A stretch of 64,000 bases of DNA from Halosimplex aquaticum. Its GTDB lineage: Archaea; Halobacteriota; Halobacteria; Halobacteriales; Haloarculaceae. Below are positions 1-64,000 of this stretch, piece after piece (position 1 is the stretch's first letter; every line of letters begins with the position of its first letter). The notes under the pieces were generated by a model. The model was not told where the DNA came from, did no database searches, and worked only from the letters and a program-made list of their open reading frames with translations. Where the stretch lies: assembly GCF_028747785.1 (NCBI RefSeq), contig NZ_CP118158.1, positions 930,001-994,000 on the forward strand. Direction: 5' to 3'. The translations under genes were made by a program, and so were the position numbers.

Positions 1-811
1 GGTGGGCGGTGAGTCGGTCAACGGTTTGCTGTCTGATTTCCGATTTCGCTTCCGGAATGGCCTTCCGAATACTGTCCGGGGTGATCGTGTCTGCTTGGCT
101 GTTCCGGGTGGTGCGTGCTGCGCGGCGGAGGATTCCGATAGCAACGCGGGCGTCGCCACCAGCGTTTGCGGCGATGAATTCAATCTCGTTCGTTCCGATT
201 ACGTCGTCTCTGAGTCCCCACTGGACACGGTCTTGGAGGATGGCGAGGAGTTCGGATTCGTGGTATGAGTGGAAGTGGATGCGTTCACAGTCAGTGAGGC
301 GACTTCGGAGGCGGTCATCGATCGCTGTGAATAGTCCGTCTTCGTTATTGGCGATGAGGATCATCGTGAGGTGGGGGATGCGGTACAGGTCGTACAGGAG
401 GGATTTGTCTTCGAGTTGATCGACTTCATCGAGGATGGCGACGTATGGGGTGTCGTTGGTGTCGCGGAGTCGTTCGAGGAGGACGTCTTTCGGGGTGGAT
501 TGCCGGTGGATGTCTACGGTTTGGTTGATGCCGTCTAAGAGCCGGTAGAGGGTTTTGAATCGGGAGTGGTCTTCCCAGCAGTTGACGTACTGGTAGTTGA
601 GGTCCACGACGGCTTCGCGGAGTTGTTCGACCAGGTATTGGGCGATACAGGTTTTCCCGGCACCTGAGGGGCCGTGGAGGAGTGCTGGATCAGCTCGGTG
701 TCCCTCAGTGATTGGGTTGAGGACACTGGAGAGGTAGTTGACTTCGGCATCTCGGTGTTGGACTTCTCTGGGGATGAACTCTGGTTGGAGAACGCGCGCG
801 TCGGTGATCAT
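1..811 (-). CDS. orc1: Orc1/Cdc6-type replication initiator, C-terminus cut by window edge
   Basis: AAA+ ATPase that recognises and opens archaeal replication origins. About 270 residues are visible. The opening [20 protein letters not shown] is typical of haloarchaeal Orc1 proteins. Walker A GPSGAGKT lies at residues 47-54 and Walker B VAILDEVD at 124-131, followed by a sensor-1-like stretch (MILIANN). The C-terminal winged helix that contacts origin DNA lies beyond position 1. ATG at 811 is chosen because the frame upstream holds no other start before a stop near 890. The base composition is lower in GC than the chromosome after 8 kb. Haloarchaea carry many orc paralogues and those on mobile DNA usually serve their own origin. 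No clear origin box was found in the 119 bases upstream. Confidence 0.93.
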
Positions 812-930
812 GGTTGCGTCGACACGTCCCTGTGGGGTAATAATTGGAAGGGGGCTATTTCCGAATCTTCCGAATCCCGTCGCCGGGAACTATCCAGACT
901 TTTATACCCATAAGATAAGAAAGACCAAGC

Positions 931-1983
931 ATGTCGGACACACCGAAGGAACAAAAATTCCATAGCCTCCTTTACTCGGCTCTCTACCGCTATGTGGAGA
1001 ACAACGATACGAAATTTTCCGATGTCACTATTGAGAAGGACGTTGAAGGCCGGCAGGCAGACATACACCTTGAAAGTAACCTTACAGGGAGTCTCGTCAT
1101 CGAGGTCAAGCGAGACAACATCTCCCCCTACGACAAGGAGGTGATGAAGCAGGCACGCGACTACACCCGAGATATCGGTGCTGACTTCTTCGCCACCTGC
1201 AACAGTAACGACTTCTACCTCTTCAACTACAATGGTGAGTTCGAGCTGCAGAACGTCCCGTACAACTACGCGAACCTCCGGCCAATCAACCTCTCTGACC
1301 CAGATCTCGATGGGTTCGTTCCCCAACTCCTCTCTGGCGTCGATCACCTATATCAACACGGGGAACTTCCCGAACAGGAAAAGAAAGAACAGGTCGTCGG
1401 GCTACTCCGAACGTTCCACTCAACAATTTGGCCGGCCTACAAAGAACTCGCACAGCAGAAGTACAACAGTAACGAGAAGTTCATCAACCTGTTCGACGAC
1501 TGGGTTCGAGAAAACGACTTCACTGGCCTCTCCACTGACGAACAGATAGAAACTGCAGCGAAGCAATATGCGTACCTGCTAACGAACAAGATCCTGTTCT
1601 ACGAGGTTGTCCGAGAACAAACACCGGAACCAATCGAACCGAGTGATGGGAACAAACTCCAATCACTTGTCGGTGTCTCCAAGCTTGATTTCCTTGACGA
1701 GCACATCCGCCGCCAATTCGAAGAGATCATCGAGAAAATCGACTACGAACCCATCTTCCGGAACAGCGACCTGTTCGAACAGTTCCCGCACAACAAGAAG
1801 ACCCTGCAGAATATCCAATCGCTTGCAGAAAACATCGAACAACGTGAAATCTCTGGAATAGACGAAGACCTACTCGGTGACGTATTCGAAGAACTGTACG
1901 TGTTTAGCCCCAATGAATTTCGCCACTGTCTCGTAGCAGGCGACCAACCGGGGGTATATGAACCCTCAGCAAGGGCTAATTGA
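931..1983 (+). pseudogene. Type IIG restriction-methyltransferase, N-terminal fragment (split by IS)
   Basis: First piece of a restriction-modification fusion enzyme of the Eco57I class. Genuine sequence runs to codon TAC at 1897-1899, about 323 residues, and the frame then reads into the insertion sequence and stops at 1983. A PD-(D/E)xK-like nuclease signature is visible: D44 in RQADIHLE and E58-x-K60 in VIEVKRD. The reading frame continues as GDVFEELY and rejoins after the insertion as YEELIPESERKKLGQYYTP, the usual linker before methylase motif I. The uninterrupted protein would have about 980 residues. The insertion separates nuclease from methylase, so the enzyme should be inactive unless the element excises precisely. 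Confidence 0.85.
1896..1900 (+). repeat. Left target-site duplication of the insertion sequence
   Basis: GTACG here is repeated at 3476-3480 on the other side of the element. If the terminal G is counted as part of the element's inverted repeat, the duplication is the four bases GTAC. Removing the element and one copy restores the methylase reading frame exactly. Confidence 0.7.
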
Positions 1984-1992
1984 ACTTCTCCA

Positions 1993-2020
1993 GGGATGGT
2001 CTCCGCTCGGAGACCATCCC
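1993..2020. repeat. Perfect 13-bp hairpin upstream of the transposase
   Basis: GGGATGGTCTCCG at 1993-2005 and its exact reverse complement at 2008-2020, separated by CT. It lies 27 bases before the transposase start, where a hairpin could block read-through from the interrupted host gene. A second stem (GCTGAGGT at 2041-2048 with ACCTCAGC at 2069-2076) covers the start codon. Confidence 0.85.
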
Positions 2021-2046
2021 GGTGACCCTGCTGAGGGACCGCTGAG

Positions 2047-3471
2047 GTGGTCATAGTGGATCGAGATGACCTCAGCAAAGACGAACTTCTCTCGCGGTTT
2101 CTCCAGATGGAAGAACGAATCAACGATCTTGAGGAGAAGCTTCAGGAGAAAGACGAACGGATCGAAGAACTCGAAACACGGCTTCGCAAATACGAGAATC
2201 CACATACACCACCGAGTAAGCGACGGTCGGGGACTGACGAGTCCCCGACCTCGCAAGATGACGAAGACGACGATGTCAGAACTGACGGCGGCACTCCCGG
2301 ACGAAAAGACGGTCACGAGCCAGAGTGGCGCTCTACCGCTGATCTGGACGAAGAAGTTGAGGTCACCCGTGACTGCTGTCCAGAGTGTGGCCAACACTTC
2401 GACGAGTCGGTGGGCGTCAGCCCCCGACTCGTCGAGAAGATACCAGATCCACAACCACCAGAACTCACGCAGTACAACCGCCACTGCTACCGATGCGACT
2501 CCTGTGGAACCGAGACAGTCGCTACACACCCCGACTGCCCCGATGAGGGGCAGTTCGGGGTGAACGTTATCGCCCAATCAGCACTATCGCGGTACGATTA
2601 CCGCCTTCCCTATCGGAAGATTGCAGACCGTTTCGAGCAACTACACGGACTGGAGTTGTCAGGTGCGACTGCGTGGCACGCGACCGAGCGCGCTGCGCGC
2701 GCCGGTCGCTGTGAATACGAACAGATCCGTCGCCAGATCCAGCAAGCCGACGTTGTCCACATCGATGAAACAGGCATCAAGCGAGATGGTGAGCAAGCAT
2801 GGATCTGGACGTTCACCACCGAGAACCACACGCTCTACGCGGTTAGAGAGAGTCGTGGAAGCGATGTTCCCGCGGAAGTCCTCGGCGAGGACTTCGCGGG
2901 AACGGTCATTTGTGATGGGTGGACAGCCTATCCAGCCTTCAGCGACAATCTCCAGCGGTGTTGGGCTCATATTTTGCGAGAGGCTGAAGATGCCGCTGAG
3001 AAGCAACCGGAAGGCGAACCGATCTACGACTCTCTCAAACAGTTGTACGTCGCTCTCCAGACCCGGCTGGAGAGCGACTTGACCATTCGTGAGCGAGCAG
3101 AGCTCCAGCGTGTGGCGCGGAGAGAGCTTGAATCACTGATTGAACGGTCAGTTCCCGACGGACCAGTGGCAACACTACTCGGAAAGATCGAAGGTGGCCT
3201 CGACCACTGGCTCACCTTCGTCGGTGAGCCAGCGGTCTCTCCGACGAACAATGCCGCCGAAAACGCGCTTCGTGAGCCGGTGGTTCTCCGGAAACTGATC
3301 GGAACGCTCCGCAATGACCGCGGGATGTTCGTTCATGAGACGGTGCTGTCCCTGCTGGCGACATGGCGCCAGCAGGGACGCAATCCATACGACGAGCTCA
3401 AGCGAGTCTCCCGGAACAACGAGATGATTTCACGAGATCAGGCTGTGCCGGCCGTTGAGTCCTCGGGGTAA
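2047..3471 (+). CDS. IS66-family DDE transposase
   Basis: Catalyses cut-and-paste movement of the element. The 474 residues show an N-terminal coiled-coil (about 8-50), an acidic linker, two zinc-binding pairs (CPEC at 111-114 and CDSC at 150-153) and an RNase H-like core. The DDE triad fits D240 in HIDETGIKRDG, D290 in ICDGWTAYP and E405 in TNNAAENALR, as in IS66 TnpC proteins. The start is GTG at 2047; GTG at 2056 is an alternative. The stop at 3469-3471 lies within the right terminal repeat. The coding sequence holds at least eight strong stem-loops spaced about 130-190 bases apart, which is not expected from the protein alone. Confidence 0.93.
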   Translation: MVIVDRDDLSKDELLSRFLQMEERINDLEEKLQEKDERIEELETRLRKYENPHTPPSKRRSGTDESPTSQDDEDDDVRTDGGTPGRKDGHEPEWRSTADLDEEVEVTRDCCPECGQHFDESVGVSPRLVEKIPDPQPPELTQYNRHCYRCDSCGTETVATHPDCPDEGQFGVNVIAQSALSRYDYRLPYRKIADRFEQLHGLELSGATAWHATERAARAGRCEYEQIRRQIQQADVVHIDETGIKRDGEQAWIWTFTTENHTLYAVRESRGSDVPAEVLGEDFAGTVICDGWTAYPAFSDNLQRCWAHILREAEDAAEKQPEGEPIYDSLKQLYVALQTRLESDLTIRERAELQRVARRELESLIERSVPDGPVATLLGKIEGGLDHWLTFVGEPAVSPTNNAAENALREPVVLRKLIGTLRNDRGMFVHETVLSLLATWRQQGRNPYDELKRVSRNNEMISRDQAVPAVESSG

Positions 3472-3475
3472 ACAC

Positions 3476-3480
3476 GTACG
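3476..3480 (+). repeat. Right target-site duplication of the insertion sequence
   Basis: GTACG, matching 1896-1900. It is followed directly by GAAGAACTC, which continues the methylase gene. Confidence 0.7.
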
Positions 3481-5447
3481 AAGAACTCATCCCTGAAAGC
3501 GAACGGAAGAAACTCGGTCAATACTACACTCCGCCAACGATCGCTGACGCCGTTACAGAATGGGTGCTTGACGCACAAATAGACGACGGGCTTCCTGAAA
3601 TCCTTGATCCTGCCAGCGGTAGCGGAACCTTCCCAGTGGAAGTCTACAGCGACCTACAACGCGACTATACGAACGCCACACACCAAGACATCCTTGATTC
3701 AATCACTACTATTGACATAAACAAGTTCCCACTTCATCTGACTGCCCTGAACTTAGCAAGTCAGAACATCGAAGAGGAAATCGACACGCTGCACGCGTAT
3801 CATGCGTCGTTCTTCGATATCGAACCAGACTCAATGATGCTGTCATCCGCGCGGCTGGATAACCGAGACACCGGAGAAGTCGGGTACTTTGACGGGGTTG
3901 TCGGGAACCCACCGTACATCCGAAACCGCGACATCCCAGATAAGGACGCATTCAGAGCACACCTCTCACGATTCGGCCCGGAGAACTCCTCACCCTATCT
4001 TGACGGGTCAAAGAAGTTCAGCAAGAAAACCGACGCGTACGTGTACTTCGTCACGCACGCCACGCAGTTCCTCAGAGACGGTGGACGACTCGGGTTCGTT
4101 ATCCCGCCGAAGTGGTTGAGCGTCCGGTACGGAATGGACTTCCAACAGTTCCTTTTCGACCATTACCGAATCCACGCTGTTGTCACGTTCGCAGAACGAG
4201 CGTTCGAAGACGCGTTCGTAGATACGTGTCTCCTCCTCATCGAACGGTGTGAAGACGAGGAAATGCGGCGTGAGACGACTACGCGATTCATCCGCGTCCA
4301 AGATGAGATGGAGCCTGTTGACCTGTACGATACCGTGACGTACGGGATGACACTCGAACAGGAGCCGATTGACGTTCGGACACGCCCAAACTACCGCTCT
4401 GTCGGAGTCCGCCAAGCATACCTAGAGGACACCGGACCAAAGAAAATCGGATACTACCTCAATGCCCCGTTGAAGCTCATCAACCTAATCGAACGCGATG
4501 ATTTCGTTCCGATCAGCGAGTTCGTTGATGTCTCATACGGCCAGAAAACCGGTGCAAACAAGTGGTTCTTGCTTGATCAAGAGGAAGCCCACCGTCGTGG
4601 TATCGAGGACCGGTTCCTCAGCCCGGTCGTCAAGAGCATCAAAGGTATGGACTCGGAAGTCTTCGATACCGATGATTCAGACAAGTACATTATTGACGTA
4701 CACGACTACGTGGAGGAAGTCAAGCAGGAGACCAGCGAATTCGGTGAGGATACGCGGTTAGAAGAAGATGTGAAGGACGCATTGAAGCGTGATGGGTACA
4801 CTGGGCTGTTACAGTACATTAACGAGGGCGAGAACGAAGGTGAGCATGAAGGCACCACATGTGCGTCCCGCCCAGTGTGGTTCGATCTTGGAGAACAAGT
4901 TGCTCCGGAACTCTTCCATCCACGGTTCTTCAAATGGAGGCTATTCACTGTTGTGAACCGTGCGGAAGCGCTCACCACGGACGCTGTACAGTGCGTTCAG
5001 GTGAAACCCGAGTACGACTCAAAAGTCGTGACCGGAATCATGAACTCCAGCCTGTACGCTGCAGCTGTCGAGTGCTGGGGCCGTGTTGAGGGGAACGGTG
5101 TGCTACAGTTAATGACGTATGAAACGAAGAGCATCCCGGTGCCGGACATCCGGAAGTTCGATGACGAAGCCTGCGATGCGATCCGGGAAGCAACGAACGC
5201 ATTACTGGCAGGTGAAGAAGATGCGGAGAAGAGACTTAATGAGGCAGTGCTTGATGCAGTTGGGGTTGAAGGAATCACAGCGGACGAACTCGAAGACATG
5301 CGGCAGGTGATGACGCATCAACGGTTGGAAGGCGAGTTCGAATCTGAGGTAATGCTTCGAAATCTTGACGCTGCAACGGAATGGTCCGCAGAGTACTTCG
5401 GTGACGACTCCGATGATGGCCCCAGCACGTTAGACGACTTCTCATAG
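3477..5447 (+). pseudogene. Type IIG restriction-methyltransferase, methylase and specificity fragment
   Basis: Second piece of the split enzyme, in frame with the first if the element and one GTACG copy are removed. Methylase motif I is DPASGSGTF (coded at 3606-3632) and the catalytic motif IV is NPPY (3906-3917), which marks an N6-adenine methyltransferase. The remainder holds the target-recognition region, with the stretches ISEFVDVSYGQKTGANKWF and LNAPLKLINLI typical of Eco57I-like enzymes. An in-frame GTG at 3564 could restart translation, but the product would begin just before motif I and lack the nuclease. About 655 residues remain. Confidence 0.85.
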
Positions 5448-5495
5448 TCACCGTACCCCACGACTGTTAATACCTGGAGGGATAATCATTCGCCA

Positions 5496-6053
5496 ATGGA
5501 CTCTAATTTGGAAGTCGTCAACGTCGTCGGGTGGATTTCTTATCGGCAGGAGCTTGACCTCAGTGCGTTAGCCGACACGTTCGCTACGCGAAGTGAGATT
5601 ACAAGCGTGACGTACGAACCTGCGGAGAATCACTGGGTGCAATCGAATTTTGCACCGGACGATACGTACGTTGCATTCTATCGGTCCGGACGTTGCTCAA
5701 TCACCGGCGTTGATTCTGTCGAGCAGTTTAAGGACGTTGTTGGACGCGTGAACACGGTGATGCGGGATTTACTAGAGTTCGATTTTACCCCTGAGTCAAA
5801 AGTAAGCAACATCGTTGTGACTGCGTCACTCGATGTAAAGATCTCGCTCGAAGCGCTGGCATTGCAACTCGGACTGGAGAACGTTGAGTATGAACCGGAA
5901 CAGTTCCCAGCGCTGATTTACCGTGCGTCCGACTCGAACGCGGTTATCCTTGTGTTCTCAAGCGGCAAAATCCTCTGCACCGGACTTAACGATCTGGATG
6001 TAATCGAGAAAACGATGGAAGCGTTCACTGAGAAAATCGACCTAGATACGTAA
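5496..6053 (+). CDS. tbp: Divergent TATA-box-binding protein (TBP)
   Basis: General transcription factor that bends promoter DNA and recruits TFB and RNA polymerase. The 185 residues form the two-repeat TBP saddle. The second repeat (about 100-180) matches haloarchaeal TBPs closely: GLENVEYEPEQFPALIYR (about 126-143) and stirrup FSSGKILCTG (154-163). The first repeat (about 5-92) is much changed: its stirrup is FYRSGRCSITG (61-71), and the segment that normally reads EPEQFPGLVYR has become EPAENHWVQSNFA. The gene lies between the split Type IIG gene and a winged-helix regulator in the accessory region, so it may serve promoters of that element or compete with housekeeping TBPs. Identification as TBP is firm; function of the altered half is inferred. 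Confidence 0.88.
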   Translation: MDSNLEVVNVVGWISYRQELDLSALADTFATRSEITSVTYEPAENHWVQSNFAPDDTYVAFYRSGRCSITGVDSVEQFKDVVGRVNTVMRDLLEFDFTPESKVSNIVVTASLDVKISLEALALQLGLENVEYEPEQFPALIYRASDSNAVILVFSSGKILCTGLNDLDVIEKTMEAFTEKIDLDT

Positions 6054-6145
6054 CAGAGAGCCGTAGATTCTATCCTATGTCCGTCAAGTCTCTAACCATC
6101 CTTTCTAACCCGCTCTAAACTGGGGCATGGTCTGTTTTCGGATTT

Positions 6146-6763
6146 CTAAAGGCTTTTTTCAATTACTTTTCCAACTACCTGCTGTTTTCGCTGACTAAGG
6201 ATTTGTTCACCCCGTGTGGTGACCTCGTACACTGGGAACCCTCTTCGTTGTTCCAATAATCCGAAGAAGAACAACCGGTACAGGATTCTGTCCGCCTGTT
6301 TTGTGGACATCTCCTCATTGGTCAGGTCTTCGCCTGTAACAAGCCCATCAACCTCACTAGCCCCTCTTAAGACTTCAAAATCCTCGTCACCAAGGATTAG
6401 AATGTCTGTTCTCACCTCTTCTGCATCAGTCGGTTGGTTAGCCAAGACAAATCGACAGCAAGTATCGAACTCATCTCGAAAGTCGCGTGTGTATACCTCC
6501 AAATTGTCCACGATAATCCGACCCAAATCGCTAATCGTGTACATCCCACTTCGATCAGCGGGACCAGGACTCTTGGTGTATCCTTTCTTTTCGAGCATCC
6601 GGAGTGCGTTCGCAGTGTAGTTACGCGTTACGTCATCACCAACAACCGCACTCAGATTCTTCGGTGTTTGACGTTTCCCATCTTTCAGTTCGTTTAACAG
6701 ACGTCGTTCTGTTGGGTTCAGATTGATCTTCACATCTTCAGGCGGATCGGATGTCTGCTCCAT
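6146..6763 (-). CDS. Winged-helix transcriptional regulator
   Basis: 205 residues. The N-terminal region (about 12-85) reads as a MarR/PadR-like winged helix: LNPTERRLLNELKDGKRQTPKNLSAVV, then a recognition-helix stretch with NYTANALRMLEKKGYTKSPG and a wing ending in MYTISDLGRIIVDNL. A second helix-turn-helix-like segment appears near the end (EMSTKQADRILYRLFFFGLLEQRRGFPVYEVTTRGEQIL). Such proteins control genes of plasmids and proviruses in haloarchaea. Neighbours are convergent with the TBP gene and in tandem with the HNH gene. The ligand and targets are unknown. Composition is AT-richer than the chromosome. Confidence 0.75.
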   Translation of the reverse strand: MEQTSDPPEDVKINLNPTERRLLNELKDGKRQTPKNLSAVVGDDVTRNYTANALRMLEKKGYTKSPGPADRSGMYTISDLGRIIVDNLEVYTRDFRDEFDTCCRFVLANQPTDAEEVRTDILILGDEDFEVLRGASEVDGLVTGEDLTNEEMSTKQADRILYRLFFFGLLEQRRGFPVYEVTTRGEQILSQRKQQVVGKVIEKSL

Positions 6764-6884
6764 GGGTACGTTCGCTCTCTGACTATAATATAAAGTTGGA
6801 TTTCCATCCCGCCAGAGCCGTTCTTCGATATTGACGGGACCACATTCTCCCGAAATCAGTTTGTCATAATGACAAACGAGGTGG

Positions 6885-7757
6885 TTACCGGTTTTGATTC
6901 ATCCAGATTTGCTGCGTGATGCGACGGGAGACCTCAAGGCCCTCCCAACGATCCCGGATCGAATCAGGAACTGGTGAATCCAGTTCTCCATCGGCCTCAA
7001 ACTCGTCCCACCGCAACTTCAGGTACTTGCCAAGAACAACGCGGTCCATCGGGATTTCGTGCTCTTGGTGCCAATCGAGGAGGTTCCGATCTGACTTACT
7101 GGAGTTGCAAGACTGGCATGCAGGAACCATGTTCTTAATCTCACTCACCCCTCCCTCAGCTACGGGGAGGATGTGATCGAACGTTGTCTCCGATTCTTGA
7201 TTACAGTAGGTGCAGACACCCAGGTTTTCCTTCAGTTGGTACTGGTTCTCTTTGAGGATCGATGACGTTGTTATCTCACCATCAAGCCGTTTCTCGTAGT
7301 TCGACCACAGTAGGAAGTCCTGTAACCGTTCAGGCTGGTTGACCGACGCGGAAAGGTGTGTCATCCGCGCCCACTGGTAGCAGAACAACTCCCGGTAGGT
7401 GCCTACCCGCTCAGGGATGTGGGAGAATGACGATTTCATTCGCCGTGCCGGGTAGGAGTACGTCTTCAGGCCAACATCCTGGGCAGCGGAGTGGATGTCG
7501 TCCAAAGGGAGCGACATCCAATCATCGAGCTCTTGGTCGAGCTTGAATCGGTACACGGTCTGTACAACCGGGCCGGTCGGGTCATAGTCCTCGTTGTACT
7601 CTGCGACCGTCTTCCCGGTACCCGGAACCTCGAATTCCTCGCAGGATTCGTCTGGGTGATTCACCACGACTAATCGAGTGTACTGGCCGTCTGAATCGTA
7701 GACAGTCATCCCTGTTGGGATTCTGTTCTCAGGTTCGCGGTTCACTTCTGGAGGCAT
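6885..7757 (-). CDS. HNH endonuclease family protein
   Basis: 290 residues with a C-terminal HNH nuclease domain. Zinc-binding pairs are CTYC (182-185) and CQSC (214-217). The catalytic DH is in TTFDHILPVAEGG (D194, H195), and NSSKSD follows the second pair. The first 170 residues match nothing I recognise. HNH proteins of this form occur as stand-alone restriction or homing nucleases and as defence nucleases. The gene is the last one of the accessory region before composition shifts to the GC-rich chromosome. ATG at 7757 follows an AT-rich stretch. The cleavage target cannot be told from sequence. Confidence 0.85.
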   Translation of the reverse strand: MPPEVNREPENRIPTGMTVYDSDGQYTRLVVVNHPDESCEEFEVPGTGKTVAEYNEDYDPTGPVVQTVYRFKLDQELDDWMSLPLDDIHSAAQDVGLKTYSYPARRMKSSFSHIPERVGTYRELFCYQWARMTHLSASVNQPERLQDFLLWSNYEKRLDGEITTSSILKENQYQLKENLGVCTYCNQESETTFDHILPVAEGGVSEIKNMVPACQSCNSSKSDRNLLDWHQEHEIPMDRVVLGKYLKLRWDEFEADGELDSPVPDSIRDRWEGLEVSRRITQQIWMNQNR

Positions 7758-8182
7758 ACAATTCTAATTTGGAGTAACCTCTATTTTCGGATAAACCCTC
7801 ACCCCTCAGCGAGACCGGTTCACTGAACACTCAGTGTAGCTCGCCACCAAGTAATCTGAAGCACTCGTTACAATTCCGGAGATTTCGTTTCGAGGGGATT
7901 TCCGGTGGATTGAGCTCGTGAACGTTTCGTGTCGTTCGTAACTCAACACCGTCGCCGAGCTCCGCTCGTCTCCGCGGCGGCGACGAGCGGCCGCCGAAGC
8001 GACTACCACCGGTCGGTTCGCCCGCTTTCGAACCCCTTTTGCGCCGTTTGCTCGAAGTAGTTCGCTAGATGGACCGGAACGCCGAGCCGTCGCTCTCGCC
8101 CCTCCGCCCTCGCGGACGGTACCGACGGGCCGACGGTTCGAATCGACTCGGCGGGGCGGCTCCGGGAGGTCGCTGACAGACC
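7758..8182. other. Intergenic junction between accessory region and chromosome
   Basis: About 425 bases without a credible gene. Composition changes here from moderate to high GC. The first third is AT-rich and would hold the HNH gene promoter. A stretch near 7874-7910 (TTTCGAGGGG followed by TTTCCGGTGGA) faintly recalls archaeal origin boxes but the parts are in the wrong arrangement. No tRNA or attachment repeat was recognised. Confidence 0.5.
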
Positions 8183-9451
8183 GTGACGGGAGCGGGTGCC
8201 GGATTCATCGGTGGCCTCGCCGACCGGCTTCGCAGTGTCGCGGACGGACGATCGGTCGTCATCGCCGCCGTGATCGCCAGCACGTTCTTCATCGGGTTCG
8301 GCGGCGGCGTGATCTTCCCGATCCTGCCGAACCTCGGTTCGATCCTCGGCATCACTCCGTTCGTCGTCGGACTGATACTCAGCGCGAACAGGTTCGCGCG
8401 GCTGTTCGCGAACGCGCCGGCGGGCAGCCTCGTCGACCGGATCGGGACGAGAACGCCGTTCGTCGTCGGGATGGTGATCCAGGGGGTCTCCACCTTCGGG
8501 TACGTCGTCGCGATGGTGGCGCCGCTCCCCGAAGCGTGGTTCATGGGCGCCCGGATCCTCTGGGGCGTCGGGAGCGCGCTCGTCTTCGCGACGGCGTACA
8601 CCATCGCGGCCGACGTGAGCACCGGCGAATCCCGCGGGGCGAACATGGGACTGATCCGCGGGGGCGTCCTGTTCGGATTCCCGACGGGCGTGGTGATCGG
8701 CGGCGTCGTCAGCGGTGTCTTCGGGACGATCGCCGCCTTCTCGGTCGCCACCGCCTTCGCCTTCTTCGCCAGCGTCGTCGCCTACGCGACGGTGCCCGAG
8801 ACGCACGTCGAGGGAGAGGGCGACCGCTCGGTCAAGCCGTGGGACGTCAACACCAGCCTCCCCGCGCTCACCGTCGGGATGGTCAACTTCTCGGTCCTGT
8901 TCGTCTACATCGGGGCGCTGTTCGCCACGCTCGTCCTCTTCCTCGACCGGAACGGCCTCAGCGTCCTCGGGTTCGACGCGCAGGGCTCGTCGGGCATCTT
9001 CATGGGGATCACCGTCGTCGCCGCCGGCGTGTCGATGTACCTCGGCGGGTACGTGAGCGACCGGCGGCAGTCGCGGGTCCCGACGCTGCTCGTCTTCCTC
9101 GGCGCCACGTCGCTCGGGTTCGTCCTCCTCGCGGCCGCGGACTCGGTGGCGACGCTGGCCGTCGCCTGCCTGTGTATCGGCACCGGACAGGGCGGAACGA
9201 GCGGGCCGCTGATGGCGCTCTTAGGCGATCTCGTCCCCGACGACGAGATGGGGCGCGCCGTCGGGACGAACAACGTCTTCGGCGACGTCGGCGGCGGGTT
9301 CGGCCCGATCGTCACGCTCCCGCTCCTGGAGACCCTCGGCTTCTGGCCGATCTACCTCGCCTGCGCCGCCCTGCCGGCGATCGCGGCGCTAATCCTCCTG
9401 GTCGGCGTCCGCCGGGAGACCGGCCAGTTCGTTCCGCGCGTCGGTTCGTGA
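8183..9451 (+). CDS. Major facilitator superfamily transporter
   Basis: Secondary transporter of 422 residues with about 12 predicted membrane helices. The loop between helices 2 and 3 carries the MFS signature form (APAGSLVDRIGTRTPFVVG) and the matching loop in the second half is GGYVSDRRQSRVPTLL. The longest hydrophilic stretch, around 210-225, is the usual central loop. The substrate is unknown; drug or sugar efflux carriers look like this. The GTG start at 8183 follows GGGAGG with correct spacing. It is convergent with the alpha-glucosidase operon, so a role in sugar export is possible but unsupported. Confidence 0.85.
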   Translation: MTGAGAGFIGGLADRLRSVADGRSVVIAAVIASTFFIGFGGGVIFPILPNLGSILGITPFVVGLILSANRFARLFANAPAGSLVDRIGTRTPFVVGMVIQGVSTFGYVVAMVAPLPEAWFMGARILWGVGSALVFATAYTIAADVSTGESRGANMGLIRGGVLFGFPTGVVIGGVVSGVFGTIAAFSVATAFAFFASVVAYATVPETHVEGEGDRSVKPWDVNTSLPALTVGMVNFSVLFVYIGALFATLVLFLDRNGLSVLGFDAQGSSGIFMGITVVAAGVSMYLGGYVSDRRQSRVPTLLVFLGATSLGFVLLAAADSVATLAVACLCIGTGQGGTSGPLMALLGDLVPDDEMGRAVGTNNVFGDVGGGFGPIVTLPLLETLGFWPIYLACAALPAIAALILLVGVRRETGQFVPRVGS

Positions 9452-9540
9452 CGGCGAGACGGGCGCGTCGAAATCGCAGTCGGCGAGACGGGGGCGCTGA
9501 AATCGTGGCATCGGGACGGGCACGCCGAAACACGGCAGAG
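9452..9540. repeat. Degenerate tandem repeat, about 30-bp period
   Basis: GGCGAGACGGGCGCGTCGAA recurs as GGCGAGACGGGGGCGCTGAA and, more weakly, as GGGACGGGCACGCCGAA, giving roughly two and a half copies between convergent genes. It may act as a transcription stop region; no function is shown. Confidence 0.4.
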
Positions 9541-9565
9541 AATCGAACGGACAGCAGCTCCGTGA

Positions 9566-11257
9566 TCAGTACGCGTAGACGACGGCCTCGAAGGGGCGAA
9601 ACTCCGCGCCGACGGGGTCGGTCGGGGCCCCGTCGTAGTTGCCGATCAGGACCTCGGCGTCGGCCGCGGTGACGGCGTCGGACTCGAATACCGCCGGTTC
9701 GGCCGACCAGTTGCAGACGACGAGGCGCCGCTCGTCCCCGAGCTGTCGGGTGTAGGCGTAGATCTGCTCGTCCTCGGGGGCGAGCAGTTCGTAGTCGCCG
9801 TAGACCAGCGCCAGGTCGTCGCGGCGCAACTCGATGAGTCGGCGGTAGTGGTGCCAGACCGACTCGGAGTCCGCGACGGCGTCCTCGACGTTGACGTCGG
9901 TGTAGTTGTCGTTGAGAGCGAGCCACGGGTCGCCGTCGGTGAAGTCTGCTCGGTCGGCGGCGGCCCACTGCATCGGGGTGCGCGCGTGGTCGCGACTGCG
10001 GTAGTTGACGGCCGTGCGCACCTCGTCGAAGGAGTCGACGGCGCCGTCGGCGAGCAGGTCTTCGACGATGCCGACGGTCATCGCGTCGTCGATCTCCTCC
10101 AGACTCTCGAACTCGGTGTTCGTCATCCCGATCTCCTGGCCCTGGTAGAGGTACGGCGTGCCGCGCATCGTCAGGAGGAAGGTGCCGACGAGCTTCGCCG
10201 ACTCCCGGCGGTAGGACTCGTCGCCGAACCGCGAGACGATCCGGGGGTGGTCGTGGTTGCCGAGGAACAGCGCCTCCCAGGTCTCGCGGGCGACCTCGCG
10301 CTGGTTGCGCGTCATCAGCTCCTTGAACTCGGGGAGGCTCCACTCGCCCCAGTCGTCACCGGTCCAGTCGCCGCCCTGGTCGACGCCGAGGTGGTCGAAG
10401 TGGAACACCATGTCGAGGCTGTCGCCGCGCTCGATGTACTCCCGGGCGTCCTCGGCGGAGGCACCGCCCATCTCGCCGGCGGTCATCGCCTCGTCGGGGA
10501 TGACCGCGCCGAGTTCGTCGAGGTACTCGCCCAGGCGCGGGCCGAGCGTGTAGTGTTCCGAGCCGAGCGGTCCCGGTTCGTCCGGGTCGCCGTCGGGATA
10601 GCCCGCGGGCTTCGAGAGGTGGCTGATCGCGTCCATCCGGAAGCCGTCGATGCCGCGGTCCAGCCACCACGTGACGACGTCCGTGACCGCCTCGCGCACG
10701 TCGGGATTGCGCCAGTTCAGGTCGGGCTGGTTCTCGTTGAAGACGTGCAGGTACCACGCTTCGCGCTCGTCGTCGTAGGACCACGCCGGCCCGCCGAACA
10801 GCGACTGCCAGTTGTTGGGCGGTTCGTCCGGTGACCCGTCGACCCAGTGGTAGTAGTCGGCGTACTCGCCCTCCTCGCGGCGCGAGCGCTGGAACCACTC
10901 GTGCTCGTTCGACGTGTGGTTGACGACCAGGTCCATGATGAGCTTCATGCCGCGGCCGTGAAGCTCGTCGCGCAGGCGCTCCCAGTCGCTCATGTCGCCG
11001 AACTCGTCCATGATCGCGCGGTAGTCGCGGATGTCGTAGCCGTTGTCGTGGTTGGGCGAGTCGTAGACCGGACAGAGCCACACGACGTCGACGCCGAGGT
11101 CGTCGAGGTGGTGGACGCGCTCGGTGATGCCGGGGATGTCCCCGACGCCGTCGCCGTCGCTGTCGTTGAAGCTCCGGGGGTAGATCTGGTACACGACTGC
11201 CTCTTTCCACCAGTCGCGGTCGATACGGCTCTCGTCGAGAGTCGTCGTCTGTGTCAT
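9566..11257 (-). CDS. GH13 alpha-glucosidase, predicted alpha-1,4 preference
   Basis: Glycoside hydrolase family 13 enzyme of 563 residues, with no signal peptide, so cytoplasmic. It releases glucose from short alpha-glucans. The catalytic set is D209 (GFRMDAIS, nucleophile), E262 (TAGEMGG, acid/base) and D336 (FLGNHDHPR). The residue after the nucleophile is Ala. In GH13 alpha-glucosidases Ala or Thr there goes with alpha-1,4 specificity and Val with alpha-1,6, so this enzyme is inferred to prefer maltose-type bonds. It starts three bases after the stop of a second GH13 gene, forming a two-gene operon that diverges from the ABC importer. Confidence 0.92.
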   Translation of the reverse strand: MTQTTTLDESRIDRDWWKEAVVYQIYPRSFNDSDGDGVGDIPGITERVHHLDDLGVDVVWLCPVYDSPNHDNGYDIRDYRAIMDEFGDMSDWERLRDELHGRGMKLIMDLVVNHTSNEHEWFQRSRREEGEYADYYHWVDGSPDEPPNNWQSLFGGPAWSYDDEREAWYLHVFNENQPDLNWRNPDVREAVTDVVTWWLDRGIDGFRMDAISHLSKPAGYPDGDPDEPGPLGSEHYTLGPRLGEYLDELGAVIPDEAMTAGEMGGASAEDAREYIERGDSLDMVFHFDHLGVDQGGDWTGDDWGEWSLPEFKELMTRNQREVARETWEALFLGNHDHPRIVSRFGDESYRRESAKLVGTFLLTMRGTPYLYQGQEIGMTNTEFESLEEIDDAMTVGIVEDLLADGAVDSFDEVRTAVNYRSRDHARTPMQWAAADRADFTDGDPWLALNDNYTDVNVEDAVADSESVWHHYRRLIELRRDDLALVYGDYELLAPEDEQIYAYTRQLGDERRLVVCNWSAEPAVFESDAVTAADAEVLIGNYDGAPTDPVGAEFRPFEAVVYAY

Positions 11258-11260
11258 GGG

Positions 11261-13024
11261 TCAGTGCTGGTCGGGGTGGCGGTCGGTCGCGGCGCCGTCG
11301 TCCGGCGTCAGGTAGACGCGGGCCTCCCACGGCCCGAGGTCGAACGAGCGGCCCGGGACTTCGGGCACGTCGTCGTTGGCGAGCGCGAGTTCCAGGCCGT
11401 CGACCGCGACGTCGTCCGGGAGGTCGAAGGTCGCCGGCTCGTCGTCGAAGTTGAGGACGACCAGCGCGCGCTCAGTCGGGACGCCCGAGTCGCCCGCCTC
11501 GCGTCCGGTACCGTCGCGTTCGAGGGTTCGCGTGTACGCGAACAGCGACGGGTGGTCGGGGGCGAGCAGTTCGAAGTCGCCGTAGACGAGGAGGTCGCGG
11601 TCGCGCAGGGCGACCAGTTCGCGGTAGTAGTGGAACACCGAGTCGGGGTCGGCCCGCGCCCGCTCGACGTTGACCTCGGCGTAGTTGGGGTTGACGCCGA
11701 TCCACGGGTCGCCGTCGGTGAACCCGGCGTGTTCCTCGTCGGTCCACTGCATCGGCGTCCGGGCGTTGTCGCGGCACATCGCCTCGACGGCCTCCCGGAC
11801 GTCGGCGTACTCCTCGGCGTCCGTCTCGGGGTCCGCGATGGCCGCGTCGACGTAGTTCAGCGCCTCGACGTCCCGGAGGTCCTCGCGGGACTCGAAGGGC
11901 GCGTTCGTCATTCCGAGCTCCTCGCCCTGGTAGACGAACGGCGTGCCGCCGAGGGTGTGGGTCAGCGTGCCCAGCAGTTTGGCGGACTCGCGGCGGTACT
12001 CGCCGTCGGATCCGAATCGCGAGACCATACGCGGCTGGTCGTGGTTGTTGAGATAGAGGCTGTTCCAGCCGTCGTCGGCCAGGCCCCGCTGCCACTTCGC
12101 GAGTATCCGCTTGAACTCGGGGAGCGACGGGTCGCCGGCGTCCCACTTGTGCTCGTCGTGGTCGAAGGTGACGTGCTCGAACTGGAAGACCATCGAGAGG
12201 CCGTCGCCGTCGGGGCCGACGTACTGTTTCGCGTCTTCGACGGAGACTCCCGGCGTCTCGCCGACGGCGAGGACCTCCTCGTCGTCGAGCACTTCGTCGA
12301 CCATCTCGCCGACGTACTCGTGGACGCGCGGGCCGTTCATGAAGTGCTCCGCGCCGGTCAGCCCGGCGTCGGGGTCGCCGTCGGGCAGCCCCTCGGTCTT
12401 GGAGATCATGTTGATGACGTCCATGCGGAAGCCGTCGATGCCGCGGTCGAGCCACCACCGCATCATGTCGAAGACCTCCTCGCGGACCGCGGGGTTCGTC
12501 CAGTCCAGATCCGGCTGGCGCTCGTCGAAGAGGTGGAGATACCACGCTTCGCGCTCGTCGTCGTAGGACCACGCCGGTCCGCCGAAGACCGACTGCCAGT
12601 TGTTGGGCGGTTCGTCGGGCGACCCCTCGACCCAGTGGTAGTAGTCGGCGTACTCGCCCTCCTCGCGGCGCGAGCGCTGGAACCACTCGTGCTCGTCGGA
12701 GGTGTGGTTGACGACCAGATCCATGATCAGGCGGATGTCCCTGTCGTGGAGTTCGTCGCGCAGGCGCTCCCAGTCGTCCATGTCGCCGTACGCGTCGTCG
12801 ATGGCGCGGTAGTCGCTGATGTCGTAGCCGTTGTCCGCCTGGGGGGACTCGTAGACGGGGTTGAGCCAGACAGCGTCGACCCCGAGGTCGTCGAGGTAGT
12901 CCACGCGGTCGATCAGCCCCTGCAGGTCGCCGACGCCGTCGCCGTCGCTGTCGGCGAAACTCTTCGGGTAGACCTGGTAGACGACGGCCTCCTTCCACCA
13001 GACCGGGTCGTCCCGTCGACTCAT
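11261..13024 (-). CDS. GH13 alpha-glucosidase, predicted alpha-1,6 preference
   Basis: Cytoplasmic GH13 enzyme of 587 residues and first gene of the operon. Catalytic residues are D202 (GFRMDVIN), E256 (AVGETPG) and D329 (LNNHDQPR). Val after the nucleophile region is the classic mark of oligo-1,6-glucosidases, so cleavage of isomaltose-type branches is inferred. It is about half identical by eye to its downstream neighbour, with long shared blocks such as EHEWFQRSRREEGEYADYYH, so the pair probably arose by tandem duplication followed by split specificity. A long open frame on the opposite strand is only a shadow of the codon bias. Confidence 0.92.
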   Translation of the reverse strand: MSRRDDPVWWKEAVVYQVYPKSFADSDGDGVGDLQGLIDRVDYLDDLGVDAVWLNPVYESPQADNGYDISDYRAIDDAYGDMDDWERLRDELHDRDIRLIMDLVVNHTSDEHEWFQRSRREEGEYADYYHWVEGSPDEPPNNWQSVFGGPAWSYDDEREAWYLHLFDERQPDLDWTNPAVREEVFDMMRWWLDRGIDGFRMDVINMISKTEGLPDGDPDAGLTGAEHFMNGPRVHEYVGEMVDEVLDDEEVLAVGETPGVSVEDAKQYVGPDGDGLSMVFQFEHVTFDHDEHKWDAGDPSLPEFKRILAKWQRGLADDGWNSLYLNNHDQPRMVSRFGSDGEYRRESAKLLGTLTHTLGGTPFVYQGEELGMTNAPFESREDLRDVEALNYVDAAIADPETDAEEYADVREAVEAMCRDNARTPMQWTDEEHAGFTDGDPWIGVNPNYAEVNVERARADPDSVFHYYRELVALRDRDLLVYGDFELLAPDHPSLFAYTRTLERDGTGREAGDSGVPTERALVVLNFDDEPATFDLPDDVAVDGLELALANDDVPEVPGRSFDLGPWEARVYLTPDDGAATDRHPDQH

Positions 13025-13277
13025 CGTCGACCACCGACCGGCGAGTACAACGGGTCGGATCGGCGCCCGTCGAAGGGGGTTCCGTCCCGCTTCCGTCTGG
13101 CGATTAGCTTATGCCTCCGAATCGCTTGCTTGCTCGTCATGGGTGGTGTCGGGAAGTCCGGGCGGACTCCGCTCGTCAGTATCGAGAGGAACGACCCACT
13201 TAGTTCTGGCGAGGATTTTGAAGAACGAATTCAACCACAATTTTTATTGCACGGTCCTTCATGATCTTGAACGAGCG
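13025..13277. promoter_or_regulatory. Divergent promoter region, glucosidase operon and ABC importer
   Basis: The 253 bases between the two divergent operons. A TATA-like TTTTTATTG at about 13240-13250 lies about 30 bases before the importer start, so its mRNA would have a very short leader. A weaker AT patch (TTAGCTTATGC near 13106) could serve the glucosidases. TrmB-type regulation is inferred from the regulator gene downstream; I did not find a clear TrmB operator. Confidence 0.5.
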
Positions 13278-15179
13278 ATGTCTGATAATCAGCAACACGA
13301 TCCGGACCGAACGCCGCTGTCGCGCCGCAGGATGATGCAGTTGCTCGGCGCGACCGGCGCCGCGGCCGGGCTGGCGGGCTGTGGTGGACAGTCGGCAGTG
13401 CAAACGGATACGCCGGACGACGGCGGCGACGGTGGTGGAGACGGCGGGAGCGACACGGACTCGGGCACGCCGACGCAGACGGCGACGCCGGTCCAGGTCG
13501 ACAGCGAATCTCTGGGGACGATCCAGGAGCTCGCGTACGTGACGAACCAGACGCTGCCGGTCCTCCCCCTGCAGGAGAAGCTGGCACAGTCGTTCCAGAC
13601 GACCGACGACTGGAACGTCCCCGGGAAGGATAGCGAGAAGGTCCAGCTGTACTGGCCGACCGAGTGGCTGCCGCGCTCGGGCGACTGGACGAAGAAGTCG
13701 GGCGCCAGCGACAACCGGCTGACGTTCGCCCAGTGGGCGGTCCCGAAGGACTCCCAGTACAACCCCTGGAACGGGAAGAACTTCGGCGAGGCGCGTCGGA
13801 TGCTGTTCGACCGGTTCATGAAGTACAACCTCGCGACCCAGGAGTACTCCGGGTACGTGATCCAGGACTGGACCGTCGACGGGAAGTCGGTCACGCTGAA
13901 CGTCCGCGAGGGCCAGACCTGGCACAACGGCGACCCCGTCACCGCGACGGACGTCGCGAACCAGATCAAGCTCGACATCTACAACGGCGGGAGCCTCGGC
14001 GGCTTCGTCGTGCCGGATGACATGGGCAAGCTCTCCGAGCGCGTCGTCGCGTCCGACGAGACGACGGTCGAGCTATCCCTCCAGAAGGCCGTCAACCCCG
14101 ACATCCTGCTGGCGTACCTCCAGCCGAAGTACCTCGTCGCCCACGACGGCACCTACGGCGAGCACGTCAAGGCGCTGGACGAGGCCGGCTCGAAGGACGC
14201 CCGCACGCAGGCGCTCTCGAAGCTGACGGGCAAGACCGTCCCGGAACCCGTGGGCAGTGGCCCGTTCCAGTTCGAGGACGCCGACACCCAGCGGACCCTG
14301 CTGACGAAGTACGCCGAGCACCCCGACGCGGGCGAGATGAACTACGACGAGGTGGAGTACCTCTACAAGCCCCAGAACCAGGGCCGCTGGAACTCCCTCA
14401 TCAACGAGGAGACCGACGGGTCGGCGACGCTGTTCATGCCGTCGAACAAGCTGCGCCAGCTCCCCGACTCCGTGCAGGTCAGCCTCATCCCGCGCCACTG
14501 GGGGCTCGGGCTCGTGTTCAACTTCGAGAAGGAGCCAGTCGACGACCCGCGCGTCCGCAAGGCCATCGCCCACGTGGTCAACCGCGAACAGGTCGCGAAG
14601 AACTCGGGCGCGGGGACGAACTCGAAGATCGCCGTCACCTACCCGAGCGGCCTGACCGGCGAGTTCAACGGGCAGATCGAGGGCACGTGGCTCGACGGCG
14701 TCACCGACGAGTTCGAGACGTACGGTCGCGGCGAGGCCCAGACCGAGAAGGCCGCCCAGCTCCTGAAGGACGCCGGCTACCAGAAGAAGAACGGTAGCTG
14801 GATGAAAGACGGCGAGAAGCTCACGATCCCGATCAAGGGGCCGTCCGGCTTCTCCGACTGGGTCGCCGGCGCGAACACGGTCACCTCCCAGCTCAAGAGC
14901 TTCGGCATCGACGCGCAGCCGAAGATGCTCGACACCTCGACCTACTGGGGCCAGGACTACTCGAACGGCGACTTCGTCGTCGGACTCCAGGGCTGGGCCT
15001 CGTACAACCAGTCCCACCCGTACTTCCACTTCCAGTGGCTCTTCGACAGCTGGGACGCGAAGAACGCGTGGAACCTGCCGAGCGAGTTCACGGCCCCGGT
15101 CCTGCACGACCAGATCCGCGAGGGCGAGTCGGTCTCCCCCGCCAAGCTCGTCAAGAGCCTCTCGACCGCCGACGAGTAA
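13278..15179 (+). CDS. ABC importer substrate-binding lipoprotein, family 5
   Basis: Extracytoplasmic binding protein of 633 residues for an Opp/Dpp-type importer. The twin-arginine signal SRRRMMQLLGATGAAAGLAGC ends in a lipobox with Cys35. A Ser/Thr/Asp-rich linker follows and then the large family-5 domain (for example WHNGDPVTATDVANQIKLD and LQKAVNPDILLAYLQPKY). ATG at 13278 is preferred over upstream starts because it places the Tat signal at the N-terminus. The family binds peptides, nickel or oligosaccharides. Divergence from two alpha-glucosidases and the TrmB gene downstream favour an oligosaccharide, such as a malto- or isomalto-oligomer. Confidence 0.88.
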   Translation: MSDNQQHDPDRTPLSRRRMMQLLGATGAAAGLAGCGGQSAVQTDTPDDGGDGGGDGGSDTDSGTPTQTATPVQVDSESLGTIQELAYVTNQTLPVLPLQEKLAQSFQTTDDWNVPGKDSEKVQLYWPTEWLPRSGDWTKKSGASDNRLTFAQWAVPKDSQYNPWNGKNFGEARRMLFDRFMKYNLATQEYSGYVIQDWTVDGKSVTLNVREGQTWHNGDPVTATDVANQIKLDIYNGGSLGGFVVPDDMGKLSERVVASDETTVELSLQKAVNPDILLAYLQPKYLVAHDGTYGEHVKALDEAGSKDARTQALSKLTGKTVPEPVGSGPFQFEDADTQRTLLTKYAEHPDAGEMNYDEVEYLYKPQNQGRWNSLINEETDGSATLFMPSNKLRQLPDSVQVSLIPRHWGLGLVFNFEKEPVDDPRVRKAIAHVVNREQVAKNSGAGTNSKIAVTYPSGLTGEFNGQIEGTWLDGVTDEFETYGRGEAQTEKAAQLLKDAGYQKKNGSWMKDGEKLTIPIKGPSGFSDWVAGANTVTSQLKSFGIDAQPKMLDTSTYWGQDYSNGDFVVGLQGWASYNQSHPYFHFQWLFDSWDAKNAWNLPSEFTAPVLHDQIREGESVSPAKLVKSLSTADE

Positions 15180-15191
15180 CCAACTGAACCT

Positions 15192-16202
15192 ATGAGCTAC
15201 GTACTGAAGCGGATCGGACAATCAATCCTCACCGTCTTCGTGGTGGTGTCGGCCAGCTTCGGCCTCATCCGGCTGTTGCCCGGCGGCCCGCTCGACTACC
15301 TGCGGGCGCAGATGATACGGCAGGGCGGGAGTTCCATGACGATGGCCGAGATCAACCGACGCATCGCCGCGCAGACCAACATCGCGGTCGACGAACCCGT
15401 CTACGTCCAGTACGTCGAGTACATGGCGTCGATCCTGACCGGCGACTTCGGCCGGTCGATCTGGTACGAGGAGCCGGTCGCGAGCATCATCGGCCCGGCC
15501 ATCCCGTGGACGGTCTTCCTGACCGCCTCGGCGCTGTTCCTCGCCTTTATCGTCGGCGTCTCGCTGGGCGCGGTCATGGCCTACAAGGAGGGGTCGAAGT
15601 TCGACGTCGGGAGCACCGGGGTCGGCCTGGTGCTCAACTCGACGCCGGGCTACGTCGTCGCACTGCTGTTCGTCGCGTACCTCGGCTACCGCTACCAGAT
15701 CTTCCCGACCGGCGGACGCTACAACTCGGCGCTGGACCCGGGGTTCAACGTCCCGTTCCTGCTGAGCGTCCTCTACCACGGGGCCATGCCCATCGCCTCG
15801 ATGGCGGTCGTCGGATTCGGCGGCTGGGCGCTCTCGATGCGGGGCAACAGCATCCGCATCCTCGGGGAGGACTACCTCCGCGTGGCGCGACTGCGCGGGC
15901 TCTCGACCCGACGGATCGCACTGCGGTACGTGGCCCGCAACGCCATCCTGCCGATGTACACGGGCCTGATGATCGCCATCGGGACCGTCTTCGGCGGCGC
16001 GGTCATCATCGAGAACATCTTCGCCTACCCCGGCGTCGGGTTCTACCTCATTAAGTCGATCAACGCGCGGGACTACCCGCTGATGATGGGCGGGTTCATC
16101 CTCATCACCGTCGCGATGGTCATCGGCATCACGATCGCCGACCTGACCTACGGGATCCTCGACCCGCGCGCCAAGGGAGGTGCCTCGCGTGAGTCCTACT
16201 GA
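15192..16202 (+). CDS. ABC importer permease, DppB/OppB type
   Basis: Inner permease subunit of 336 residues with about six membrane helices. MSYVLKRIGQSILTVFVVVSASFGLIRLLPGGPLDYL is the standard OppB start. The ATPase-contact EAA loop appears as GEDYLRVARLRGLSTRRIALRYVARNAILP, and the helices after it include IENIFAYPGVGFYLIKSI. It begins 12 bases after the binding-protein gene and overlaps the next permease gene by 14 bases. Confidence 0.9.
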   Translation: MSYVLKRIGQSILTVFVVVSASFGLIRLLPGGPLDYLRAQMIRQGGSSMTMAEINRRIAAQTNIAVDEPVYVQYVEYMASILTGDFGRSIWYEEPVASIIGPAIPWTVFLTASALFLAFIVGVSLGAVMAYKEGSKFDVGSTGVGLVLNSTPGYVVALLFVAYLGYRYQIFPTGGRYNSALDPGFNVPFLLSVLYHGAMPIASMAVVGFGGWALSMRGNSIRILGEDYLRVARLRGLSTRRIALRYVARNAILPMYTGLMIAIGTVFGGAVIIENIFAYPGVGFYLIKSINARDYPLMMGGFILITVAMVIGITIADLTYGILDPRAKGGASRESY

Positions 16203-17487
16203 CGAGCCGCGGAGCGGCTCGGGACAGTCGAGTAGCGCGGAGCGAAGCGACCCGCGAGACGGGGACGACTCGACGCGCGACGAGGGCGAGTCCGACCCCG
16301 CCGTCGACGCCGTCGCCGGCAACGACGATGCTATCGACGTGTCCGAGGTCACCGGTACCGACGACGACCCCGGCCCGTCCCGACCGGCCATCTCCGGTCA
16401 CGGTCGGAAGGGCCGCGTCGCCGCGGACGGCGGCGAGCACGACGATGCCCTCCGCACCGACGGTGCGGGCGGGTCGGTCTCGGACTTCGAGCAGATGGCC
16501 GACGTCCAGCTCACGGAGAGCGAGCGCCGCCGGCAGTGGTTCGACGAGAAGGTCCTCGCGCCGGCCCGGATCGTCTGGGACGACTGGCGCGCGCGCTTCG
16601 GCCTGATCGTCGTCACGTTCTACCTGCTGATGGGCACGGTCGGGCTCAGGCTCGTCCCGGAGCCGGCGCCGAACCAGGGACCGCTGCTGGTCGGAGCGTT
16701 CCGGACGTTGCAACACCCGCTCGGGACCACCGCGTCGGGGACGGACATCCTCTCGCAGATCGTCTACGCGACGCCCGCGATGCTGATCATGATCTCCTCG
16801 GGCGCGGTGTTCACTGTCGTTCTCGGGACGGCGATCGGCACGCTCGCCGGATACAAGGGCGGGCGCACCGACAGCGTACTGATGGTGGTCTCGGACATCA
16901 TGATGACCATTCCTGGGCTGCCGCTGACGATCGTCCTCGCGGCGGTGCTCGGTATCAACGGGAACCCGGTGGTCATCGGCGTGCTCGTGACGATCAACGC
17001 CTGGGCGGGGCTCGCCCGCGCGATCCGCTCGCAGGTGCTGACGCTGCGGGACGCCGAGTACGTCGAGGCCTCGCGGATCATGGGCATCGGCACGCCGAAG
17101 ATCATCGGGAGCGACATCATCCCGAACCTGATGCCGTACATCACGATGAACTTCGTCCGGCAGGCCCGGGCGGTCATCTTCGGCGTCGTCGGGCTGTACT
17201 TCCTCGGCGTCCTGCCGTACAACAGCGACAACTGGGGCGTCATGATGAACGCGGCCGTAGGTCGCGCGGGTGCGACCTCCTCGGTGGCGGCGTTCCACTG
17301 GCTGCTGATGCCGATGCTCGCGGTCATCTTCCTCGGACTCGGGCTGACCCTGCTCGCACAGGGCGCAGACCGCGTGTTCAACCCGCGGGTCCGCGCCCGT
17401 CACGCGAAGACCGTCGAGGGCGACGACGATGGCGACGGCGACGAGGGCACCGGCGGCGCAACGACTGCGGCAACTGGAGGGATCTGA
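16189..17487 (+). CDS. ABC importer permease, DppC/OppC type, with long acidic N-terminus
   Basis: Second permease subunit, 432 residues. The first 115 or so residues are acidic, low-complexity and probably disordered (SGSGQSSSAERSDPRDGDD and following). The OppC core then begins with DWRARFGLIVVTFYLLMGTVGL and contains the EAA loop RDAEYVEASRIMGIGTPKIIGSDIIPNLMP. GTG at 16189 is chosen over GTG at 16180 because GGAGG at 16176-16180 sits about eight bases before it. Bacterial OppC proteins are about 300 residues, so the extension is unusual in size. Confidence 0.87.
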   Translation: MSPTDEPRSGSGQSSSAERSDPRDGDDSTRDEGESDPAVDAVAGNDDAIDVSEVTGTDDDPGPSRPAISGHGRKGRVAADGGEHDDALRTDGAGGSVSDFEQMADVQLTESERRRQWFDEKVLAPARIVWDDWRARFGLIVVTFYLLMGTVGLRLVPEPAPNQGPLLVGAFRTLQHPLGTTASGTDILSQIVYATPAMLIMISSGAVFTVVLGTAIGTLAGYKGGRTDSVLMVVSDIMMTIPGLPLTIVLAAVLGINGNPVVIGVLVTINAWAGLARAIRSQVLTLRDAEYVEASRIMGIGTPKIIGSDIIPNLMPYITMNFVRQARAVIFGVVGLYFLGVLPYNSDNWGVMMNAAVGRAGATSSVAAFHWLLMPMLAVIFLGLGLTLLAQGADRVFNPRVRARHAKTVEGDDDGDGDEGTGGATTAATGGI

Positions 17488-17488
17488 G

Positions 17489-19792
17489 ATGGCGAGCACA
17501 CGAGACGACGCGACGAGTACCGGCGGCGGCAGCCGCGGCCGCGACCAGACAGCGACGGCGACCGACGACCCCATCGTCGAGGTCCGCAACGTCAGCGTCA
17601 CCTACGACCTGCAGGCGCGCGACGCGATGGTCCTCGACGACGTGAGCCTCGACCTCCGCCGCGAGGAGATCCTCGGCTGCGTCGGGGAGTCGGGGTCGGG
17701 CAAGTCCATGCTCGCCAACGCGATGATGGACGCCGTCGAGGAGCCCGGTATCACCACCGGGAGCGTCCGCTACTACCCCGAGAAGGACGCCGAACCGGTC
17801 GAAGTCCTCGACCTGGAGGACGACGACCTCAAGAAGTTCCGCTGGGAGGAGATCTCGATGGTCTTCCAGGGCGCGCTGTCGTCGTTCAACCCCACCATGA
17901 CGATCGCCGGGCACTTCGAGGAGACCCTCGACGCCCACGACTACGACGTCGAGGAGGGCATGGAGCGGGCCCGCGACCTGCTCGCGGACCTCTACCTCGA
18001 CCCCGACAGAGTGCTCGACTCCTACGCCCACGAGCTGTCGGGCGGGATGAGCCAGCGGGCGCTGATCGCCCTCTCGCTGATCCTCGAACCCGACGTGCTC
18101 CTGATGGACGAGCCGACGGCCGCGCTGGACTTGCTCATGCAGCGCTCTATTCTGAGCCTGCTCGACGACATCAAGGAGAAGTACGAGCTGTCCATCCTCT
18201 TCATCACGCACGACCTGCCGCTGGTGGCGGGGCTGGCCGACCGGCTGGCCATCCTCTACGCGTTCGAACTGGCGGAGGTCGGGCCGAGCGAACAGATCGT
18301 CCGCGACTCCCAGCACCCCTACACCAGGGCGCTGCTGAAGGCGGTGCCCAACCTCGACGCGCCGCTCTCGACGATGACGCCCATCGAGGGGACGGCGCCG
18401 AACCCGGCGCACGTCCCGAACGGGTGTCACTACGCGCCGCGGTGTCCGCTGGCCGACGAGCGCTGTCACGAGGAAAAGCCCGGCTGGTACGACGCCGGCC
18501 CGGACCAGCGCTCGGCGTGTTTCCACTACGAGCGAGCCGACGAGGCCGTCCCCTTCGACGTCGAGGAGGTCCTGGCCTCGGTCGACGAAGCCGGCGAGTC
18601 AACCGTCGATCCGGCCGAGGACCCGGACGCCGACGACTTCTCCGGATTCGACGGCGAAGCGGAATACAGCGCGACGGCTGCGGCGCCCGACGGCGACGCG
18701 GTCGTCTCGCTGGACGACGTCGAGATCCACTTCGAGGAAGAGCAGGGATTCGTCGAGGGACTGTTCGACGAGCCCGACTCGGTCCGTGCGGTCGACGGCG
18801 TGTCGATCGACATCCCGGAGAACGACGTGCTCGCGCTGGTCGGCGAGTCCGGCTGTGGCAAGACGACGCTGGGCAAGGCGATCATCGGCGTCCAGCGGCC
18901 GACCGGCGGAACCGTCGAATACCGCGGCCAGGACGTCTGGGACGCCAAGGACGGCGTCGGCGACCCCGACATCGAGTACGGGGACATCCGCCGGGCGCTC
19001 CAGATCATCCACCAGGACCCCGGCGCTTCCCTCAACCCGAATCAGAAGGTCGTCACCTCGCTGGAGGCGCCGCTGAAGCGCTGGAACCCGGAGCTGTCGA
19101 CCGAGGACCGCCGGGCGCGCATCTACGCGCTGCTCAAGCGCGTCGGGATGCGGCCGCCGGAGGACTACGCCAACCGCTTCCCCCACCAGCTCTCGGGCGG
19201 GGAGCAACAGCGCGTCGCCCTCGTCCGGGCGCTGCTGATGAACCCGGATGTCATCCTCGCCGACGAGGCCGTCAGCGCCCTCGACGTGAGCCTGCGCGTG
19301 GAGACGATGGACCTGCTGCTGGAACTGCAGGAGCAGTTCAACACCTCCTTCGTCTTCATCTCGCACACGCTGTCGAACGCCCGGTACCTGGCCGAGAAGG
19401 CCGACGGCCGCATCGGGATCATGTACCTCGGCGAACTCGTGGAGATCGGGCCGCCCGACCAGGTGCTCAACGACCCGCAACACCCCTACACGAAGGTCCT
19501 GCGCTGGGCGACGGCGAACCTCGACCCGAGCGACCAGGAGATGCGGGACCCGCCGGTGCGGTCGATCGACATCCCCGACCCGGTGAACCCGCCGTCGGGC
19601 TGTCGCTTCCACACGCGCTGTCCGGAGGCCCGCGAGGTCTGCACGCGCGACGCGCCGGAACTCGGCGAGAACGAGTCGACGCCCGGCGCGCGCGCCGTGG
19701 CCTGTCACCGCTCGGATCCCAACCACGAGTACTGGAACAGCAAGCCGCTCGACGGGGTCGACTCGGCCGAGACCCCCGCGTTCGACGACTGA
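17489..19792 (+). CDS. Fused double ABC ATPase of Opp/Dpp-type importer
   Basis: A 767-residue fusion of the DppD and DppF ATPases that power import. Domain 1 has Walker A GESGSGKS, signature LSGGMSQRA and Walker B VLLMDEPTAALD. Domain 2 has GESGCGKTT, LSGGEQQRV and VILADEAVSALD, where Ala replaces the usual Pro. Each half ends with the Cys-rich tail of this family (CHYAPRCPLADERC and CRFHTRCPEAREVC). ATG at 17489 follows the preceding stop by one base, so translation is probably coupled. The fusion guarantees a one-to-one pairing that other species get from two genes. Confidence 0.92.
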   Translation: MASTRDDATSTGGGSRGRDQTATATDDPIVEVRNVSVTYDLQARDAMVLDDVSLDLRREEILGCVGESGSGKSMLANAMMDAVEEPGITTGSVRYYPEKDAEPVEVLDLEDDDLKKFRWEEISMVFQGALSSFNPTMTIAGHFEETLDAHDYDVEEGMERARDLLADLYLDPDRVLDSYAHELSGGMSQRALIALSLILEPDVLLMDEPTAALDLLMQRSILSLLDDIKEKYELSILFITHDLPLVAGLADRLAILYAFELAEVGPSEQIVRDSQHPYTRALLKAVPNLDAPLSTMTPIEGTAPNPAHVPNGCHYAPRCPLADERCHEEKPGWYDAGPDQRSACFHYERADEAVPFDVEEVLASVDEAGESTVDPAEDPDADDFSGFDGEAEYSATAAAPDGDAVVSLDDVEIHFEEEQGFVEGLFDEPDSVRAVDGVSIDIPENDVLALVGESGCGKTTLGKAIIGVQRPTGGTVEYRGQDVWDAKDGVGDPDIEYGDIRRALQIIHQDPGASLNPNQKVVTSLEAPLKRWNPELSTEDRRARIYALLKRVGMRPPEDYANRFPHQLSGGEQQRVALVRALLMNPDVILADEAVSALDVSLRVETMDLLLELQEQFNTSFVFISHTLSNARYLAEKADGRIGIMYLGELVEIGPPDQVLNDPQHPYTKVLRWATANLDPSDQEMRDPPVRSIDIPDPVNPPSGCRFHTRCPEAREVCTRDAPELGENESTPGARAVACHRSDPNHEYWNSKPLDGVDSAETPAFDD

Positions 19793-19928
19793 CCTCCGCT
19801 TTCCATGCATGGACCCACCTCGTCCCCACCGCGCTCGCTTGCCATGACTCACCCAGCGGCCGGCCCGGGGGCGAGGTCGGGGCCATGAAGTACATACCCG
19901 ACGATGCCGACACACGGAGGACGAGCAC

Positions 19929-20126
19929 GTGACGAACGTCTGGCGCGCGTTTTTCACCATGAGCGCCGTGTTACTGGGCTTTCTACTGCTGTCGGTCCCG
20001 TTCGTCGAGCCCGGGAGCGGCGCCTTCGTCGTCTCGGTCGCGAGCTTCGTCATGCTCGCGATCATGTTCGTCGCGTCGGGGGCGTTCATCTACGTCGACT
20101 GGGACCCCTTCGAGGACCTGCTGTGA
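19929..20126 (+). CDS. Small two-helix membrane protein
   Basis: 65 residues from a GTG start (GTGACGAACGTCTGG). Two membrane helices are visible: FFTMSAVLLGFLLLSVPFV and AFVVSVASFVMLAIMFVASGAFIYV. It ends with the acidic tail DWDPFEDLL. It lies between the importer operon and the TrmB gene on the same strand. I do not recognise a family. It could be a small accessory of the transporter, but only its position suggests so. Confidence 0.6.
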   Translation: MTNVWRAFFTMSAVLLGFLLLSVPFVEPGSGAFVVSVASFVMLAIMFVASGAFIYVDWDPFEDLL

Positions 20127-20242
20127 GGACGGGAGCGCCGCACGTGGGCCGGCGTGTAGAACGCCGACGGATCGCGAGCCGCTGCGGAACGGTAACTGCG
20201 ACAGAAACGACCATACGTGAAACGAGATAACACGCAGATAGC

Positions 20243-21301
20243 ATGACAGAACAGCACGTCGACGACCAGACGCTCAGGGAGGAGCTGAACGTGTTCGGCT
20301 TCTCGGACACGGAGATAGACACGTACCTGGCGGTGCTGGAGCACGGCGAGACGACGGTCCGGACTGTCTCCGACGAGGCGGACGTGACCCAGCGGGCGGT
20401 GTACAACATCGCCGAGCGGCTGGAAGACAGGGACCTCGTGACGGTCAACGGGCACGCGTCGCCGACGACGATACGGGCACACCCGCCCGAGGAGGCGATC
20501 GACTCGCTGTCCGGCAGGCTGGAGTCGATCGCGCCGACGCTCGAAGACCGGTTCAACGCGACGGAACCCCAGGCCCCGGAGATCCAGATCGTCAAGTCGC
20601 GGGAGACGGCCGTCAAGCGGCTCCGCGAAGGGATCTCCGAGGCCGAACACGAGGTGCTCGTGGCCGTGCCCGAACACACCTACGAGGACATCGAACCGGA
20701 GCTACAGGCCGCCGTCGACCGCGGCGTCCTCGTGTTCCTGCTCATCGGCGGGATGGAGGACCTCGACGACGACAAACCGCGCCTCGACCGCTCGGCCCCG
20801 GTCGTCCGGTCGTGGTCCGAGAGCCTCCCCTTCATGTACGCCGCCGACGACGAGGCGGCGATGATCGGCCACTCCGGTGTCATCTCGGGGACGCACGTGG
20901 ACGAGGGGGCCGTCACGGTCAAGCAGGACAACCTCGCCGGGTCGATCGTCGGCCTCTACTTCGGCGCGTACTGGCCCGCGGCGACGGAGCTACACGTCCG
21001 CGACCCGGAGCCGCTGCCGCGGACCTTCGAGTGGTTCCGCCACGCGGCTCTCGAAGCCGCGCTCCACCGCCGGGAGGGCGTCGAACTCGAAGCCGAGGTC
21101 ACGACCGTCGAGAGCCGGGAGATCACCGGCACGCTCAGCCAGGTCCGCCAGGCGTTCGTCCAGCCGTCCACCAACGACTACACCCTGGAGACCAGCCTCT
21201 ACATCGAGACCGACGACGGGGAGGTCAGCATCGGCGGACCCGGTTCGTTCATCGAGGAGTACGAGGGCGACACCGTGACGCTCCGTCCGGTCGACGAGTA
21301 A
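20243..21301 (+). CDS. TrmB-family sugar-sensing transcriptional regulator
   Basis: 352 residues. An N-terminal winged helix (about 15-75) contains FGFSDTEIDTYLAVLEHGETTVRTVSDEADVTQRAVYNIAERLEDRDLV, the TrmB form. A coiled linker follows (SLSGRLESIAPTLEDRF), then the phospholipase-D-like ligand domain (AVKRLREGISEAEHEVLVAVPEH) and a beta-rich C-terminal domain. TrmB proteins sense maltodextrins or glucose and repress or activate uptake and glycolysis genes. Position directly after the importer operon makes control of that operon and the glucosidases the simplest reading. Confidence 0.9.
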   Translation: MTEQHVDDQTLREELNVFGFSDTEIDTYLAVLEHGETTVRTVSDEADVTQRAVYNIAERLEDRDLVTVNGHASPTTIRAHPPEEAIDSLSGRLESIAPTLEDRFNATEPQAPEIQIVKSRETAVKRLREGISEAEHEVLVAVPEHTYEDIEPELQAAVDRGVLVFLLIGGMEDLDDDKPRLDRSAPVVRSWSESLPFMYAADDEAAMIGHSGVISGTHVDEGAVTVKQDNLAGSIVGLYFGAYWPAATELHVRDPEPLPRTFEWFRHAALEAALHRREGVELEAEVTTVESREITGTLSQVRQAFVQPSTNDYTLETSLYIETDDGEVSIGGPGSFIEEYEGDTVTLRPVDE

Positions 21302-21381
21302 CGCCAGCGCGAACCTCTCTCCCATCGTCCGGTGGCACTCCGATCCGATGACGCTCCGGTCCGGTTTCTGTTCCCGGACGC

Positions 21382-21395
21382 CCGAAGGCGTTCGG
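21382..21395. promoter_or_regulatory. CGAA-N4-TTCG palindrome before a DUF2249 gene
   Basis: CCGAA-GGCG-TTCGG. The 12-base core (21383-21394) ends 38 bases before the start codon at 21433. The same core at nearly the same distance precedes three other genes in this cluster. It resembles the FNR-like palindrome I recall for the haloarchaeal regulator NarO. Confidence 0.6.
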
Positions 21396-21432
21396 CGGAA
21401 CGCTGGGGGCAGTCGGGGACGTATCCGTTCGT

Positions 21433-21705
21433 ATGTCCGCAGGAGTAAACGTCGACCGCGTACTCGGCGAGACGGACGCACCGACCGACGCGCCGCGGGA
21501 GACGCTCGACGTCCGCGACCTCGGACCGCCGAAGCCGCTCGCGAACACCCTCGAACTGCTGGCGGACCTCGACGACGAGACGGTCCTCGTCCAGCTGAAC
21601 GACCGCGCGCCCCAGCACCTCTACCCGAAGCTCGACGACCGCGGGTACGAGTACGCCACCGTCGAACGCGACGACGTCACCGTCACGACCATCTGGCGCG
21701 CATGA
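21433..21705 (+). CDS. DUF2249 domain protein
   Basis: 90 residues. The domain core is TLDVRDLGPPKPLANTLELLADLDDETVLVQLNDRAPQHLYPKLDDRGYEYATVERDDVTVTTIWRA, a TusA/SirA-like fold. The family is often found beside denitrification and heme genes in haloarchaea; its biochemistry is unknown. Its stop overlaps the next start (ATGA), so the two are co-translated. A CGAA-N4-TTCG palindrome stands 38 bases upstream. A second DUF2249 gene lies 0.7 kb away on the other strand. Confidence 0.8.
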   Translation: MSAGVNVDRVLGETDAPTDAPRETLDVRDLGPPKPLANTLELLADLDDETVLVQLNDRAPQHLYPKLDDRGYEYATVERDDVTVTTIWRA

Positions 21706-22103
21706 CAGGGGCGCCCTCCGACGACCGGACGGCCGACCGCGACGGGTACGACGCCGCCGCTTCGACCGCTCGGTCGCCGCAGTCGGGTTCGACGGACGGA
21801 TCCGCGTCGACGGTAGCGACCGAGCAGCGAGAGCGGGCGGCGCCGGACGTAGACGCCGCCGTGGCCCGCATCTACGGCCGGGCGGACGAGATCCGCGAGC
21901 AGGAGGTCGAGACGGCGCTGTCAAAACTCGACGCGCGGGGGGACCTCTCGGCGGCGGACCGGGCGGCCGTCGAACGGCTCGCCGACCGGCTCGTCACCAG
22001 GCTGATCGCGGTCCCCGAGCGGGGGCTGCGCGCCGCCGCGGACGGTGATAGCGAGAAAGGCAGTCAGCGGACCGTCGAGACGGCGCTGGAACTGTTCGGG
22101 TAG
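21702..22103 (+). CDS. Small protein resembling the HemA dimerisation domain
   Basis: 133 residues. After a disordered start, VDAAVARIYGRADEIREQEVETALSKLDARGDLSAADRAAVERLADRLVTRLIAVPERGLRAAA matches the C-terminal helical dimerisation domain of glutamyl-tRNA reductase. The catalytic and NADPH domains are absent. It could pair with full-length HemA and tune heme synthesis, which would fit its neighbours that need heme. Resemblance is by eye. ATG at 21702 overlaps the DUF2249 stop. Confidence 0.65.
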   Translation: MTGAPSDDRTADRDGYDAAASTARSPQSGSTDGSASTVATEQRERAAPDVDAAVARIYGRADEIREQEVETALSKLDARGDLSAADRAAVERLADRLVTRLIAVPERGLRAAADGDSEKGSQRTVETALELFG

Positions 22104-22137
22104 TCTGTTTTCCGCTGCTGAAAACCCGCGCGGCGCG

Positions 22138-22449
22138 TCACCGCTCGGCGAGGACGAGCAGTGCGACGCTGTCTTCGCGGGCCTCCGGGGAGATGTCCTG
22201 ATCGCCGGAGAACCGGGCGGCGTCTCCCGAGACGAGGTCGACCGTCTCGTCGCCGAGCGTCATCTCGAGTTCGCCGTCGACCACGTAGCAGACGATGTCG
22301 CGGTCGGGGTGCTGGTGGGGCGGGACGCGGTCGCCGGCGTCCAGCGCGAGGCGGACCGTCTTCGGTTCGCCCTCGAAGAGCACGCCCCGGCCGTCGCCTT
22401 CGAGGTCGGGGAGGTGGACGCATTCGGTCTCTTGAGCGCCGTCGGTCAT
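22138..22449 (-). CDS. Cupin-domain protein
   Basis: 103 residues forming a single cupin barrel. Metal-binding motif 1 reads GDRVPPHQHPDRDIVCYVVDGELE and motif 2 is degenerate (GDAARFSGDQDISPEA), so metal binding may be partial. Single cupins of this size act as sensors or small oxygenases. The start overlaps the stop of the upstream DUF2249 gene by four bases, so these two are one transcription unit. Confidence 0.8.
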   Translation of the reverse strand: MTDGAQETECVHLPDLEGDGRGVLFEGEPKTVRLALDAGDRVPPHQHPDRDIVCYVVDGELEMTLGDETVDLVSGDAARFSGDQDISPEAREDSVALLVLAER

Positions 22450-22679
22450 ACTTTCGGGAGGTCGGCGACGAACTCGTCGGCGTCCCGGCGCTCGACCGCG
22501 TAGTTCTCGGCGTCGAAGTCCTCGACCTCGGCCTGGAACTCGTAGAACAGCGGCTTCGGTTCGTGGTCGTTGACGATCCGGAGCGTCTCGCCGCTGTCCA
22601 GGTCCTCGAAGGCCTCGTGGATCATCGGGTGGCGTTCCGGCGGCGGCACGTCGCGGATGTCGAGCGTCGTCGCTGGCAT
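22446..22679 (-). CDS. DUF2249 domain protein
   Basis: 77 residues: TLDIRDVPPPERHPMIHEAFEDLDSGETLRIVNDHEPKPLFYEFQAEVEDFDAENYAVERRDADEFVADLPKV. It has the family marks (DIRDVPP near the start, NDHEPKPLFYEF in the middle). It is the first gene of a two-gene unit with the cupin. A CGAA-N4-TTCG palindrome (22720-22731) ends 40 bases before its start. Confidence 0.8.
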   Translation of the reverse strand: MPATTLDIRDVPPPERHPMIHEAFEDLDSGETLRIVNDHEPKPLFYEFQAEVEDFDAENYAVERRDADEFVADLPKV

Positions 22680-22718
22680 ACAGTCGGAACTACGGCGCGG
22701 TTGCCCCTTGCACTTCGT

Positions 22719-22750
22719 CCGAACGTGTTCGGCGCGTTCGAACCTGTTCG
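22719..22750. promoter_or_regulatory. Two CGAA-N4-TTCG palindromes between divergent genes
   Basis: CCGAAC-GT-GTTCGG at 22719-22732 and CGAAC-CT-GTTCG at 22739-22750, with centres 19 bases apart, about two helical turns. The first is 40 bases before the DUF2249 start on the minus strand; the second is 76 bases before the membrane protein start on the plus strand. Confidence 0.65.
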
Positions 22751-22826
22751 CCGAGCGCGGGACTGCCGGGCCCAGCGGGTTCGTTCGGCGTCAGATTGAG
22801 GGGACACGCGGCCGCAGATCCGCGGG

Positions 22827-24011
22827 ATGTCGGCGACGCTCTCGCGGTGGTCTCGCGCGCTCGTCGCGGTCGGTGTCTGCTGGCTGGTCGGCTGGCAGGC
22901 GGCGGCGCTCGCGGGGTTCCCGCGGCGAACGACGGTGACGCTCGGTCTCTACGGGTTCGTCCTCCACGTCGTCTTCGGGAAGGCCTACTCGCTGGTCCCG
23001 TCGTATTTCGACCGAGCGCTCGCGTGGCCGCACGCGCCGGCGGTCACCCTGCCGCTCGTCGTCGTCGGCTCCGCCGGACTGGCCGCCGAACCCGTCGACG
23101 GCATCCCCGCCGTCGTCGGGGCCGTGGGCGCGTGGTCGTGGGCGCTGGGCGTCGCCGTCTTCCTCGGAACGCTCGCCTGGACGCTCCGGGACAACCTCTC
23201 CGGCGCCGAGACCGGAACTGGCGACCACAACGCCGACCGGCGGCGGATCGACCGCGCCGCGAACCTGTTCGTCCCCGTCGTGTTCGCGTACCTCGCCGTC
23301 GGGTCGTGGGAGACGCTGGCCGCCCGCGCGGCCGTGTCTCCCCTGATCGACGGGTATCCGCCGCGAGCGACGCACCTGCTGGCCGCCGGCGGGGCCGCGC
23401 TCCTCGTCTTCGCCGTCGGCTTCCGCCTCCTGCCGCGGTTCCTCGTCGCCGGCCTGCCCGACTGGGTGCCCTGGGTCGTCCTGCCCACCGGCGCGCTCGG
23501 GCCTGCCCTGCTGGCCGCCGGACTCCCGGCGGGCACGGTCTTCCGGACGGGGGCCGTCGTCGAAGCGGTCGCCGTGGTCGGATTCGCCGCGGCGTACGCC
23601 CACCTCTACCGATCGAGCGACAGGGAACGCGTGGGATTCTACGGTCCGCTCGTCGGTGCGGGGTTCGGCGTGCTCGCCGTCGGCCTCGGACTCTCCTTCG
23701 CGTTCTGGCCCGTCGACCCGACGCTCGTCGCCGCGCACTACCGGCTGAACCTGCTCGGATTCCTCGGGCTGACGATCGTCGGCGTCACGTTCCAGTTCTA
23801 CCCGCCGACGGTCGGGCGGTTCCCCGGCGCGGGCGACGACCTCGCGCTCGCCGCACTAGCCGCGCTGACGGGTGGACTCCTCGTCGAGGTCGCCGGCGCC
23901 GTCGTCTCGGCGCCGCTCGCTGTCAGCGGAGGTCGCGCGCTGGCGCTTCTGGGTGCGGTCGCGTACGCCTACCTCGTCCTCGGCGTGTTCCTCCAGCGGG
24001 CGAGAGAGTGA
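22827..24011 (+). CDS. Heme-copper-oxidase-like / NnrS-like membrane protein
   Basis: 394 residues, with about 12 hydrophobic helices filling almost the whole chain. Conserved-looking histidines sit in GFVLHVVFGKAYSLVPSYF, PPRATHLLAAGG and VAAHYRLNLLGFLGLTIVGVTFQFYPP. The last resembles cbb3- and NorB-like subunit I (HxxLNLxGFxGLTIVG) and NnrS proteins tied to nitric oxide stress. It lacks the full set of copper and heme ligands of a real oxidase. It lies between the DUF2249 pair and a true subunit I gene, so a role in anaerobic respiration or NO tolerance is likely. The exact family is uncertain. Confidence 0.65.
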   Translation: MSATLSRWSRALVAVGVCWLVGWQAAALAGFPRRTTVTLGLYGFVLHVVFGKAYSLVPSYFDRALAWPHAPAVTLPLVVVGSAGLAAEPVDGIPAVVGAVGAWSWALGVAVFLGTLAWTLRDNLSGAETGTGDHNADRRRIDRAANLFVPVVFAYLAVGSWETLAARAAVSPLIDGYPPRATHLLAAGGAALLVFAVGFRLLPRFLVAGLPDWVPWVVLPTGALGPALLAAGLPAGTVFRTGAVVEAVAVVGFAAAYAHLYRSSDRERVGFYGPLVGAGFGVLAVGLGLSFAFWPVDPTLVAAHYRLNLLGFLGLTIVGVTFQFYPPTVGRFPGAGDDLALAALAALTGGLLVEVAGAVVSAPLAVSGGRALALLGAVAYAYLVLGVFLQRARE

Positions 24012-24072
24012 GTCCACCGACCCCGCCGGTCCCGAACCGAGGTATCCGGCACGCGTCCGGCACAAAAAGGGT

Positions 24073-24085
24073 CCGAACACGTTCC
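24073..24085. promoter_or_regulatory. CGAA-N4-TTCG-like site before the stand-alone oxidase gene
   Basis: CCGAAC-AC-GTTCC; the last base of the right arm departs from the palindrome. It ends 40 bases before the start codon at 24126. Confidence 0.5.
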
Positions 24086-24125
24086 CGCCAAAACCCAGGG
24101 ACGGGGCGGCCGAACCCCCCGTCAC

Positions 24126-25904
24126 ATGGCTGATATCGCGACCCTCACACTCTCAGGGCTGACCGCGCTGCTCCTTCTCGGCGTGTTCACCTGGGTCGTC
24201 CGGGTGGAAGACTGGCGTTCGTACACCCCGGCGGTCGGCGAGACCGGCGCCGCCGGCGGCTACGGCACGGGCGCCGACCACGGGCACAAACCGAGCGGCA
24301 TCGTCCGCTGGCTGACGACGGTCGACCACAAGGACATCGGGCTCATGTACGGCGCGTTCGCCGTCCTGTCGTTCGCCTGGGGCGGCGTCGCCGTCATGCT
24401 GATGCGCCTCGAACTGGTCAACCCCGCGACCGACGTCATCGGGAACTCCCTGTACAACGGCCTGCTGACCAGCCACGGGATCACGATGCTGTTCCTGTTC
24501 GGGACGCCGATCCTCGCGGCGTTCTCGAACTACTTCGTCCCGCTGCTGATCGGCGCCGACGACATGGCGTTCCCGCGGATCAACGCCATCGCGTTCTGGC
24601 TACTGCCTCCGGGCGCCCTGCTCATCTGGGGCGGCTTCTTCATCCCGAGCCTCGCGCCCGCGCAGACCGCCTGGACGATGTACACTCCGCTCTCGATCGA
24701 GCAACCGAACCCCGCCGTCGACCTGATGCTACTCGGCCTCCATCTCACGGGGGTCTCGGCGACGATGGGCGCCATCAACTTCGTCGCGACCATCGTCACC
24801 GAGCGGAGCGAGGACGTGACGTGGGCGAACCTCGACATCTTCTCGTGGACGGTGCTCACCCAGTCCGGGCAGATCATCTTCGCGTTCCCGCTGCTCGGCA
24901 GCGCCATCGTCATGCTGCTGCTCGACCGCAACCTCGGCACCACCTTCTACGCGCTCGGCGAGGGCGGCGGTCCCCTGCTCTGGCAGCACCTGTTCTGGTT
25001 CTTCGGCCACCCCGAAGTGTACATCCTCGTGCTTCCGCCGATGGGGCTGGTGAGCTACATCCTGCCGAAGTTCACCGGCCGGAAACTGTTCGGGTTCAAG
25101 TTCGTCGTCTACTCGACGCTGGCGCTGGGGGTCCTGAGCTTCGGCGTCTGGGCCCACCACATGTTCGCGACGGGGATGGATCCGCGCCTGCGGTCGGGGT
25201 TCATGGCGGTCACCATCTCTATCGCCATCCCGAGCGCCGTGAAGACGTTCAACTGGATCGCGACGATGTGGAACGGCCGCCTCCGGACGACAGCGCCCTT
25301 CCTCTTCTGCGTGGGCTTCATCGCGAACTTCATCATCGGCGGCGTCACCGGCGTCTTCGAGGCGTCCATCCCCGTCGACCTGCTCCTGCACGACACCTAC
25401 CACGTCGTCGCGCACTTCCACTACGTCATCATGGGCGCCATCGCCTTCGCCGTCTTCGCGGGCATCTACTACTGGTTCCCCATCTACACGGGGAAGATGT
25501 ACCAGCGCACGCTGGCCAAGTGGCACTTCTGGCTGACGATGGTCGGGACGAACCTCACCTTCTTCCCGATGGTCCTGCTCGGCTACGCCGGGATGCCCCG
25601 GCGCTACGCGACCTACGACCTCGCCGTCGGGCCGGAACTGCTGTTCACGCTTCTGCACCGCTCGGCGACGCTCGGCGCGCTCCTGCTCGCGGTCGGCCAG
25701 ATCATCTTCGTCTGGAACCTCGTCCAGTCCTGGCTCGAAGGCCCCCGTGTCCGGGACGGCGACCCGTGGGACCTGAAGGAGACCGACCAGCACGGCCGCG
25801 AGTGGGCCTGGTTCGAGCGCCAGCAGGAGACGGCGCTCGCGACCGACGGCGGCGAGGACCCGGACGGCGACGAGACGGCAGTAGCCGACAGCGGGGACGA
25901 CTGA
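24126..25904 (+). CDS. coxA: Heme-copper oxidase subunit I, type A1, stand-alone
   Basis: 592 residues; reduces oxygen to water and pumps protons in the cell membrane. Diagnostic stretches are TVDHKDIGLMY, HGITMLFLFGTP, the Cu-B His-Tyr motif with the proton-channel Glu in GHPEVYIL, AHHMFATGMD and the heme ligands in HDTYHVVAHFHYV. One extra helix precedes the core and the tail is acidic. No subunit II or III is next to it, so it must borrow partners from elsewhere or the subunit II domain at 36.9 kb. The site 40 bases upstream suggests oxygen-dependent expression. It is clearly not a nitric oxide reductase because Glu and Tyr of GHPEVYIL are present. Confidence 0.92.
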   Translation: MADIATLTLSGLTALLLLGVFTWVVRVEDWRSYTPAVGETGAAGGYGTGADHGHKPSGIVRWLTTVDHKDIGLMYGAFAVLSFAWGGVAVMLMRLELVNPATDVIGNSLYNGLLTSHGITMLFLFGTPILAAFSNYFVPLLIGADDMAFPRINAIAFWLLPPGALLIWGGFFIPSLAPAQTAWTMYTPLSIEQPNPAVDLMLLGLHLTGVSATMGAINFVATIVTERSEDVTWANLDIFSWTVLTQSGQIIFAFPLLGSAIVMLLLDRNLGTTFYALGEGGGPLLWQHLFWFFGHPEVYILVLPPMGLVSYILPKFTGRKLFGFKFVVYSTLALGVLSFGVWAHHMFATGMDPRLRSGFMAVTISIAIPSAVKTFNWIATMWNGRLRTTAPFLFCVGFIANFIIGGVTGVFEASIPVDLLLHDTYHVVAHFHYVIMGAIAFAVFAGIYYWFPIYTGKMYQRTLAKWHFWLTMVGTNLTFFPMVLLGYAGMPRRYATYDLAVGPELLFTLLHRSATLGALLLAVGQIIFVWNLVQSWLEGPRVRDGDPWDLKETDQHGREWAWFERQQETALATDGGEDPDGDETAVADSGDD

Positions 25905-25980
25905 CTGGCAGTAGTTCGTCCATCTCGTTCCGATATCTGTTCACTACAGTCCGCGGCGTGACCAATCGCAGTGGCGCGCG

Positions 25981-26006
25981 CTGTCGCGAGTTTTATCTCG
26001 CGACAG
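25981..26006. repeat. Perfect 10-bp inverted repeat
   Basis: CTGTCGCGAG and its exact complement CTCGCGACAG flank TTTTAT, 77 bases after the oxidase stop. It may be the terminator of that gene or the left edge of the structured element that follows. Confidence 0.7.
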
Positions 26007-26087
26007 TAGCCGTGCGAGGGATGAGCGACCGCAGGGAGCGAATCGGCTGGGGAGGCGTGAGGCGCGGTGCGGTGCGGATCCTGGTGG

Positions 26088-26206
26088 ACTGAAAGGGCGA
26101 GGCGTGCTCGCAGCGAACGGAGTGAGCGGAGTCGCCTGAGCGGGCACTATCCGAACGAAGTGAGGATATCCCGCTCAGCGACCGCGAGCGCGCCGAGGGC
26201 TTTCAA
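26088..26206. repeat. Structured haloarchaeal intergenic element
   Basis: Starts with ACTGAAAGGGCGAGG and ends with GAGGGCTTTCAAC. Inside, CTGAGCGGG (26136-26144) pairs exactly with CCCGCTCAG (26170-26178), and nested within it TATCC (26148-26152) pairs with GGATA (26164-26168). A further hairpin-prone stretch is GCTCGCAGCGAACGGAGTGAGCGG. I recall similar sequences between genes in many haloarchaeal genomes, so this is probably a dispersed element or structured RNA. The interval 25905-26344 contains no credible gene. Confidence 0.55.
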
Positions 26207-26344
26207 CTTCCTTCGTTGAGTGCGGTCGCAATCACTCCCCCTCCTTCCACAACACTTCTACCAGAAACCACTGTTCAACAAGCACGCCCATCGAACACCG
26301 TCCTAGCCCGGCCGTTGATTGGCGTGCCGACCGAATCCCCACGC

Positions 26345-26806
26345 ATGAGTGACGACAGCGACCGCGCTCGGATGGTGGGTATCAACCACGTCGCCCTCGC
26401 CGTCGGCGACGCCGACGAAGCACGGGCGTTCTACGCGTCGATATTCGACTTCGAGGTCCGCGGCGAGACCGACTCCGCCGTGTTCCTCGACATGGGCGAC
26501 CAGTTCCTCGCGCTCTCGGAGGTCGACGACGCGGGCGAGTCGATCGACGCCCACCGGCACTTCGGCCTCGTCGTCGACGACGCGGACCTCGTCGAGCGGC
26601 GCCTGGCCGAGACGGACGCCGACGTGCTCGACACCGGCGGACTGGACTTCCTGGATCCGTGGGGCAACCGGGTCCAGGTCGTCGCCTACGAGGACGTCCA
26701 GTTCTCGAAGGCCGACCACGTGCTAGAGGGGATGGACTTAGCGGACCTGGGGAAGTCCGACGCCGCCCGCGAGGAACTCGCCGAGAAGGGGATGGCCCCG
26801 GAGTGA
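26345..26806 (+). CDS. VOC (glyoxalase/bleomycin-resistance) family protein
   Basis: 153 residues with a vicinal-oxygen-chelate fold: VGINHVALAVGDADEARAFYASIFDFEVRG (first beta-alpha unit with His), DSAVFLDMGDQFLALSE, then HRHFGLVVDDADLVERRL and FLDPWGNRVQVVAYEDVQF. Metal ligands are probably the His of NHVALAV, the His of HRHFGLVV and a downstream acidic residue. The substrate is unknown. ATG at 26345 is chosen because domain similarity begins just after it; the upstream in-frame start would add an unlikely proline-rich leader. Confidence 0.85.
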   Translation: MSDDSDRARMVGINHVALAVGDADEARAFYASIFDFEVRGETDSAVFLDMGDQFLALSEVDDAGESIDAHRHFGLVVDDADLVERRLAETDADVLDTGGLDFLDPWGNRVQVVAYEDVQFSKADHVLEGMDLADLGKSDAAREELAEKGMAPE

Positions 26807-26890
26807 GCGGGGTCGGCGTCCCGGCCGCTCGCTCAAAGACCCGTTTGGTGCTGGACAAGACCTATGCCGGGGACGGGGAGAGAGGCGTCT

Positions 26891-27568
26891 ATGCGAGGAC
26901 TCCGACCGCTGTCGCTCCTGCTCGCGCTCGCGGTGCTCGGCGGCTGTCTCGCCGCGCCCGGACCGGCCGGTGAGACGACGACCACACCGACGGACGCGGC
27001 GACACAGACGCCGACCTCGACCGAGCAGAGCACCGTCCCGCCCGGCGAGACGCCGCTGCCTGGCTCGCCGACGCCGGACGAATCGAACGCCGGGAAGACC
27101 ATCGACTACGCGGACCTGCCCGCCGAGTCGCGGGCCGCGTTCGACGACGCGTTCGACCACAGGGTGTCGTTCGTCCCGGACTCGCCGTACGTCGAGGGCG
27201 AGCACACCGTCGACGCGGCGTCGCCGTTCCACGACTACGAGTACGTCCGGAAGAACGGGACGCGATACCCCATCGACCTCTCGATGGACGGGGAGCTCTA
27301 CGCCTCGTACGGCATCGATAGCGAACGGGTCGACGGTGACGTGAACGGGACCGTCGTCCCGGTCTCAAACGTCTCGACCGAGGTCCGTGACGAGGTGCGC
27401 TGGGCCGTCGAGAACGGTACCCACCACGTTCCGGCGGGCAAGTGGGACTCGCTCCCCGGGGAACTCGGGGGTCTCGAACACGTCTGCTACGAGGGAGAGA
27501 CCTACAGCTTGAGTTACATTGTCGGCGACTACTGGGCGCTGCGGTTGACCGTCGAAGACGGCAACTGA
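26891..27568 (+). CDS. Secreted lipoprotein of unknown function
   Basis: 225 residues. Signal MRGLRPLSLLLALAVLGGCLA carries a lipobox (LGGC), followed by a Thr/Pro-rich linker typical of haloarchaeal surface proteins. The mature part has NGT and NVS sequons that could be glycosylated (KNGTRYP, VNGTVV, SNVSTE). It ends in a compact domain with CYEGETYSLSYIVGDYWALRLTVED. I do not recognise a family. ATG at 26891 is chosen because it places the signal peptide at the terminus. Confidence 0.75.
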   Translation: MRGLRPLSLLLALAVLGGCLAAPGPAGETTTTPTDAATQTPTSTEQSTVPPGETPLPGSPTPDESNAGKTIDYADLPAESRAAFDDAFDHRVSFVPDSPYVEGEHTVDAASPFHDYEYVRKNGTRYPIDLSMDGELYASYGIDSERVDGDVNGTVVPVSNVSTEVRDEVRWAVENGTHHVPAGKWDSLPGELGGLEHVCYEGETYSLSYIVGDYWALRLTVEDGN

Positions 27569-27651
27569 CCGGTACGACCGGGCGCTGCCGCTCCTGTCAT
27601 CCGAGCCGAACGTACGAAACACCTATACGATAGGTAGACATTCACACGCGC

Positions 27652-28647
27652 ATGGACGACTACCTGTCGCGAGCGTCCCTCCGAGTGGTGGTGGTCGGGC
27701 TGGTGGCGATGGCCGCCCTGGCCGTGGGGGCGGCGGCGATCACGTCGGCGGTCGATCCCGGCGCGTCTAGCACGCAGCCTGGAGACGAGCCGTCGGAACC
27801 GGGCGACGGCGGCGCGCCGCCGAGCACGCCGAGCGACCCCGACGAGAGACAGCCGACGCCCGGCGATCCCGGGGATCCGAGAGACCCGATCGACGCGAGC
27901 TGGTGCGTCCAGCCGCTGTCGGCGTGGTACGGCGTCGTCGTCTACTTCGGCGCCTTCGTGGCCGCGCTGGTGGCGATCAAGCGCCGCTACTCGCTGGGCG
28001 CGACCTTCTTCGGCCTGTACGCGCTCGCGCCGCCGGCGTTCCTCGCGTACTTCCTGTCGACAGACTGCCCGTCGGTGAACGGACCCGGCATCGGGCCGGG
28101 CGGAGACCTCCCCGGTCCCGGTGACAACGGGGTCGAACCGTTGATCCACGCGGTCGACGTACCGCCGGAGGCGGTCCTGGGCGTATTCGGTGTCGTCCTC
28201 GTCGGGACCGCGGCGGTCCTGCTCCGCGCGTCTGGCGGCGAGACGGTCACCGACGTCTCCCAGGGTTCCGCCGCCGCCGAGGACGGCGACCCGGTCGACC
28301 CGCGCGACCTGGCCGTCGCGGCAGGTCGCGCCGCGGACCGGCTCGAAGCGCGCAACGCGGACGTGGACAACGAGGTCTACCGCGCGTGGTGGGAGATGAC
28401 CAGCCTGCTCGACGTGCCGAACCCCGACAGCGCGACGCCGGGCGAGTTCGCCGAGGCCGCCGTCGCCGTCGGGTTGCGCGAGGACGACGTGACGGAACTC
28501 ACCCGCCTGTTCGAGGAAGTTCGCTACGGCGAGCGCGACGCCGAGAGCCGGGAGGAACTCGCCGTCTCCGTGTTCCGCGCTATCGAGGACTCGTACGGCG
28601 GGGACGCGGCCGGCGACGGCTCGGACGGATCCGCGGACGGACGATAG
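27652..28647 (+). CDS. DUF4129 domain membrane protein
   Basis: 331 residues. An N-terminal membrane helix (VVVVGLVAMAALAVGAAAI) leads to a Pro/Gly/Asp-rich external segment, two helices (WYGVVVYFGAFVAALVAI and ATFFGLYALAPPAFLAYFL), another helix near 185 and a cytoplasmic DUF4129 domain. The domain core is VYRAWWEMTSLLDVPNPDSATPGEFAEAAVAVGLREDDVTELTRLFEEVRYG. The family often accompanies transglutaminase-like and MoxR ATPase genes, but none is present here. The preceding sequence has a TATA-like ACCTATACGATAGG about 30 bases upstream. Confidence 0.75.
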   Translation: MDDYLSRASLRVVVVGLVAMAALAVGAAAITSAVDPGASSTQPGDEPSEPGDGGAPPSTPSDPDERQPTPGDPGDPRDPIDASWCVQPLSAWYGVVVYFGAFVAALVAIKRRYSLGATFFGLYALAPPAFLAYFLSTDCPSVNGPGIGPGGDLPGPGDNGVEPLIHAVDVPPEAVLGVFGVVLVGTAAVLLRASGGETVTDVSQGSAAAEDGDPVDPRDLAVAAGRAADRLEARNADVDNEVYRAWWEMTSLLDVPNPDSATPGEFAEAAVAVGLREDDVTELTRLFEEVRYGERDAESREELAVSVFRAIEDSYGGDAAGDGSDGSADGR

Positions 28648-28735
28648 CCGTCGATCCGTTCCGCGAGCACCGTCCGCGACCGCCCGTTTCACGGACCGAC
28701 GCGCAGTTTTTACGCGCGGATCCCTAACGTATCGC

Positions 28736-29566
28736 ATGCGCTCGGCGGCCGTTCTGGCGCTCGTCTTGCTCGCGGGCTGTAGCGTCGTCGCTCCCGGTCC
28801 GCAGGCCGAGACGGTCACGCCCGCGCCGGTCCCGACGGCCGAGGCGCTACCGCCGGGTGTCGAACCCGACGGCGTGGCGGATCCGGGGGCGCTCGCGGCC
28901 GCTCACGCCGCCACGCTCGACGGGACGTCGTTCACGCTGATCGCCAACAGAACGGTCCGATATCCGAACGGTTCGCTCCGGTCCGATCTCGACGTGCGTC
29001 TCGAACTATCGGCGTCGCGGGACTACCACGCGTCGGCCTCGGTCCGGGGGGCGGACGCGCCGCTGTTCCTCGGCGAACCCCCGACCCGGGCCGAGTACTG
29101 GGCGAACGACGAGACCTACCTCCGTCGCCAGGTGATCGGTGACCGGACGGTGTACACCCGGTACGACGAGACGGACGAGTACGTCGGCACCTGGCGGTTC
29201 TGGCTGGGGACGGTCGCGCTCGACATCGGGCCGGAGACCGACCTGCGGACGACGGTCGGGAGCTTCCGCACCGGCGTCGGCGAGCGACCGACCGACCGCG
29301 ACGACCGGCGAACGCACCTCGTCGGATCCGGCGCGCACACTCTCGGCTTCGTCGACGACCAGAGCGACGTACGGACCGTCGAAAACGCCACGCTCCACGC
29401 CCTGGCCACCGAGTTCGGACTGGTCGACACCTACCGCGTCGTCTACACGGCAACGCTTCACGACGGCACGACGGTGCGCGTCAGCCGGACAGTCCGGTTC
29501 CGCGCGATCGGCAACACGACCGTCGACAGGCCGCAGTGGTACGACGAGGCGATGGCGCAGGGGTGA
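28736..29566 (+). CDS. Secreted lipoprotein of unknown function
   Basis: 276 residues. Signal MRSAAVLALVLLAGCSVVAPGP has lipobox LAGC at Cys15. The mature domain contains TLDGTSFTLIANRTVRYPNGSLRSDLDVRLELS and two NxT sequons, and ends with strands RVVYTATLHDGTTVRVSRTVRFRAIGNTT. The layout matches a broad haloarchaeal lipoprotein family that looks like LolA/LppX-type lipid carriers in shape, although that link is only impression. No enzyme motif is visible. Confidence 0.7.
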   Translation: MRSAAVLALVLLAGCSVVAPGPQAETVTPAPVPTAEALPPGVEPDGVADPGALAAAHAATLDGTSFTLIANRTVRYPNGSLRSDLDVRLELSASRDYHASASVRGADAPLFLGEPPTRAEYWANDETYLRRQVIGDRTVYTRYDETDEYVGTWRFWLGTVALDIGPETDLRTTVGSFRTGVGERPTDRDDRRTHLVGSGAHTLGFVDDQSDVRTVENATLHALATEFGLVDTYRVVYTATLHDGTTVRVSRTVRFRAIGNTTVDRPQWYDEAMAQG

Positions 29567-29580
29567 CCGGCGAGACCTGT

Positions 29581-29592
29581 CGAACTCGTTCG
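29581..29592. promoter_or_regulatory. CGAA-N4-TTCG palindrome before a small gene
   Basis: CGAAC-TC-GTTCG, an exact inverted repeat with a two-base centre. It ends 38 bases before the start codon at 29631, the same spacing as at the DUF2249 genes. Confidence 0.6.
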
Positions 29593-29630
29593 GGAGTGAT
29601 CGCTTCGGCGTTCCGGCCGTTCGATGCGCC

Positions 29631-29939
29631 ATGAGCGAGCGAGCCGCGGCTCTCTCCGCGCTGGCCGACCGATTGGGCGAGCGCGAGACCGTGACCGACG
29701 CCTGGACGGCCAAGAGCTTCACCGACCGGCTGTTCGTCGTCGAGGTGGCCGAGGGGGAGTCGCTCCCCGACACCGTGCGGGCGACGCTCCACGACCACGA
29801 CCTGCGGGAAGCGAACGAGGTGTACGAGGTCGACGGCGCCGACGACGCCGACTACGCCGGCGACCTCGCCGACGGGCGGCGCTACCGGTTCGTCGACGTC
29901 CGCTCGCGCGGCGAGATGCAGTCCTACGTGGTCGAGTAG
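29631..29939 (+). CDS. Small acidic protein of unknown function
   Basis: 102 residues (MSERAAALSALADRLGERETVTD and following). It has no signal peptide or membrane helix and is predicted to be an alpha/beta cytoplasmic protein with a strongly acidic middle (VDGADDADYAGDLADGRR). I do not recognise the family. The CGAA-N4-TTCG palindrome 38 bases upstream ties it to the low-oxygen cluster rather than to the lipoprotein gene before it. Confidence 0.65.
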   Translation: MSERAAALSALADRLGERETVTDAWTAKSFTDRLFVVEVAEGESLPDTVRATLHDHDLREANEVYEVDGADDADYAGDLADGRRYRFVDVRSRGEMQSYVVE

Positions 29940-30089
29940 CGGCGAGTAGTGACAGCGGACGCGAGATCTGGTCGAAGCGCGCACCCAGCGAGCGGCCGAG
30001 TCGTGGTCGTGAACCGGAGCGGGTGACTCGGTCGAGAATTGAAGTCGGGAGTCGGGATCAGGGCGTCGGGACAGACACGTCGGGGCGGA

Positions 30090-31265
30090 TCAGCCCTCGT
30101 AGCCGGCGTAGTCCATCAGCTGGCTGAAGACGTCGGTGTCCATGGCCTCCTTGTAGACGATGCCGCCGACCATCCCGCCGGGGTAGGAGTTGCCGTTCAT
30201 CGCGTGGGCGACCTTGTGGCAGTGCATGAGGTAGATGCCGGGGTCGGCGTCGGCCTGGAACTCGACGGTCTTGCGCTCCGCCGGGGCGACGTTGAGCACG
30301 TCTTCTTTGAATCGAGCCGCCTCGGGGATGGGCGAGCCGTCCTTCTCGACGACCTCGAAGCGGTGGTTGTGCGTGTGCATCGGGTGCATCATGTACCCGT
30401 TGTTGGCGAAGTGGACGCGGACGGTGTCGCCCTGCTCGACGATGAGTGGCGAGCCGTCCTCGGGGTGGAGCGTCCGGGGCGCCGACTTGCCGTTGATGGT
30501 GAACACGTCGGGGTCGCGCTGGCGCGGGCTGTAGTCTGCGTCCATCCCGGCCATCTGCTTGTTGAGATCGGAGTCCCAGTCCTTGAGCGTCATGAACGTC
30601 TCCACGTCGGCCTCCTCGTACCCCTTCGGGTCGACGCGGAAGACGCCGTACATGCCCATGTCGATGTGGCGGTGGGTCTGGTAGTGGCAGTGATAGAGGT
30701 GCGTGCCGGGGACGTTCGCGGGGATGTCGTAGGTGTGCTTCTCGCCGGGCGGGATGGTGATCCCGGTCGTCGTCGGGACGCCGTCGTTCTCCCAGGTCTT
30801 GCGGACGCCGTGGAAGTGGACCGTGTGGGGCCGCTTGCCGTCGGTGTTGTCGAAGGTCACTTCCATGTCCTCGCCCTCGGTCGTCCGCAGGATCGGGCCG
30901 GGGACGCTGGGGTCGCGGTCGTCGGCCCTGAACGCCCAGACCGCGGGCAGGTCGACGGGGCCGCCCATGTTCTCCATGGGGTGGACCTCGTGGTAGGAGG
31001 GGACGCTGGAGAGGGTGACCGTCCCGCCCTGCTCGTCGACGTTGACGACTTCGGGCGGGGAGGTCTTCGGGAGGTCGGCGGGGTTGGCGGTCTGCGCGGC
31101 GGGAGAGCCGGTAGATTCGACTTCGGAGACGGTCACGTCGTCCGCGCTCTGCGTGCTCCGTCCGGAACAGCCGGCGAGGGCGAACAGACCGGTCGTACCG
31201 GCGGCGGCTTTGGCGAACTCGCGACGCGACATGTCCGTTCCGGGCGCACCGATGTTGTCGGTCAT
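30090..31265 (-). CDS. Exported multicopper oxidase / nitrite-reductase-like protein
   Basis: 391 residues. Twin-arginine signal MSRREFAKAAAGTTGLFALAGC ends in a lipobox (Cys33), so the protein is exported folded and probably lipid-anchored. Two cupredoxin domains are visible with copper ligands in HTVHFHG, HLYHCHYQTHRHIDMGMYG, HPMHTHNHRF and HCHKVAHAMNGNSYPGGM. Both halves hold a Cys-His-Met set like a type 1 site. Size fits two-domain laccases or NirK-like enzymes; the motif order looks closer to multicopper oxidase than to classical NirK. Metal or phenol oxidation or nitrite reduction cannot be told apart. ATG at 31265 is preferred to GTG at 31271. Confidence 0.82.
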   Translation of the reverse strand: MTDNIGAPGTDMSRREFAKAAAGTTGLFALAGCSGRSTQSADDVTVSEVESTGSPAAQTANPADLPKTSPPEVVNVDEQGGTVTLSSVPSYHEVHPMENMGGPVDLPAVWAFRADDRDPSVPGPILRTTEGEDMEVTFDNTDGKRPHTVHFHGVRKTWENDGVPTTTGITIPPGEKHTYDIPANVPGTHLYHCHYQTHRHIDMGMYGVFRVDPKGYEEADVETFMTLKDWDSDLNKQMAGMDADYSPRQRDPDVFTINGKSAPRTLHPEDGSPLIVEQGDTVRVHFANNGYMMHPMHTHNHRFEVVEKDGSPIPEAARFKEDVLNVAPAERKTVEFQADADPGIYLMHCHKVAHAMNGNSYPGGMVGGIVYKEAMDTDVFSQLMDYAGYEG

Positions 31266-31368
31266 ACTCACTTCGACGTAGGCAGTGAGACCATAAAGGG
31301 GGGTGAGGGGATTCCCACGGAGTGAAAACCGCCCCCGCTATCGGGGGCCGGTGCGGTATACGGCCGTC

Positions 31369-31380
31369 CGAAGGTGTTCG
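31369..31380. promoter_or_regulatory. CGAA-N4-TTCG palindrome between multicopper oxidase and UspA genes
   Basis: CGAA-GGTG-TTCG. It is 83 bases before the UspA start and 103 before the multicopper oxidase start, so it does not share the 38-40-base spacing of the other sites. Confidence 0.45.
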
Positions 31381-31463
31381 AATCGTCGCTCGGGCCTCCG
31401 GCTCTCGGTCGCCTGGGTTCGCACGCGGCCACGTTTTTCCCCCTGGCCGACGGACGGTCTGAC

Positions 31464-32327
<864 letters not shown>

Positions 32328-32482
32328 CGTCCGGCCGGGCGCGACGGGCGGCCGGGTACGACAAGTCCGGTCGCGAGAGCGGACGCGTCGCTCGCGGTCC
32401 TGACGGCGCTGCCGTCGGCCACGATCCGACTCCTGATCGCGCATGGAAAGCGATTTAGCCGGCGGGGAGCGACGGACGCGTA

Positions 32483-34654
32483 ATGAGTCTCTCCGACGCC
32501 GACCGCGAGCTCGTGGTCGAGGAACTGGGGCGGGAGCCGACCCGGGCCGAGGCCGCGCTCTTCGAGAACCTCTGGAGCGAGCACTGCGCGTATCGCTCCT
32601 CGTGGCCGCTGCTGAGCGCGTTCGACAGCGAGGGCGACCAGGTCGTCGTCGGTCCCGGCGACGACGCCGCGGTGGTCTCCATTCCGTCCGCTGGCGCGGA
32701 CGCGGACGACGACACCTACGTCACGCTCGGGATCGAGAGCCACAACCACCCCTCGTTCGTCGACCCGTTCGACGGCGCGGCGACGGGCGTCGGCGGCATC
32801 GTCCGAGACACGCTCTCGATGGGCGCCTACCCCATCGCGCTCGCCGACTCGCTGTACTTCGGCGACTTCGACCGCGAGCACTCCCGCTACCTCTTCGAGG
32901 GCGTCGTCGAGGGCATCTCCCACTACGGCAACTGCATCGGCGTCCCGACGGTCGCGGGATCGACCGCCTTCCACGACGACTACGAGGGCAACCCGCTCGT
33001 CAACGTCGCCTGCGTCGGCCTGATCGACGACCCCGACCGTCTGGTCACCGCGGTCGCGAAAGAGCCCGGTAACAAGCTACTGCTCGTCGGCAACTCCACG
33101 GGTCGCGACGGGCTTGGTGGCGCGTCCTTCGCGAGCGAGGACCTCGCCGAGGACGCCGAGACCGAGGACCGGCCGGCGGTCCAGGTCGGCGACCCCTACA
33201 CGGAGAAGCTGCTCATCGAGGCGAACGAACAGCTGATCGACGAGGGCCTGATCGAGTCCGCGCGGGACCTCGGCGCCGCGGGACTGGGCGGCGCGGCCTC
33301 GGAGATGGTCGCGAAGGGCGGCCTCGGTGCGAACATCGAACTGACGAACGTCCACGAGCGCGAGCCGAACATGAACGCGATGGAGTACCTGCTCGCCGAG
33401 AGCCAGGAGCGGATGTGCTACGAGGTCCGCCCGGAGAACGTCGAGCGCGTACACGAGATCGCCGACCGCTACGACCTCGGGTCGTCAGTCATCGGCGAGG
33501 TGACCGACGGCAACTTCGTCTGCACCTTCGACGGCGAGGTCGTCGTCGACGCGTCCGCGGAGTTCCTCGGCGACGGCGCGCCGTACAACGACCTGCCCGC
33601 CGAGGAACCGGCCGAACAGGAGCGGGATCTGCCCGAGGGCGTCGACCTCGCGGAGGCGTTCGAGGCGGTCGTCGGCAGCCCGAACACCGCCTCGAAGGAG
33701 TGGGTCTACCGCCAGTACGACCACGAGGTACAGGTCAGGACCGCGATGGCCCCGGGCGACGACGCGGCCCTGATGGCCATCCGAGAAGCGGAGACGGGCC
33801 TCGCCTTCTCGTCCGGTGCGGACCCCAACTGGACCGACGCGGCGCCGTACGAGGGCGCCCGCGCCGTCGCGCTGGAGAACGCGACGAACGTCGCGGCGAA
33901 GGGCGCCCGGCCGCACGCGGCGGTCAACTGCCTCAACGGCGGTAACCCCGAGAAGCCCGACGTGTACGGCGGGTTCAAGGGTATCGTCGACGGTCTCGCG
34001 GAGATGTGCTCGACGCTCGACGTGCCCGTCGTCGGCGGGAACGTCTCGCTGTACAACGACTCCGCGAGCGGACCGATCCCGCCGACGCCGACGCTCGCGC
34101 TGGTCGGCGTCAAGGACGGTTACGAGGCGCCGCCCGCGGCCCTGCAGGGCGAGGGCGAACTCCTGCTCGTCGGTGCGCGTTCGCTGGAGGGCGACGCCGA
34201 GGCCCGTCTCGGCGGGTCGGAGTACCTCGCGCAGTTCGGCGGCACGGACCGGTTCCCCGAGTCGCTGGCCAACCCCGACGCGTTCGTCGACACGCTGGCC
34301 GACGTGGCGAACGAGGAGTCGACGCTCGCCACTCACGACGTGAGCCACGGCGGGCTCGCGGTGACGCTCGCGGAGATGGTGACCGACGGGGCCGGCGCGA
34401 GCGTCGACCTCGACGCGCCGGCGAAGGGCTCGCCCGAGGCGCTCCTGTTCGGCGAGCAGGCCGGTCGCGTCGTGATCGAGACGACCGACCCGCGGAGCGT
34501 CCGCGAGGCCTTCGACAGCGTCACCCCGGTGTACGTCCTCGGCGACGCGGACGACTCGGGAACGCTCGACGTGGGGCTCGACGACGGGTCGCTCTCCTAC
34601 GACGCCGCCGAGATCGCCGACCTGCGCGACGTGATCGAACGAGAACTGGACTGA
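32483..34654 (+). CDS. purL: Phosphoribosylformylglycinamidine synthase subunit PurL
   Basis: 723 residues, the small-form PurL that works with PurS and PurQ in step four of purine synthesis, using ATP and ammonia. Recognisable parts are LWSEHCAYRSSWPLLSAF near the start, the ATP and substrate region GIESHNHPSFVDPFDGAATGVGGIVRDTLSMGA, NGGNPEKPDVYGGFKGIVDGLAEMCSTLDVPVVGGNVSLYN and THDVSHGGLAVTLAEM. Length is normal for archaeal PurL. It stands alone on its strand with purS and purQ elsewhere. Confidence 0.97.
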   Translation: MSLSDADRELVVEELGREPTRAEAALFENLWSEHCAYRSSWPLLSAFDSEGDQVVVGPGDDAAVVSIPSAGADADDDTYVTLGIESHNHPSFVDPFDGAATGVGGIVRDTLSMGAYPIALADSLYFGDFDREHSRYLFEGVVEGISHYGNCIGVPTVAGSTAFHDDYEGNPLVNVACVGLIDDPDRLVTAVAKEPGNKLLLVGNSTGRDGLGGASFASEDLAEDAETEDRPAVQVGDPYTEKLLIEANEQLIDEGLIESARDLGAAGLGGAASEMVAKGGLGANIELTNVHEREPNMNAMEYLLAESQERMCYEVRPENVERVHEIADRYDLGSSVIGEVTDGNFVCTFDGEVVVDASAEFLGDGAPYNDLPAEEPAEQERDLPEGVDLAEAFEAVVGSPNTASKEWVYRQYDHEVQVRTAMAPGDDAALMAIREAETGLAFSSGADPNWTDAAPYEGARAVALENATNVAAKGARPHAAVNCLNGGNPEKPDVYGGFKGIVDGLAEMCSTLDVPVVGGNVSLYNDSASGPIPPTPTLALVGVKDGYEAPPAALQGEGELLLVGARSLEGDAEARLGGSEYLAQFGGTDRFPESLANPDAFVDTLADVANEESTLATHDVSHGGLAVTLAEMVTDGAGASVDLDAPAKGSPEALLFGEQAGRVVIETTDPRSVREAFDSVTPVYVLGDADDSGTLDVGLDDGSLSYDAAEIADLRDVIERELD

Positions 34655-34685
34655 CGACCGCGCCTTTCTCGCGTTCGGACTCGAC

Positions 34686-35876
34686 TCAGAGCAACGCCGA
34701 GAGGACAGTTACTCCCCCGTCGCCCGCACTGCCCGAGAGGACGTAGTAGGCGAGGAGTTCTATCGCGACGCCGTGAGCGGCGTAGACGATAGCCGGTGCC
34801 CACACCGACCGGGTGCGTTCTGCGGCGACCGCCGCGACGCCGATGGCGACGGGGTAGTTGACCGTTGCGGGACCGACGCTGTTCCCGACGAACGCCGCCG
34901 TAGCGAACGTGACGGCGACGGTGAGGACGACGCCGGCACCGGCGGGGACGATCGTCGTTCGGCCGTCGGCCGACCGCGGGGTTCGCGCGTCCCAGAGCCG
35001 TCCGTACGCGACCGCAACCGCCAGCACGACCACGACTGCGGGGACGAGCGCGGCGAGGGCCGCGGCCCCCCGGAAAGCGGCGGGAACTGGACCGAGAACG
35101 GGCGTCAGCGCGACCGGAACGACGGCGAGGGACCAGTCCGCACCGAACGCGAGCAGCGTGACGGCGCCCGCTGCCGCGGCCGGCGAGCGGTGACGACGGA
35201 GCGCCGTCTGGACGGCGCCGTTGAACAGCAGCGCCGCGCCGACTCCGGAGAGCGTCATCGGGATCACCGTCGTCAGCACGAACGAGGTGGCATCGAGCGC
35301 CGGACTGTACCCGAACGCCGCGGCGGGACTGTCGGGCCAGCCGACGACCGTCGCGCCGGCGGTAACGAGCGCGGCGGTCACGGCGACGACCGCGACGGCG
35401 AGCCCGGTCAAGAGCCAGCCGTCGCGAGTCGGCGGGCTCACGGGGAGGTCGAGGTCGGCGACGCGGGCGTACCCGACCGCGAGGGCTCCCAGTCCGATCG
35501 CGTATCCGCCCGGCAAGAGCACCGTCGCGGCCGAGACGTCGGGGGCCGTCGGCCCCAGCACGACGTAGACGCCGACGAACACGAACGCGGCCGCGGCAAG
35601 CCCCGCCTCGACCAGTTCGAAGCCGTCCAGTCGCTCGTCGCGGCCGGCCGCGTAGACGGCGTAGACCGCGCCGAGACCGGCGAGCGCGACGAGGCTGTAC
35701 GCGGCGATCACCACCAGCGGCACCGCGAAGAGCCCCGTTTCTGCGCGAACCGTCGAGGCGCTCGCGTTGACGCCGAGCCTGACGAGGACCAGCCCCGCCA
35801 GCAGGGCGGCGATGGCGCTGTACTTGCGGAGGGCGGGGCCGCCGTCGGGCGACCGCCGGTGGAGGGAACCGCTCAT
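34686..35876 (-). CDS. Polytopic membrane protein of unknown function
   Basis: 396 residues with about ten hydrophobic helices, rich in Ala and Val. The C-terminal stretch TRSVWAPAIVYAAHGVAIELLAYYVLSG, with a helix-borne His after ApAIvyAaHG, recalls the last motif of CPBP-type intramembrane proteases, but the EExxxR motif of that family is missing, so an enzymatic role is not supported. It is convergent with purL. An AT-rich patch (AATACGTAGTAATAAGC) 15-30 bases upstream of the start is a likely promoter. Confidence 0.7.
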   Translation of the reverse strand: MSGSLHRRSPDGGPALRKYSAIAALLAGLVLVRLGVNASASTVRAETGLFAVPLVVIAAYSLVALAGLGAVYAVYAAGRDERLDGFELVEAGLAAAAFVFVGVYVVLGPTAPDVSAATVLLPGGYAIGLGALAVGYARVADLDLPVSPPTRDGWLLTGLAVAVVAVTAALVTAGATVVGWPDSPAAAFGYSPALDATSFVLTTVIPMTLSGVGAALLFNGAVQTALRRHRSPAAAAGAVTLLAFGADWSLAVVPVALTPVLGPVPAAFRGAAALAALVPAVVVVLAVAVAYGRLWDARTPRSADGRTTIVPAGAGVVLTVAVTFATAAFVGNSVGPATVNYPVAIGVAAVAAERTRSVWAPAIVYAAHGVAIELLAYYVLSGSAGDGGVTVLSALL

Positions 35877-36056
35877 GTCCGGAAGAAGTCAATACGTAGT
35901 AATAAGCTTGGGGACGGCCGCTCGGGCCCTTGGCCGTCCGCCGTCCGGCCGCGATACCGGAGTGGACGGCCACGCTCGAACGCCTCGGGTCGAGAGCGCC
36001 GACGGTCGTGCTGCGAGGTGCGAATCGAAAGAATCCGGAAAGCGAGCGGCGACCGG

Positions 36057-36260
36057 TTACACCAGCAGGATCGGTAGCGCGAACGCGATAGCGACGCCGA
36101 CGAGCATGACCGCGATGCCGACGCCCACGTCTCGGCTCGTGTACTCGCTCTGGGGCGCCGTCTCCCGCAGCGGCGGCTCTCCGGAGGGGAGGTCCTTGTT
36201 CGCCGGGTCGTATTCTGGCCGGTCGTCGTCGTGCGCCGCGTCCTCGTGATCGTCGACCAT
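36057..36260 (-). CDS. Small single-helix membrane protein
   Basis: 67 residues. The first 45 are acidic and polar (MVDDHEDAAHDDDRPEYDPANKD), followed by one C-terminal helix (DVGVGIAVMLVGVAIAFALPILLV), so it is probably tail-anchored. Proteins of this shape are widespread and uncharacterised in haloarchaea. The gene diverges from the thioredoxin gene. Confidence 0.7.
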   Translation of the reverse strand: MVDDHEDAAHDDDRPEYDPANKDLPSGEPPLRETAPQSEYTSRDVGVGIAVMLVGVAIAFALPILLV

Positions 36261-36467
36261 GTGTGGCGTATCTTTCGGGGGGAACCTTAGCGTGTCGGAA
36301 CGGCGCCGCGTCCGTCCCGCCCGGCGAGTTCGTGCGCGAGACCGACACCACAGGTCGCGCTGGCGAGTTGATAGGGTCGCCGTACCGACCGCGGTCCGTT
36401 TCCCGGCCGGCGAGGCCGGTCGATATCGACAGTCTAACTAAGCCCGTTCAGGCTGTACCCGGGCCAG

Positions 36468-36884
36468 ATGACCGAAGACAGGCCACTCGCCGCGGTGGGC
36501 GAGAAACGAGGAGAAACGGGGTACCGAGAGTCCGCAGGCGCCGACAGAGACAAGGGTTCGGCGGCGCCCTCGGAGCCGATAGACGTCCGAAGCGGCGACC
36601 AGCTAGACGCACTCGTCGACGGCAACGACGTCGTCCTCGCGGACTTCCACGCGGAGTGGTGCGGCCCCTGTCAAGCGGTCGAACCGGTCGTCGAGGCGAT
36701 CGCCGCCGAGACGGACGCGGCGGTGGCGAAGATCGAGGTCGACGCGAACCAGCCGCTCGCGGCGGGCTATAACGTGCGCGCCATCCCGACGCTCGTCCTC
36801 TTCGCCGACGGTGCGGTCGAAGACCGGTTCGTCGGGGACGAGCCGCCCGAGGTGCTCGTCAGTGCCGTCGAGCGACACCTGTAA
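36468..36884 (+). CDS. trx: Thioredoxin
   Basis: 138 residues. A polar 38-residue leader precedes the thioredoxin fold. The redox site is AEWCGPCQAVEP, the cis-Pro is in VRAIPTLVLFADG, and the C-terminal helix is PPEVLVSAVERHL. It reduces protein disulfides in the cytoplasm. Its end is nine bases from the end of the convergent oxidase fusion gene. The leader is longer than usual; a later start is possible but no better candidate is seen. Confidence 0.92.
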   Translation: MTEDRPLAAVGEKRGETGYRESAGADRDKGSAAPSEPIDVRSGDQLDALVDGNDVVLADFHAEWCGPCQAVEPVVEAIAAETDAAVAKIEVDANQPLAAGYNVRAIPTLVLFADGAVEDRFVGDEPPEVLVSAVERHL

Positions 36885-36893
36885 GCCGGTCGG

Positions 36894-39680
36894 TCACTGG
36901 ACCGAACGATCCCATCTCGCGGGATTCGAACTCCTCACCGAGGCGTTGGCCCCGTTCCCGTCGACGGCGGTCGCGTTGCCGCCGATGCCGGTCGCGTTCC
37001 TGCCGACTGCAGCGCCGCCGTCCGCGATGGCGCCGACCCGCTCGCGGTACTCCTCGGGCGGGACGACGCGGAGCGTCGCGCGCATCTGCGAGTGGCCGAC
37101 GCCGCAGAACTCCGCGCAGTAGAGCCGGTAGTCGCCGGGCTCGTACAGCCGGGTGTGGATCAGGTTCCACTGGGCCGGGAAGGCGTCCTGTTTCAGCCCG
37201 AGTTCCGGGACGTGGACGGAGTGTAACACGTCCTCGGCGGTCACCTCGAAGTAGACTGGTCGGTCGGTCGGCGCGTAGATGACATCGGCGTCCTCGACGG
37301 ACGCGTTCGCCCCCGGATAGCGGACCCCGTAGTTGAACTGCTCGGCGACGATCTCGATCGTGACTGCGTCGGCCGGCCGCTCGCGCTCGGGTTCGGGCGT
37401 GGCGGCGACGTACGCCGAGCCGAGGACCTGGTAGGAGACGACGGCGACGAAGAGGAGGACGGCCGCCGTCGCGAGGGTCCAGCCGATCTCCAGGCGCTTG
37501 TTCTCCGGCGTGGGGAGCGGCCGGTCGGTGCCGTGGAACCGCCAGACGGCGTAGACGAGGATCGCTTCGACCAACACGGCGAGGGGCACGGCGACGAGCA
37601 GCAGTCTGCGGTTGAGCGTCCGTATCAGCGCCTCGGTGGCCGAGTCGAACGCGGTCAGCGGGAGGACGAAGAAGCCGACGACCGCCAGGAGGGCGACGCC
37701 AGCGGTCGACGCGACGACGAGTCGGACGGCGCTCGATCCGCCGATCGCCTCGTCGCGGGCCGGGCGGTCGGGCTCCTCGCCGTCCTGCCCGGCGACGGCT
37801 GACTCGTCGCCCCGACCGTTCGCGGCCGTGCCGGGCGACGAGGGGCCGGATCCGGACTCGATTCGATCGGCGAGAAACGCCCACTCGCGGGTCCGCTGAC
37901 CGGTCGCGTCGAGGTCCCACACGTCGCCGTCGGCGACGACCGGGCCGACGCGGTAGGACTGGACCATGTTGAACAGCCAGAGGACGACGCCGATCCCGAT
38001 CAGGTACGCGCCGACCGTCGATATCTGCTGGCCGAGCGCGAACGCGTCGGGGTAAGCGGCGTAGCGTCGGGGGAGGCCGCCCATGCCGTATATGAGCATC
38101 GGCATGAACGCGAGGACGGAGCCGACCGTGACGAAGACGGCCTGTACCGTCGCGAGCGTCCGGTTGTACAGCCGGCCGGTGATCAGGGGGAACCAGTAGA
38201 AGGAGGCCGCGAACATGCTGAAGGGGATGATCCCCATGATGATGAGGTGGAAGTGGCCGACGACGTAGTAGGTGTCGTGGACGAGCATGTCGACGGGGAC
38301 CGAGGCGAGGAAGACGCCGGTGATCCCGCCGACCACGAACAGCGCGAGGCCGCCGAGGCAGAACTGCATCGGCGCGGCGAGGCGGACCCGGCCGTTCCAC
38401 ACCGTCGCCAGCCAGTTGAACGTCTTCACGGCGCTGGGCACCGCGATGGCGATAGACACCGCCATGAAACTCGCCCGGACTCGCGGGTCGATGCCGGTCG
38501 TGAACATGTGGTGGGCCCAGACGCCGAAGCTCAGGACGCCGATGGCCAGCGTGGAGTAGACGACGAAGCGGAACCCGAACAGCTTTCGGCCGGCGAACTT
38601 CGGCAGGATGTAGCTCACCAGCCCGAACGCCGGGAGGACGAGGATGTACACCTCGGGGTGGCCGAAGAACCAGAACAGGTGCTGCCAGAGGATGGGGCCG
38701 CCGCCGGGGACGGTGAAGAAGGTCGTCCCGACGGTGCGGTCGAGGATCAGCATGATCGCGGCGCTGCCGAGCACGGGGAACGCGAACAGGACCAGCGCCG
38801 ACTGCGTGAGGATGCTCCAGGAGAAGAGATCGAGGTTGGCCCACGACACGTCGTCCCCGCGCTCCGAGACGATAGTCGCGATGAAGTTGATCGCCCCGAT
38901 CGTCGTGGCGACACCGCTGAGGTGCAGCGCGAGCAGGAGCAGCGTCACCTGCTGGTTGGGGATCTGGATGGACAGCGGCGGGTAGAGCGTCCACCCGGTC
39001 GCCGGCGGTTCGAGCAGGAGGAGCGGTTCGGTGTACTCGACGACGCCGGACATCGCGTCGATGGCCGAGGGCGGCAGGAGGCCGGCGACGCCGGCGATCG
39101 TCTTGCCGATCAGTTCGGTGATGAGGCCAGCGCGGGCGAGCGCGAGGGCCGGCGGCAACAGCCAGAACGCCAGGGCGTTGATCCGCGGGAACGCCATGTC
39201 GTCGGCGTCGATCAGCAGCGGGATGACGTAGTTCGCGATACCGGCGAACACCGGCGTGGCGAAGAAAAACAGCATCGTGATCCCGTGGGCGGTAAAGAGG
39301 GCGTTGTAGGTCTCGTAGTCCCAGACCGACACCGCGGGGGTGAGCAGTTCCGAGCGGAGCATCATCGCGTCCATCCCGCCCCAGAGGCCGCCGACGGCCC
39401 CGAAGACGAGGTAGAGGATCCCGATGTCGCGGTGGTCGACGGTGGTCAGCCACCGGCGAACGCCGAAGGGCTTCGCGCGGACGTGGCCGGGCGGCGCCTC
39501 GGAGGCGCCGCCGTCTGTCAGCGCGCGCTCGGCGGGCGAGCCATCGGCGGGGCGGTCGCCGTCAGTCCGTTCGGTGTCTGCACGCGGGTCGGCTTCGAAC
39601 GGCCTCGTTCGGCGCCACGCGACGATCGCGGGGGCGACGCAGGCCGCGACGATCGCGAGACTGGGCAGGATTCCGAGCAT
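36894..39680 (-). CDS. Cytochrome oxidase subunit I-II fusion
   Basis: 928 residues joining a full subunit I to a full subunit II. Subunit I (about 70-600): heme a ligands H132 and H478, heme a3 ligand H476, Cu-B ligands H341, H390, H391 and cross-linked Y345, with the channel Glu of GHPEVYIL. A polar linker (605-650) leads to subunit II: two helices (about 653-712 and 732-755) and a CuA cupredoxin domain with H820, C855, E857, C859, H863 and M866 (CAEFCGVGHSQM). All ligands are present. The order I then II in one chain is unusual. ATG at 39680 follows an AT-rich promoter (AAAAGTATACG). The tail is Asn/Gly/Ala-rich with NAT and NAS sequons outside the membrane. Confidence 0.93.
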   Translation of the reverse strand: MLGILPSLAIVAACVAPAIVAWRRTRPFEADPRADTERTDGDRPADGSPAERALTDGGASEAPPGHVRAKPFGVRRWLTTVDHRDIGILYLVFGAVGGLWGGMDAMMLRSELLTPAVSVWDYETYNALFTAHGITMLFFFATPVFAGIANYVIPLLIDADDMAFPRINALAFWLLPPALALARAGLITELIGKTIAGVAGLLPPSAIDAMSGVVEYTEPLLLLEPPATGWTLYPPLSIQIPNQQVTLLLLALHLSGVATTIGAINFIATIVSERGDDVSWANLDLFSWSILTQSALVLFAFPVLGSAAIMLILDRTVGTTFFTVPGGGPILWQHLFWFFGHPEVYILVLPAFGLVSYILPKFAGRKLFGFRFVVYSTLAIGVLSFGVWAHHMFTTGIDPRVRASFMAVSIAIAVPSAVKTFNWLATVWNGRVRLAAPMQFCLGGLALFVVGGITGVFLASVPVDMLVHDTYYVVGHFHLIIMGIIPFSMFAASFYWFPLITGRLYNRTLATVQAVFVTVGSVLAFMPMLIYGMGGLPRRYAAYPDAFALGQQISTVGAYLIGIGVVLWLFNMVQSYRVGPVVADGDVWDLDATGQRTREWAFLADRIESGSGPSSPGTAANGRGDESAVAGQDGEEPDRPARDEAIGGSSAVRLVVASTAGVALLAVVGFFVLPLTAFDSATEALIRTLNRRLLLVAVPLAVLVEAILVYAVWRFHGTDRPLPTPENKRLEIGWTLATAAVLLFVAVVSYQVLGSAYVAATPEPERERPADAVTIEIVAEQFNYGVRYPGANASVEDADVIYAPTDRPVYFEVTAEDVLHSVHVPELGLKQDAFPAQWNLIHTRLYEPGDYRLYCAEFCGVGHSQMRATLRVVPPEEYRERVGAIADGGAAVGRNATGIGGNATAVDGNGANASVRSSNPARWDRSVQ

Positions 39681-39787
39681 CGAGTGAGAGCGGACGGTCG
39701 GGAGTTGCGATCCGGCGCGGAAAAGTATACGTCGAACACTGGACAGTGGCGTGGCCTTACCCGGGCCCACGGCTGCGTAACGCGGGC

Positions 39788-40207
39788 TTACGCGTACTCG
39801 CCGGTCAGGTTCGCGTAGACGGCACCGAGCGTGAACCCGTAGGCGAGGTGGGCGAGCAGGGTAAACACCAGATAGAGGATCAGGAGCGGGATCCCGGTGT
39901 CGGCCCGGCCGACGACGGCGAAGGCGACCCACAGCGGCATCGCGAGGGCCATCCCGGCGACGGCCGGGTCGAGGTCGAGCGGGACGTACGGTTTCAGACT
40001 GACGAACAGCAGCGGCCAGACGACCGTCCCGACGAACGCGTAGACGACGAACCCGAGAAAGAGGCTCCCCGGGACGCGGACGAACCGGGCGATAGCCGCG
40101 AAGATGCCGATCGCGTAGCGCGCTTCGACCTCGAAGATGGCGAGCGCGACCGACATGACGGCGGTCGCCACGGCGCCGGCGACGAGGGCGGCGAGTGCGC
40201 GGTGCAT
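39788..40207 (-). CDS. Small four-helix membrane protein (DUF6789-like)
   Basis: 139 residues with about four membrane helices: LAALVAGAVATAVMSVALAIF, GSLFLGFVVYAFVGTVVWPLLFV, AGMALAMPLWVAFAVVG and IPLLILYLVFTLLAHLAYGFTLGAVY. Such proteins are common next to terminal oxidase genes in haloarchaea; the family name is from memory. It precedes the oxidase fusion on the same strand by 107 bases. ATG at 40207 is chosen; a TATA-like CTATACTTTT about 30 bases upstream predicts an almost leaderless mRNA. Confidence 0.7.
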   Translation of the reverse strand: MHRALAALVAGAVATAVMSVALAIFEVEARYAIGIFAAIARFVRVPGSLFLGFVVYAFVGTVVWPLLFVSLKPYVPLDLDPAVAGMALAMPLWVAFAVVGRADTGIPLLILYLVFTLLAHLAYGFTLGAVYANLTGEYA

Positions 40208-40353
40208 CCGTCCGGTGGTCGGCCAGCGCACCGAAAAGTATAGTCCGGGTACCGGCGATCGAGCGGCGGTACGCTCCCGTTGAGCGTCCAGGTCGCCGAG
40301 CGCCGGGGGAGAGCGGATACCTTTTGCCGCTCGGCCCCGGAGAGCCGATATAG

Positions 40354-41169
40354 ATGGCTCTGACGAAGCGGATCATCCCCTGTATCGACGTCGACCTCGA
40401 CGACGAGGGGAACGCGGCGGTCTACACCGGGGTGAACTTCGAGGACCTCGCGTACACGGGCGACCCGGTGGAGATGGCCAGGAAGTACAACGAGGCCGGC
40501 GCCGACGAGTTCGTCTTCCTCGACATCACCGCCTCCGCGGAGGGCCGCGAGACGATGCTCGACACCGTCTCGCAGGTCGCCGACGAGGTGTTCATCCCGC
40601 TGACGGTCGGTGGCGGGATCCGGACGCGCGAGGACATCAAGGAGACGCTCCGTGCGGGCGCAGACAAGGTGTCGATCAACTCCGGCGCCATCGCGAACCC
40701 CGAACTCATCACTGAGGGCGCCCGCTCGTTCGGCAACCAGTGCATCGTCATCAGCGTCGACGCGAAGCGCCGCTTCGACGAGCAGGGCGAACACTACGCA
40801 CAGGTCGACGGCGAGTCCTGCTGGTTCGAGTGCACCGTCAAGGGGGGCCGCGAGGGGACCGACCTGGACGTCGTCGAGTGGGCCGAGGAAGTCGAGGAGC
40901 GCGGCGCGGGCGAGCTGTTCGTCAACTCCATCGACGCCGACGGGACGAAAGACGGCTACGACATCCCGCTCACGAAGGCGGTCTGCGACGCTGTCTCGAC
41001 GCCCGTCATCGCCTCGTCGGGCTGCGGCGGCCCCGAGGACGCCTACGAGGTGTTCACCGACGCCGGCGCCGACGCGGCGCTCGCGGCCTCCATATTCCAC
41101 TTCGACGAGCACTCCATCGACGAGGTGAAGCGGTACCTGGACGACCGGGACGTGCCCGTTCGCCTCTGA
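40354..41169 (+). CDS. hisF: Imidazole glycerol phosphate synthase subunit HisF
   Basis: 271 residues, the cyclase subunit of histidine synthesis. It uses ammonia from HisH to close the imidazole ring, also making the purine intermediate AICAR. The TIM barrel has the catalytic Asp pair in IPCIDVD and VISVDAKRR, phosphate loops [16 protein letters not shown] and [10 protein letters not shown], and [12 protein letters not shown]. The sequence is about 15 residues longer than bacterial HisF because of acidic loop insertions common in haloarchaea. No other his gene is adjacent. Confidence 0.97.
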
Positions 41170-41261
41170 GGCCGCGATATCGCCGTTCTCCGCGTTCGAT
41201 CCGCGACGCCCGTCAGCTGAGATACAAATACTTATCAGACAGGACAGCGAGATGAAATCCC

Positions 41262-42128
41262 ATGGAGTGGCGGTGTGAGTGGTGTGGGAAGCCACACGAG
41301 ACCGAGGACCCGCCGTGTGACAACTGCGGGCACGGATCCTTCGAACGGGCGGTCGTTCGAGTGAACGCGCCGGATTCGGGGGGCGACCGCCCGCCGGTCT
41401 GGACCTGTACCGAATGCGGTCGGGAACACCAGAAGCACGCGCCCCCGTGTAGCCGCTGCGGGAACGCGCGACTGGAGAAGCGTCAGCCGGACTACAGCGA
41501 CGTCGAATCCGTGGGAGACACGGGCTGGCTCGACGTGCTCGATCGGTCGCACGTCGCGGGCGTCGCGGTCGGCGTGGCGATACTGGCCGTGTTCGGACTG
41601 GGGACGATCGGCGTCATCGACCTGCCGGGGACGGGTCCGCCCGAACCGCCGGAGGCGCCGGGGTCGGGCGAGCGCGCGGCGGGGCTCTCGCTGAGCGTCA
41701 CCGAGGAGGAGTACCTGGCCGCGTTCAACGAGCGGCGGTCACGAGCGGGGCTGACGCCGGCCTCGCGGGGCGAGGCGCTCCAGTCGATGGCGACGTACTA
41801 CAACAAGGGACGGGTCGCGGCGGCCTACGGGAACGCGAGCGACCCCTCCTTCGAGACGCTCGAACGGTTCGACCCGTCGTGTCGGGGGTCGAACCAGGTC
41901 TTCGTCGACCCGCGGGACACGCCGTTCGGAGCGGTCGGGACCGCGAACCTGACGATGTTTCCGAACGAGACGGCGTTCGCGACCGCGCTGCTCCCGGCCG
42001 AGACCGTCGCGGTCGGCGAGTCCGAAACCCGGCCGACCCTCTGGGAGCGCGACTCGGTCGACGCGGTCGGCGTCGACGTCCACGTCGCGCCCGAGCAGCA
42101 CGTCTACGTGACGGTAGTGGCCTGCTGA
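41262..42128 (+). CDS. Zinc-ribbon membrane protein with CAP-like external domain, copy 1
   Basis: 288 residues. The N-terminus has two zinc ribbons (CEWCGKPHETEDPPCDNCG and CTECGREHQKHAPPCSRCG), then one membrane helix (VAGVAVGVAILAVFGLGTIGVI), a Pro-rich stalk and an external domain. That domain starts EEEYLAAFNERRSRAGLTPASRGEALQSMATYYNKGRV, similar to the opening of CAP/SCP domains, and contains two Cys. The CAP catalytic residues are not evident. The likely topology is zinc ribbons inside and the CAP-like domain outside. A paralogue follows 102 bases downstream. Confidence 0.72.
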   Translation: MEWRCEWCGKPHETEDPPCDNCGHGSFERAVVRVNAPDSGGDRPPVWTCTECGREHQKHAPPCSRCGNARLEKRQPDYSDVESVGDTGWLDVLDRSHVAGVAVGVAILAVFGLGTIGVIDLPGTGPPEPPEAPGSGERAAGLSLSVTEEEYLAAFNERRSRAGLTPASRGEALQSMATYYNKGRVAAAYGNASDPSFETLERFDPSCRGSNQVFVDPRDTPFGAVGTANLTMFPNETAFATALLPAETVAVGESETRPTLWERDSVDAVGVDVHVAPEQHVYVTVVAC

Positions 42129-42230
42129 CCCCCGAATCGGGCGAGAGAATCAGTTCGGGGCGCGGACGGCTGCGTCCGGGACGGGCGGGAGTCGGACGCC
42201 CTTTGTACGGGTAGCGAGTACGACCAGTCG

Positions 42231-43058
42231 ATGAAGTGGCGGTGCGCCTGGTGTGACAAGCCCCACGACCGGAACGACCCTCCCTGTGACAACTGCGGCC
42301 ACCACAAGTTCGAGAAGGCGGTGGTGCCCGTCGCGCCCGACGACCCCGACCACGAGCGCGAACCGGTGTGGGTCTGTCCCGAGTGCGGACGCGTCCACCA
42401 GAAGAACTCGCCCCCGTGTAGCCGCTGCGGGAACGCGCGACTGGAGCGGCGGGTCCCCGACGAGAGCGACTACGACGACGAACTGAGCGGCACGTCGTAC
42501 GTCGATCTGCTCAGCGCGCGCTACGTCGCCGGTCTGGCGGTCGCCGCCGTCGCCGGAACAGTGCTGATCCTCGGCCTGCTCGGCGTCATCACGCTCCCCG
42601 GGACGGGCGGTGACGTGCCCGGGAGCGCAGAGAGCGTCAACGGCGTCGACCTCGCCGAGACCGAGACGGCGTTCGTCGCCGAACTGAACGACCGGCGGGC
42701 GGACGCGGGGTTCGCCGAGTACGAGCGCCACGAGAACCTCGACGACGCCGCGCGGGTCGCGAACCAGCGCTGGGTCCGCGAGCAGGCCGGTGAGGGGTCG
42801 GGTTCCGACGGCGAGCGCGCTCTCGGAGAACTCGACGGCGCCTGCGGCGGGAACGTGACCGCGTTCCGCTCGTACGCGGTCGTCCCCGACGACGTCCGGG
42901 CCACCGCGTTCGAGTCCCCCGAGGCGCTCGGGACCGTCCTGGTCGACGCTTACGAGAACGAGGTCGGTGGGTTCTTCGAGACGCCGAAGGGCCGCATCGG
43001 CGTCGACGTCCACGCCGGCCCGGACGACCGGGTGTCCGTGACGGTGATCGCCTGCTGA
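42231..43058 (+). CDS. Zinc-ribbon membrane protein with CAP-like external domain, copy 2
   Basis: 275 residues, a paralogue of the preceding gene. The ribbons are CAWCDKPHDRNDPPCDNCG and CPECGRVHQKNSPPCSRCGNARLERR. One helix (YVAGLAVAAVAGTVLILGLLGVI) and a stalk follow, then an external domain with FVAELNDRRADAGFAEYERHENLDDAARVANQRWV and the shared end GVDVHAGPDDRVSVTVIAC. The zinc parts are much closer between copies than the external parts, so the external domains have diverged in function while the inner part was kept. Confidence 0.72.
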   Translation: MKWRCAWCDKPHDRNDPPCDNCGHHKFEKAVVPVAPDDPDHEREPVWVCPECGRVHQKNSPPCSRCGNARLERRVPDESDYDDELSGTSYVDLLSARYVAGLAVAAVAGTVLILGLLGVITLPGTGGDVPGSAESVNGVDLAETETAFVAELNDRRADAGFAEYERHENLDDAARVANQRWVREQAGEGSGSDGERALGELDGACGGNVTAFRSYAVVPDDVRATAFESPEALGTVLVDAYENEVGGFFETPKGRIGVDVHAGPDDRVSVTVIAC

Positions 43059-43072
43059 CGCCGGTCCGCCGC

Positions 43073-43267
43073 TTACCGGAGTCGGCGCGCGATCCGGAGG
43101 GCGACAGACGTGAGCGTCCCCAGCCCGGGGATCCGCGAGGACAGTGCCGCGGCGACGACCAACAGGAGGCCGCTCTTGCGGCGGCCGCGGGCGAAGGCCA
43201 CGGCCGCGTCGACGAGCGTCGAGACGATACTGAGTTTACTGAAGGTTCCTGCGTTCCGGGTTGCCAT
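43073..43267 (-). CDS. Small basic hydrophobic protein
   Basis: 64 residues. A cluster of basic residues (ARGRRKS) precedes one hydrophobic stretch (GLLLVVAAALSSRIPGLGTL), and the chain ends ALRIARRLR. The amphipathic basic ends suggest a membrane-associated peptide. No family is recognised. Its end lies 14 bases from the convergent zinc-ribbon gene. Confidence 0.5.
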   Translation of the reverse strand: MATRNAGTFSKLSIVSTLVDAAVAFARGRRKSGLLLVVAAALSSRIPGLGTLTSVALRIARRLR

Positions 43268-43380
43268 TGCTACCGGGAGGAGGCGCGCTCACGTAATGGG
43301 CCCCGGCCTTGTTATCGCAAGGTCGAGCCGGCGTCCTCACTCCTCGCGGAGAGACGGGCGGAGAGTGACGGGGGACTGGA

Positions 43381-43872
43381 TCAGTCCGAGAGGATAGAGA
43401 CGTCGCTGGACTGCTCGATCGCGGTCGGTTCGCCGCGCTCCAGGCGGTCGAGGCGGTCCATGATGGTGTGGACTTCCTCGCCCTCGGTACAGGGGGCGAC
43501 GTGGCGGAGCTCCTCGCCGTCGTACTCGGCGAGACCCATCACGGGCAGGACCATCGCGGTGTAGGGCTCGTCGGTGACGTCGTTCTCGACGGTCTGGCGC
43601 TGGTAGAACGATTCGAGCGAGACGTTGTTCGAGAGGGCCCACTGCTTGAACTCGGCGACGCGGTTGAGGATGTACTCGCCCTCCTCGGTGCGCGCGCCGG
43701 CGGAGTCGCGGGCGATCTGCTTGCCCCAGACGATGACCGAGAAGTCCTCGATCTCGTCCTCGGCGTCGAGTTCCTGCAGGCGTTCGATGACCGCTTCCTG
43801 TCGCTCGTGGGCGCCGTCCGGCAGCAGCGACCGGACGTAGAGTTCGATCCGCGGCGTCTGTGTCCCCGTCAT
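43381..43872 (-). CDS. Conserved haloarchaeal protein of unknown function
   Basis: 163 residues. IELYVRSLLPDGAHERQEAVIERLQELDAEDEIEDFSVIVWGKQIARD forms a beta-alpha-beta start, and ESFYQRQTVENDVTDEPYTAMVLPVMGLAEYDGEELRHVAPC suggests a further sheet with one Cys. No membrane helix or enzyme motif is present. I believe it is a conserved haloarchaeal family but cannot name it. It has a strong AT-rich region upstream (43900-44060), so expression may be high. Confidence 0.7.
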   Translation of the reverse strand: MTGTQTPRIELYVRSLLPDGAHERQEAVIERLQELDAEDEIEDFSVIVWGKQIARDSAGARTEEGEYILNRVAEFKQWALSNNVSLESFYQRQTVENDVTDEPYTAMVLPVMGLAEYDGEELRHVAPCTEGEEVHTIMDRLDRLERGEPTAIEQSSDVSILSD

Positions 43873-44328
43873 CGTACTCGAAGCACCGCACCCATGGATG
43901 AAAAAACTTCTGCTGATTTTCCCGTATTATTCATGTTTGTGTTTGTCACACCACTCTAACCGGAGTCTCGTTGAACGTTCGTTAATTTCTTCGCCGATCC
44001 GGTTTCGACTTTCTACTCAGTAGTTGGATTCGATTAAAGTCGTAGTATTATTCGACTACTGTCGAAATCCGTCGCCGAGGGCGCGGCCGGGAGACGGCCC
44101 GCTCACGGGGAGACACTGCACACTGGGTCCGAGTAGAACAGTAGGCGGCCGATACTGGGGTGCGAGAAAGGGGATACCGCCGGCAGTTCCAGCAGTCGGA
44201 ACGGCGATAACCGCTCCCGGGCCGAACCGTCAATGCGGGTTCGAGCGGACAGATCGGTCTCGAACGGTGGGATCGTTCGCCAAGATTGATTATCTTCGGG
44301 GTGAAATCTGTTGAGATGGGAGATCCAG
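43873..44328. other. Long intergenic region upstream of the CBS-hibernation gene
   Basis: 456 bases with no credible gene. 43900-44060 is AT-rich and holds several TATA-like elements (CGTATTATTCATG, AGTAGTTGGATTCGATTAAAG, TAGTATTATTCGAC), suitable for the minus-strand gene and for a distant plus-strand promoter. 44080-44300 is GC-rich and could be a leader RNA of the CBS gene. A TATA-like TTGATTATC lies 44 bases before the CBS start. No clear riboswitch was recognised. Confidence 0.45.
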
Positions 44329-45471
44329 ATGGATATTTCTGATATCGCCACCAGCGAGTACGTGGCCGTCGACGTCGACGAACGCCTGGGCAAGGTCCGG
44401 TCGCTGTTCGAACGCGACAACCCGAAGGGCCTGATCGTCACCGACGACGACGAGTACGCTGGGATCATCACGCAGAAGCAGCTGGTGCGGTCTCACGTCG
44501 AAGACAACACGAAGGCGAGCGCGATGATGCAGTCGGCTCCCCGGGTCGAGCGCACCGACGACGTGCGCGAAGTCGCCCGCGTCCTCGTCGAGGGCGGGAC
44601 GAAAGTCGCGCCTGTCTTCGAAGCGGGACGCCTCTGGGGGATCGTCACGGAGGACGCCATCCTCCGCGCGGTGCTGGAGAACCTCGACGCGCTCACCGTC
44701 GCGGACATCTACACGGACGACGTGGTCACGGTCCGGGAGGACACCAACGTCGGGCAGGCCATCAACCTGCTCCGCGAGCACGGCATCTCGCGGCTCCCCG
44801 TGCTCGACGACGACGGACAGCTCTCGGGGATGGTCACCCGCCACGACATCGTCGACATCGTCGTCCGCGACATGGACAAGGCCACGCGCGGCGAGCGCGC
44901 CGGCGACATCGAGCGCGTGCTCGACCTGCCGGTCTACGACGAGATGTCGAGCCCGGTCGCGACCACGACCCTCGACGAGTCCGTCCGCGACGCCGTCGAA
45001 CGCATGCTCGACAACGACTACGCGGGGCTCGTCGTCACGCCCGAGGAGGACGACGGCGCCGTCGCCGGCATCATCACCAAGACGGACGTGCTGCGCGCGC
45101 TGACGTTCACCGAGGAGGAACACATGGACGTGCAGATCACGAACATCAAGCTCCTCGACACGATCAGCCGGGAAGACATCCGCCAGCGCATCGAGCGGGT
45201 CGCGGACAAGTACAAGAAGATGCAGGTACAGCACTGCCACGTCCGCTTCCACGAGCACAAGGAGAAGCTCCGCGGCACACCGCTGATCCGCTGTCAGATC
45301 CGCCTGCGCACCAACAAGGGCCAGGCCGCAGGCTCCGGCGAGGGCTACGGCGCAGACTCCGCGTTCGGCGTCGCGCTCGACAAACTCGAACGGAACGTCC
45401 TCGAACTGAAAGACGTCCAGGCCGACGAGGAGTACCGCGGTCAGCTCCTCCGCAAGCTCGGCGAACTGTAA
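44329..45471 (+). CDS. Four-CBS protein with ribosome-hibernation-factor-like C-terminus
   Basis: 380 residues. Four CBS motifs (about 1-60, 65-120, 124-185 and 204-265) should form two adenosine-nucleotide-sensing modules. The last 110 residues (about 267-365) show the S30AE/HPF pattern: strand DVQITNIKLL, helix REDIRQRIERVADKYKK, three strands (CHVRFHEHKEK, PLIRCQIRLRTNKG) and the final helix YGADSAFGVALDKLERNVLEL, which fits the HPF consensus for its second helix. The protein would couple energy status to ribosome inactivation. ATG at 44329 is chosen because MDISDIATSEYV is the standard CBS opening; the upstream in-frame start adds six residues. Confidence 0.82.
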   Translation: MDISDIATSEYVAVDVDERLGKVRSLFERDNPKGLIVTDDDEYAGIITQKQLVRSHVEDNTKASAMMQSAPRVERTDDVREVARVLVEGGTKVAPVFEAGRLWGIVTEDAILRAVLENLDALTVADIYTDDVVTVREDTNVGQAINLLREHGISRLPVLDDDGQLSGMVTRHDIVDIVVRDMDKATRGERAGDIERVLDLPVYDEMSSPVATTTLDESVRDAVERMLDNDYAGLVVTPEEDDGAVAGIITKTDVLRALTFTEEEHMDVQITNIKLLDTISREDIRQRIERVADKYKKMQVQHCHVRFHEHKEKLRGTPLIRCQIRLRTNKGQAAGSGEGYGADSAFGVALDKLERNVLELKDVQADEEYRGQLLRKLGEL

Positions 45472-45563
45472 CCGGCCTCACCGACCGGGTCGGCCGGCGC
45501 TCGCTCCGGAGCGCCCCGACGCGTTCCGACGACGGACACTCGCTGGAGCGACGCGTCCGTCCG

Positions 45564-45713
45564 CTACTCGGAGTACCCTTCCTGCAGGAACGCGCCCTCG
45601 GTCTCGTAGACGTTGACGAGTTCTTCGATGAACTCGCCCATCGTCTCGTCTTCCTCCAGATGGCCCTCGATCCGCTCGGCGAGCTCGTCGTCTATCTCGA
45701 TGGTCGTGGACAT
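45564..45713 (-). CDS. Tiny ribbon-helix-helix-like protein
   Basis: 49 residues: MSTTIEIDDELAERIEGHLEEDETMGEFIEELVNVYETEGAFLQEGYSE. The start TTIEIDDELAERIE matches the ribbon strand and first helix of VapB-type antitoxins, and the second helix is FIEELVNVYE. No toxin gene is adjacent, and such orphans are common in haloarchaea. It lies downstream of the RNA polymerase epsilon gene on the same strand. Confidence 0.65.
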   Translation of the reverse strand: MSTTIEIDDELAERIEGHLEEDETMGEFIEELVNVYETEGAFLQEGYSE

Positions 45714-45796
45714 GTTGACTGTGTGTACGAGTACCACGCCGAGCGGCAAGAAGGTGATGGGCGGACCCGCCGTGTCCGGCCGACCAGCGCCGACGG

Positions 45797-46561
45797 TCAC
45801 TCGGCGGCGTCGTCCGCGCTCGGGCCGGGAACCTCGGTCGGGTCGCGTTCCTGGAACGCGGGGAGACTCGGGTCCCGGTGGGGCTCGCGGCCGAAGACCG
45901 CGCCGCGGAGGTCCTGTTCGTCGAGCTGGGTCTGGAGCGTCCGGTGCAGCCGGTTGACGCTCGTCACGTCGAGGCCGACCAGGTCGAGTAGCGTCCGGTA
46001 GATCGGATCGTCCTTGATCGAATCGAAGCGCTCGTGGAGGTCGGCGAGCGACTCCGGCGGCTGCGCGGCGACCCACTCCCGGTCGTGCAGACCGAGGATG
46101 CGCTGGCGCTCGTCGTCGACGACGTGTTGGATGACCACCAGGCCGACCTTCTGGATGGCCCGCTGGCTCCCGAAGACCGTCAGGTCGAGCTCGGTCATGA
46201 TGCCCAGCGCGCGGTCGCGCTCCCACGGCGTCAGCCCGAGCGTGTTGCAGAAGGCGTGGGTGATACGCGCTTTCTCCAGTCGGTGCATGCGCTCGCTGTG
46301 GCCAGCCATCGCCGGGTGCTGCTCGTCGTGCAACCGCCGGAGGTTCTCGCCGACGTCCTCGTCGGGGTTCTCGGGCCGTCCGATGAGCGTCGCGCTCGGC
46401 GTCGTCACGTCCCAGCGCCTGAACGCCTCGTCCTTGACGGCGTCTATCCTCCCGAGGGACCCGTCGCCCGGCCGGGCGCTCACCTCGCGCTCCGCCCGCG
46501 GGTCCACCGGTTCGCCGCTCGTCTGTAGTCCGTGATCGGCCGCGTCGCGTCCCCCGTTCAT
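45797..46561 (-). CDS. rpoeps: RNA polymerase epsilon protein (haloarchaeal)
   Basis: 254 residues. The core VKDEAFRRWDVTTPSATLIGRPENPDEDVGENLRRLHDEQHPAMAGHSERMHRLEKARITHAFCNTLGLTPWERDRALGIMTELDLTVFGSQRAIQKVGLVVIQHVVDDERQRI is the family annotated in haloarchaea as DNA-directed RNA polymerase subunit epsilon. The central part (about 90-165) looks like the cyclin-like helical repeat of TFB, which fits a transcription role. Its biochemical function is poorly known. Upstream lies a 371-base repeat-bearing region. Confidence 0.75.
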   Translation of the reverse strand: MNGGRDAADHGLQTSGEPVDPRAEREVSARPGDGSLGRIDAVKDEAFRRWDVTTPSATLIGRPENPDEDVGENLRRLHDEQHPAMAGHSERMHRLEKARITHAFCNTLGLTPWERDRALGIMTELDLTVFGSQRAIQKVGLVVIQHVVDDERQRILGLHDREWVAAQPPESLADLHERFDSIKDDPIYRTLLDLVGLDVTSVNRLHRTLQTQLDEQDLRGAVFGREPHRDPSLPAFQERDPTEVPGPSADDAAE

Positions 46562-46647
46562 CTCGTCGGCTTTCGCCCTCGCGACTATAGAAAGCTCCGC
46601 CTCGTCAGACGGGCGTCAGACGAAACGCGCCGTAACGCCTCTTACTT

Positions 46648-46675
46648 CGAACCGCCGTGACGAGAACGACTTCAA
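46648..46675 (+). repeat. Partial third copy of the intergenic repeat
   Basis: TCGAACCGCC followed by GTGACGAGAACGACTTCAA; the second part differs by one base from the matching part of the two full copies. Its GTGACGAG starts 121 bases before that of the first full copy. Confidence 0.6.
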
Positions 46676-46749
46676 TCGAACACCGGAGCTACCGACGATG
46701 CCGTGTCTCGCCAGCGAGATCGATCGCACCGCTGGTCGGGTACGGCGCC

Positions 46750-46798
46750 CCGCAGAACTTCCTCACTACGAACCCTTGTGACGAGAACGACTTAAAGG
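46750..46798 (+). repeat. 49-bp direct repeat, copy 1
   Basis: Begins CCGCAGAACTTCCTCACTAC and ends GAGAACGACTTAAAGG. All 49 bases are identical to 46861-46909. The end holds a TATA-like element readable on both strands (CTTAAAGG / CCTTTAAG). The repeat does not encode a credible protein although its frames stay open. Confidence 0.85.
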
Positions 46799-46860
46799 CC
46801 GGCCGACTCGTCCGGACCCCACCCGCGGTGACGACAGCCCACCTGCTGGGCGGGCAGTTT

Positions 46861-46909
46861 CCGCAGAACTTCCTCACTACGAACCCTTGTGACGAGAACG
46901 ACTTAAAGG
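46861..46909 (+). repeat. 49-bp direct repeat, copy 2
   Basis: Identical to 46750-46798, 111 bases downstream, and again followed after two variable bases by GGCCG. The 62 bases between copies are unrelated to them and contain a short hairpin (GCCCA-CCTGC-TGGGC). 46562-46932 has no credible gene. Confidence 0.85.
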
Positions 46910-46932
46910 GCGGCCGCTGGCGACCGGGGTCG

Positions 46933-47295
46933 TCACTCCGCCCCCGTGTCACCTTCCCCGTACACCGGCTTCCACAACCGGTCGAAGTTCGGTCCCGGCC
47001 GGACCTCGGTTGTATCAGCGTCGTAGGCGACGACGTCGGCGTCTTCGAGTTTGGGGAGGTGGCAGTGGTGCAGCGATCGTGAGACGGCCTCTGGGTCGGG
47101 GTCGGACGACGACTGCTCGGACTCCCACTGGACGATCCGTCTGGCGAGGTCGGTGACGGCGACCGACGCTTCGGCCTCGTCGAGATACGCGACGACGTAG
47201 CGACGGCGCTGTTCCGCCAGCAAGTCGAATATCCCGTCGCGGGACAGCGTCCCGTCGCCGTCCGGCAGGTCGCCCAGGGTGAGCGTGTCGTCCAT
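46933..47295 (-). CDS. DUF7344-type winged-helix protein
   Basis: 120 residues: RDGIFDLLAEQRRRYVVAYLDEAEASVAVTDLARRIVQWESEQ, then EAVSRSLHHCHLPKLEDADVVAYDADTTEVRPGPNFDRLW. This is the ArsR-like winged helix (helix, recognition helix with SLHHCHLPKLEDADVV, wing) common in haloarchaea. These proteins probably bind DNA as dimers. The gene end abuts the 49-bp repeats (24 bases away), so transcripts from the plus strand there would be antisense to it. Confidence 0.8.
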   Translation of the reverse strand: MDDTLTLGDLPDGDGTLSRDGIFDLLAEQRRRYVVAYLDEAEASVAVTDLARRIVQWESEQSSSDPDPEAVSRSLHHCHLPKLEDADVVAYDADTTEVRPGPNFDRLWKPVYGEGDTGAE

Positions 47296-47402
47296 CTCTA
47301 CCGATCGTACCGTCGCGATCCGGAAGTGACGTCGGCCGATATATACAACCCTTTAACCCGGTAGCGGGTCGCAGACAGCGCATCAGCGGTCATCGGACGG
47401 CG

Positions 47403-48068
47403 TCACTCCGAGGCGTCGAACTCCTGGACGGTGAGGACGTTGCTGACGAGGTTGCCGTGGGCCCGCCGGATGCGCTCGGAGAGCGCTTGCTGCGTGACGT
47501 CGAGCGCGTCGGCGACGTCGGCCATCGTCACGTCCTGCGGGACGTCGTAGAACCCGGCTTCGAGGGCGGCGACGAGGGCTTCCTGTTGCTTCGGCGTGAG
47601 CCCGAACTGGCCGCCGGCCTTCGGGGACGTCGGGTTGTAGATCCGGTTGACCTCGAACTCGATGCCGTTCGCCTCACAGTGCTCGTAGAACTCGGAGACG
47701 TCATCGTGGTCGTCGAACCGCAGGCGGAGCCGCCACGCGTCGTCGCGGCCCGTCGCTTCGAGGATGGTCGCGCCCGTCTGGAGGTAGGCGTAGCCGACCG
47801 ATTCGACGTCGGGCGGCCAGGTCGCCCGGTACAGGGTTCCGTCGTCGAGCACGTCGAGAGGGGTCGCGTCGGAGACCGACGGGTCCTCGGCGATCGCGCT
47901 CTCGAAGCGGTCCATGTCGCCGCCGCGGATCCAGAAGTACGGCGTGAGCGTCCCGCTCGCGTGGGCGATGACCCGCTCGATCTCGATGGTCATCTCGGGT
48001 GCCGCGGCGAGTGTCCGCTCCATCGCCACCGCTGTCGACGGCACGGTGAACTCTCCGATGACGCTCAT
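47403..48068 (-). CDS. Bacterio-opsin-activator type HTH regulator
   Basis: 221 residues. An N-terminal beta-rich sensing domain (MSVIGEFTVPSTAVAMERTLAAAPEMTIEIERVIAH) is followed by the HTH_10 domain at the C-terminus: FGLTPKQQEALVAALEAGFYDVPQDVTMADVADALDVTQQALSERIRRAHGNLVSNVL. Haloarchaea hold dozens of these. Targets are unknown. ATG at 48068 is chosen because the sensing domain begins exactly there; upstream codons are Ser/Thr-rich filler over a promoter (ATTTTTATTCTACG). Confidence 0.88.
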   Translation of the reverse strand: MSVIGEFTVPSTAVAMERTLAAAPEMTIEIERVIAHASGTLTPYFWIRGGDMDRFESAIAEDPSVSDATPLDVLDDGTLYRATWPPDVESVGYAYLQTGATILEATGRDDAWRLRLRFDDHDDVSEFYEHCEANGIEFEVNRIYNPTSPKAGGQFGLTPKQQEALVAALEAGFYDVPQDVTMADVADALDVTQQALSERIRRAHGNLVSNVLTVQEFDASE

Positions 48069-48143
48069 GCTCACGGACGTGCTTGCGACGGGCGTAGAAT
48101 AAAAATGCGCCGTCGAACGGGACAAGCGGTGAGACGCGTCGGC

Positions 48144-50369
48144 CTACTGGAAGCCGATGCGGCCGCCGGAGCGGCGCTGCTGACCGCGGTTGCCGCCGCT
48201 TTTGAACTCCTCTTCCATCTGCTCGTAGTAGTCGCGGATGTCGTCGGTGATGGTCGGTCGGACGTTCTCCATGGCCTGGCGGAAGTGACGCATCTCGACG
48301 ACCTCGGCGTCGTCGTCCTCGCGGAGCGCCTCGATGGCCGCCTCGCGGCCGATCGATTCGAGGTCCGAACCGACGAAGCCCTCGGTGATCTCCGCCAGTT
48401 CGCGGAGGCTCACGTCGGGGCTGAGCGGCTGGTCCTCCGTGTGGATGCGGAGGATCTGCTCGCGACCGTCGGTGTCGGGCTCGCCGATCATGACGAGGCG
48501 GTCGAACCGGCCGGAGCGGATGAGCGCCGGGTCGATCATGTCCGGACGGTTGGTCGCGCCGATGACCATCACGTCCTCCATGTCCTCCAGCCCGTCGAGC
48601 TCCGTCAGGAGCTGGTTGACGACGCGCTCGGAGACGTTACTGCCCACGTCGCCGCCGCGGCCGGGCGCCAGCGAGTCCAGCTCGTCGAAGAAGATCACCG
48701 TCGGGGCGACCTGCTTCGCCTTGCGGAACGTCTGGCGGATGGCCTTCTCCGATTCGCCGACCCACTTCGAGAGGAGCTGCGGGCCGCGCACGCTGATGAA
48801 GTTGGCGTCGGTCTCGTTGGCGACGGCCTTGGCCATCAGCGTCTTCCCGGTCCCGGGCGGGCCGTAGAGCAGCACGCCGGACGGCGGGTCGATGCCCATG
48901 CGCTGGAACTTCTCCGGTTTGTTCAGCGGCCACTCGACGGACTCCTGGACCTTGCCCTTGGCCTCCTCTAGACCGCCCACGTCGTCCCACGACACTTTGG
49001 GCAACTCGACGAGGACCTCGCGCATGGCCGACGGACTCACCTCGTTGAGCGCGCCGCGGAAGTCCTCGCGCTTGATGATCATCCGGTCGATGAGGCTCGG
49101 CGGGATGTCCTCCTCGTCTAAGTCGATCTCCGGGAGGTACCGGCGCAGAGCCTTCATCGCGGCCTCCTTGGTGAGGCTCTCGATGTCGGCGCCGACGAAG
49201 CCGTGAGTCTCGTCGGCGAGGCGGCCGAGGTTCACGTCGTCGCTCAGCGGCATGCCGCGGGTGTGGATCTGGAGGATTTCTTCCCTCCCGATCTCGTCGG
49301 GGACGCCGATCTCGATCTCGCGGTCGAACCGACCGGGGCGACGCAGGGCGGGGTCGACGCTGTCGACTCGGTTGGTGGCGGCGATCACGATGACCTGGCC
49401 CCGCGATTCGAGGCCGTCCATCATCGTCAGCAGCTGGGCGACGACCCGGCGCTCGACCTCGCCGGTCACGTCCTCGCGCTTGGGCGCGATGGAGTCGAGT
49501 TCGTCGATGAAGATGATCGAGGGCGCCTCCTCGCTGGCGTCCTCGAAGATCTCCCGCAACTGCTGTTCGGACTCGCCGTAGTACTTCGAGATGATCTCCG
49601 GGCCGGCGATAGAGAAGAAACTGGCAGAGGTCTCGTTGGCCACCGCCTTGGCGAGTAAGGTCTTCCCGGTGCCGGGCGGGCCGTGGAGCAGGACCCCCTG
49701 GGGCGGCTCGATGCCGAGTTTCTTGAAGATCTGGGGGTGTTTCATCGGCAGCTCGACCATCTCGCGGACGCGCTGGATCTCGTTTTGCAGGCCGCCGATG
49801 TCCTCGTAGGTGATCCCGCCGCCGGTCTTCTCGAACCCGCTGATGGGCTCCTCGCGGAGTTCGACCTCGGTGTCCTCGGTGATGAGGCAGACGCCCTCCG
49901 GTTCGGTCTCGACGGCGATCAGGGGGATCGCCTGGCCGGGCGAGCGCATGAACGGGTGGTTCGTCGAGGACATCACCGGGACGATGTCGCGCTCGACGAC
50001 CGGTCGCTTGAGGATCTGTCGTTTCACCATGCCCGCGGCGTCGGATCCGAACTGGACGCTCGCTTCCTCGGGCGGCGCGAGGACGAGCTTGTCGGCCTTC
50101 TCGGCCTCCGCCTTGCGGATCTCGACGCGCTCGCCGATCCCCACGTCGGCGTTCTGGCGCGTGAATCCGTCGATGCGGACCGTGTCCGTGTTCCAGTCCT
50201 GCCGGTCCGCACGCCACACCTTCGCCGCCGTCACCTCGCTGCCCTCGATCTCGATGATGTCTCCGGGCGAGAGCTTCAGGTGAAGGAGCGTGTCGGGGTC
50301 CAGCCGGGCGATGCCGCGCCCCGAGTCGTTCGGGTACGCTTTCGCCACTTCTAGTTGCACTTCGTTCAT
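48144..50369 (-). CDS. cdc48: CDC48/VAT-type AAA ATPase
   Basis: 741 residues. Unfoldase that extracts and unfolds proteins for the proteasome. The N-domain (about 1-190) starts [37 protein letters not shown], the double-psi barrel form. D1 and D2 each have Walker A GPPGTGKT and Walker B ([24 protein letters not shown]), and the second-region arginine fingers lie in [14 protein letters not shown] and [14 protein letters not shown]. The tail ends [17 protein letters not shown]. Length matches archaeal VAT. ATG at 50369 gives the standard start. Confidence 0.96.
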
Positions 50370-50509
50370 AGTCGAGTGGGAGTGTGTCTCACTCGGGTAC
50401 CACCGCGGATATGCTTTTTGCTCCCGGCGGTTTCGCTCGGAATCGGAACGGATCGGCGGCCAATCTCCGACCCGGCCCTTGCCCCTGACTCCCCGCTGCC
50501 GTGTCTCGA

Positions 50510-50728
50510 TTACAGCGCGTTCGGCCCGAGCACCTCGCAAACGTCGTCGGCGTCGATGTCGCCGCGGCGCAGGAACTCGGACTCGCCGGCCAGACGGCGG
50601 ATCGCGCTCGCGTGGTTCCCCGGGCACCGCCGCGGGGGACGAGGTCCACGTCTTCACCCACGTGTTCGCGCGAGCGCCACGTCGACCGATTTGTCGTCGA
50701 TGGTCCCCGACCGGTCGGCGGAGGTCAT
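50510..50728 (-). pseudogene. Decayed small gene with two frameshifts
   Basis: Three adjoining reading frames on the minus strand each give protein-like, acidic haloarchaeal sequence: [20 protein letters not shown], then [13 protein letters not shown], then [19 protein letters not shown] and [16 protein letters not shown] before a stop. The joins need about one base change each near 50668 and 50640. Together they make a protein of about 72 residues. The ending has typical haloarchaeal codon use. I read this as a pseudogene; a sequencing error at GC runs is the alternative. I do not recognise the family. It occupies the otherwise empty 437-base gap between cdc48 and larC. Confidence 0.45.
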
Positions 50729-50806
50729 CGCCGGCGGACCATCGACGCGGTCGGCGAGCGGAACTACCGGACGGTTTTTTCACCGCGGCCGCGGGAGGAC
50801 ACACGT

Positions 50807-52156
50807 ATGCGAACCCTCGCGTTCGACGGCCGGATGGGCGCCAGCGGCGACATGCTCCTGGGAGCACTCGTCGCGGCCGGCGCCGACCCGTCCGCACTGG
50901 ACCCCGTCGAGGAACACCTCCCCGTCCGATACGACGTCCGGTCGGTCACGAAAAACGGCATCGCCGCCACGGCCGTCGACGTGCGTCACCGAGACGCGGC
51001 CGGTGGCGACGACGACCGCCACGACGACAGTCACGGCCGCGACCACCACGGCCACAACGGCCACGACCACGACGAGGCCGGCCACGACGACCACGGGGGC
51101 GACGGCCACAGCCACGACACCCACGACCCTCACGACGACGGTCACCACCACGGCCACGCCGAGGGTGCTGGTCCCCACAGAACCTACGCGGAGGTCGTCG
51201 AACTCGTCGAGTCCATGGCCCTTCCGGAACGCGTCGAGCGGGACGCGCTGGCCGTCTTCGAGTTGCTCGGCGAAGCGGAGGCGAGCGTCCACGGGACGGA
51301 CCTGACGGAGACGCACTTCCACGAGGTCGGCGCGGACGACGCCATCGCGGACGTGGTCGGCGTCTCTCTCCTCCTCGACGACCTCGACGTCGAGCGCGTG
51401 GTGACGACCCCGCTCGCGACCGGCGGCGGCGAGGTGTCGATGAGCCACGGCACCTACCCCGTCCCCGCGCCGGCAGTAGTGGAGATCGCCGAGCGGGCCG
51501 ACTGGTCGCTGCGGGGTGGCCCCGTCGAGCGGGAACTGCTCACGCCGACGGGGGCGGCGCTGCTCGCTCACTTCGCCGAAGGCGTCGCGGAACTCCCGAA
51601 CCTGGACGTGACGGCGTCGGGGTACGGTGCCGGCGGGTACGACTTCGACCGGTACCCCAACGTCATCCGGGCGATCGTCGGCACGGGGGAGGGCGGCCTC
51701 TCGCGGGACGCCATCACGGTCCTGGAGACGAACCTCGACGACGCGACGCCGGAGGTGCTCGGCGGCTTGCAGGAGTCGCTCGCGGACGCGGGCGCGCGGG
51801 ACGTGTCGGTCATCCCGGCGACGATGAAGAAGTCGCGACCGGGCCACCTCGTGAAGGTGGTCGTCAAGCCCGAGGACGCCCAGCGGGTGGCACGACGCCT
51901 CGCCGAGGAGACCGGGACGCTGGGCGTCCGCGAGCACGGCGCCGGCCACCGCTGGATCGCCGACCGCGAGATACGGACCGTCGAGATCGAGGTCGAAGGG
52001 AGCACCTACGGGGTCGACGTCAAACTCGGTACGGACGGCGACGGGACGGTCTTCGACGTGAGCGCGGAGTACGACGACGCGGCGGCGGTCGCCCGCGAGA
52101 CGGGACTCCCGGTCAGAGAGGTCGCCCGGCGCGCCGAGGCGGCCGCGAACGAATGA
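50807..52156 (+). CDS. larC: LarC-type nickel insertion protein with histidine-rich loop
   Basis: 449 residues. LarC places nickel into the pincer cofactor of lactate racemase and related enzymes using CTP. The start [22 protein letters not shown], the middle [24 protein letters not shown] and [24 protein letters not shown], and the end [41 protein letters not shown] are all LarC marks. Residues 61-124 are an insertion with about 19 His and many Asp, likely a nickel store. ATG at 50807 is chosen for [16 protein letters not shown]. larB and larE are not in the window. The next gene overlaps it by four bases. Confidence 0.92.
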
Positions 52157-53019
52157 CCGAGACCGTCCTCGTCGTCGGCGCCAGCGGCTACCTCGGCCGT
52201 TCGGTCGCGGAGCGACTGCACGAACGCGGCTACCGTGTCGTCGGCACGTACTGCTCTTCTCCGGCGCCCACGGCGAGCGTGCAGTTCGACTTCTGGACCG
52301 ACGACGTGGGGCCGCTCCTGGAGGACCACGGGGTCGATACGGTCGTCTACGCCGCCGCGAACGAGTACGGCGGCGACGTCGACACCGGCGAGTCCGGAGT
52401 GGACGACCCGTTCGACGCGCGCGCCGAACGCTTCGCAGCCGACTGCGCGGGGCGGCGCGTCGTCTACGTCTCCAGTGCGGCGGTGTTCGACGGTACCGGA
52501 CGCCGGTACGCGGAATCGGACCCGCGGTCGCCCCCGGACCAGTACGGTCACCGGCTGGCGACGTTCGAGGACGCCTTCGACGAGCACTGCGCGGACTCGG
52601 TCGCCGTTCGGTCGAGCTACCTGTTCGGGTTCTCGCGGGGTCGGCTCGACCACCGCCTCGCGCGGACGCGCGAGCACCTCGAACGCGACGAGCCGATCGC
52701 GTACTTCACGGACATGTACAAGAGCCCGATCCTCGTGACCGAACTCGCCGAGGCCATCGCGACGCTCGCCGGGGGCGAGGCGACCGGCGTCCTCCACGCG
52801 CCCGCGCCGCGGATCAGCGTCTACGAGTTCCACTGCGAGGCGATGCGGGCGCTCGGCTACGACCCCGGCCCGATCGAGCGCGACGCGATCCCGCCGGAGA
52901 TGGACGTGGCTCCGGACACCTCCCTGTCCTCCGACCGGTTCGAGTCCCTGGTCGGGTTCGAGCCCTCGGCCGTCGCGCCCGCGCTTCGCTCACAGCGCGG
53001 CGGGACCGCGAGCGAGTGA
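52153..53019 (+). CDS. RmlD/SDR-type NAD(P)-dependent sugar reductase
   Basis: 288 residues, an extended short-chain dehydrogenase. The nucleotide loop is VLVVGASGYLGRSVAERL, the helix-4 stretch VDTVVYAAANEYGG, the strand VVYVSSAAVFDGTGRRYAE, and the catalytic Tyr is in DQYGHRLATFED, where the usual YxxxK appears as YGHRL (the Lys is replaced by Arg). This resembles dTDP-4-dehydrorhamnose reductase (RmlD). Start overlaps the larC stop (ATGA), so they are co-translated, though no functional link is known. Confidence 0.83.
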   Translation: MTETVLVVGASGYLGRSVAERLHERGYRVVGTYCSSPAPTASVQFDFWTDDVGPLLEDHGVDTVVYAAANEYGGDVDTGESGVDDPFDARAERFAADCAGRRVVYVSSAAVFDGTGRRYAESDPRSPPDQYGHRLATFEDAFDEHCADSVAVRSSYLFGFSRGRLDHRLARTREHLERDEPIAYFTDMYKSPILVTELAEAIATLAGGEATGVLHAPAPRISVYEFHCEAMRALGYDPGPIERDAIPPEMDVAPDTSLSSDRFESLVGFEPSAVAPALRSQRGGTASE

Positions 53020-53118
53020 CCGACTCACTCCTCGCTCTCGTCGTCTGCGTCCGTCGCGCCCGAGCGTCCGACACCGACTTCGTAGTCGTTTTTCTTCCGG
53101 CGCCGGCGGACGTCGAGA

Positions 53119-53874
53119 TCAGTCCTCGCGGTGTTCCGCCAGCGCCTCGTCGATCGTCAACTCCCCCAGCGCCACGCGGCGGGCGAGTGTCTCGTCGATG
53201 GCGCGGTTGGTGTCGCTCCGTTCGCGCGAGCGGTCCTTGATCCGCTGGAGTTCGCCCGTGGTCGGCTCGATCGTCCGGGACTCGACGCGCTCGCCGTCCA
53301 GCCGCGCGATGTTGACGGCGGCGAGCACGTCGCCCATCCCGCGGGCGCCGGTGCCGAGATACGGCGTCGTCCCCGTCTCGTCGACGAGTTCCACCGGGAC
53401 GTCTTCGAGGTCGTCGATGATCTTCGCGCCCTGGAGCCGGGCGCCGTCGCCGATCCGGACGAGCGGGTCGACGGCGTCCCCGACCTCCTCGCGGACGACC
53501 TCGGCGGCGTCGACCAGCGGCACGTGGAACGTCGCGACGACCATCTCGCCCGAGAGGACGGCGATGCCCGGTCGCTCTCCCGGGTCGACACCCACGATTG
53601 TGCGGCCGCTTCCGCCACGGAGAATGGCGACCACCTCGTCGACGGCGCGGCGCGGGTCGTCGGGCTCGGCGCGGACGAGCGGCACGCTGTCGGGAACCGG
53701 CGGCGACTCGTCGGGCGCGGTGACGACGACGGTCGTCCGCTCGGGCAGGTCGTCGTCGAGTTCGATGGTCGTGAACGTCACGCCCCGGTCTCTGAGTTCG
53801 TTGACCACGCCGTGGTAGACTTCGAAGTCCGCCGTCGCGACGACTATCACACCCAGACTTGGCGAGCCATCCAC
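53119..53874 (-). CDS. RNase H/RuvC-fold protein of unknown function
   Basis: 251 residues. A RuvC/YqgF-like start is in the middle: RTIVGVDPGERPGIAVLSGEMVVATFHVP (first catalytic Asp in VDPG), then VVREEVGDAVDPLVRIGDGARLQGAKIIDDLEDVPVELVDETGTTPY, with acidic residues where the fold needs them. The N-terminal 85 residues form a separate alpha/beta domain (GVIVVATADFEVYHGVVNELRDRGVTFTTIEL). A Holliday-junction or nucleic acid role is plausible because the divergent neighbour is radB. Catalysis is not proven by sequence. Confidence 0.72.
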   Translation of the reverse strand: MDGSPSLGVIVVATADFEVYHGVVNELRDRGVTFTTIELDDDLPERTTVVVTAPDESPPVPDSVPLVRAEPDDPRRAVDEVVAILRGGSGRTIVGVDPGERPGIAVLSGEMVVATFHVPLVDAAEVVREEVGDAVDPLVRIGDGARLQGAKIIDDLEDVPVELVDETGTTPYLGTGARGMGDVLAAVNIARLDGERVESRTIEPTTGELQRIKDRSRERSDTNRAIDETLARRVALGELTIDEALAEHRED

Positions 53875-54003
53875 CTAAGTCTTCGACGTCTCGCCCGGTC
53901 CGTCGGCGCGGTGCGGTCGCCGGGCGTCGACGGTCGGGTCGGCCCTCAGACGAGTCGTGGCCGTTTGCGAGCGTTTTTGTCCGGTGGCGACGAACCCGGG
54001 GAC

Positions 54004-54690
54004 GTGAGCGAGCGCATTCCGACCGGCTGCGCGGCCATCGATGACCTGCTCGGCGGGGGGTTCGAGCGCGGGGCGGTCACCCAGGTGTACGGCCCGCCGG
54101 CCGCCGGCAAGACGAACATCGTCCTCTCGGCGGCCGTCGAACTGGCCGCCGCCGGCGACTCCGCGCTGATCGTCGACACCGAGGGCCTCTCGGTCGACCG
54201 GATGGAGCAACTGGCTGGGGCGGGGGGTCGCGACGCCGACGACGTGGCTTCCCGGCTCATCATCACCGAGGCCTACACATTCGAGGAGCAGGAGGAGGCC
54301 GTCCGCGACGTCGAGGAGTTCGTCGACGTCGTCGACTTCATCGCCCTCGACAGCGCGACCGGATTCTACCGCCTCCAGCGCACCGAACAGGAAGAGGGTG
54401 AGGCCCTGCGCGCGGTCGGCCGACAGCTCGCCCATCTGCTCTCGCTGGCCCGGAAACACGACATCGCCGTCGCGTTCACCAACCAGGTGTTCACCGACCC
54501 CGAGTCCGACCAGGCCCGCGCGCTCGGCGGCCACACCCTCAACCACTGGTCGGCGACCATCGTCCGCGTCGACCGCTTCCGCGGCGGGAACCGGCGGGCG
54601 ACCCTGGAGAAACACCGCGCGAAGCCCGCCGGCGAGAAGGCACAGTTCAGGATCACCGATAACGGGTTGGAGAGCGGCGAGCCGCGGTAA
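54004..54690 (+). CDS. radB: RadB, RecA-family recombination protein
   Basis: 228 residues, the short RadA paralogue of Euryarchaeota that assists RadA in strand exchange. Walker A is GPPAAGKTN, Walker B VDFIALDSATG, and the start IPTGCAAIDDLLGGGFERGAVTQVYG and the end NHWSATIVRVDRFRGGNRRATLEKHRAKPAGEKAQFRITDNGLE are typical. The N-terminal HhH domain of RadA is absent, as expected. The GTG start at 54004 (VSERIPTGC) is chosen because the family starts there. Confidence 0.95.
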   Translation: MSERIPTGCAAIDDLLGGGFERGAVTQVYGPPAAGKTNIVLSAAVELAAAGDSALIVDTEGLSVDRMEQLAGAGGRDADDVASRLIITEAYTFEEQEEAVRDVEEFVDVVDFIALDSATGFYRLQRTEQEEGEALRAVGRQLAHLLSLARKHDIAVAFTNQVFTDPESDQARALGGHTLNHWSATIVRVDRFRGGNRRATLEKHRAKPAGEKAQFRITDNGLESGEPR

Positions 54691-54885
54691 TCGGGAACGT
54701 CCGTTCCGTCCCGTCGATCGGTTTGGGAGTCCGCGTGTCGAGTACTGACCTCGGTCTTCGAGTTTGGTGTATCCTAGCGCGAAGCGAAGTATCCGTTCAG
54801 TAGGCCTGCATAATCGCTCAATTTGATTGCTGATCGTCCAGAAGGCACTTCACGTTCCCGTTTGACAGAACATCACACGTTGAAT

Positions 54886-55122
54886 ATGAAATCGTTGGCT
54901 GATCGTGGATGGGCCCTGAGCGACTTTGGCGTGGGTTTGCTCTTCTTGATAGGACTCGCTCTCTCTGGATACGGAGGTTACGTTCACTTCACAACCGCTG
55001 CCAAACTGAACAATACGCATTGCGATGGGTGTGCACCGTGGCATCCCCTTTTCGTTCTTACACCGCTTATTGTCGGTGCCAGCTTGGTCTTTCTCGGCGG
55101 ATACTTTCTCTTTCGTCGGTAA
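54886..55122 (+). CDS. Small two-helix membrane protein in an AT-rich islet
   Basis: 78 residues from ATG at 54886; an upstream ATG at 54823 would add 21 residues. Two helices are visible (ALSDFGVGLLFLIGLALSGYGGYV and PLFVLTPLIVGASLVFLGGYFLF) with an external loop holding THCDGCAPWH, a CxxC. The codon use and base content (about half GC) differ sharply from neighbours, which points to recent transfer. No family is recognised; the CxxC loop could bind metal or be redox active. Confidence 0.6.
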   Translation: MKSLADRGWALSDFGVGLLFLIGLALSGYGGYVHFTTAAKLNNTHCDGCAPWHPLFVLTPLIVGASLVFLGGYFLFRR

Positions 55123-55133
55123 CTCCCTCGCCT

Positions 55134-55263
55134 GTACTGAGCATCCGCCGAGCGAAGCGAGGCGGTTCACCGGAATCGAGCGAAGCGAGATCTCGGCTTT
55201 TTCACCCATATTTTTGGCTCGGGGTCGCGAGCAACGCGAGCGACCCTCGAGCGAAAAAGATGG
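55134..55263. repeat. Structured GAGCGAAGCGAG-rich element
   Basis: Contains two GAGCGAAGCGAG copies, then CTTTTTCACCC, and a long imperfect stem: GGGTCGC pairs with GCGACCC (about 55216-55245) and the outer CTTTTT with AAAAAG. I recall similar elements between genes in other haloarchaea. It lies between the small membrane protein and phoU. Confidence 0.5.
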
Positions 55264-55276
55264 AAACTAGGTGGTC

Positions 55277-55957
55277 TCAGTAGATCAGGGCGTCGTCGTT
55301 CTCGACCATGTAGAGCGTCCGCGCCGCGATGTTGACGGCGTGGTCGCCGACGCGTTCGAGGTCGCGGACGGTGAGCAGCAGGCGCGAGACGTCGCCCATG
55401 AGCTGTTCGACCTCCTCCTCGCTGGTCTCGTCGTCGACCTCACGCTCGATGAGGTCGCGGACGATGGTCTCGGAGGCGGCCTCGCAGCGCTCGTCGACGA
55501 CGTCGTCCTGGTCGGCGATGGCGAGACAGGCGTCGGGGTCCTGGTCGTCGTAGGCGTCCATCGCGGCCTCGACCATCTCGATGACGAGGGTCCCGATCTC
55601 CTGGATGTCGACGTCGGGGTAGAGGTCGCGCTCGGCCTCGTGGGTGTAGTCGCCGAGGTTGGTAGCGAGGTCGGCGATGCGTTCGAGGTCGGTGATGATC
55701 TTGAACGAGGCGGCGATGAACCGGAGGTCGGAGGCGACGGGCTGCTGGAGTGCGAGCAGGTCGATGCAGTCCTGTTCGAGGTCGAGGTAGAGCTGGTTGA
55801 CCTCGTCGTCGCCGTCGATGACCTCCCAGGCGAGTTCGTCGTCTTTCGTCTCCAGGGCGTCGAGGCCCATCCGGAGCCGTTCGAGGACGACCTCGCTCAT
55901 GTAGAGGACGTCCTCCCGCAGAGATTCGAGCTTCTCCTGATATCCTTCGCGTGGCAT
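55277..55957 (-). CDS. phoU: Phosphate-uptake regulator PhoU
   Basis: 226 residues made of two PhoU three-helix repeats: YQEKLESLREDVLYMSEVVLERLRMGLDALETKDDELAWEVIDGDDEVNQLYLDLEQDCIDLLALQQPVASDLRFIAASFKIITDLERIADLATNLGDY and the second with ERCEAASETIVRDLIE and RLLLTVRDLERVGDHAVNIAAR. Metal-binding E/DxxxD pairs are in DLERIADLATN and DLERVGDHAVN. PhoU restrains the Pst transporter when phosphate is plentiful. It trails the pst operon on the same strand. Confidence 0.95.
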   Translation of the reverse strand: MPREGYQEKLESLREDVLYMSEVVLERLRMGLDALETKDDELAWEVIDGDDEVNQLYLDLEQDCIDLLALQQPVASDLRFIAASFKIITDLERIADLATNLGDYTHEAERDLYPDVDIQEIGTLVIEMVEAAMDAYDDQDPDACLAIADQDDVVDERCEAASETIVRDLIEREVDDETSEEEVEQLMGDVSRLLLTVRDLERVGDHAVNIAARTLYMVENDDALIY

Positions 55958-56083
55958 ACTGCCAAAAACTGGCGGTACCGCAATGTAAGTTGCGACGGTC
56001 GCGGGTGTTGCCGGACGACGAGCGGGTCAGATCCCCGCGGTGAGCGGATCGGTTCGGTCCCCGGCCGACCGCGGGTCGACCGA

Positions 56084-56743
56084 TCACTCGGCGAGCGCGT
56101 CGACCAGATCCGTGAGGGTCTCGACCTCGTAGGTAGGTTCGCGGTCGAGGGCCGTGTCGGCGCGGTGGTCGCGGCGGAGGAAGGCGCTGTCGACGCCGGC
56201 GCGGTGCGCGACCTCGACGTCTTTGGGGCTGTCGCCGACGTAAACCGCGTCTCGCGTCCCGAGTTCGTCGAGCGCGCGGTCGAGGTAGTGGGTCTCGGGC
56301 TTGCGCCGGCGGGCGCCGTCGAGGGTTGGTTCGCGGCCGGCGACGTGCTCGAAGTGGTCGGCCAGGCCGTGGTGTTCGACGATGAACTCGACGGTGCCGT
56401 GCTGGTTGTTGCTGACGACGGCCATGCGGTGGGAGAGGTCGGCGAGCGCGGTCACGTCGTCGTAGAGAGGTTTGTCGCCGTTCTCGATGGCCTCGCACTG
56501 ATGGCGGACCGCGCGCTCTTCTCTCGTGGCCCAGTAGTCCGCGAGCGGGAGGTCGAGTTCGTCCTCCACCGCCGCGAGGCCGTCGATGTCGCCGTCGGCC
56601 GCGCACTCGACCAGGTCCTCTGGCGGGTCCTCGATCCCGTGGTCCTCGAACGCTCGGCGGGCGACGCGGCGGAGCAGTTCGGACTCGGTGAGTTCGACCA
56701 GGACGCCGTCGTTGTCGAAGACGACCGCTTCGTACGTCGTCAC
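56084..56743 (-). CDS. HAD-superfamily phosphatase
   Basis: 219 residues. Motif I is VFDNDGVLVELTES (nucleophile Asp and acid/base Asp), motif II VVSNNQHGT, the motif III Lys is in RRRKPETHYL and motif IV is VYVGDSPKDVEVA. The helical cap between motifs I and II is of the phosphoglycolate phosphatase type. The substrate is probably a small sugar or nucleotide phosphate. It lies between pstB and phoU, so release of phosphate is a reasonable role. Confidence 0.9.
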   Translation of the reverse strand: MTTYEAVVFDNDGVLVELTESELLRRVARRAFEDHGIEDPPEDLVECAADGDIDGLAAVEDELDLPLADYWATREERAVRHQCEAIENGDKPLYDDVTALADLSHRMAVVSNNQHGTVEFIVEHHGLADHFEHVAGREPTLDGARRRKPETHYLDRALDELGTRDAVYVGDSPKDVEVAHRAGVDSAFLRRDHRADTALDREPTYEVETLTDLVDALAE

Positions 56744-56834
56744 TGTGGACGGAACTCGGCTCCGCGAGGAGAAATCAGTACTGGTCGGGGGCGACCGGGG
56801 ACGGCAGGGCCTCGACCGAACAGAACGGGACAGA

Positions 56835-57764
56835 CTATCCGAACTTGCCGGTGATGTAGTCTTCGACGCGCTGGCTCTCGGGGTTCTCGAAGATCTTCTC
56901 GGTGTCGTCGTACTCGACGAGTTCGCCGCCGGTGAGGAACACGGCGGTCTGGTCGGAGATTCGGGCTGCCTGCTGCATGCTGTGGGTGACGACGACGACC
57001 GTGTAGTCCTCCGCGAGGTCCTCGATGAGGTCCTCGATCTTCGAAGTGGCGACCGGGTCGAGCGCCGACGCGGGCTCGTCCATGAGGATCACGTCGGGGT
57101 CGACGGCGAGACAGCGGGCGATACAGAGCCGCTGTTGCTGGCCGCCCGAGAGGCCAAGCGCGTTGTCGTCCAGGCGATCGCTCACCTCGTCCCACAGCGC
57201 GGCCTGCTTGAGCGAGCGCTCGACGAGCGCTTCCTCTTCCTCGCTGTCGTCGCGGCCGAGCAGGCGGGCGACGAGGCCGGTGTTCAACTCGCCGTGCTTG
57301 CGCGGCCCGTAGGCGATGTTGTCGCGGATGGACTTCGGGAAGGGGTTGGGCGCCTGGAACACCATGCCGACGCGCTTGCGGAGTTCGACCAGGTCGACGC
57401 CGTCCTGGTAGATCTCCTCGCCGTCGAGTTCGACCGAGCCGTCGATGCGGGCGGCGTTGATCCGGTCGTTCATCCGGTTCAGACACCGCAGGAACGTGGA
57501 CTTCCCACAGCCCGACGGGCCGATGAGCGCGGTGACGCTCTCGCGGGGGATGTCCATCGAGACGCCCTTCAGCGCGTGGTCGTCGCCGTAGTAGACGTCC
57601 AGGTCATCCACGGCGAGCTTCGGCTCGCCCTGGAAGGAGAACTGCGTCCACTCCTCGCGGACGCGCTCGTCGGTCTCGCCGGTGGTGGTGGTCGTCTGGG
57701 TCTCCGCGGCGGTCTCTGCGGTCGGTTCGTCGGTTTCGGTCTGAGTCACGTCTGTTTCGCTCAT
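56835..57764 (-). CDS. pstB: Phosphate ABC transporter ATPase PstB
   Basis: 309 residues. Walker [10 protein letters not shown], signature [13 protein letters not shown], Walker [14 protein letters not shown] and the switch THSMQQAAR identify PstB. A 50-residue Thr/Glu-rich acidic leader ([19 protein letters not shown]) precedes the domain, longer than in bacteria. Overlaps pstA by four bases (ATGA). Powers phosphate import with PstA and PstC. Confidence 0.96.
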
Positions 57765-59407
57765 TGGTTGAGTTTTCTCCTGAAGTAGATCCGCGAGCCG
57801 ATACCGATGGCGTAGAAGCTCATCACGACGAGCAACAGCACCAGGGCGGTGCCCCAGGCGAAGCCGAGGTTCTTCTCCAGCCCGGCGCCGATGACCGCGA
57901 ACAGCTGGTACGGGAGCGCGCTCGGCGCGCCCGACGAGTGGATGAGGTTGATCTCGGGGACGGCCACGAACGGGAACGTGGACGTGAAGCTGAACCCGCC
58001 CTGGATGACGCCGGGAACGTTCGTGGGGAATGGCGTGCTCGTGGTGACGAGCAGGATGGGCGCCGTCTCGCCCGCGATGCGGCCGACGCCGAGGATGACG
58101 CCGGTGATGACGCCGGGCAGCGACGCCGGCAGGACGACGCTCTTGATGGTCTCCCACTTCGAGACGCCCAGCGCGGCGCTGGCGTCGCGGTACTCGTCGG
58201 GGACGCTCTTGAGCGACTCCCGACTGGTGATGACGACCAGCGGCAGGAGCATGAACCCGAGGACGAACTGGCCGGCCAGGATGGAGTTCGTGTTGCCGAG
58301 CCGGGGGACGAGGAAGGCCAGTCCGAACAGGCCGTAGACGATGCTCGGGGTACTCCAGAGCCCGTTGGTCGAGATCTCGACGAGGAAGGTGAACCGACCC
58401 TGCTCGGCGTACTCGGTGAGGAACACCGCGGCGCCGACGCCCAGCGGCACCGCGAAGACGATAGCGCCGACGACCAGCCAGATCGTTCCGACGATGGCCG
58501 GCAGGATCCCGTCGATTCCCGCGCCCGTCGTGCTGTAGCCCTCCATGACGAACGGCCAGTAGAACCAGACGATCGGGCCCTCGACGACGACCCAGGTGTC
58601 GACCAGCGGCGGGTTGAACCAGGTCCACGGCCCCCAGAAGAGGCCGTACTTGACGCCCTCGGTCATCGGACCCCAGCCGCGGACGACGATGAACCCGACG
58701 ATGGAGCCGAGCAGCGCGAGCATGCCGGCGGCGTTCGTCCCGATGAGCGTGTAGGCGCCGAGCTGTCGCCCCTGCGGGCCGAAGCCGCCGTAGACGCGCG
58801 CGGCGGTCCAGGCGCCGACGAGGCCGGCGAACAGCGCGATCACCGGGACGCCGACGACGCCGGTGACCGTGATCGAGAAGCCCTGCGGCGTCCAGCTCCA
58901 GCCCGGACCGACCACGCCGGCGAGGACCACGAGGCCCGACAGGAGCACGAACAGGCCCGCCGAGAAGGTGATGCCGAGGTCCTCCCGGGCCACGAGCGCG
59001 ACGGCGGCGGCGAAGGCCCCGGCGGCGAGCGCGACCGCCGGCCAGGCCGTCGAGAGACCGAGCGTCTGAGCGCCGACGAGGCCGCCGACCGCGAACCAGA
59101 TCAGGCCGACGAACACGGCGGAGACGAGTCCGCCGGTGTGTCCGGGCTCGGTCTCGAAGAGCCCCCCGTAGGACGCGGCGCCGAGCGCGACGACGCCGGC
59201 GCCGGCGACGGTGAGGGCCCCACCGAGGAGCGTTGCGACCGTGGTACCGCCGACGGTGACGTCCGCGGGCAGGTACTGGGCGAGCGCGAGCAGCCCGACG
59301 ACGAACGACCCGAACGACAGCGCCACCATGACGCCGCTGATCAGTTCGCGCGTCGAGGAGTCGCCGGCGACCAGCGCCGACCTGGCTGCGTCGGTCCGAT
59401 GGCTCAT
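57761..59407 (-). CDS. pstA: Phosphate ABC transporter permease PstA, with extra N-terminal membrane domain
   Basis: 548 residues, nearly twice the usual PstA. The C-terminal 280 residues are the permease: [36 protein letters not shown], with EAA loop [47 protein letters not shown]. The first 270 residues contain about seven further hydrophobic helices (for example [21 protein letters not shown] and [37 protein letters not shown]) with no known domain. Haloarchaeal PstA proteins often have such a front, but its role is unknown. Confidence 0.93.
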
Positions 59408-60447
59408 TGCTCACCTCCCAGCCGCTCGTTCATCCGGCGCTCGATGAGCTGCGAGGCGACGCTGAAGCCCATCACCGTGACGAACAGGACGACGCCGGCC
59501 GCGAACAGACCGGAGAACTGGAGGCCGCTGGCGGCACCGTACTGGCTCGCGATGAGGCTCGTGAGCGTGATGGTGCTGTCGAAAACGTTCGTGAGCGGGT
59601 CGGGCAGGTCGACGACGTTCGCCAGGATGACCGTCGCGGCCATCGTCTCGCCGACGGCGCGCCCGACGCCGAGGAGGACCGCCGCGGAGATCCCGGAGAA
59701 CGCCGTCGGGAGCGTGACGCTGGTCGTCGCCTGCCAGTCGGTGGCGCCCAGCGCGTGCGCGCCGTCTTTCATCTGCCCCGGGACGGCCGCGATCGCGTCT
59801 TCGGCCACCGACACGACCGTCGGCAGCGCCATCACGCCGATGACGAAGCCGACGAGGAAGAGGTTGCCGAGCTGGGGGACGTTCAGTTCCGTCTGGAAGT
59901 ACGGGGAGAGGACCGTGTAGCCGATGAACCCGTAGACGATGGAGGGGATGCCGGCGAGCATCTCGACGGCCGGTTTGACGATTTCCCGCGCCCAGCCGGG
60001 CGCGATCTCGCTGATGAAGACGGCGCCGGCGATGCCGAGCGGCGCCGCGACGAGCGTCGCGATGACCGTCGTCAGGAACGTGCCCCACATCATCGGGACC
60101 AGCGAGTAGACGTTCGACCCCGTCGACCAGAACGGGTCCGACCCCGTGAACAGGTACAGCCCCATCTCGCGGACGACCGGAATCGCGTTCAGCACGAGAT
60201 AGACGGTGATGAACCCGAGGACGAGGACCGTCGAGGTGGTCGTCACGAACAGCAGGAACCGGGCGGTGCGGTCTTCCTCGACGACGTAGCTCACGAGGGC
60301 GAACACGACGAACGCGCCCGCGAGGTACCCCGTCAGCGCCGGCGCGACCAGAAAGGAGAAGAGCGTCACGGCGAGCAGGACGCCCCCGAGGCCGCCGATG
60401 ACCGTCTCCGTCTGGTCGAGCCCCTCGAGTCGCGTCGCGACGCTCAT
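59404..60447 (-). CDS. pstC: Phosphate ABC transporter permease PstC
   Basis: 347 residues with about eight helices. Permease marks include [67 protein letters not shown] and EAA loop [47 protein letters not shown]. Overlaps pstA and pstS by four bases each, so the whole operon is translationally coupled. Confidence 0.95.
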
Positions 60448-61529
60448 GCGTCTCGCTCCGCCAGTTTCTCGATCTCTGTCTGCTGGCGCTCGTCGGTGAG
60501 CTTCGAGTACCCCTCGGGCTCGACGAAGTTCGTCTGGCCGAAGTCGCTGAGGATCATCCGGAGGAAGGCGGCCTCCTTCTTCGAGGTCCCCTCCCAGGTG
60601 TAACAGTGCAGGTCGCGCGCGAGCGGGTACGAGGGATCGGAGAGGTTCTCGCCCGGCGTGTACGTCTTGCCGTCGAACTCGAGTTCGATGGCGGGGACCG
60701 ACTCGTCGACGAACGCGAGCGCCATGTACGCGATGGCGTTGTTGGAGTTCGAGACGGTCGTCTTGACCTGCTGGTTCTGTCCCTTCCGGGCGTCGACGCC
60801 CTCCATCGACGCGTTCGGGTCGCCGAGCATGTTCGTCCTGAAGGCGGTGTCCGTCCCGGACCCCTCGGACCGACCGACGGCCTGGATCTCTTTCTCGGGG
60901 CCGTCGTAGCTGTCGATCTGCGACCAGTTCGTGATTTCCCCGGTGTAGATGCCGCGGACCTGCTCGGCGGTGAGCTTGGTGACGCCCGCCTCGTATATCT
61001 CCTTGCTGACGATGATGGGCTGGGCGTCGACGGCGACGACGTGGTTCGTGAACCCGGACAGTTCCTCCTCGGAGGCCTCGGGGAACTCGGCCGCGACCGG
61101 CGCGCTGGAGTTCCCGATGTCGATCTGCTGGTTTCGGAGCTTCTCTAGCCCGGTCCCGGAGTGGCTGAGGCCGACTCGCACCTCGAACGGCGGCGAGACG
61201 TCGCCGTCGGCCTCGAACCCGTACTTGCTGCCCCAGTAGTCGGACAATCGCTTGTCCGTCTCGATGCCGTACTGACTCGGCCCCCAGTACTCCATGTCCG
61301 TCGGCTTGTAGTTCGACGCCCAGTAGGAGGCCGCCGTCTGTACGATCGGGAACAGCGTCGACGACCCGCCCGCCTTGAGCAGTTCGAGTCCCGAACTCCC
61401 GCCGCCACCGCCCCCGGCTGCGGCCTGACCCGGCGGTCGCGGACTCGTACTAATACAGCCACCCAGCGACGCGGTGATTCCCGCCGCGCCGGCCAGCAGT
61501 TGCCGGCGGGTTACAGGTGTTTCCCGCAT
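60444..61529 (-). CDS. pstS: Phosphate-binding lipoprotein PstS
   Basis: 361 residues. The twin-arginine signal (TRRQLLAGAAGITASLGGC) ends in a lipobox at Cys25, then a Gly-rich linker. Phosphate-binding features are AGGSSTLFPIVQTAASYW, DIGNSSAPVAAEF, and VGRSEGSGTDTAFRTNMLG. It captures phosphate outside the membrane and is the first gene of the pst operon. A TATA element (TATATAG) is 46 bases upstream of the start and preceded by the shared upstream box. Confidence 0.96.
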   Translation of the reverse strand: MRETPVTRRQLLAGAAGITASLGGCISTSPRPPGQAAAGGGGGGSSGLELLKAGGSSTLFPIVQTAASYWASNYKPTDMEYWGPSQYGIETDKRLSDYWGSKYGFEADGDVSPPFEVRVGLSHSGTGLEKLRNQQIDIGNSSAPVAAEFPEASEEELSGFTNHVVAVDAQPIIVSKEIYEAGVTKLTAEQVRGIYTGEITNWSQIDSYDGPEKEIQAVGRSEGSGTDTAFRTNMLGDPNASMEGVDARKGQNQQVKTTVSNSNNAIAYMALAFVDESVPAIELEFDGKTYTPGENLSDPSYPLARDLHCYTWEGTSKKEAAFLRMILSDFGQTNFVEPEGYSKLTDERQQTEIEKLAERDA

Positions 61530-62007
61530 TACCAGACGAGAGGTTCTAGATTAACTAAATACTCTACTATTATGACTATATAGACGTACATACTCATGGC
61601 TACCGGAGTCGCACCCGTACTCTGGCAGTAGGTTCCACCTACGGATTTGCCGTCGCTTTATAGTCAGCTGTTTCGCTCGCTTTCGGGGCGATGGGGCGCG
61701 TCTGAAAATCGCTCGTAGGCGGTTTCCTGGCGGTTTGAGAAGCCGACTCGGTGGCTGAGAATTTTCCGTCGAATCCATCCGGAGAATCGATCGATTGAAC
61801 CGTTCGACTCGCCGTCATTCGAGGGTCGGTACGGGGATACTGTCGGGTATATAGGTTCACGAGACCGAGCGGCGGGTGCCGGACCCCCCGGCGAATCGAG
61901 GGAGTACGGCCGTTCTCGGTGTCGATATATGCCGCAATGTACTGGTATGTAGACGTAAATATATAGAAAGGGGTTGATTTATTGCGTCGTATCCACACCA
62001 CCCGGCT
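61530..62007. promoter_or_regulatory. Divergent promoters of pstS and the AbrB-PhoU gene
   Basis: 478 bases, AT-rich for this genome, with no gene. On the minus strand toward pstS the order is GTATGTACGTC then TATATAG (61593-61576), 46 bases before ATG. On the plus strand toward the AbrB-PhoU gene it is GTATGTAGACGTAAA then TATATAG (61945-61966), 41 bases before ATG. Both have the same box directly upstream of the TATA element. Phosphate control through this box is inferred. Confidence 0.65.
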
Positions 62008-63006
62008 ATGGAGACCCGCAAGGTCCAGGTGACGGGTGGCTCGACCTACACGGTATCACTGCCGAAGGACTGGGCGACGGAGAACGACGTGAGCGCGGGC
62101 AGCGTGGTGGAGTTTCACTCCGAGGAAGACGTCCTCCTGCTGTCGCCGAAGAGCGAGAACGAGCGCGAAGAGGGGGCGATAGACATCGACGGGCTGGAGG
62201 GAGACCAGCTCACGCGGGCGGTCATGACGATGTACGTCAGCGGGTTCGACGTCATCACCTTCGAGGCGTCGCGGGTCACGGCCGGCCAGCGCCGCACTAT
62301 CCGGGAGGCGACCCAGGGGCTCGTCGGCCTCGAAGTCATCGAGGAGACGGGCGAGCGAGTCGTCCTCCAGGACCTGCTCGACTCCTCGGAGCTGTCGGTC
62401 CACAACGCGATCACGCGGATGCGACTGGTCTCGATGACCATGCTCTCCGACGCGGTGACCGCGCTGCTCGAGAACGACGACGAACTGGCCCACGACGTGA
62501 TCGAGCGCGACGACGACGTGGACCGCCTGTGGTACATGGTCTCGCGGGTGTTCCGGACGGTGCTCCGGAACCCGGCGGCGGCGACGGAGATCGGGTTCCC
62601 CCGGGAGACCGTCTTCGACTACCAGTCGAGCGCCCGCCAGCTCGAACGCATCGCCGACCACGCGACGAAGATCGCGACGATCTCGCTGGAGATCGGTCCG
62701 GTCAACGACTCCGTCGCCTCGACGCTGAGCGAGCTACAGGACGCGGCGGTGACCGTCCCCGAGACCGCGATGGACGCGCTGCTCGAAGACGATCCCGACC
62801 GGGCCGTCGAACTGGCGACGGAGGCCCGTTCCGACCTACCCGACATCGACAACCGCGCGCGAGACGTGGACGACGTCATCCGCGGCCTCGACGAGCCCGA
62901 ACTGGCGCAGTCGCTCGGCCTGGTCGTCGACTCGCTGTCGCGGACCGCCGACTACGGCGGGAACATCGCCGAGAGCGCGCTCCAAAAGGCCGCTCCGAGT
63001 CCGTAA
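62008..63006 (+). CDS. AbrB-PhoU phosphate regulator
   Basis: 332 residues. An N-terminal AbrB/SpoVT swapped-hairpin DNA-binding domain (1-46: METRKVQVTGGSTYTVSLPKDWATENDVSAGSVVEFHSEED) is joined to PhoU-type helical repeats (RLVSMTMLSDAVTALLENDDELAHDVIERDDDVDRLWYMV and SARQLERIADHATKIATISLEI). This architecture is an archaeal phosphate regulator that can bind DNA directly. It diverges from pstS and shares its promoter design, so it probably represses or tunes the pst operon and itself. Confidence 0.9.
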   Translation: METRKVQVTGGSTYTVSLPKDWATENDVSAGSVVEFHSEEDVLLLSPKSENEREEGAIDIDGLEGDQLTRAVMTMYVSGFDVITFEASRVTAGQRRTIREATQGLVGLEVIEETGERVVLQDLLDSSELSVHNAITRMRLVSMTMLSDAVTALLENDDELAHDVIERDDDVDRLWYMVSRVFRTVLRNPAAATEIGFPRETVFDYQSSARQLERIADHATKIATISLEIGPVNDSVASTLSELQDAAVTVPETAMDALLEDDPDRAVELATEARSDLPDIDNRARDVDDVIRGLDEPELAQSLGLVVDSLSRTADYGGNIAESALQKAAPSP

Positions 63007-63314
63007 AACGGGGTGATGGAACCCCCGGGGCGAGGTGGCAGTTCGCAGGTGCGGCGTGCGACGGGCGCACCGAATCGGCGCGGGGGTGCTCGGTGATGCG
63101 CTCGGTCTGGTGGTCAGTTGGCGGACGCGCCGCACGCCATCGACGACTGGGCGACACACCGACAAAAGGCTCGCTAAGAGCGGTACTGACCGGTCCCCAC
63201 GGCCACCGAGCCCACCCGAACGATATATAGACCGAGAGGAATACCTGCATCCGAACGCAGGAGACGCCACTCAGGAGCAGGGAGAACGTGGAGAAACCGC
63301 AGGAGTCCGCGGCG
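63007..63314. other. Intergenic region between AbrB-PhoU and rps8e
   Basis: 308 bases between convergent genes. Nothing gene-like was found. A TATA-like CGATATATAGACC at 63221-63233 is present but no plus-strand gene follows it before rps8e ends. Confidence 0.5.
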
Positions 63315-63686
63315 TTACTCGACGAGGACGGCGTTGATCTGGCCGTCCTGCCCGGGTCGGGAAGTGACGCGGGCGCGCCCCTCGCTGGTCTGGATGATGG
63401 CGCCTTTCGTGACGATGTTCCGGCGGACGTAGTTGGGGTTCGAGGGGTTCTCCTCGACGTCCTCGATCTCGGCGGCGACGGTGCCGTCGTCGGTGGCGAC
63501 GCTGGCGGTGTCGGCCGTGATCGCGCGGATCTTCTCGGTGTTGCCGCGGGCGTCGACGGTCTTGATCTTGGGCTCGCCGACGCGGGTCTCGGTCGGCTGG
63601 TCGCCGAGTTCGTGCTTTTTCTTCTTGCGGAAGTTCCGGCGGCGGCCGCCGGTGCGCTTGCGAGTGGAGCGTCCCTGGAACTTCAT
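63315..63686 (-). CDS. rps8e: Ribosomal protein S8e
   Basis: 123 residues. Start MKFQGRSTRKRTGGRRRNFRKKKKHELGDQPTETRVGEPKIKTVDARGNTEK is the conserved S8e form, with the usual end ITKGAIIQTSEGRARVTSRPGQDGQINAVLVE apart from small changes. It is part of the small ribosomal subunit in archaea and eukaryotes. Length is normal. Confidence 0.97.
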   Translation of the reverse strand: MKFQGRSTRKRTGGRRRNFRKKKKHELGDQPTETRVGEPKIKTVDARGNTEKIRAITADTASVATDDGTVAAEIEDVEENPSNPNYVRRNIVTKGAIIQTSEGRARVTSRPGQDGQINAVLVE

Positions 63687-63839
63687 ACGTGTGCAGTGTC
63701 ACAGCGTGTACTTGAACCTCTCGACTCTCGGCCGGTCGCGCCGCCGGGCGCGTCGATCCGGCGCGGTCAGCGGGTCGGGCCGTCGCGGGCGGGCGTCGAC
63801 CGGCAGGGTTACGTGGCGGCGCGCACCCATCGAGTGACG

Positions 63840-64000
63840 ATGAGTCTGCGCCGCGCCGTGGCCGTCCCGTTCCGCGCCAAGGGCCGAGAGCGCCTCTCGG
63901 AGAGCGAGTTCGTCGTCGCGCTCTCGCTGGACCGCGACTGGTTCTCCCCCGAACAGGCCAAGCGCCTGGTCGACGTGGCCGTCACGGAGGGACTGCTCGA
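63840..64000 (+). CDS. DUF2240 family protein, C-terminus cut by window edge
   Basis: 53 residues are visible: MSLRRAVAVPFRAKGRERLSESEFVVALSLDRDWFSPEQAKRLVDVAVTEGLLE, ending at the window edge. The pattern with DRDWFSPEQAKRLVDVAVTEGLL is the start of DUF2240, an archaeal family with a predicted winged-helix-like fold. It diverges from rps8e. Confidence 0.75.
   Translation, partial: MSLRRAVAVPFRAKGRERLSESEFVVALSLDRDWFSPEQAKRLVDVAVTEGLL

Follow-up and report, generated by a model that had tools for sequence, protein, structure and literature searches.

Why should the transposase gene of an insertion sequence carry stable stem-loops at even intervals along its protein-coding sequence? The question is raised by a 64-kb stretch of Halosimplex aquaticum DNA (all of it referred to here as the window), in which the original prediction had pointed out nine nearly perfect inverted repeats running through an IS66-type gene. 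The element that contains them is complete, and its parts are as follows.

Positions 1888 to 1895, no strand assigned: left target duplication GAAGAACT, from end comparison of copies.
Positions 1896 to 3479, plus strand: complete ISH10-type IS66 insertion sequence of 1584 bp (PF03050), with boundaries and duplications established in all seven genome copies.
Positions 1896 to 1911, plus strand: left terminal inverted repeat, GTACGTGTTTAGCCCC.
Positions 2047 to 3471, plus strand: transposase coding sequence (CDS), 474 aa, with GTG as the listed start and an alternative GTG possible 9 nt downstream.
Positions 3465 to 3479, minus strand: right terminal inverted repeat, GGGGTAAACACGTAC as read on the plus strand.
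Positions 3480 to 3487, no strand assigned: right target duplication GAAGAACT, from end comparison of copies.

The terminal inverted repeats share GTACGTGTTTA, which is found at either end of the ISH10-type element. Its protein matches PF03050 (DDE_Tnp_IS66; E 2.8e-43, 148.8 bits against a cut-off of 23.1), and is therefore not the Y1 (HUH) transposase of IS200/IS605; over its full length it shares 90.3% protein identity with the annotated ISH10 of Halobacterium salinarum. An 8-bp target duplication is typical of the ISH10 group of the IS66 family, and it is intact in 7 of 7 ISH10 copies of the 5.16-Mb genome. These seven full copies comprise three nucleotide sequences and encode proteins that are 100% identical over residues 2-474; given this similarity and the intact target duplications, the element moved recently. 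The frame to the left of the element (931-1895) has a weak HSDR_N_2 match below the family cut-off, and the frame to its right (3480-5447) matches Eco57I and N6_Mtase, which suggests that the insertion probably split a single restriction-modification gene.

We scored hairpins by counting Watson-Crick pairs, with a deduction of 2 for a mismatch or a one-base bulge and with loops of 3 to 8 nt. Scanning and folding both placed all nine stem-loops where they had been predicted, eight of them inside the coding sequence, as claimed, and stem-loop 1 in the non-coding leader instead:

Positions 1963 to 2037, plus strand: outer leader stem enclosing stem-loop 1, with arms at 1963-1975 and 2026-2037.
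Positions 1993 to 2020, plus strand: stem-loop 1, 12 pairs and a 4-nt loop, in the non-coding leader.
Positions 2220 to 2254, plus strand: stem-loop 2, 15 pairs, with no single fixed alignment position among relatives.
Positions 2399 to 2435, plus strand: stem-loop 3, 16 pairs, one bulge.
Positions 2527 to 2562, plus strand: stem-loop 4, 15 pairs, one bulge.
Positions 2677 to 2713, plus strand: stem-loop 5, 16 pairs, two bulges.
Positions 2866 to 2903, plus strand: stem-loop 6, 17 pairs, one bulge.
Positions 3049 to 3078, plus strand: stem-loop 7, 12 pairs.
Positions 3202 to 3237, plus strand: stem-loop 8, 14 pairs, one mismatch.
Positions 3344 to 3382, plus strand: stem-loop 9, 16 pairs.

The array thus spans the element from its leader to 98 nt short of its right end. 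Across the 64 kb of the window, 53 hairpins score at least 9 and 11 score at least 12, the latter being the nine ISH10 stems and two elsewhere, one outside the insertion sequence at 33659-33696 (score 12) and the other a strong hairpin at 55206-55263 (score 13, 23 pairs) that is perhaps terminator-like or some other non-coding structure. The frames 931-1895 and 3480-5447 contain no hairpin scoring 9 or more, in line with the earlier remark that the flanking methylase gene has nothing comparable. The transposase CDS holds eight hairpins scoring at least 12, whereas 1000 synonymous shuffles, with the protein and the codon usage preserved, average 0.047 and never exceed 2; chance and base composition are thereby ruled out as the source of the stems. 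Folded as single-stranded DNA, the nine stems have energies between −14.1 and −20.5 kcal/mol and z values between −3.9 and −7.1, with the stem at 2677-2713 matched or beaten by 2 of 200 shuffles and the other eight by none. The nine stems have no DNA motif of more than 8 bases in common, the longest shared run being 8 bases. The same genome also contains a decayed ISH10-type copy with stops (contig C2, about 175839-177252), in which nine hairpins scoring at least 11 are still found.

A scan of the genome collection for ISH10 relatives yielded 77 loci (from the best 80 of 85 matches), and a separate search through 146 genomes from the family of the host gave matches in 28, the present genome included; a scan of viral_contigs gave no relative. 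The 55 full-length open frames represent 38 distinct CDS, of which 37 were aligned, one more copy of this element being omitted. Stems 3-9 hold their positions in the 37 relatives and are nearly invariant; neither of the outcomes named beforehand as refuting, as many stems in shuffled sequences or relatives without them, was observed. Stem 2 does not share this constancy and was excluded from the third-position means. Identity at fourfold third positions is 97.4% over the 42 sites within stems and 66.3% over the 148 beyond them; at twofold sites it is 97.8% within (25 sites) and 79.6% beyond (122). These frozen silent sites, together with the shuffles, strongly support the original prediction that synonymous positions are chosen to make stems. 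In stem 7, the pair 3053-3074 is C-G in 23 of 37 sequences and G-C in the other 14, and the stem 6 pairs that join two fourfold silent positions are nearly fixed (2868-2901 in 34/37, 2871-2898 in 35/37).

Among 37 upstream regions, in which the window's element is counted twice, stem 1 is present in 28, in covarying versions whose loops vary freely among relatives; two further regions have a different hairpin at this site and seven have none, in some cases for want of a leader or because the start is located elsewhere. Read by eye, the arms of the outer leader stem change in step across relatives, and an automatic consensus fold of the leader, on a poor alignment, returned no pairs. In read-through protection of the IS10/IS50 type, an inverted repeat in the leader has its upstream arm before the transcription start; by analogy, the two-tier stem at 1963-2037 may possibly be such a shield.

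Several ISH10 loci are flanked by further hairpin-dense frames that resemble other transposases. We therefore surveyed seven haloarchaeal plasmid regions, each an annotated stretch of 50 kb, at a threshold score of at least 11, with CDS (transposase-labelled ones, and others of about 600 nt or more) taken by hand from the annotation tables. The 43 distinct transposase-labelled CDS (48.3 kb) contain 205 hairpins where synonymous shuffling predicts 2.5; the 131 other CDS of the same stretches (157.7 kb) contain 8 against 2.9 expected, and none of them has three or more. Perfect stems of at least 11 pairs number 101 in the former set and 0 in the latter. The 43 CDS cover IS66, IS4, IS5, ISH3, IS701, IS630, ISH6, IS1595, IS6, TnpB, and unnamed transposases, and 39 of them have at least one hairpin, the exceptions being one TnpB, two IS6, and an IS4 frame of 744 nt. 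Pfam placed each of the five unnamed transposases that were searched in a DDE family; ISH6 and ISH3 gave weak or no matches. In the present genome, the DDE_Tnp_1 loci include nine distinct frames with 4-6 hairpins each, against 0.05-0.25 expected. Among frames taken as the longest open one over a locus centre, some of which may be the wrong frame or gene (likely so at several short Y1 loci), IS6 arrays are weak (18 hairpins in 20 frames, 0.1 expected) and arrays are absent from TnpB (3 in 20, 0.35 expected) and from Y1 (IS200) transposase loci (1 in 20, 0.25 expected). The 50 kb of halovirus phiCh1 contain no hairpin scoring 11 or more. Hairpin arrays are therefore a general feature of haloarchaeal DDE transposase genes. 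They are not peculiar to the window's single element, as the relatives and the other transposase families show; nor are they a trait of genes on these replicons generally, which the 131 other CDS rule out, or of all haloarchaeal mobile DNA, which phiCh1 and the TnpB and Y1 genes rule out. The genome itself is rich in insertion sequences. Its 49 DDE_Tnp_1 matches include two groups of IS5-type copies, one of 11 and one of 19, with equal scores within each group, whereas 9 different scores occur among its 10 TnpB matches.

As far as tested, the arrays are confined to haloarchaea. With frames again taken as the longest over the locus centre, and hence possibly wrong in some cases, five haloarchaeal IS66 frames contain 35 hairpins (0.3 expected) and seven haloarchaeal DDE_Tnp_1 frames contain 33 (0.07 expected), whereas 21 IS66 frames (0.3 expected) and 21 DDE_Tnp_1 frames (0.2 expected) from the same phylum outside haloarchaea, most with lower G+C than haloarchaeal genes, contain none. 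A usable frame was lacking at 4 of 30 loci in the run on IS66 and the present genome's DDE_Tnp_1 and at 1 of 29 in the DDE_Tnp_1 phylum run. At a looser score of 9, the non-haloarchaeal sets show 3 hairpins for IS66 (1.9 expected) and 6 for DDE_Tnp_1 (2.1 expected). Seven single controls also have 0 hairpins, namely the ISH3 and IS1 of Methanomethylovorans, an Aeromonas IS4, the IS66 of Alteromonas and of Acidiphilium (the latter with 65% G+C), and two Salinibacter transposases. The last two, an IS1 and one short transposase, come from plasmids of the sole salt-in bacterium examined and are too few to decide on salt. An array as a general IS66 or DDE_Tnp_1 trait is thus ruled out for the phylum outside haloarchaea, with bacteria represented by three IS66/IS4 genes only. 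Some non-haloarchaeal IS66 elements are multi-copy (e.g., 11 in one genome) and yet have no arrays.

To place the ISH10 result in a broader perspective, we compared five transposase sets: ISH8/IS4 (25 sequences), two ISH3 groups (13 and 13), IS5 (10), and IS66 (37). In each of them, most sequences have stems at matching alignment positions. With stems defined as those present in 60% or more of the sequences, conservation of fourfold third positions inside and outside stems is (i) 0.942 and 0.743 in ISH8/IS4; (ii) 0.972 and 0.689, and 0.948 and 0.656, in the two ISH3 groups; (iii) 0.965 and 0.808 in IS5; and (iv) about 0.975 and 0.664 in IS66. Across the five sets, 35 stem pairs have an alternative Watson-Crick pair, indicating that pairing as such is kept, and the arrays are thus under purifying selection. 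The majority of stem pairs link a silent position with a coding position. Distant subfamilies, at 21-44% protein identity, have no more than one or two stem places in common per comparison, and in none of the five comparisons does this exceed chance at 0.05 (smallest value 0.062); closer subfamilies, at 54% and 82% identity, have four coinciding places each (0.016 and 0.020). Because stem places mostly differ between distant subfamilies, the sequences suggest that arrays were probably built or rebuilt several times. Their spacing is even: in 32 genes, many of them homologous, the mean coefficient of variation is 0.26 compared to 0.60 for random placement, with 32 of 32 under the random mean. 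The same holds for 18 representatives, three of which still have one common spacing (0.29 compared to 0.57; 18 of 18 under the random mean, 7 of 18 individually below 0.05).

Which molecule is selected can be approached through the mispairs that the stems tolerate. Since G-U would keep a selected mRNA fold, G-U should be tolerated on the sense strand. In the five sets, however, transitions that make G-U (66 against 177.5 expected from rates outside stems) are depleted much like those that make A-C (50 against 163.4), and their split agrees with expectation (p 0.31). By mean frequency, variants that make G-U stand to those that make A-C in a ratio of 1.18 over the five sets (singly 0.58, 0.85, 1.12, 1.15, and 2.64), compared to 8.57 for SRP RNA and 7.28 for RNase P RNA as controls (30 haloarchaeal genomes each). 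The outlier at 2.64 is the ISH3A set (p 0.07), and the SRP control is less extreme when judged by polymorphic columns (15 of 31.2 for G-U, 7 of 23.4 for A-C). Pair counts, whose cells are not independent, show a mild G-U excess over all pairs of intact stems (G-U 211, A-C 123, other 360); for interior pairs only, they are 112, 107, and 232, compared to 189, 23, and 29 in SRP helices. Pairing is kept through two-sided changes, as expected of a sense-transcript RNA, but G-U is tolerated hardly better than A-C. On balance, selection seems to act alike on both strands, and from this near-equal removal we infer that a DNA hairpin, or transcripts of both strands, is selected and not an mRNA fold alone.

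We tentatively favor, without calling it probable, the reading that the arrays are DNA hairpins that hinder homology-driven transactions, with slowed translation as a possible by-product. How they would do so is the least certain part of this scheme: short DNA hairpins would be stable in the salt-rich haloarchaeal cytoplasm, and with one hairpin every ∼100-300 nt, any copy of the element in single-stranded form would be left with only short unpaired stretches, which would impede RadA pairing of identical copies and hence ectopic recombination. Alternatively, when a chromosome that has the element recombines with one that lacks it, the hairpins could make it harder to remove the element as a looped-out single strand. 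Hairpins in the mRNA, possibly slowing translation too, would then be a tolerated or useful by-product. GC-rich hairpin centres should slow cruciform extrusion from duplex DNA, so single-stranded DNA would be needed. The broader proposal, that unrelated haloarchaeal DDE transposons each built a strand-symmetric hairpin array as DNA-level armour against recombination or loop removal, enabled by intracellular salt, is doubtful. TnpB and IS200 transposases move or act via single-stranded DNA, or not at all. In favor of the DNA reading we count the lack of arrays in TnpB and IS200 and the multi-copy state of array-bearing elements here (seven ISH10; IS5-type groups of 11 and 19), as opposed to the differing scores of TnpB, as well as the silent-site selection, generality, host restriction, repeated origin, strand symmetry, and even spacing. 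Against it stand IS6, whose members are multi-copy DDE elements and yet have weak arrays, the multi-copy non-haloarchaeal IS66 without arrays, the ISH3A ratio of 2.64, the G-U excess over all pairs, and the less extreme SRP columns. The original prediction had also suggested cruciforms or single-stranded DNA hairpins read by the transposase; a role at the level of DNA or of both strands fits our data, but the element's own transposase is unlikely to be the reader of these hairpins, because unrelated transposases have arrays and the stems share little sequence (at most 8 bases).

The missing translation products of array-bearing genes are better explained by a brake on translation than by the DNA reading. 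In such a brake, mRNA stems would slow or stall ribosomes, keep the transposase scarce, and limit harm to the host; the original prediction had likewise listed mRNA folding that limits translation. The brake fits the stability of the isolated stems folded as RNA (−22.8 to −32.3 kcal/mol) and a study of H. salinarum (PMC10134880) in which transposase mRNAs are abundant but no more than 4 of 33 proteins of the mobilome could be detected, three of them TnpB, whose genes lack arrays, and in which ribosomes pile up on an ISH3 transcript. Yet the fourth detected protein comes from an ISH2 element, that study itself attributes the low mobilome protein to SmAP1 and antisense RNA, and G-U pairs are removed almost as strongly as A-C mismatches, which opposes an mRNA fold alone; as the main function, we consider the brake rather unlikely, though a rival to be taken seriously. 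Strand symmetry and even spacing would also suit stems in sense and antisense RNA that prevent annealing into long double strands or let transcripts meet by their loops, and antisense RNAs of transposases are common: H. salinarum has 58 of them across 32 transposases (PMC6523106), and 21 of about 45 nt, from transposase 5′ ends, are enriched in Haloferax volcanii vesicles (PMC10927574). This role is nevertheless improbable, given that antisense RNA lies on at least 21% of H. salinarum genes (PMC6523106) and the 131 ordinary genes have no arrays, and that loops, at least in stem 1, are free to vary. Even spacing, a common shape with little shared sequence, and the occurrence of arrays in unrelated elements of one host class would also agree with a structure-specific host or element protein that binds the hairpins as such, in DNA or RNA; we know of no protein of this kind and none of our results points to one, which makes such a platform very improbable. 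Finally, template switching could perfect and mend near-palindromes to no benefit. This mutational origin would account for perfect Watson-Crick pairing on both strands, and most pairs, linking silent to coding positions, would be frozen by it; it is hardly probable at all, since ordinary genes of the same regions have no such stems (0 perfect stems of at least 11 pairs in 131 genes), the silent-silent pairs of stem 6 (34/37 and 35/37) would drift, and even spacing is left unexplained. Taken together, the earlier reading of this locus is partly supported.

Hairpins are known from other mobile elements and genomes. The transposase mRNAs of IS10, IS50, and IS200 are protected by leader hairpins, a single stem or a pair of stems located at the ribosome-binding site; these too are inverted repeats that affect transposase output, and ISH10 has a leader stem of its own (1963-2037), but it adds eight evenly spaced stems through the coding sequence, with strand-symmetric pairing. 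RNA virus genomes have large-scale ordered RNA structure, likewise spread through coding sequence by synonymous choice, yet this concerns RNA genomes and folding in which G-U counts, whereas haloarchaeal arrays treat G-U much like a mismatch. IS200/IS605 elements share the presence of DNA hairpins within an insertion sequence, but theirs are subterminal, at the ends, and read by the Y1 transposase, and haloarchaeal Y1 and TnpB genes have no internal arrays. In yeast heteroduplex DNA, palindromes escape loop repair, which offers a model for hairpins that protect an inserted segment, although these are single palindromes in yeast and neither arrays nor archaeal. The available part of PMC8303175 treats processing sites and stem-loops, not arrays in transposase genes, and the full-text literature searched, mostly without subscription papers, gave no report of hairpin arrays in transposase coding sequences. 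The IS10/IS50/IS200 leader hairpins are their nearest known counterpart.

The transposase coding sequences of a whole archaeal class thus bear, besides the protein code, a structural message that escapes standard annotation. Because arrays seem to have evolved repeatedly, and because silent sites in stems are more conserved than the rest of the gene, a strong selective pressure on many unrelated elements appears to act in haloarchaeal cells. That pressure might explain the abundant transposase mRNA and scarce protein in Halobacterium described in PMC10134880, and identifying it would show how transposons and cells that are filled with salt and rich in insertion sequences keep each other in check.
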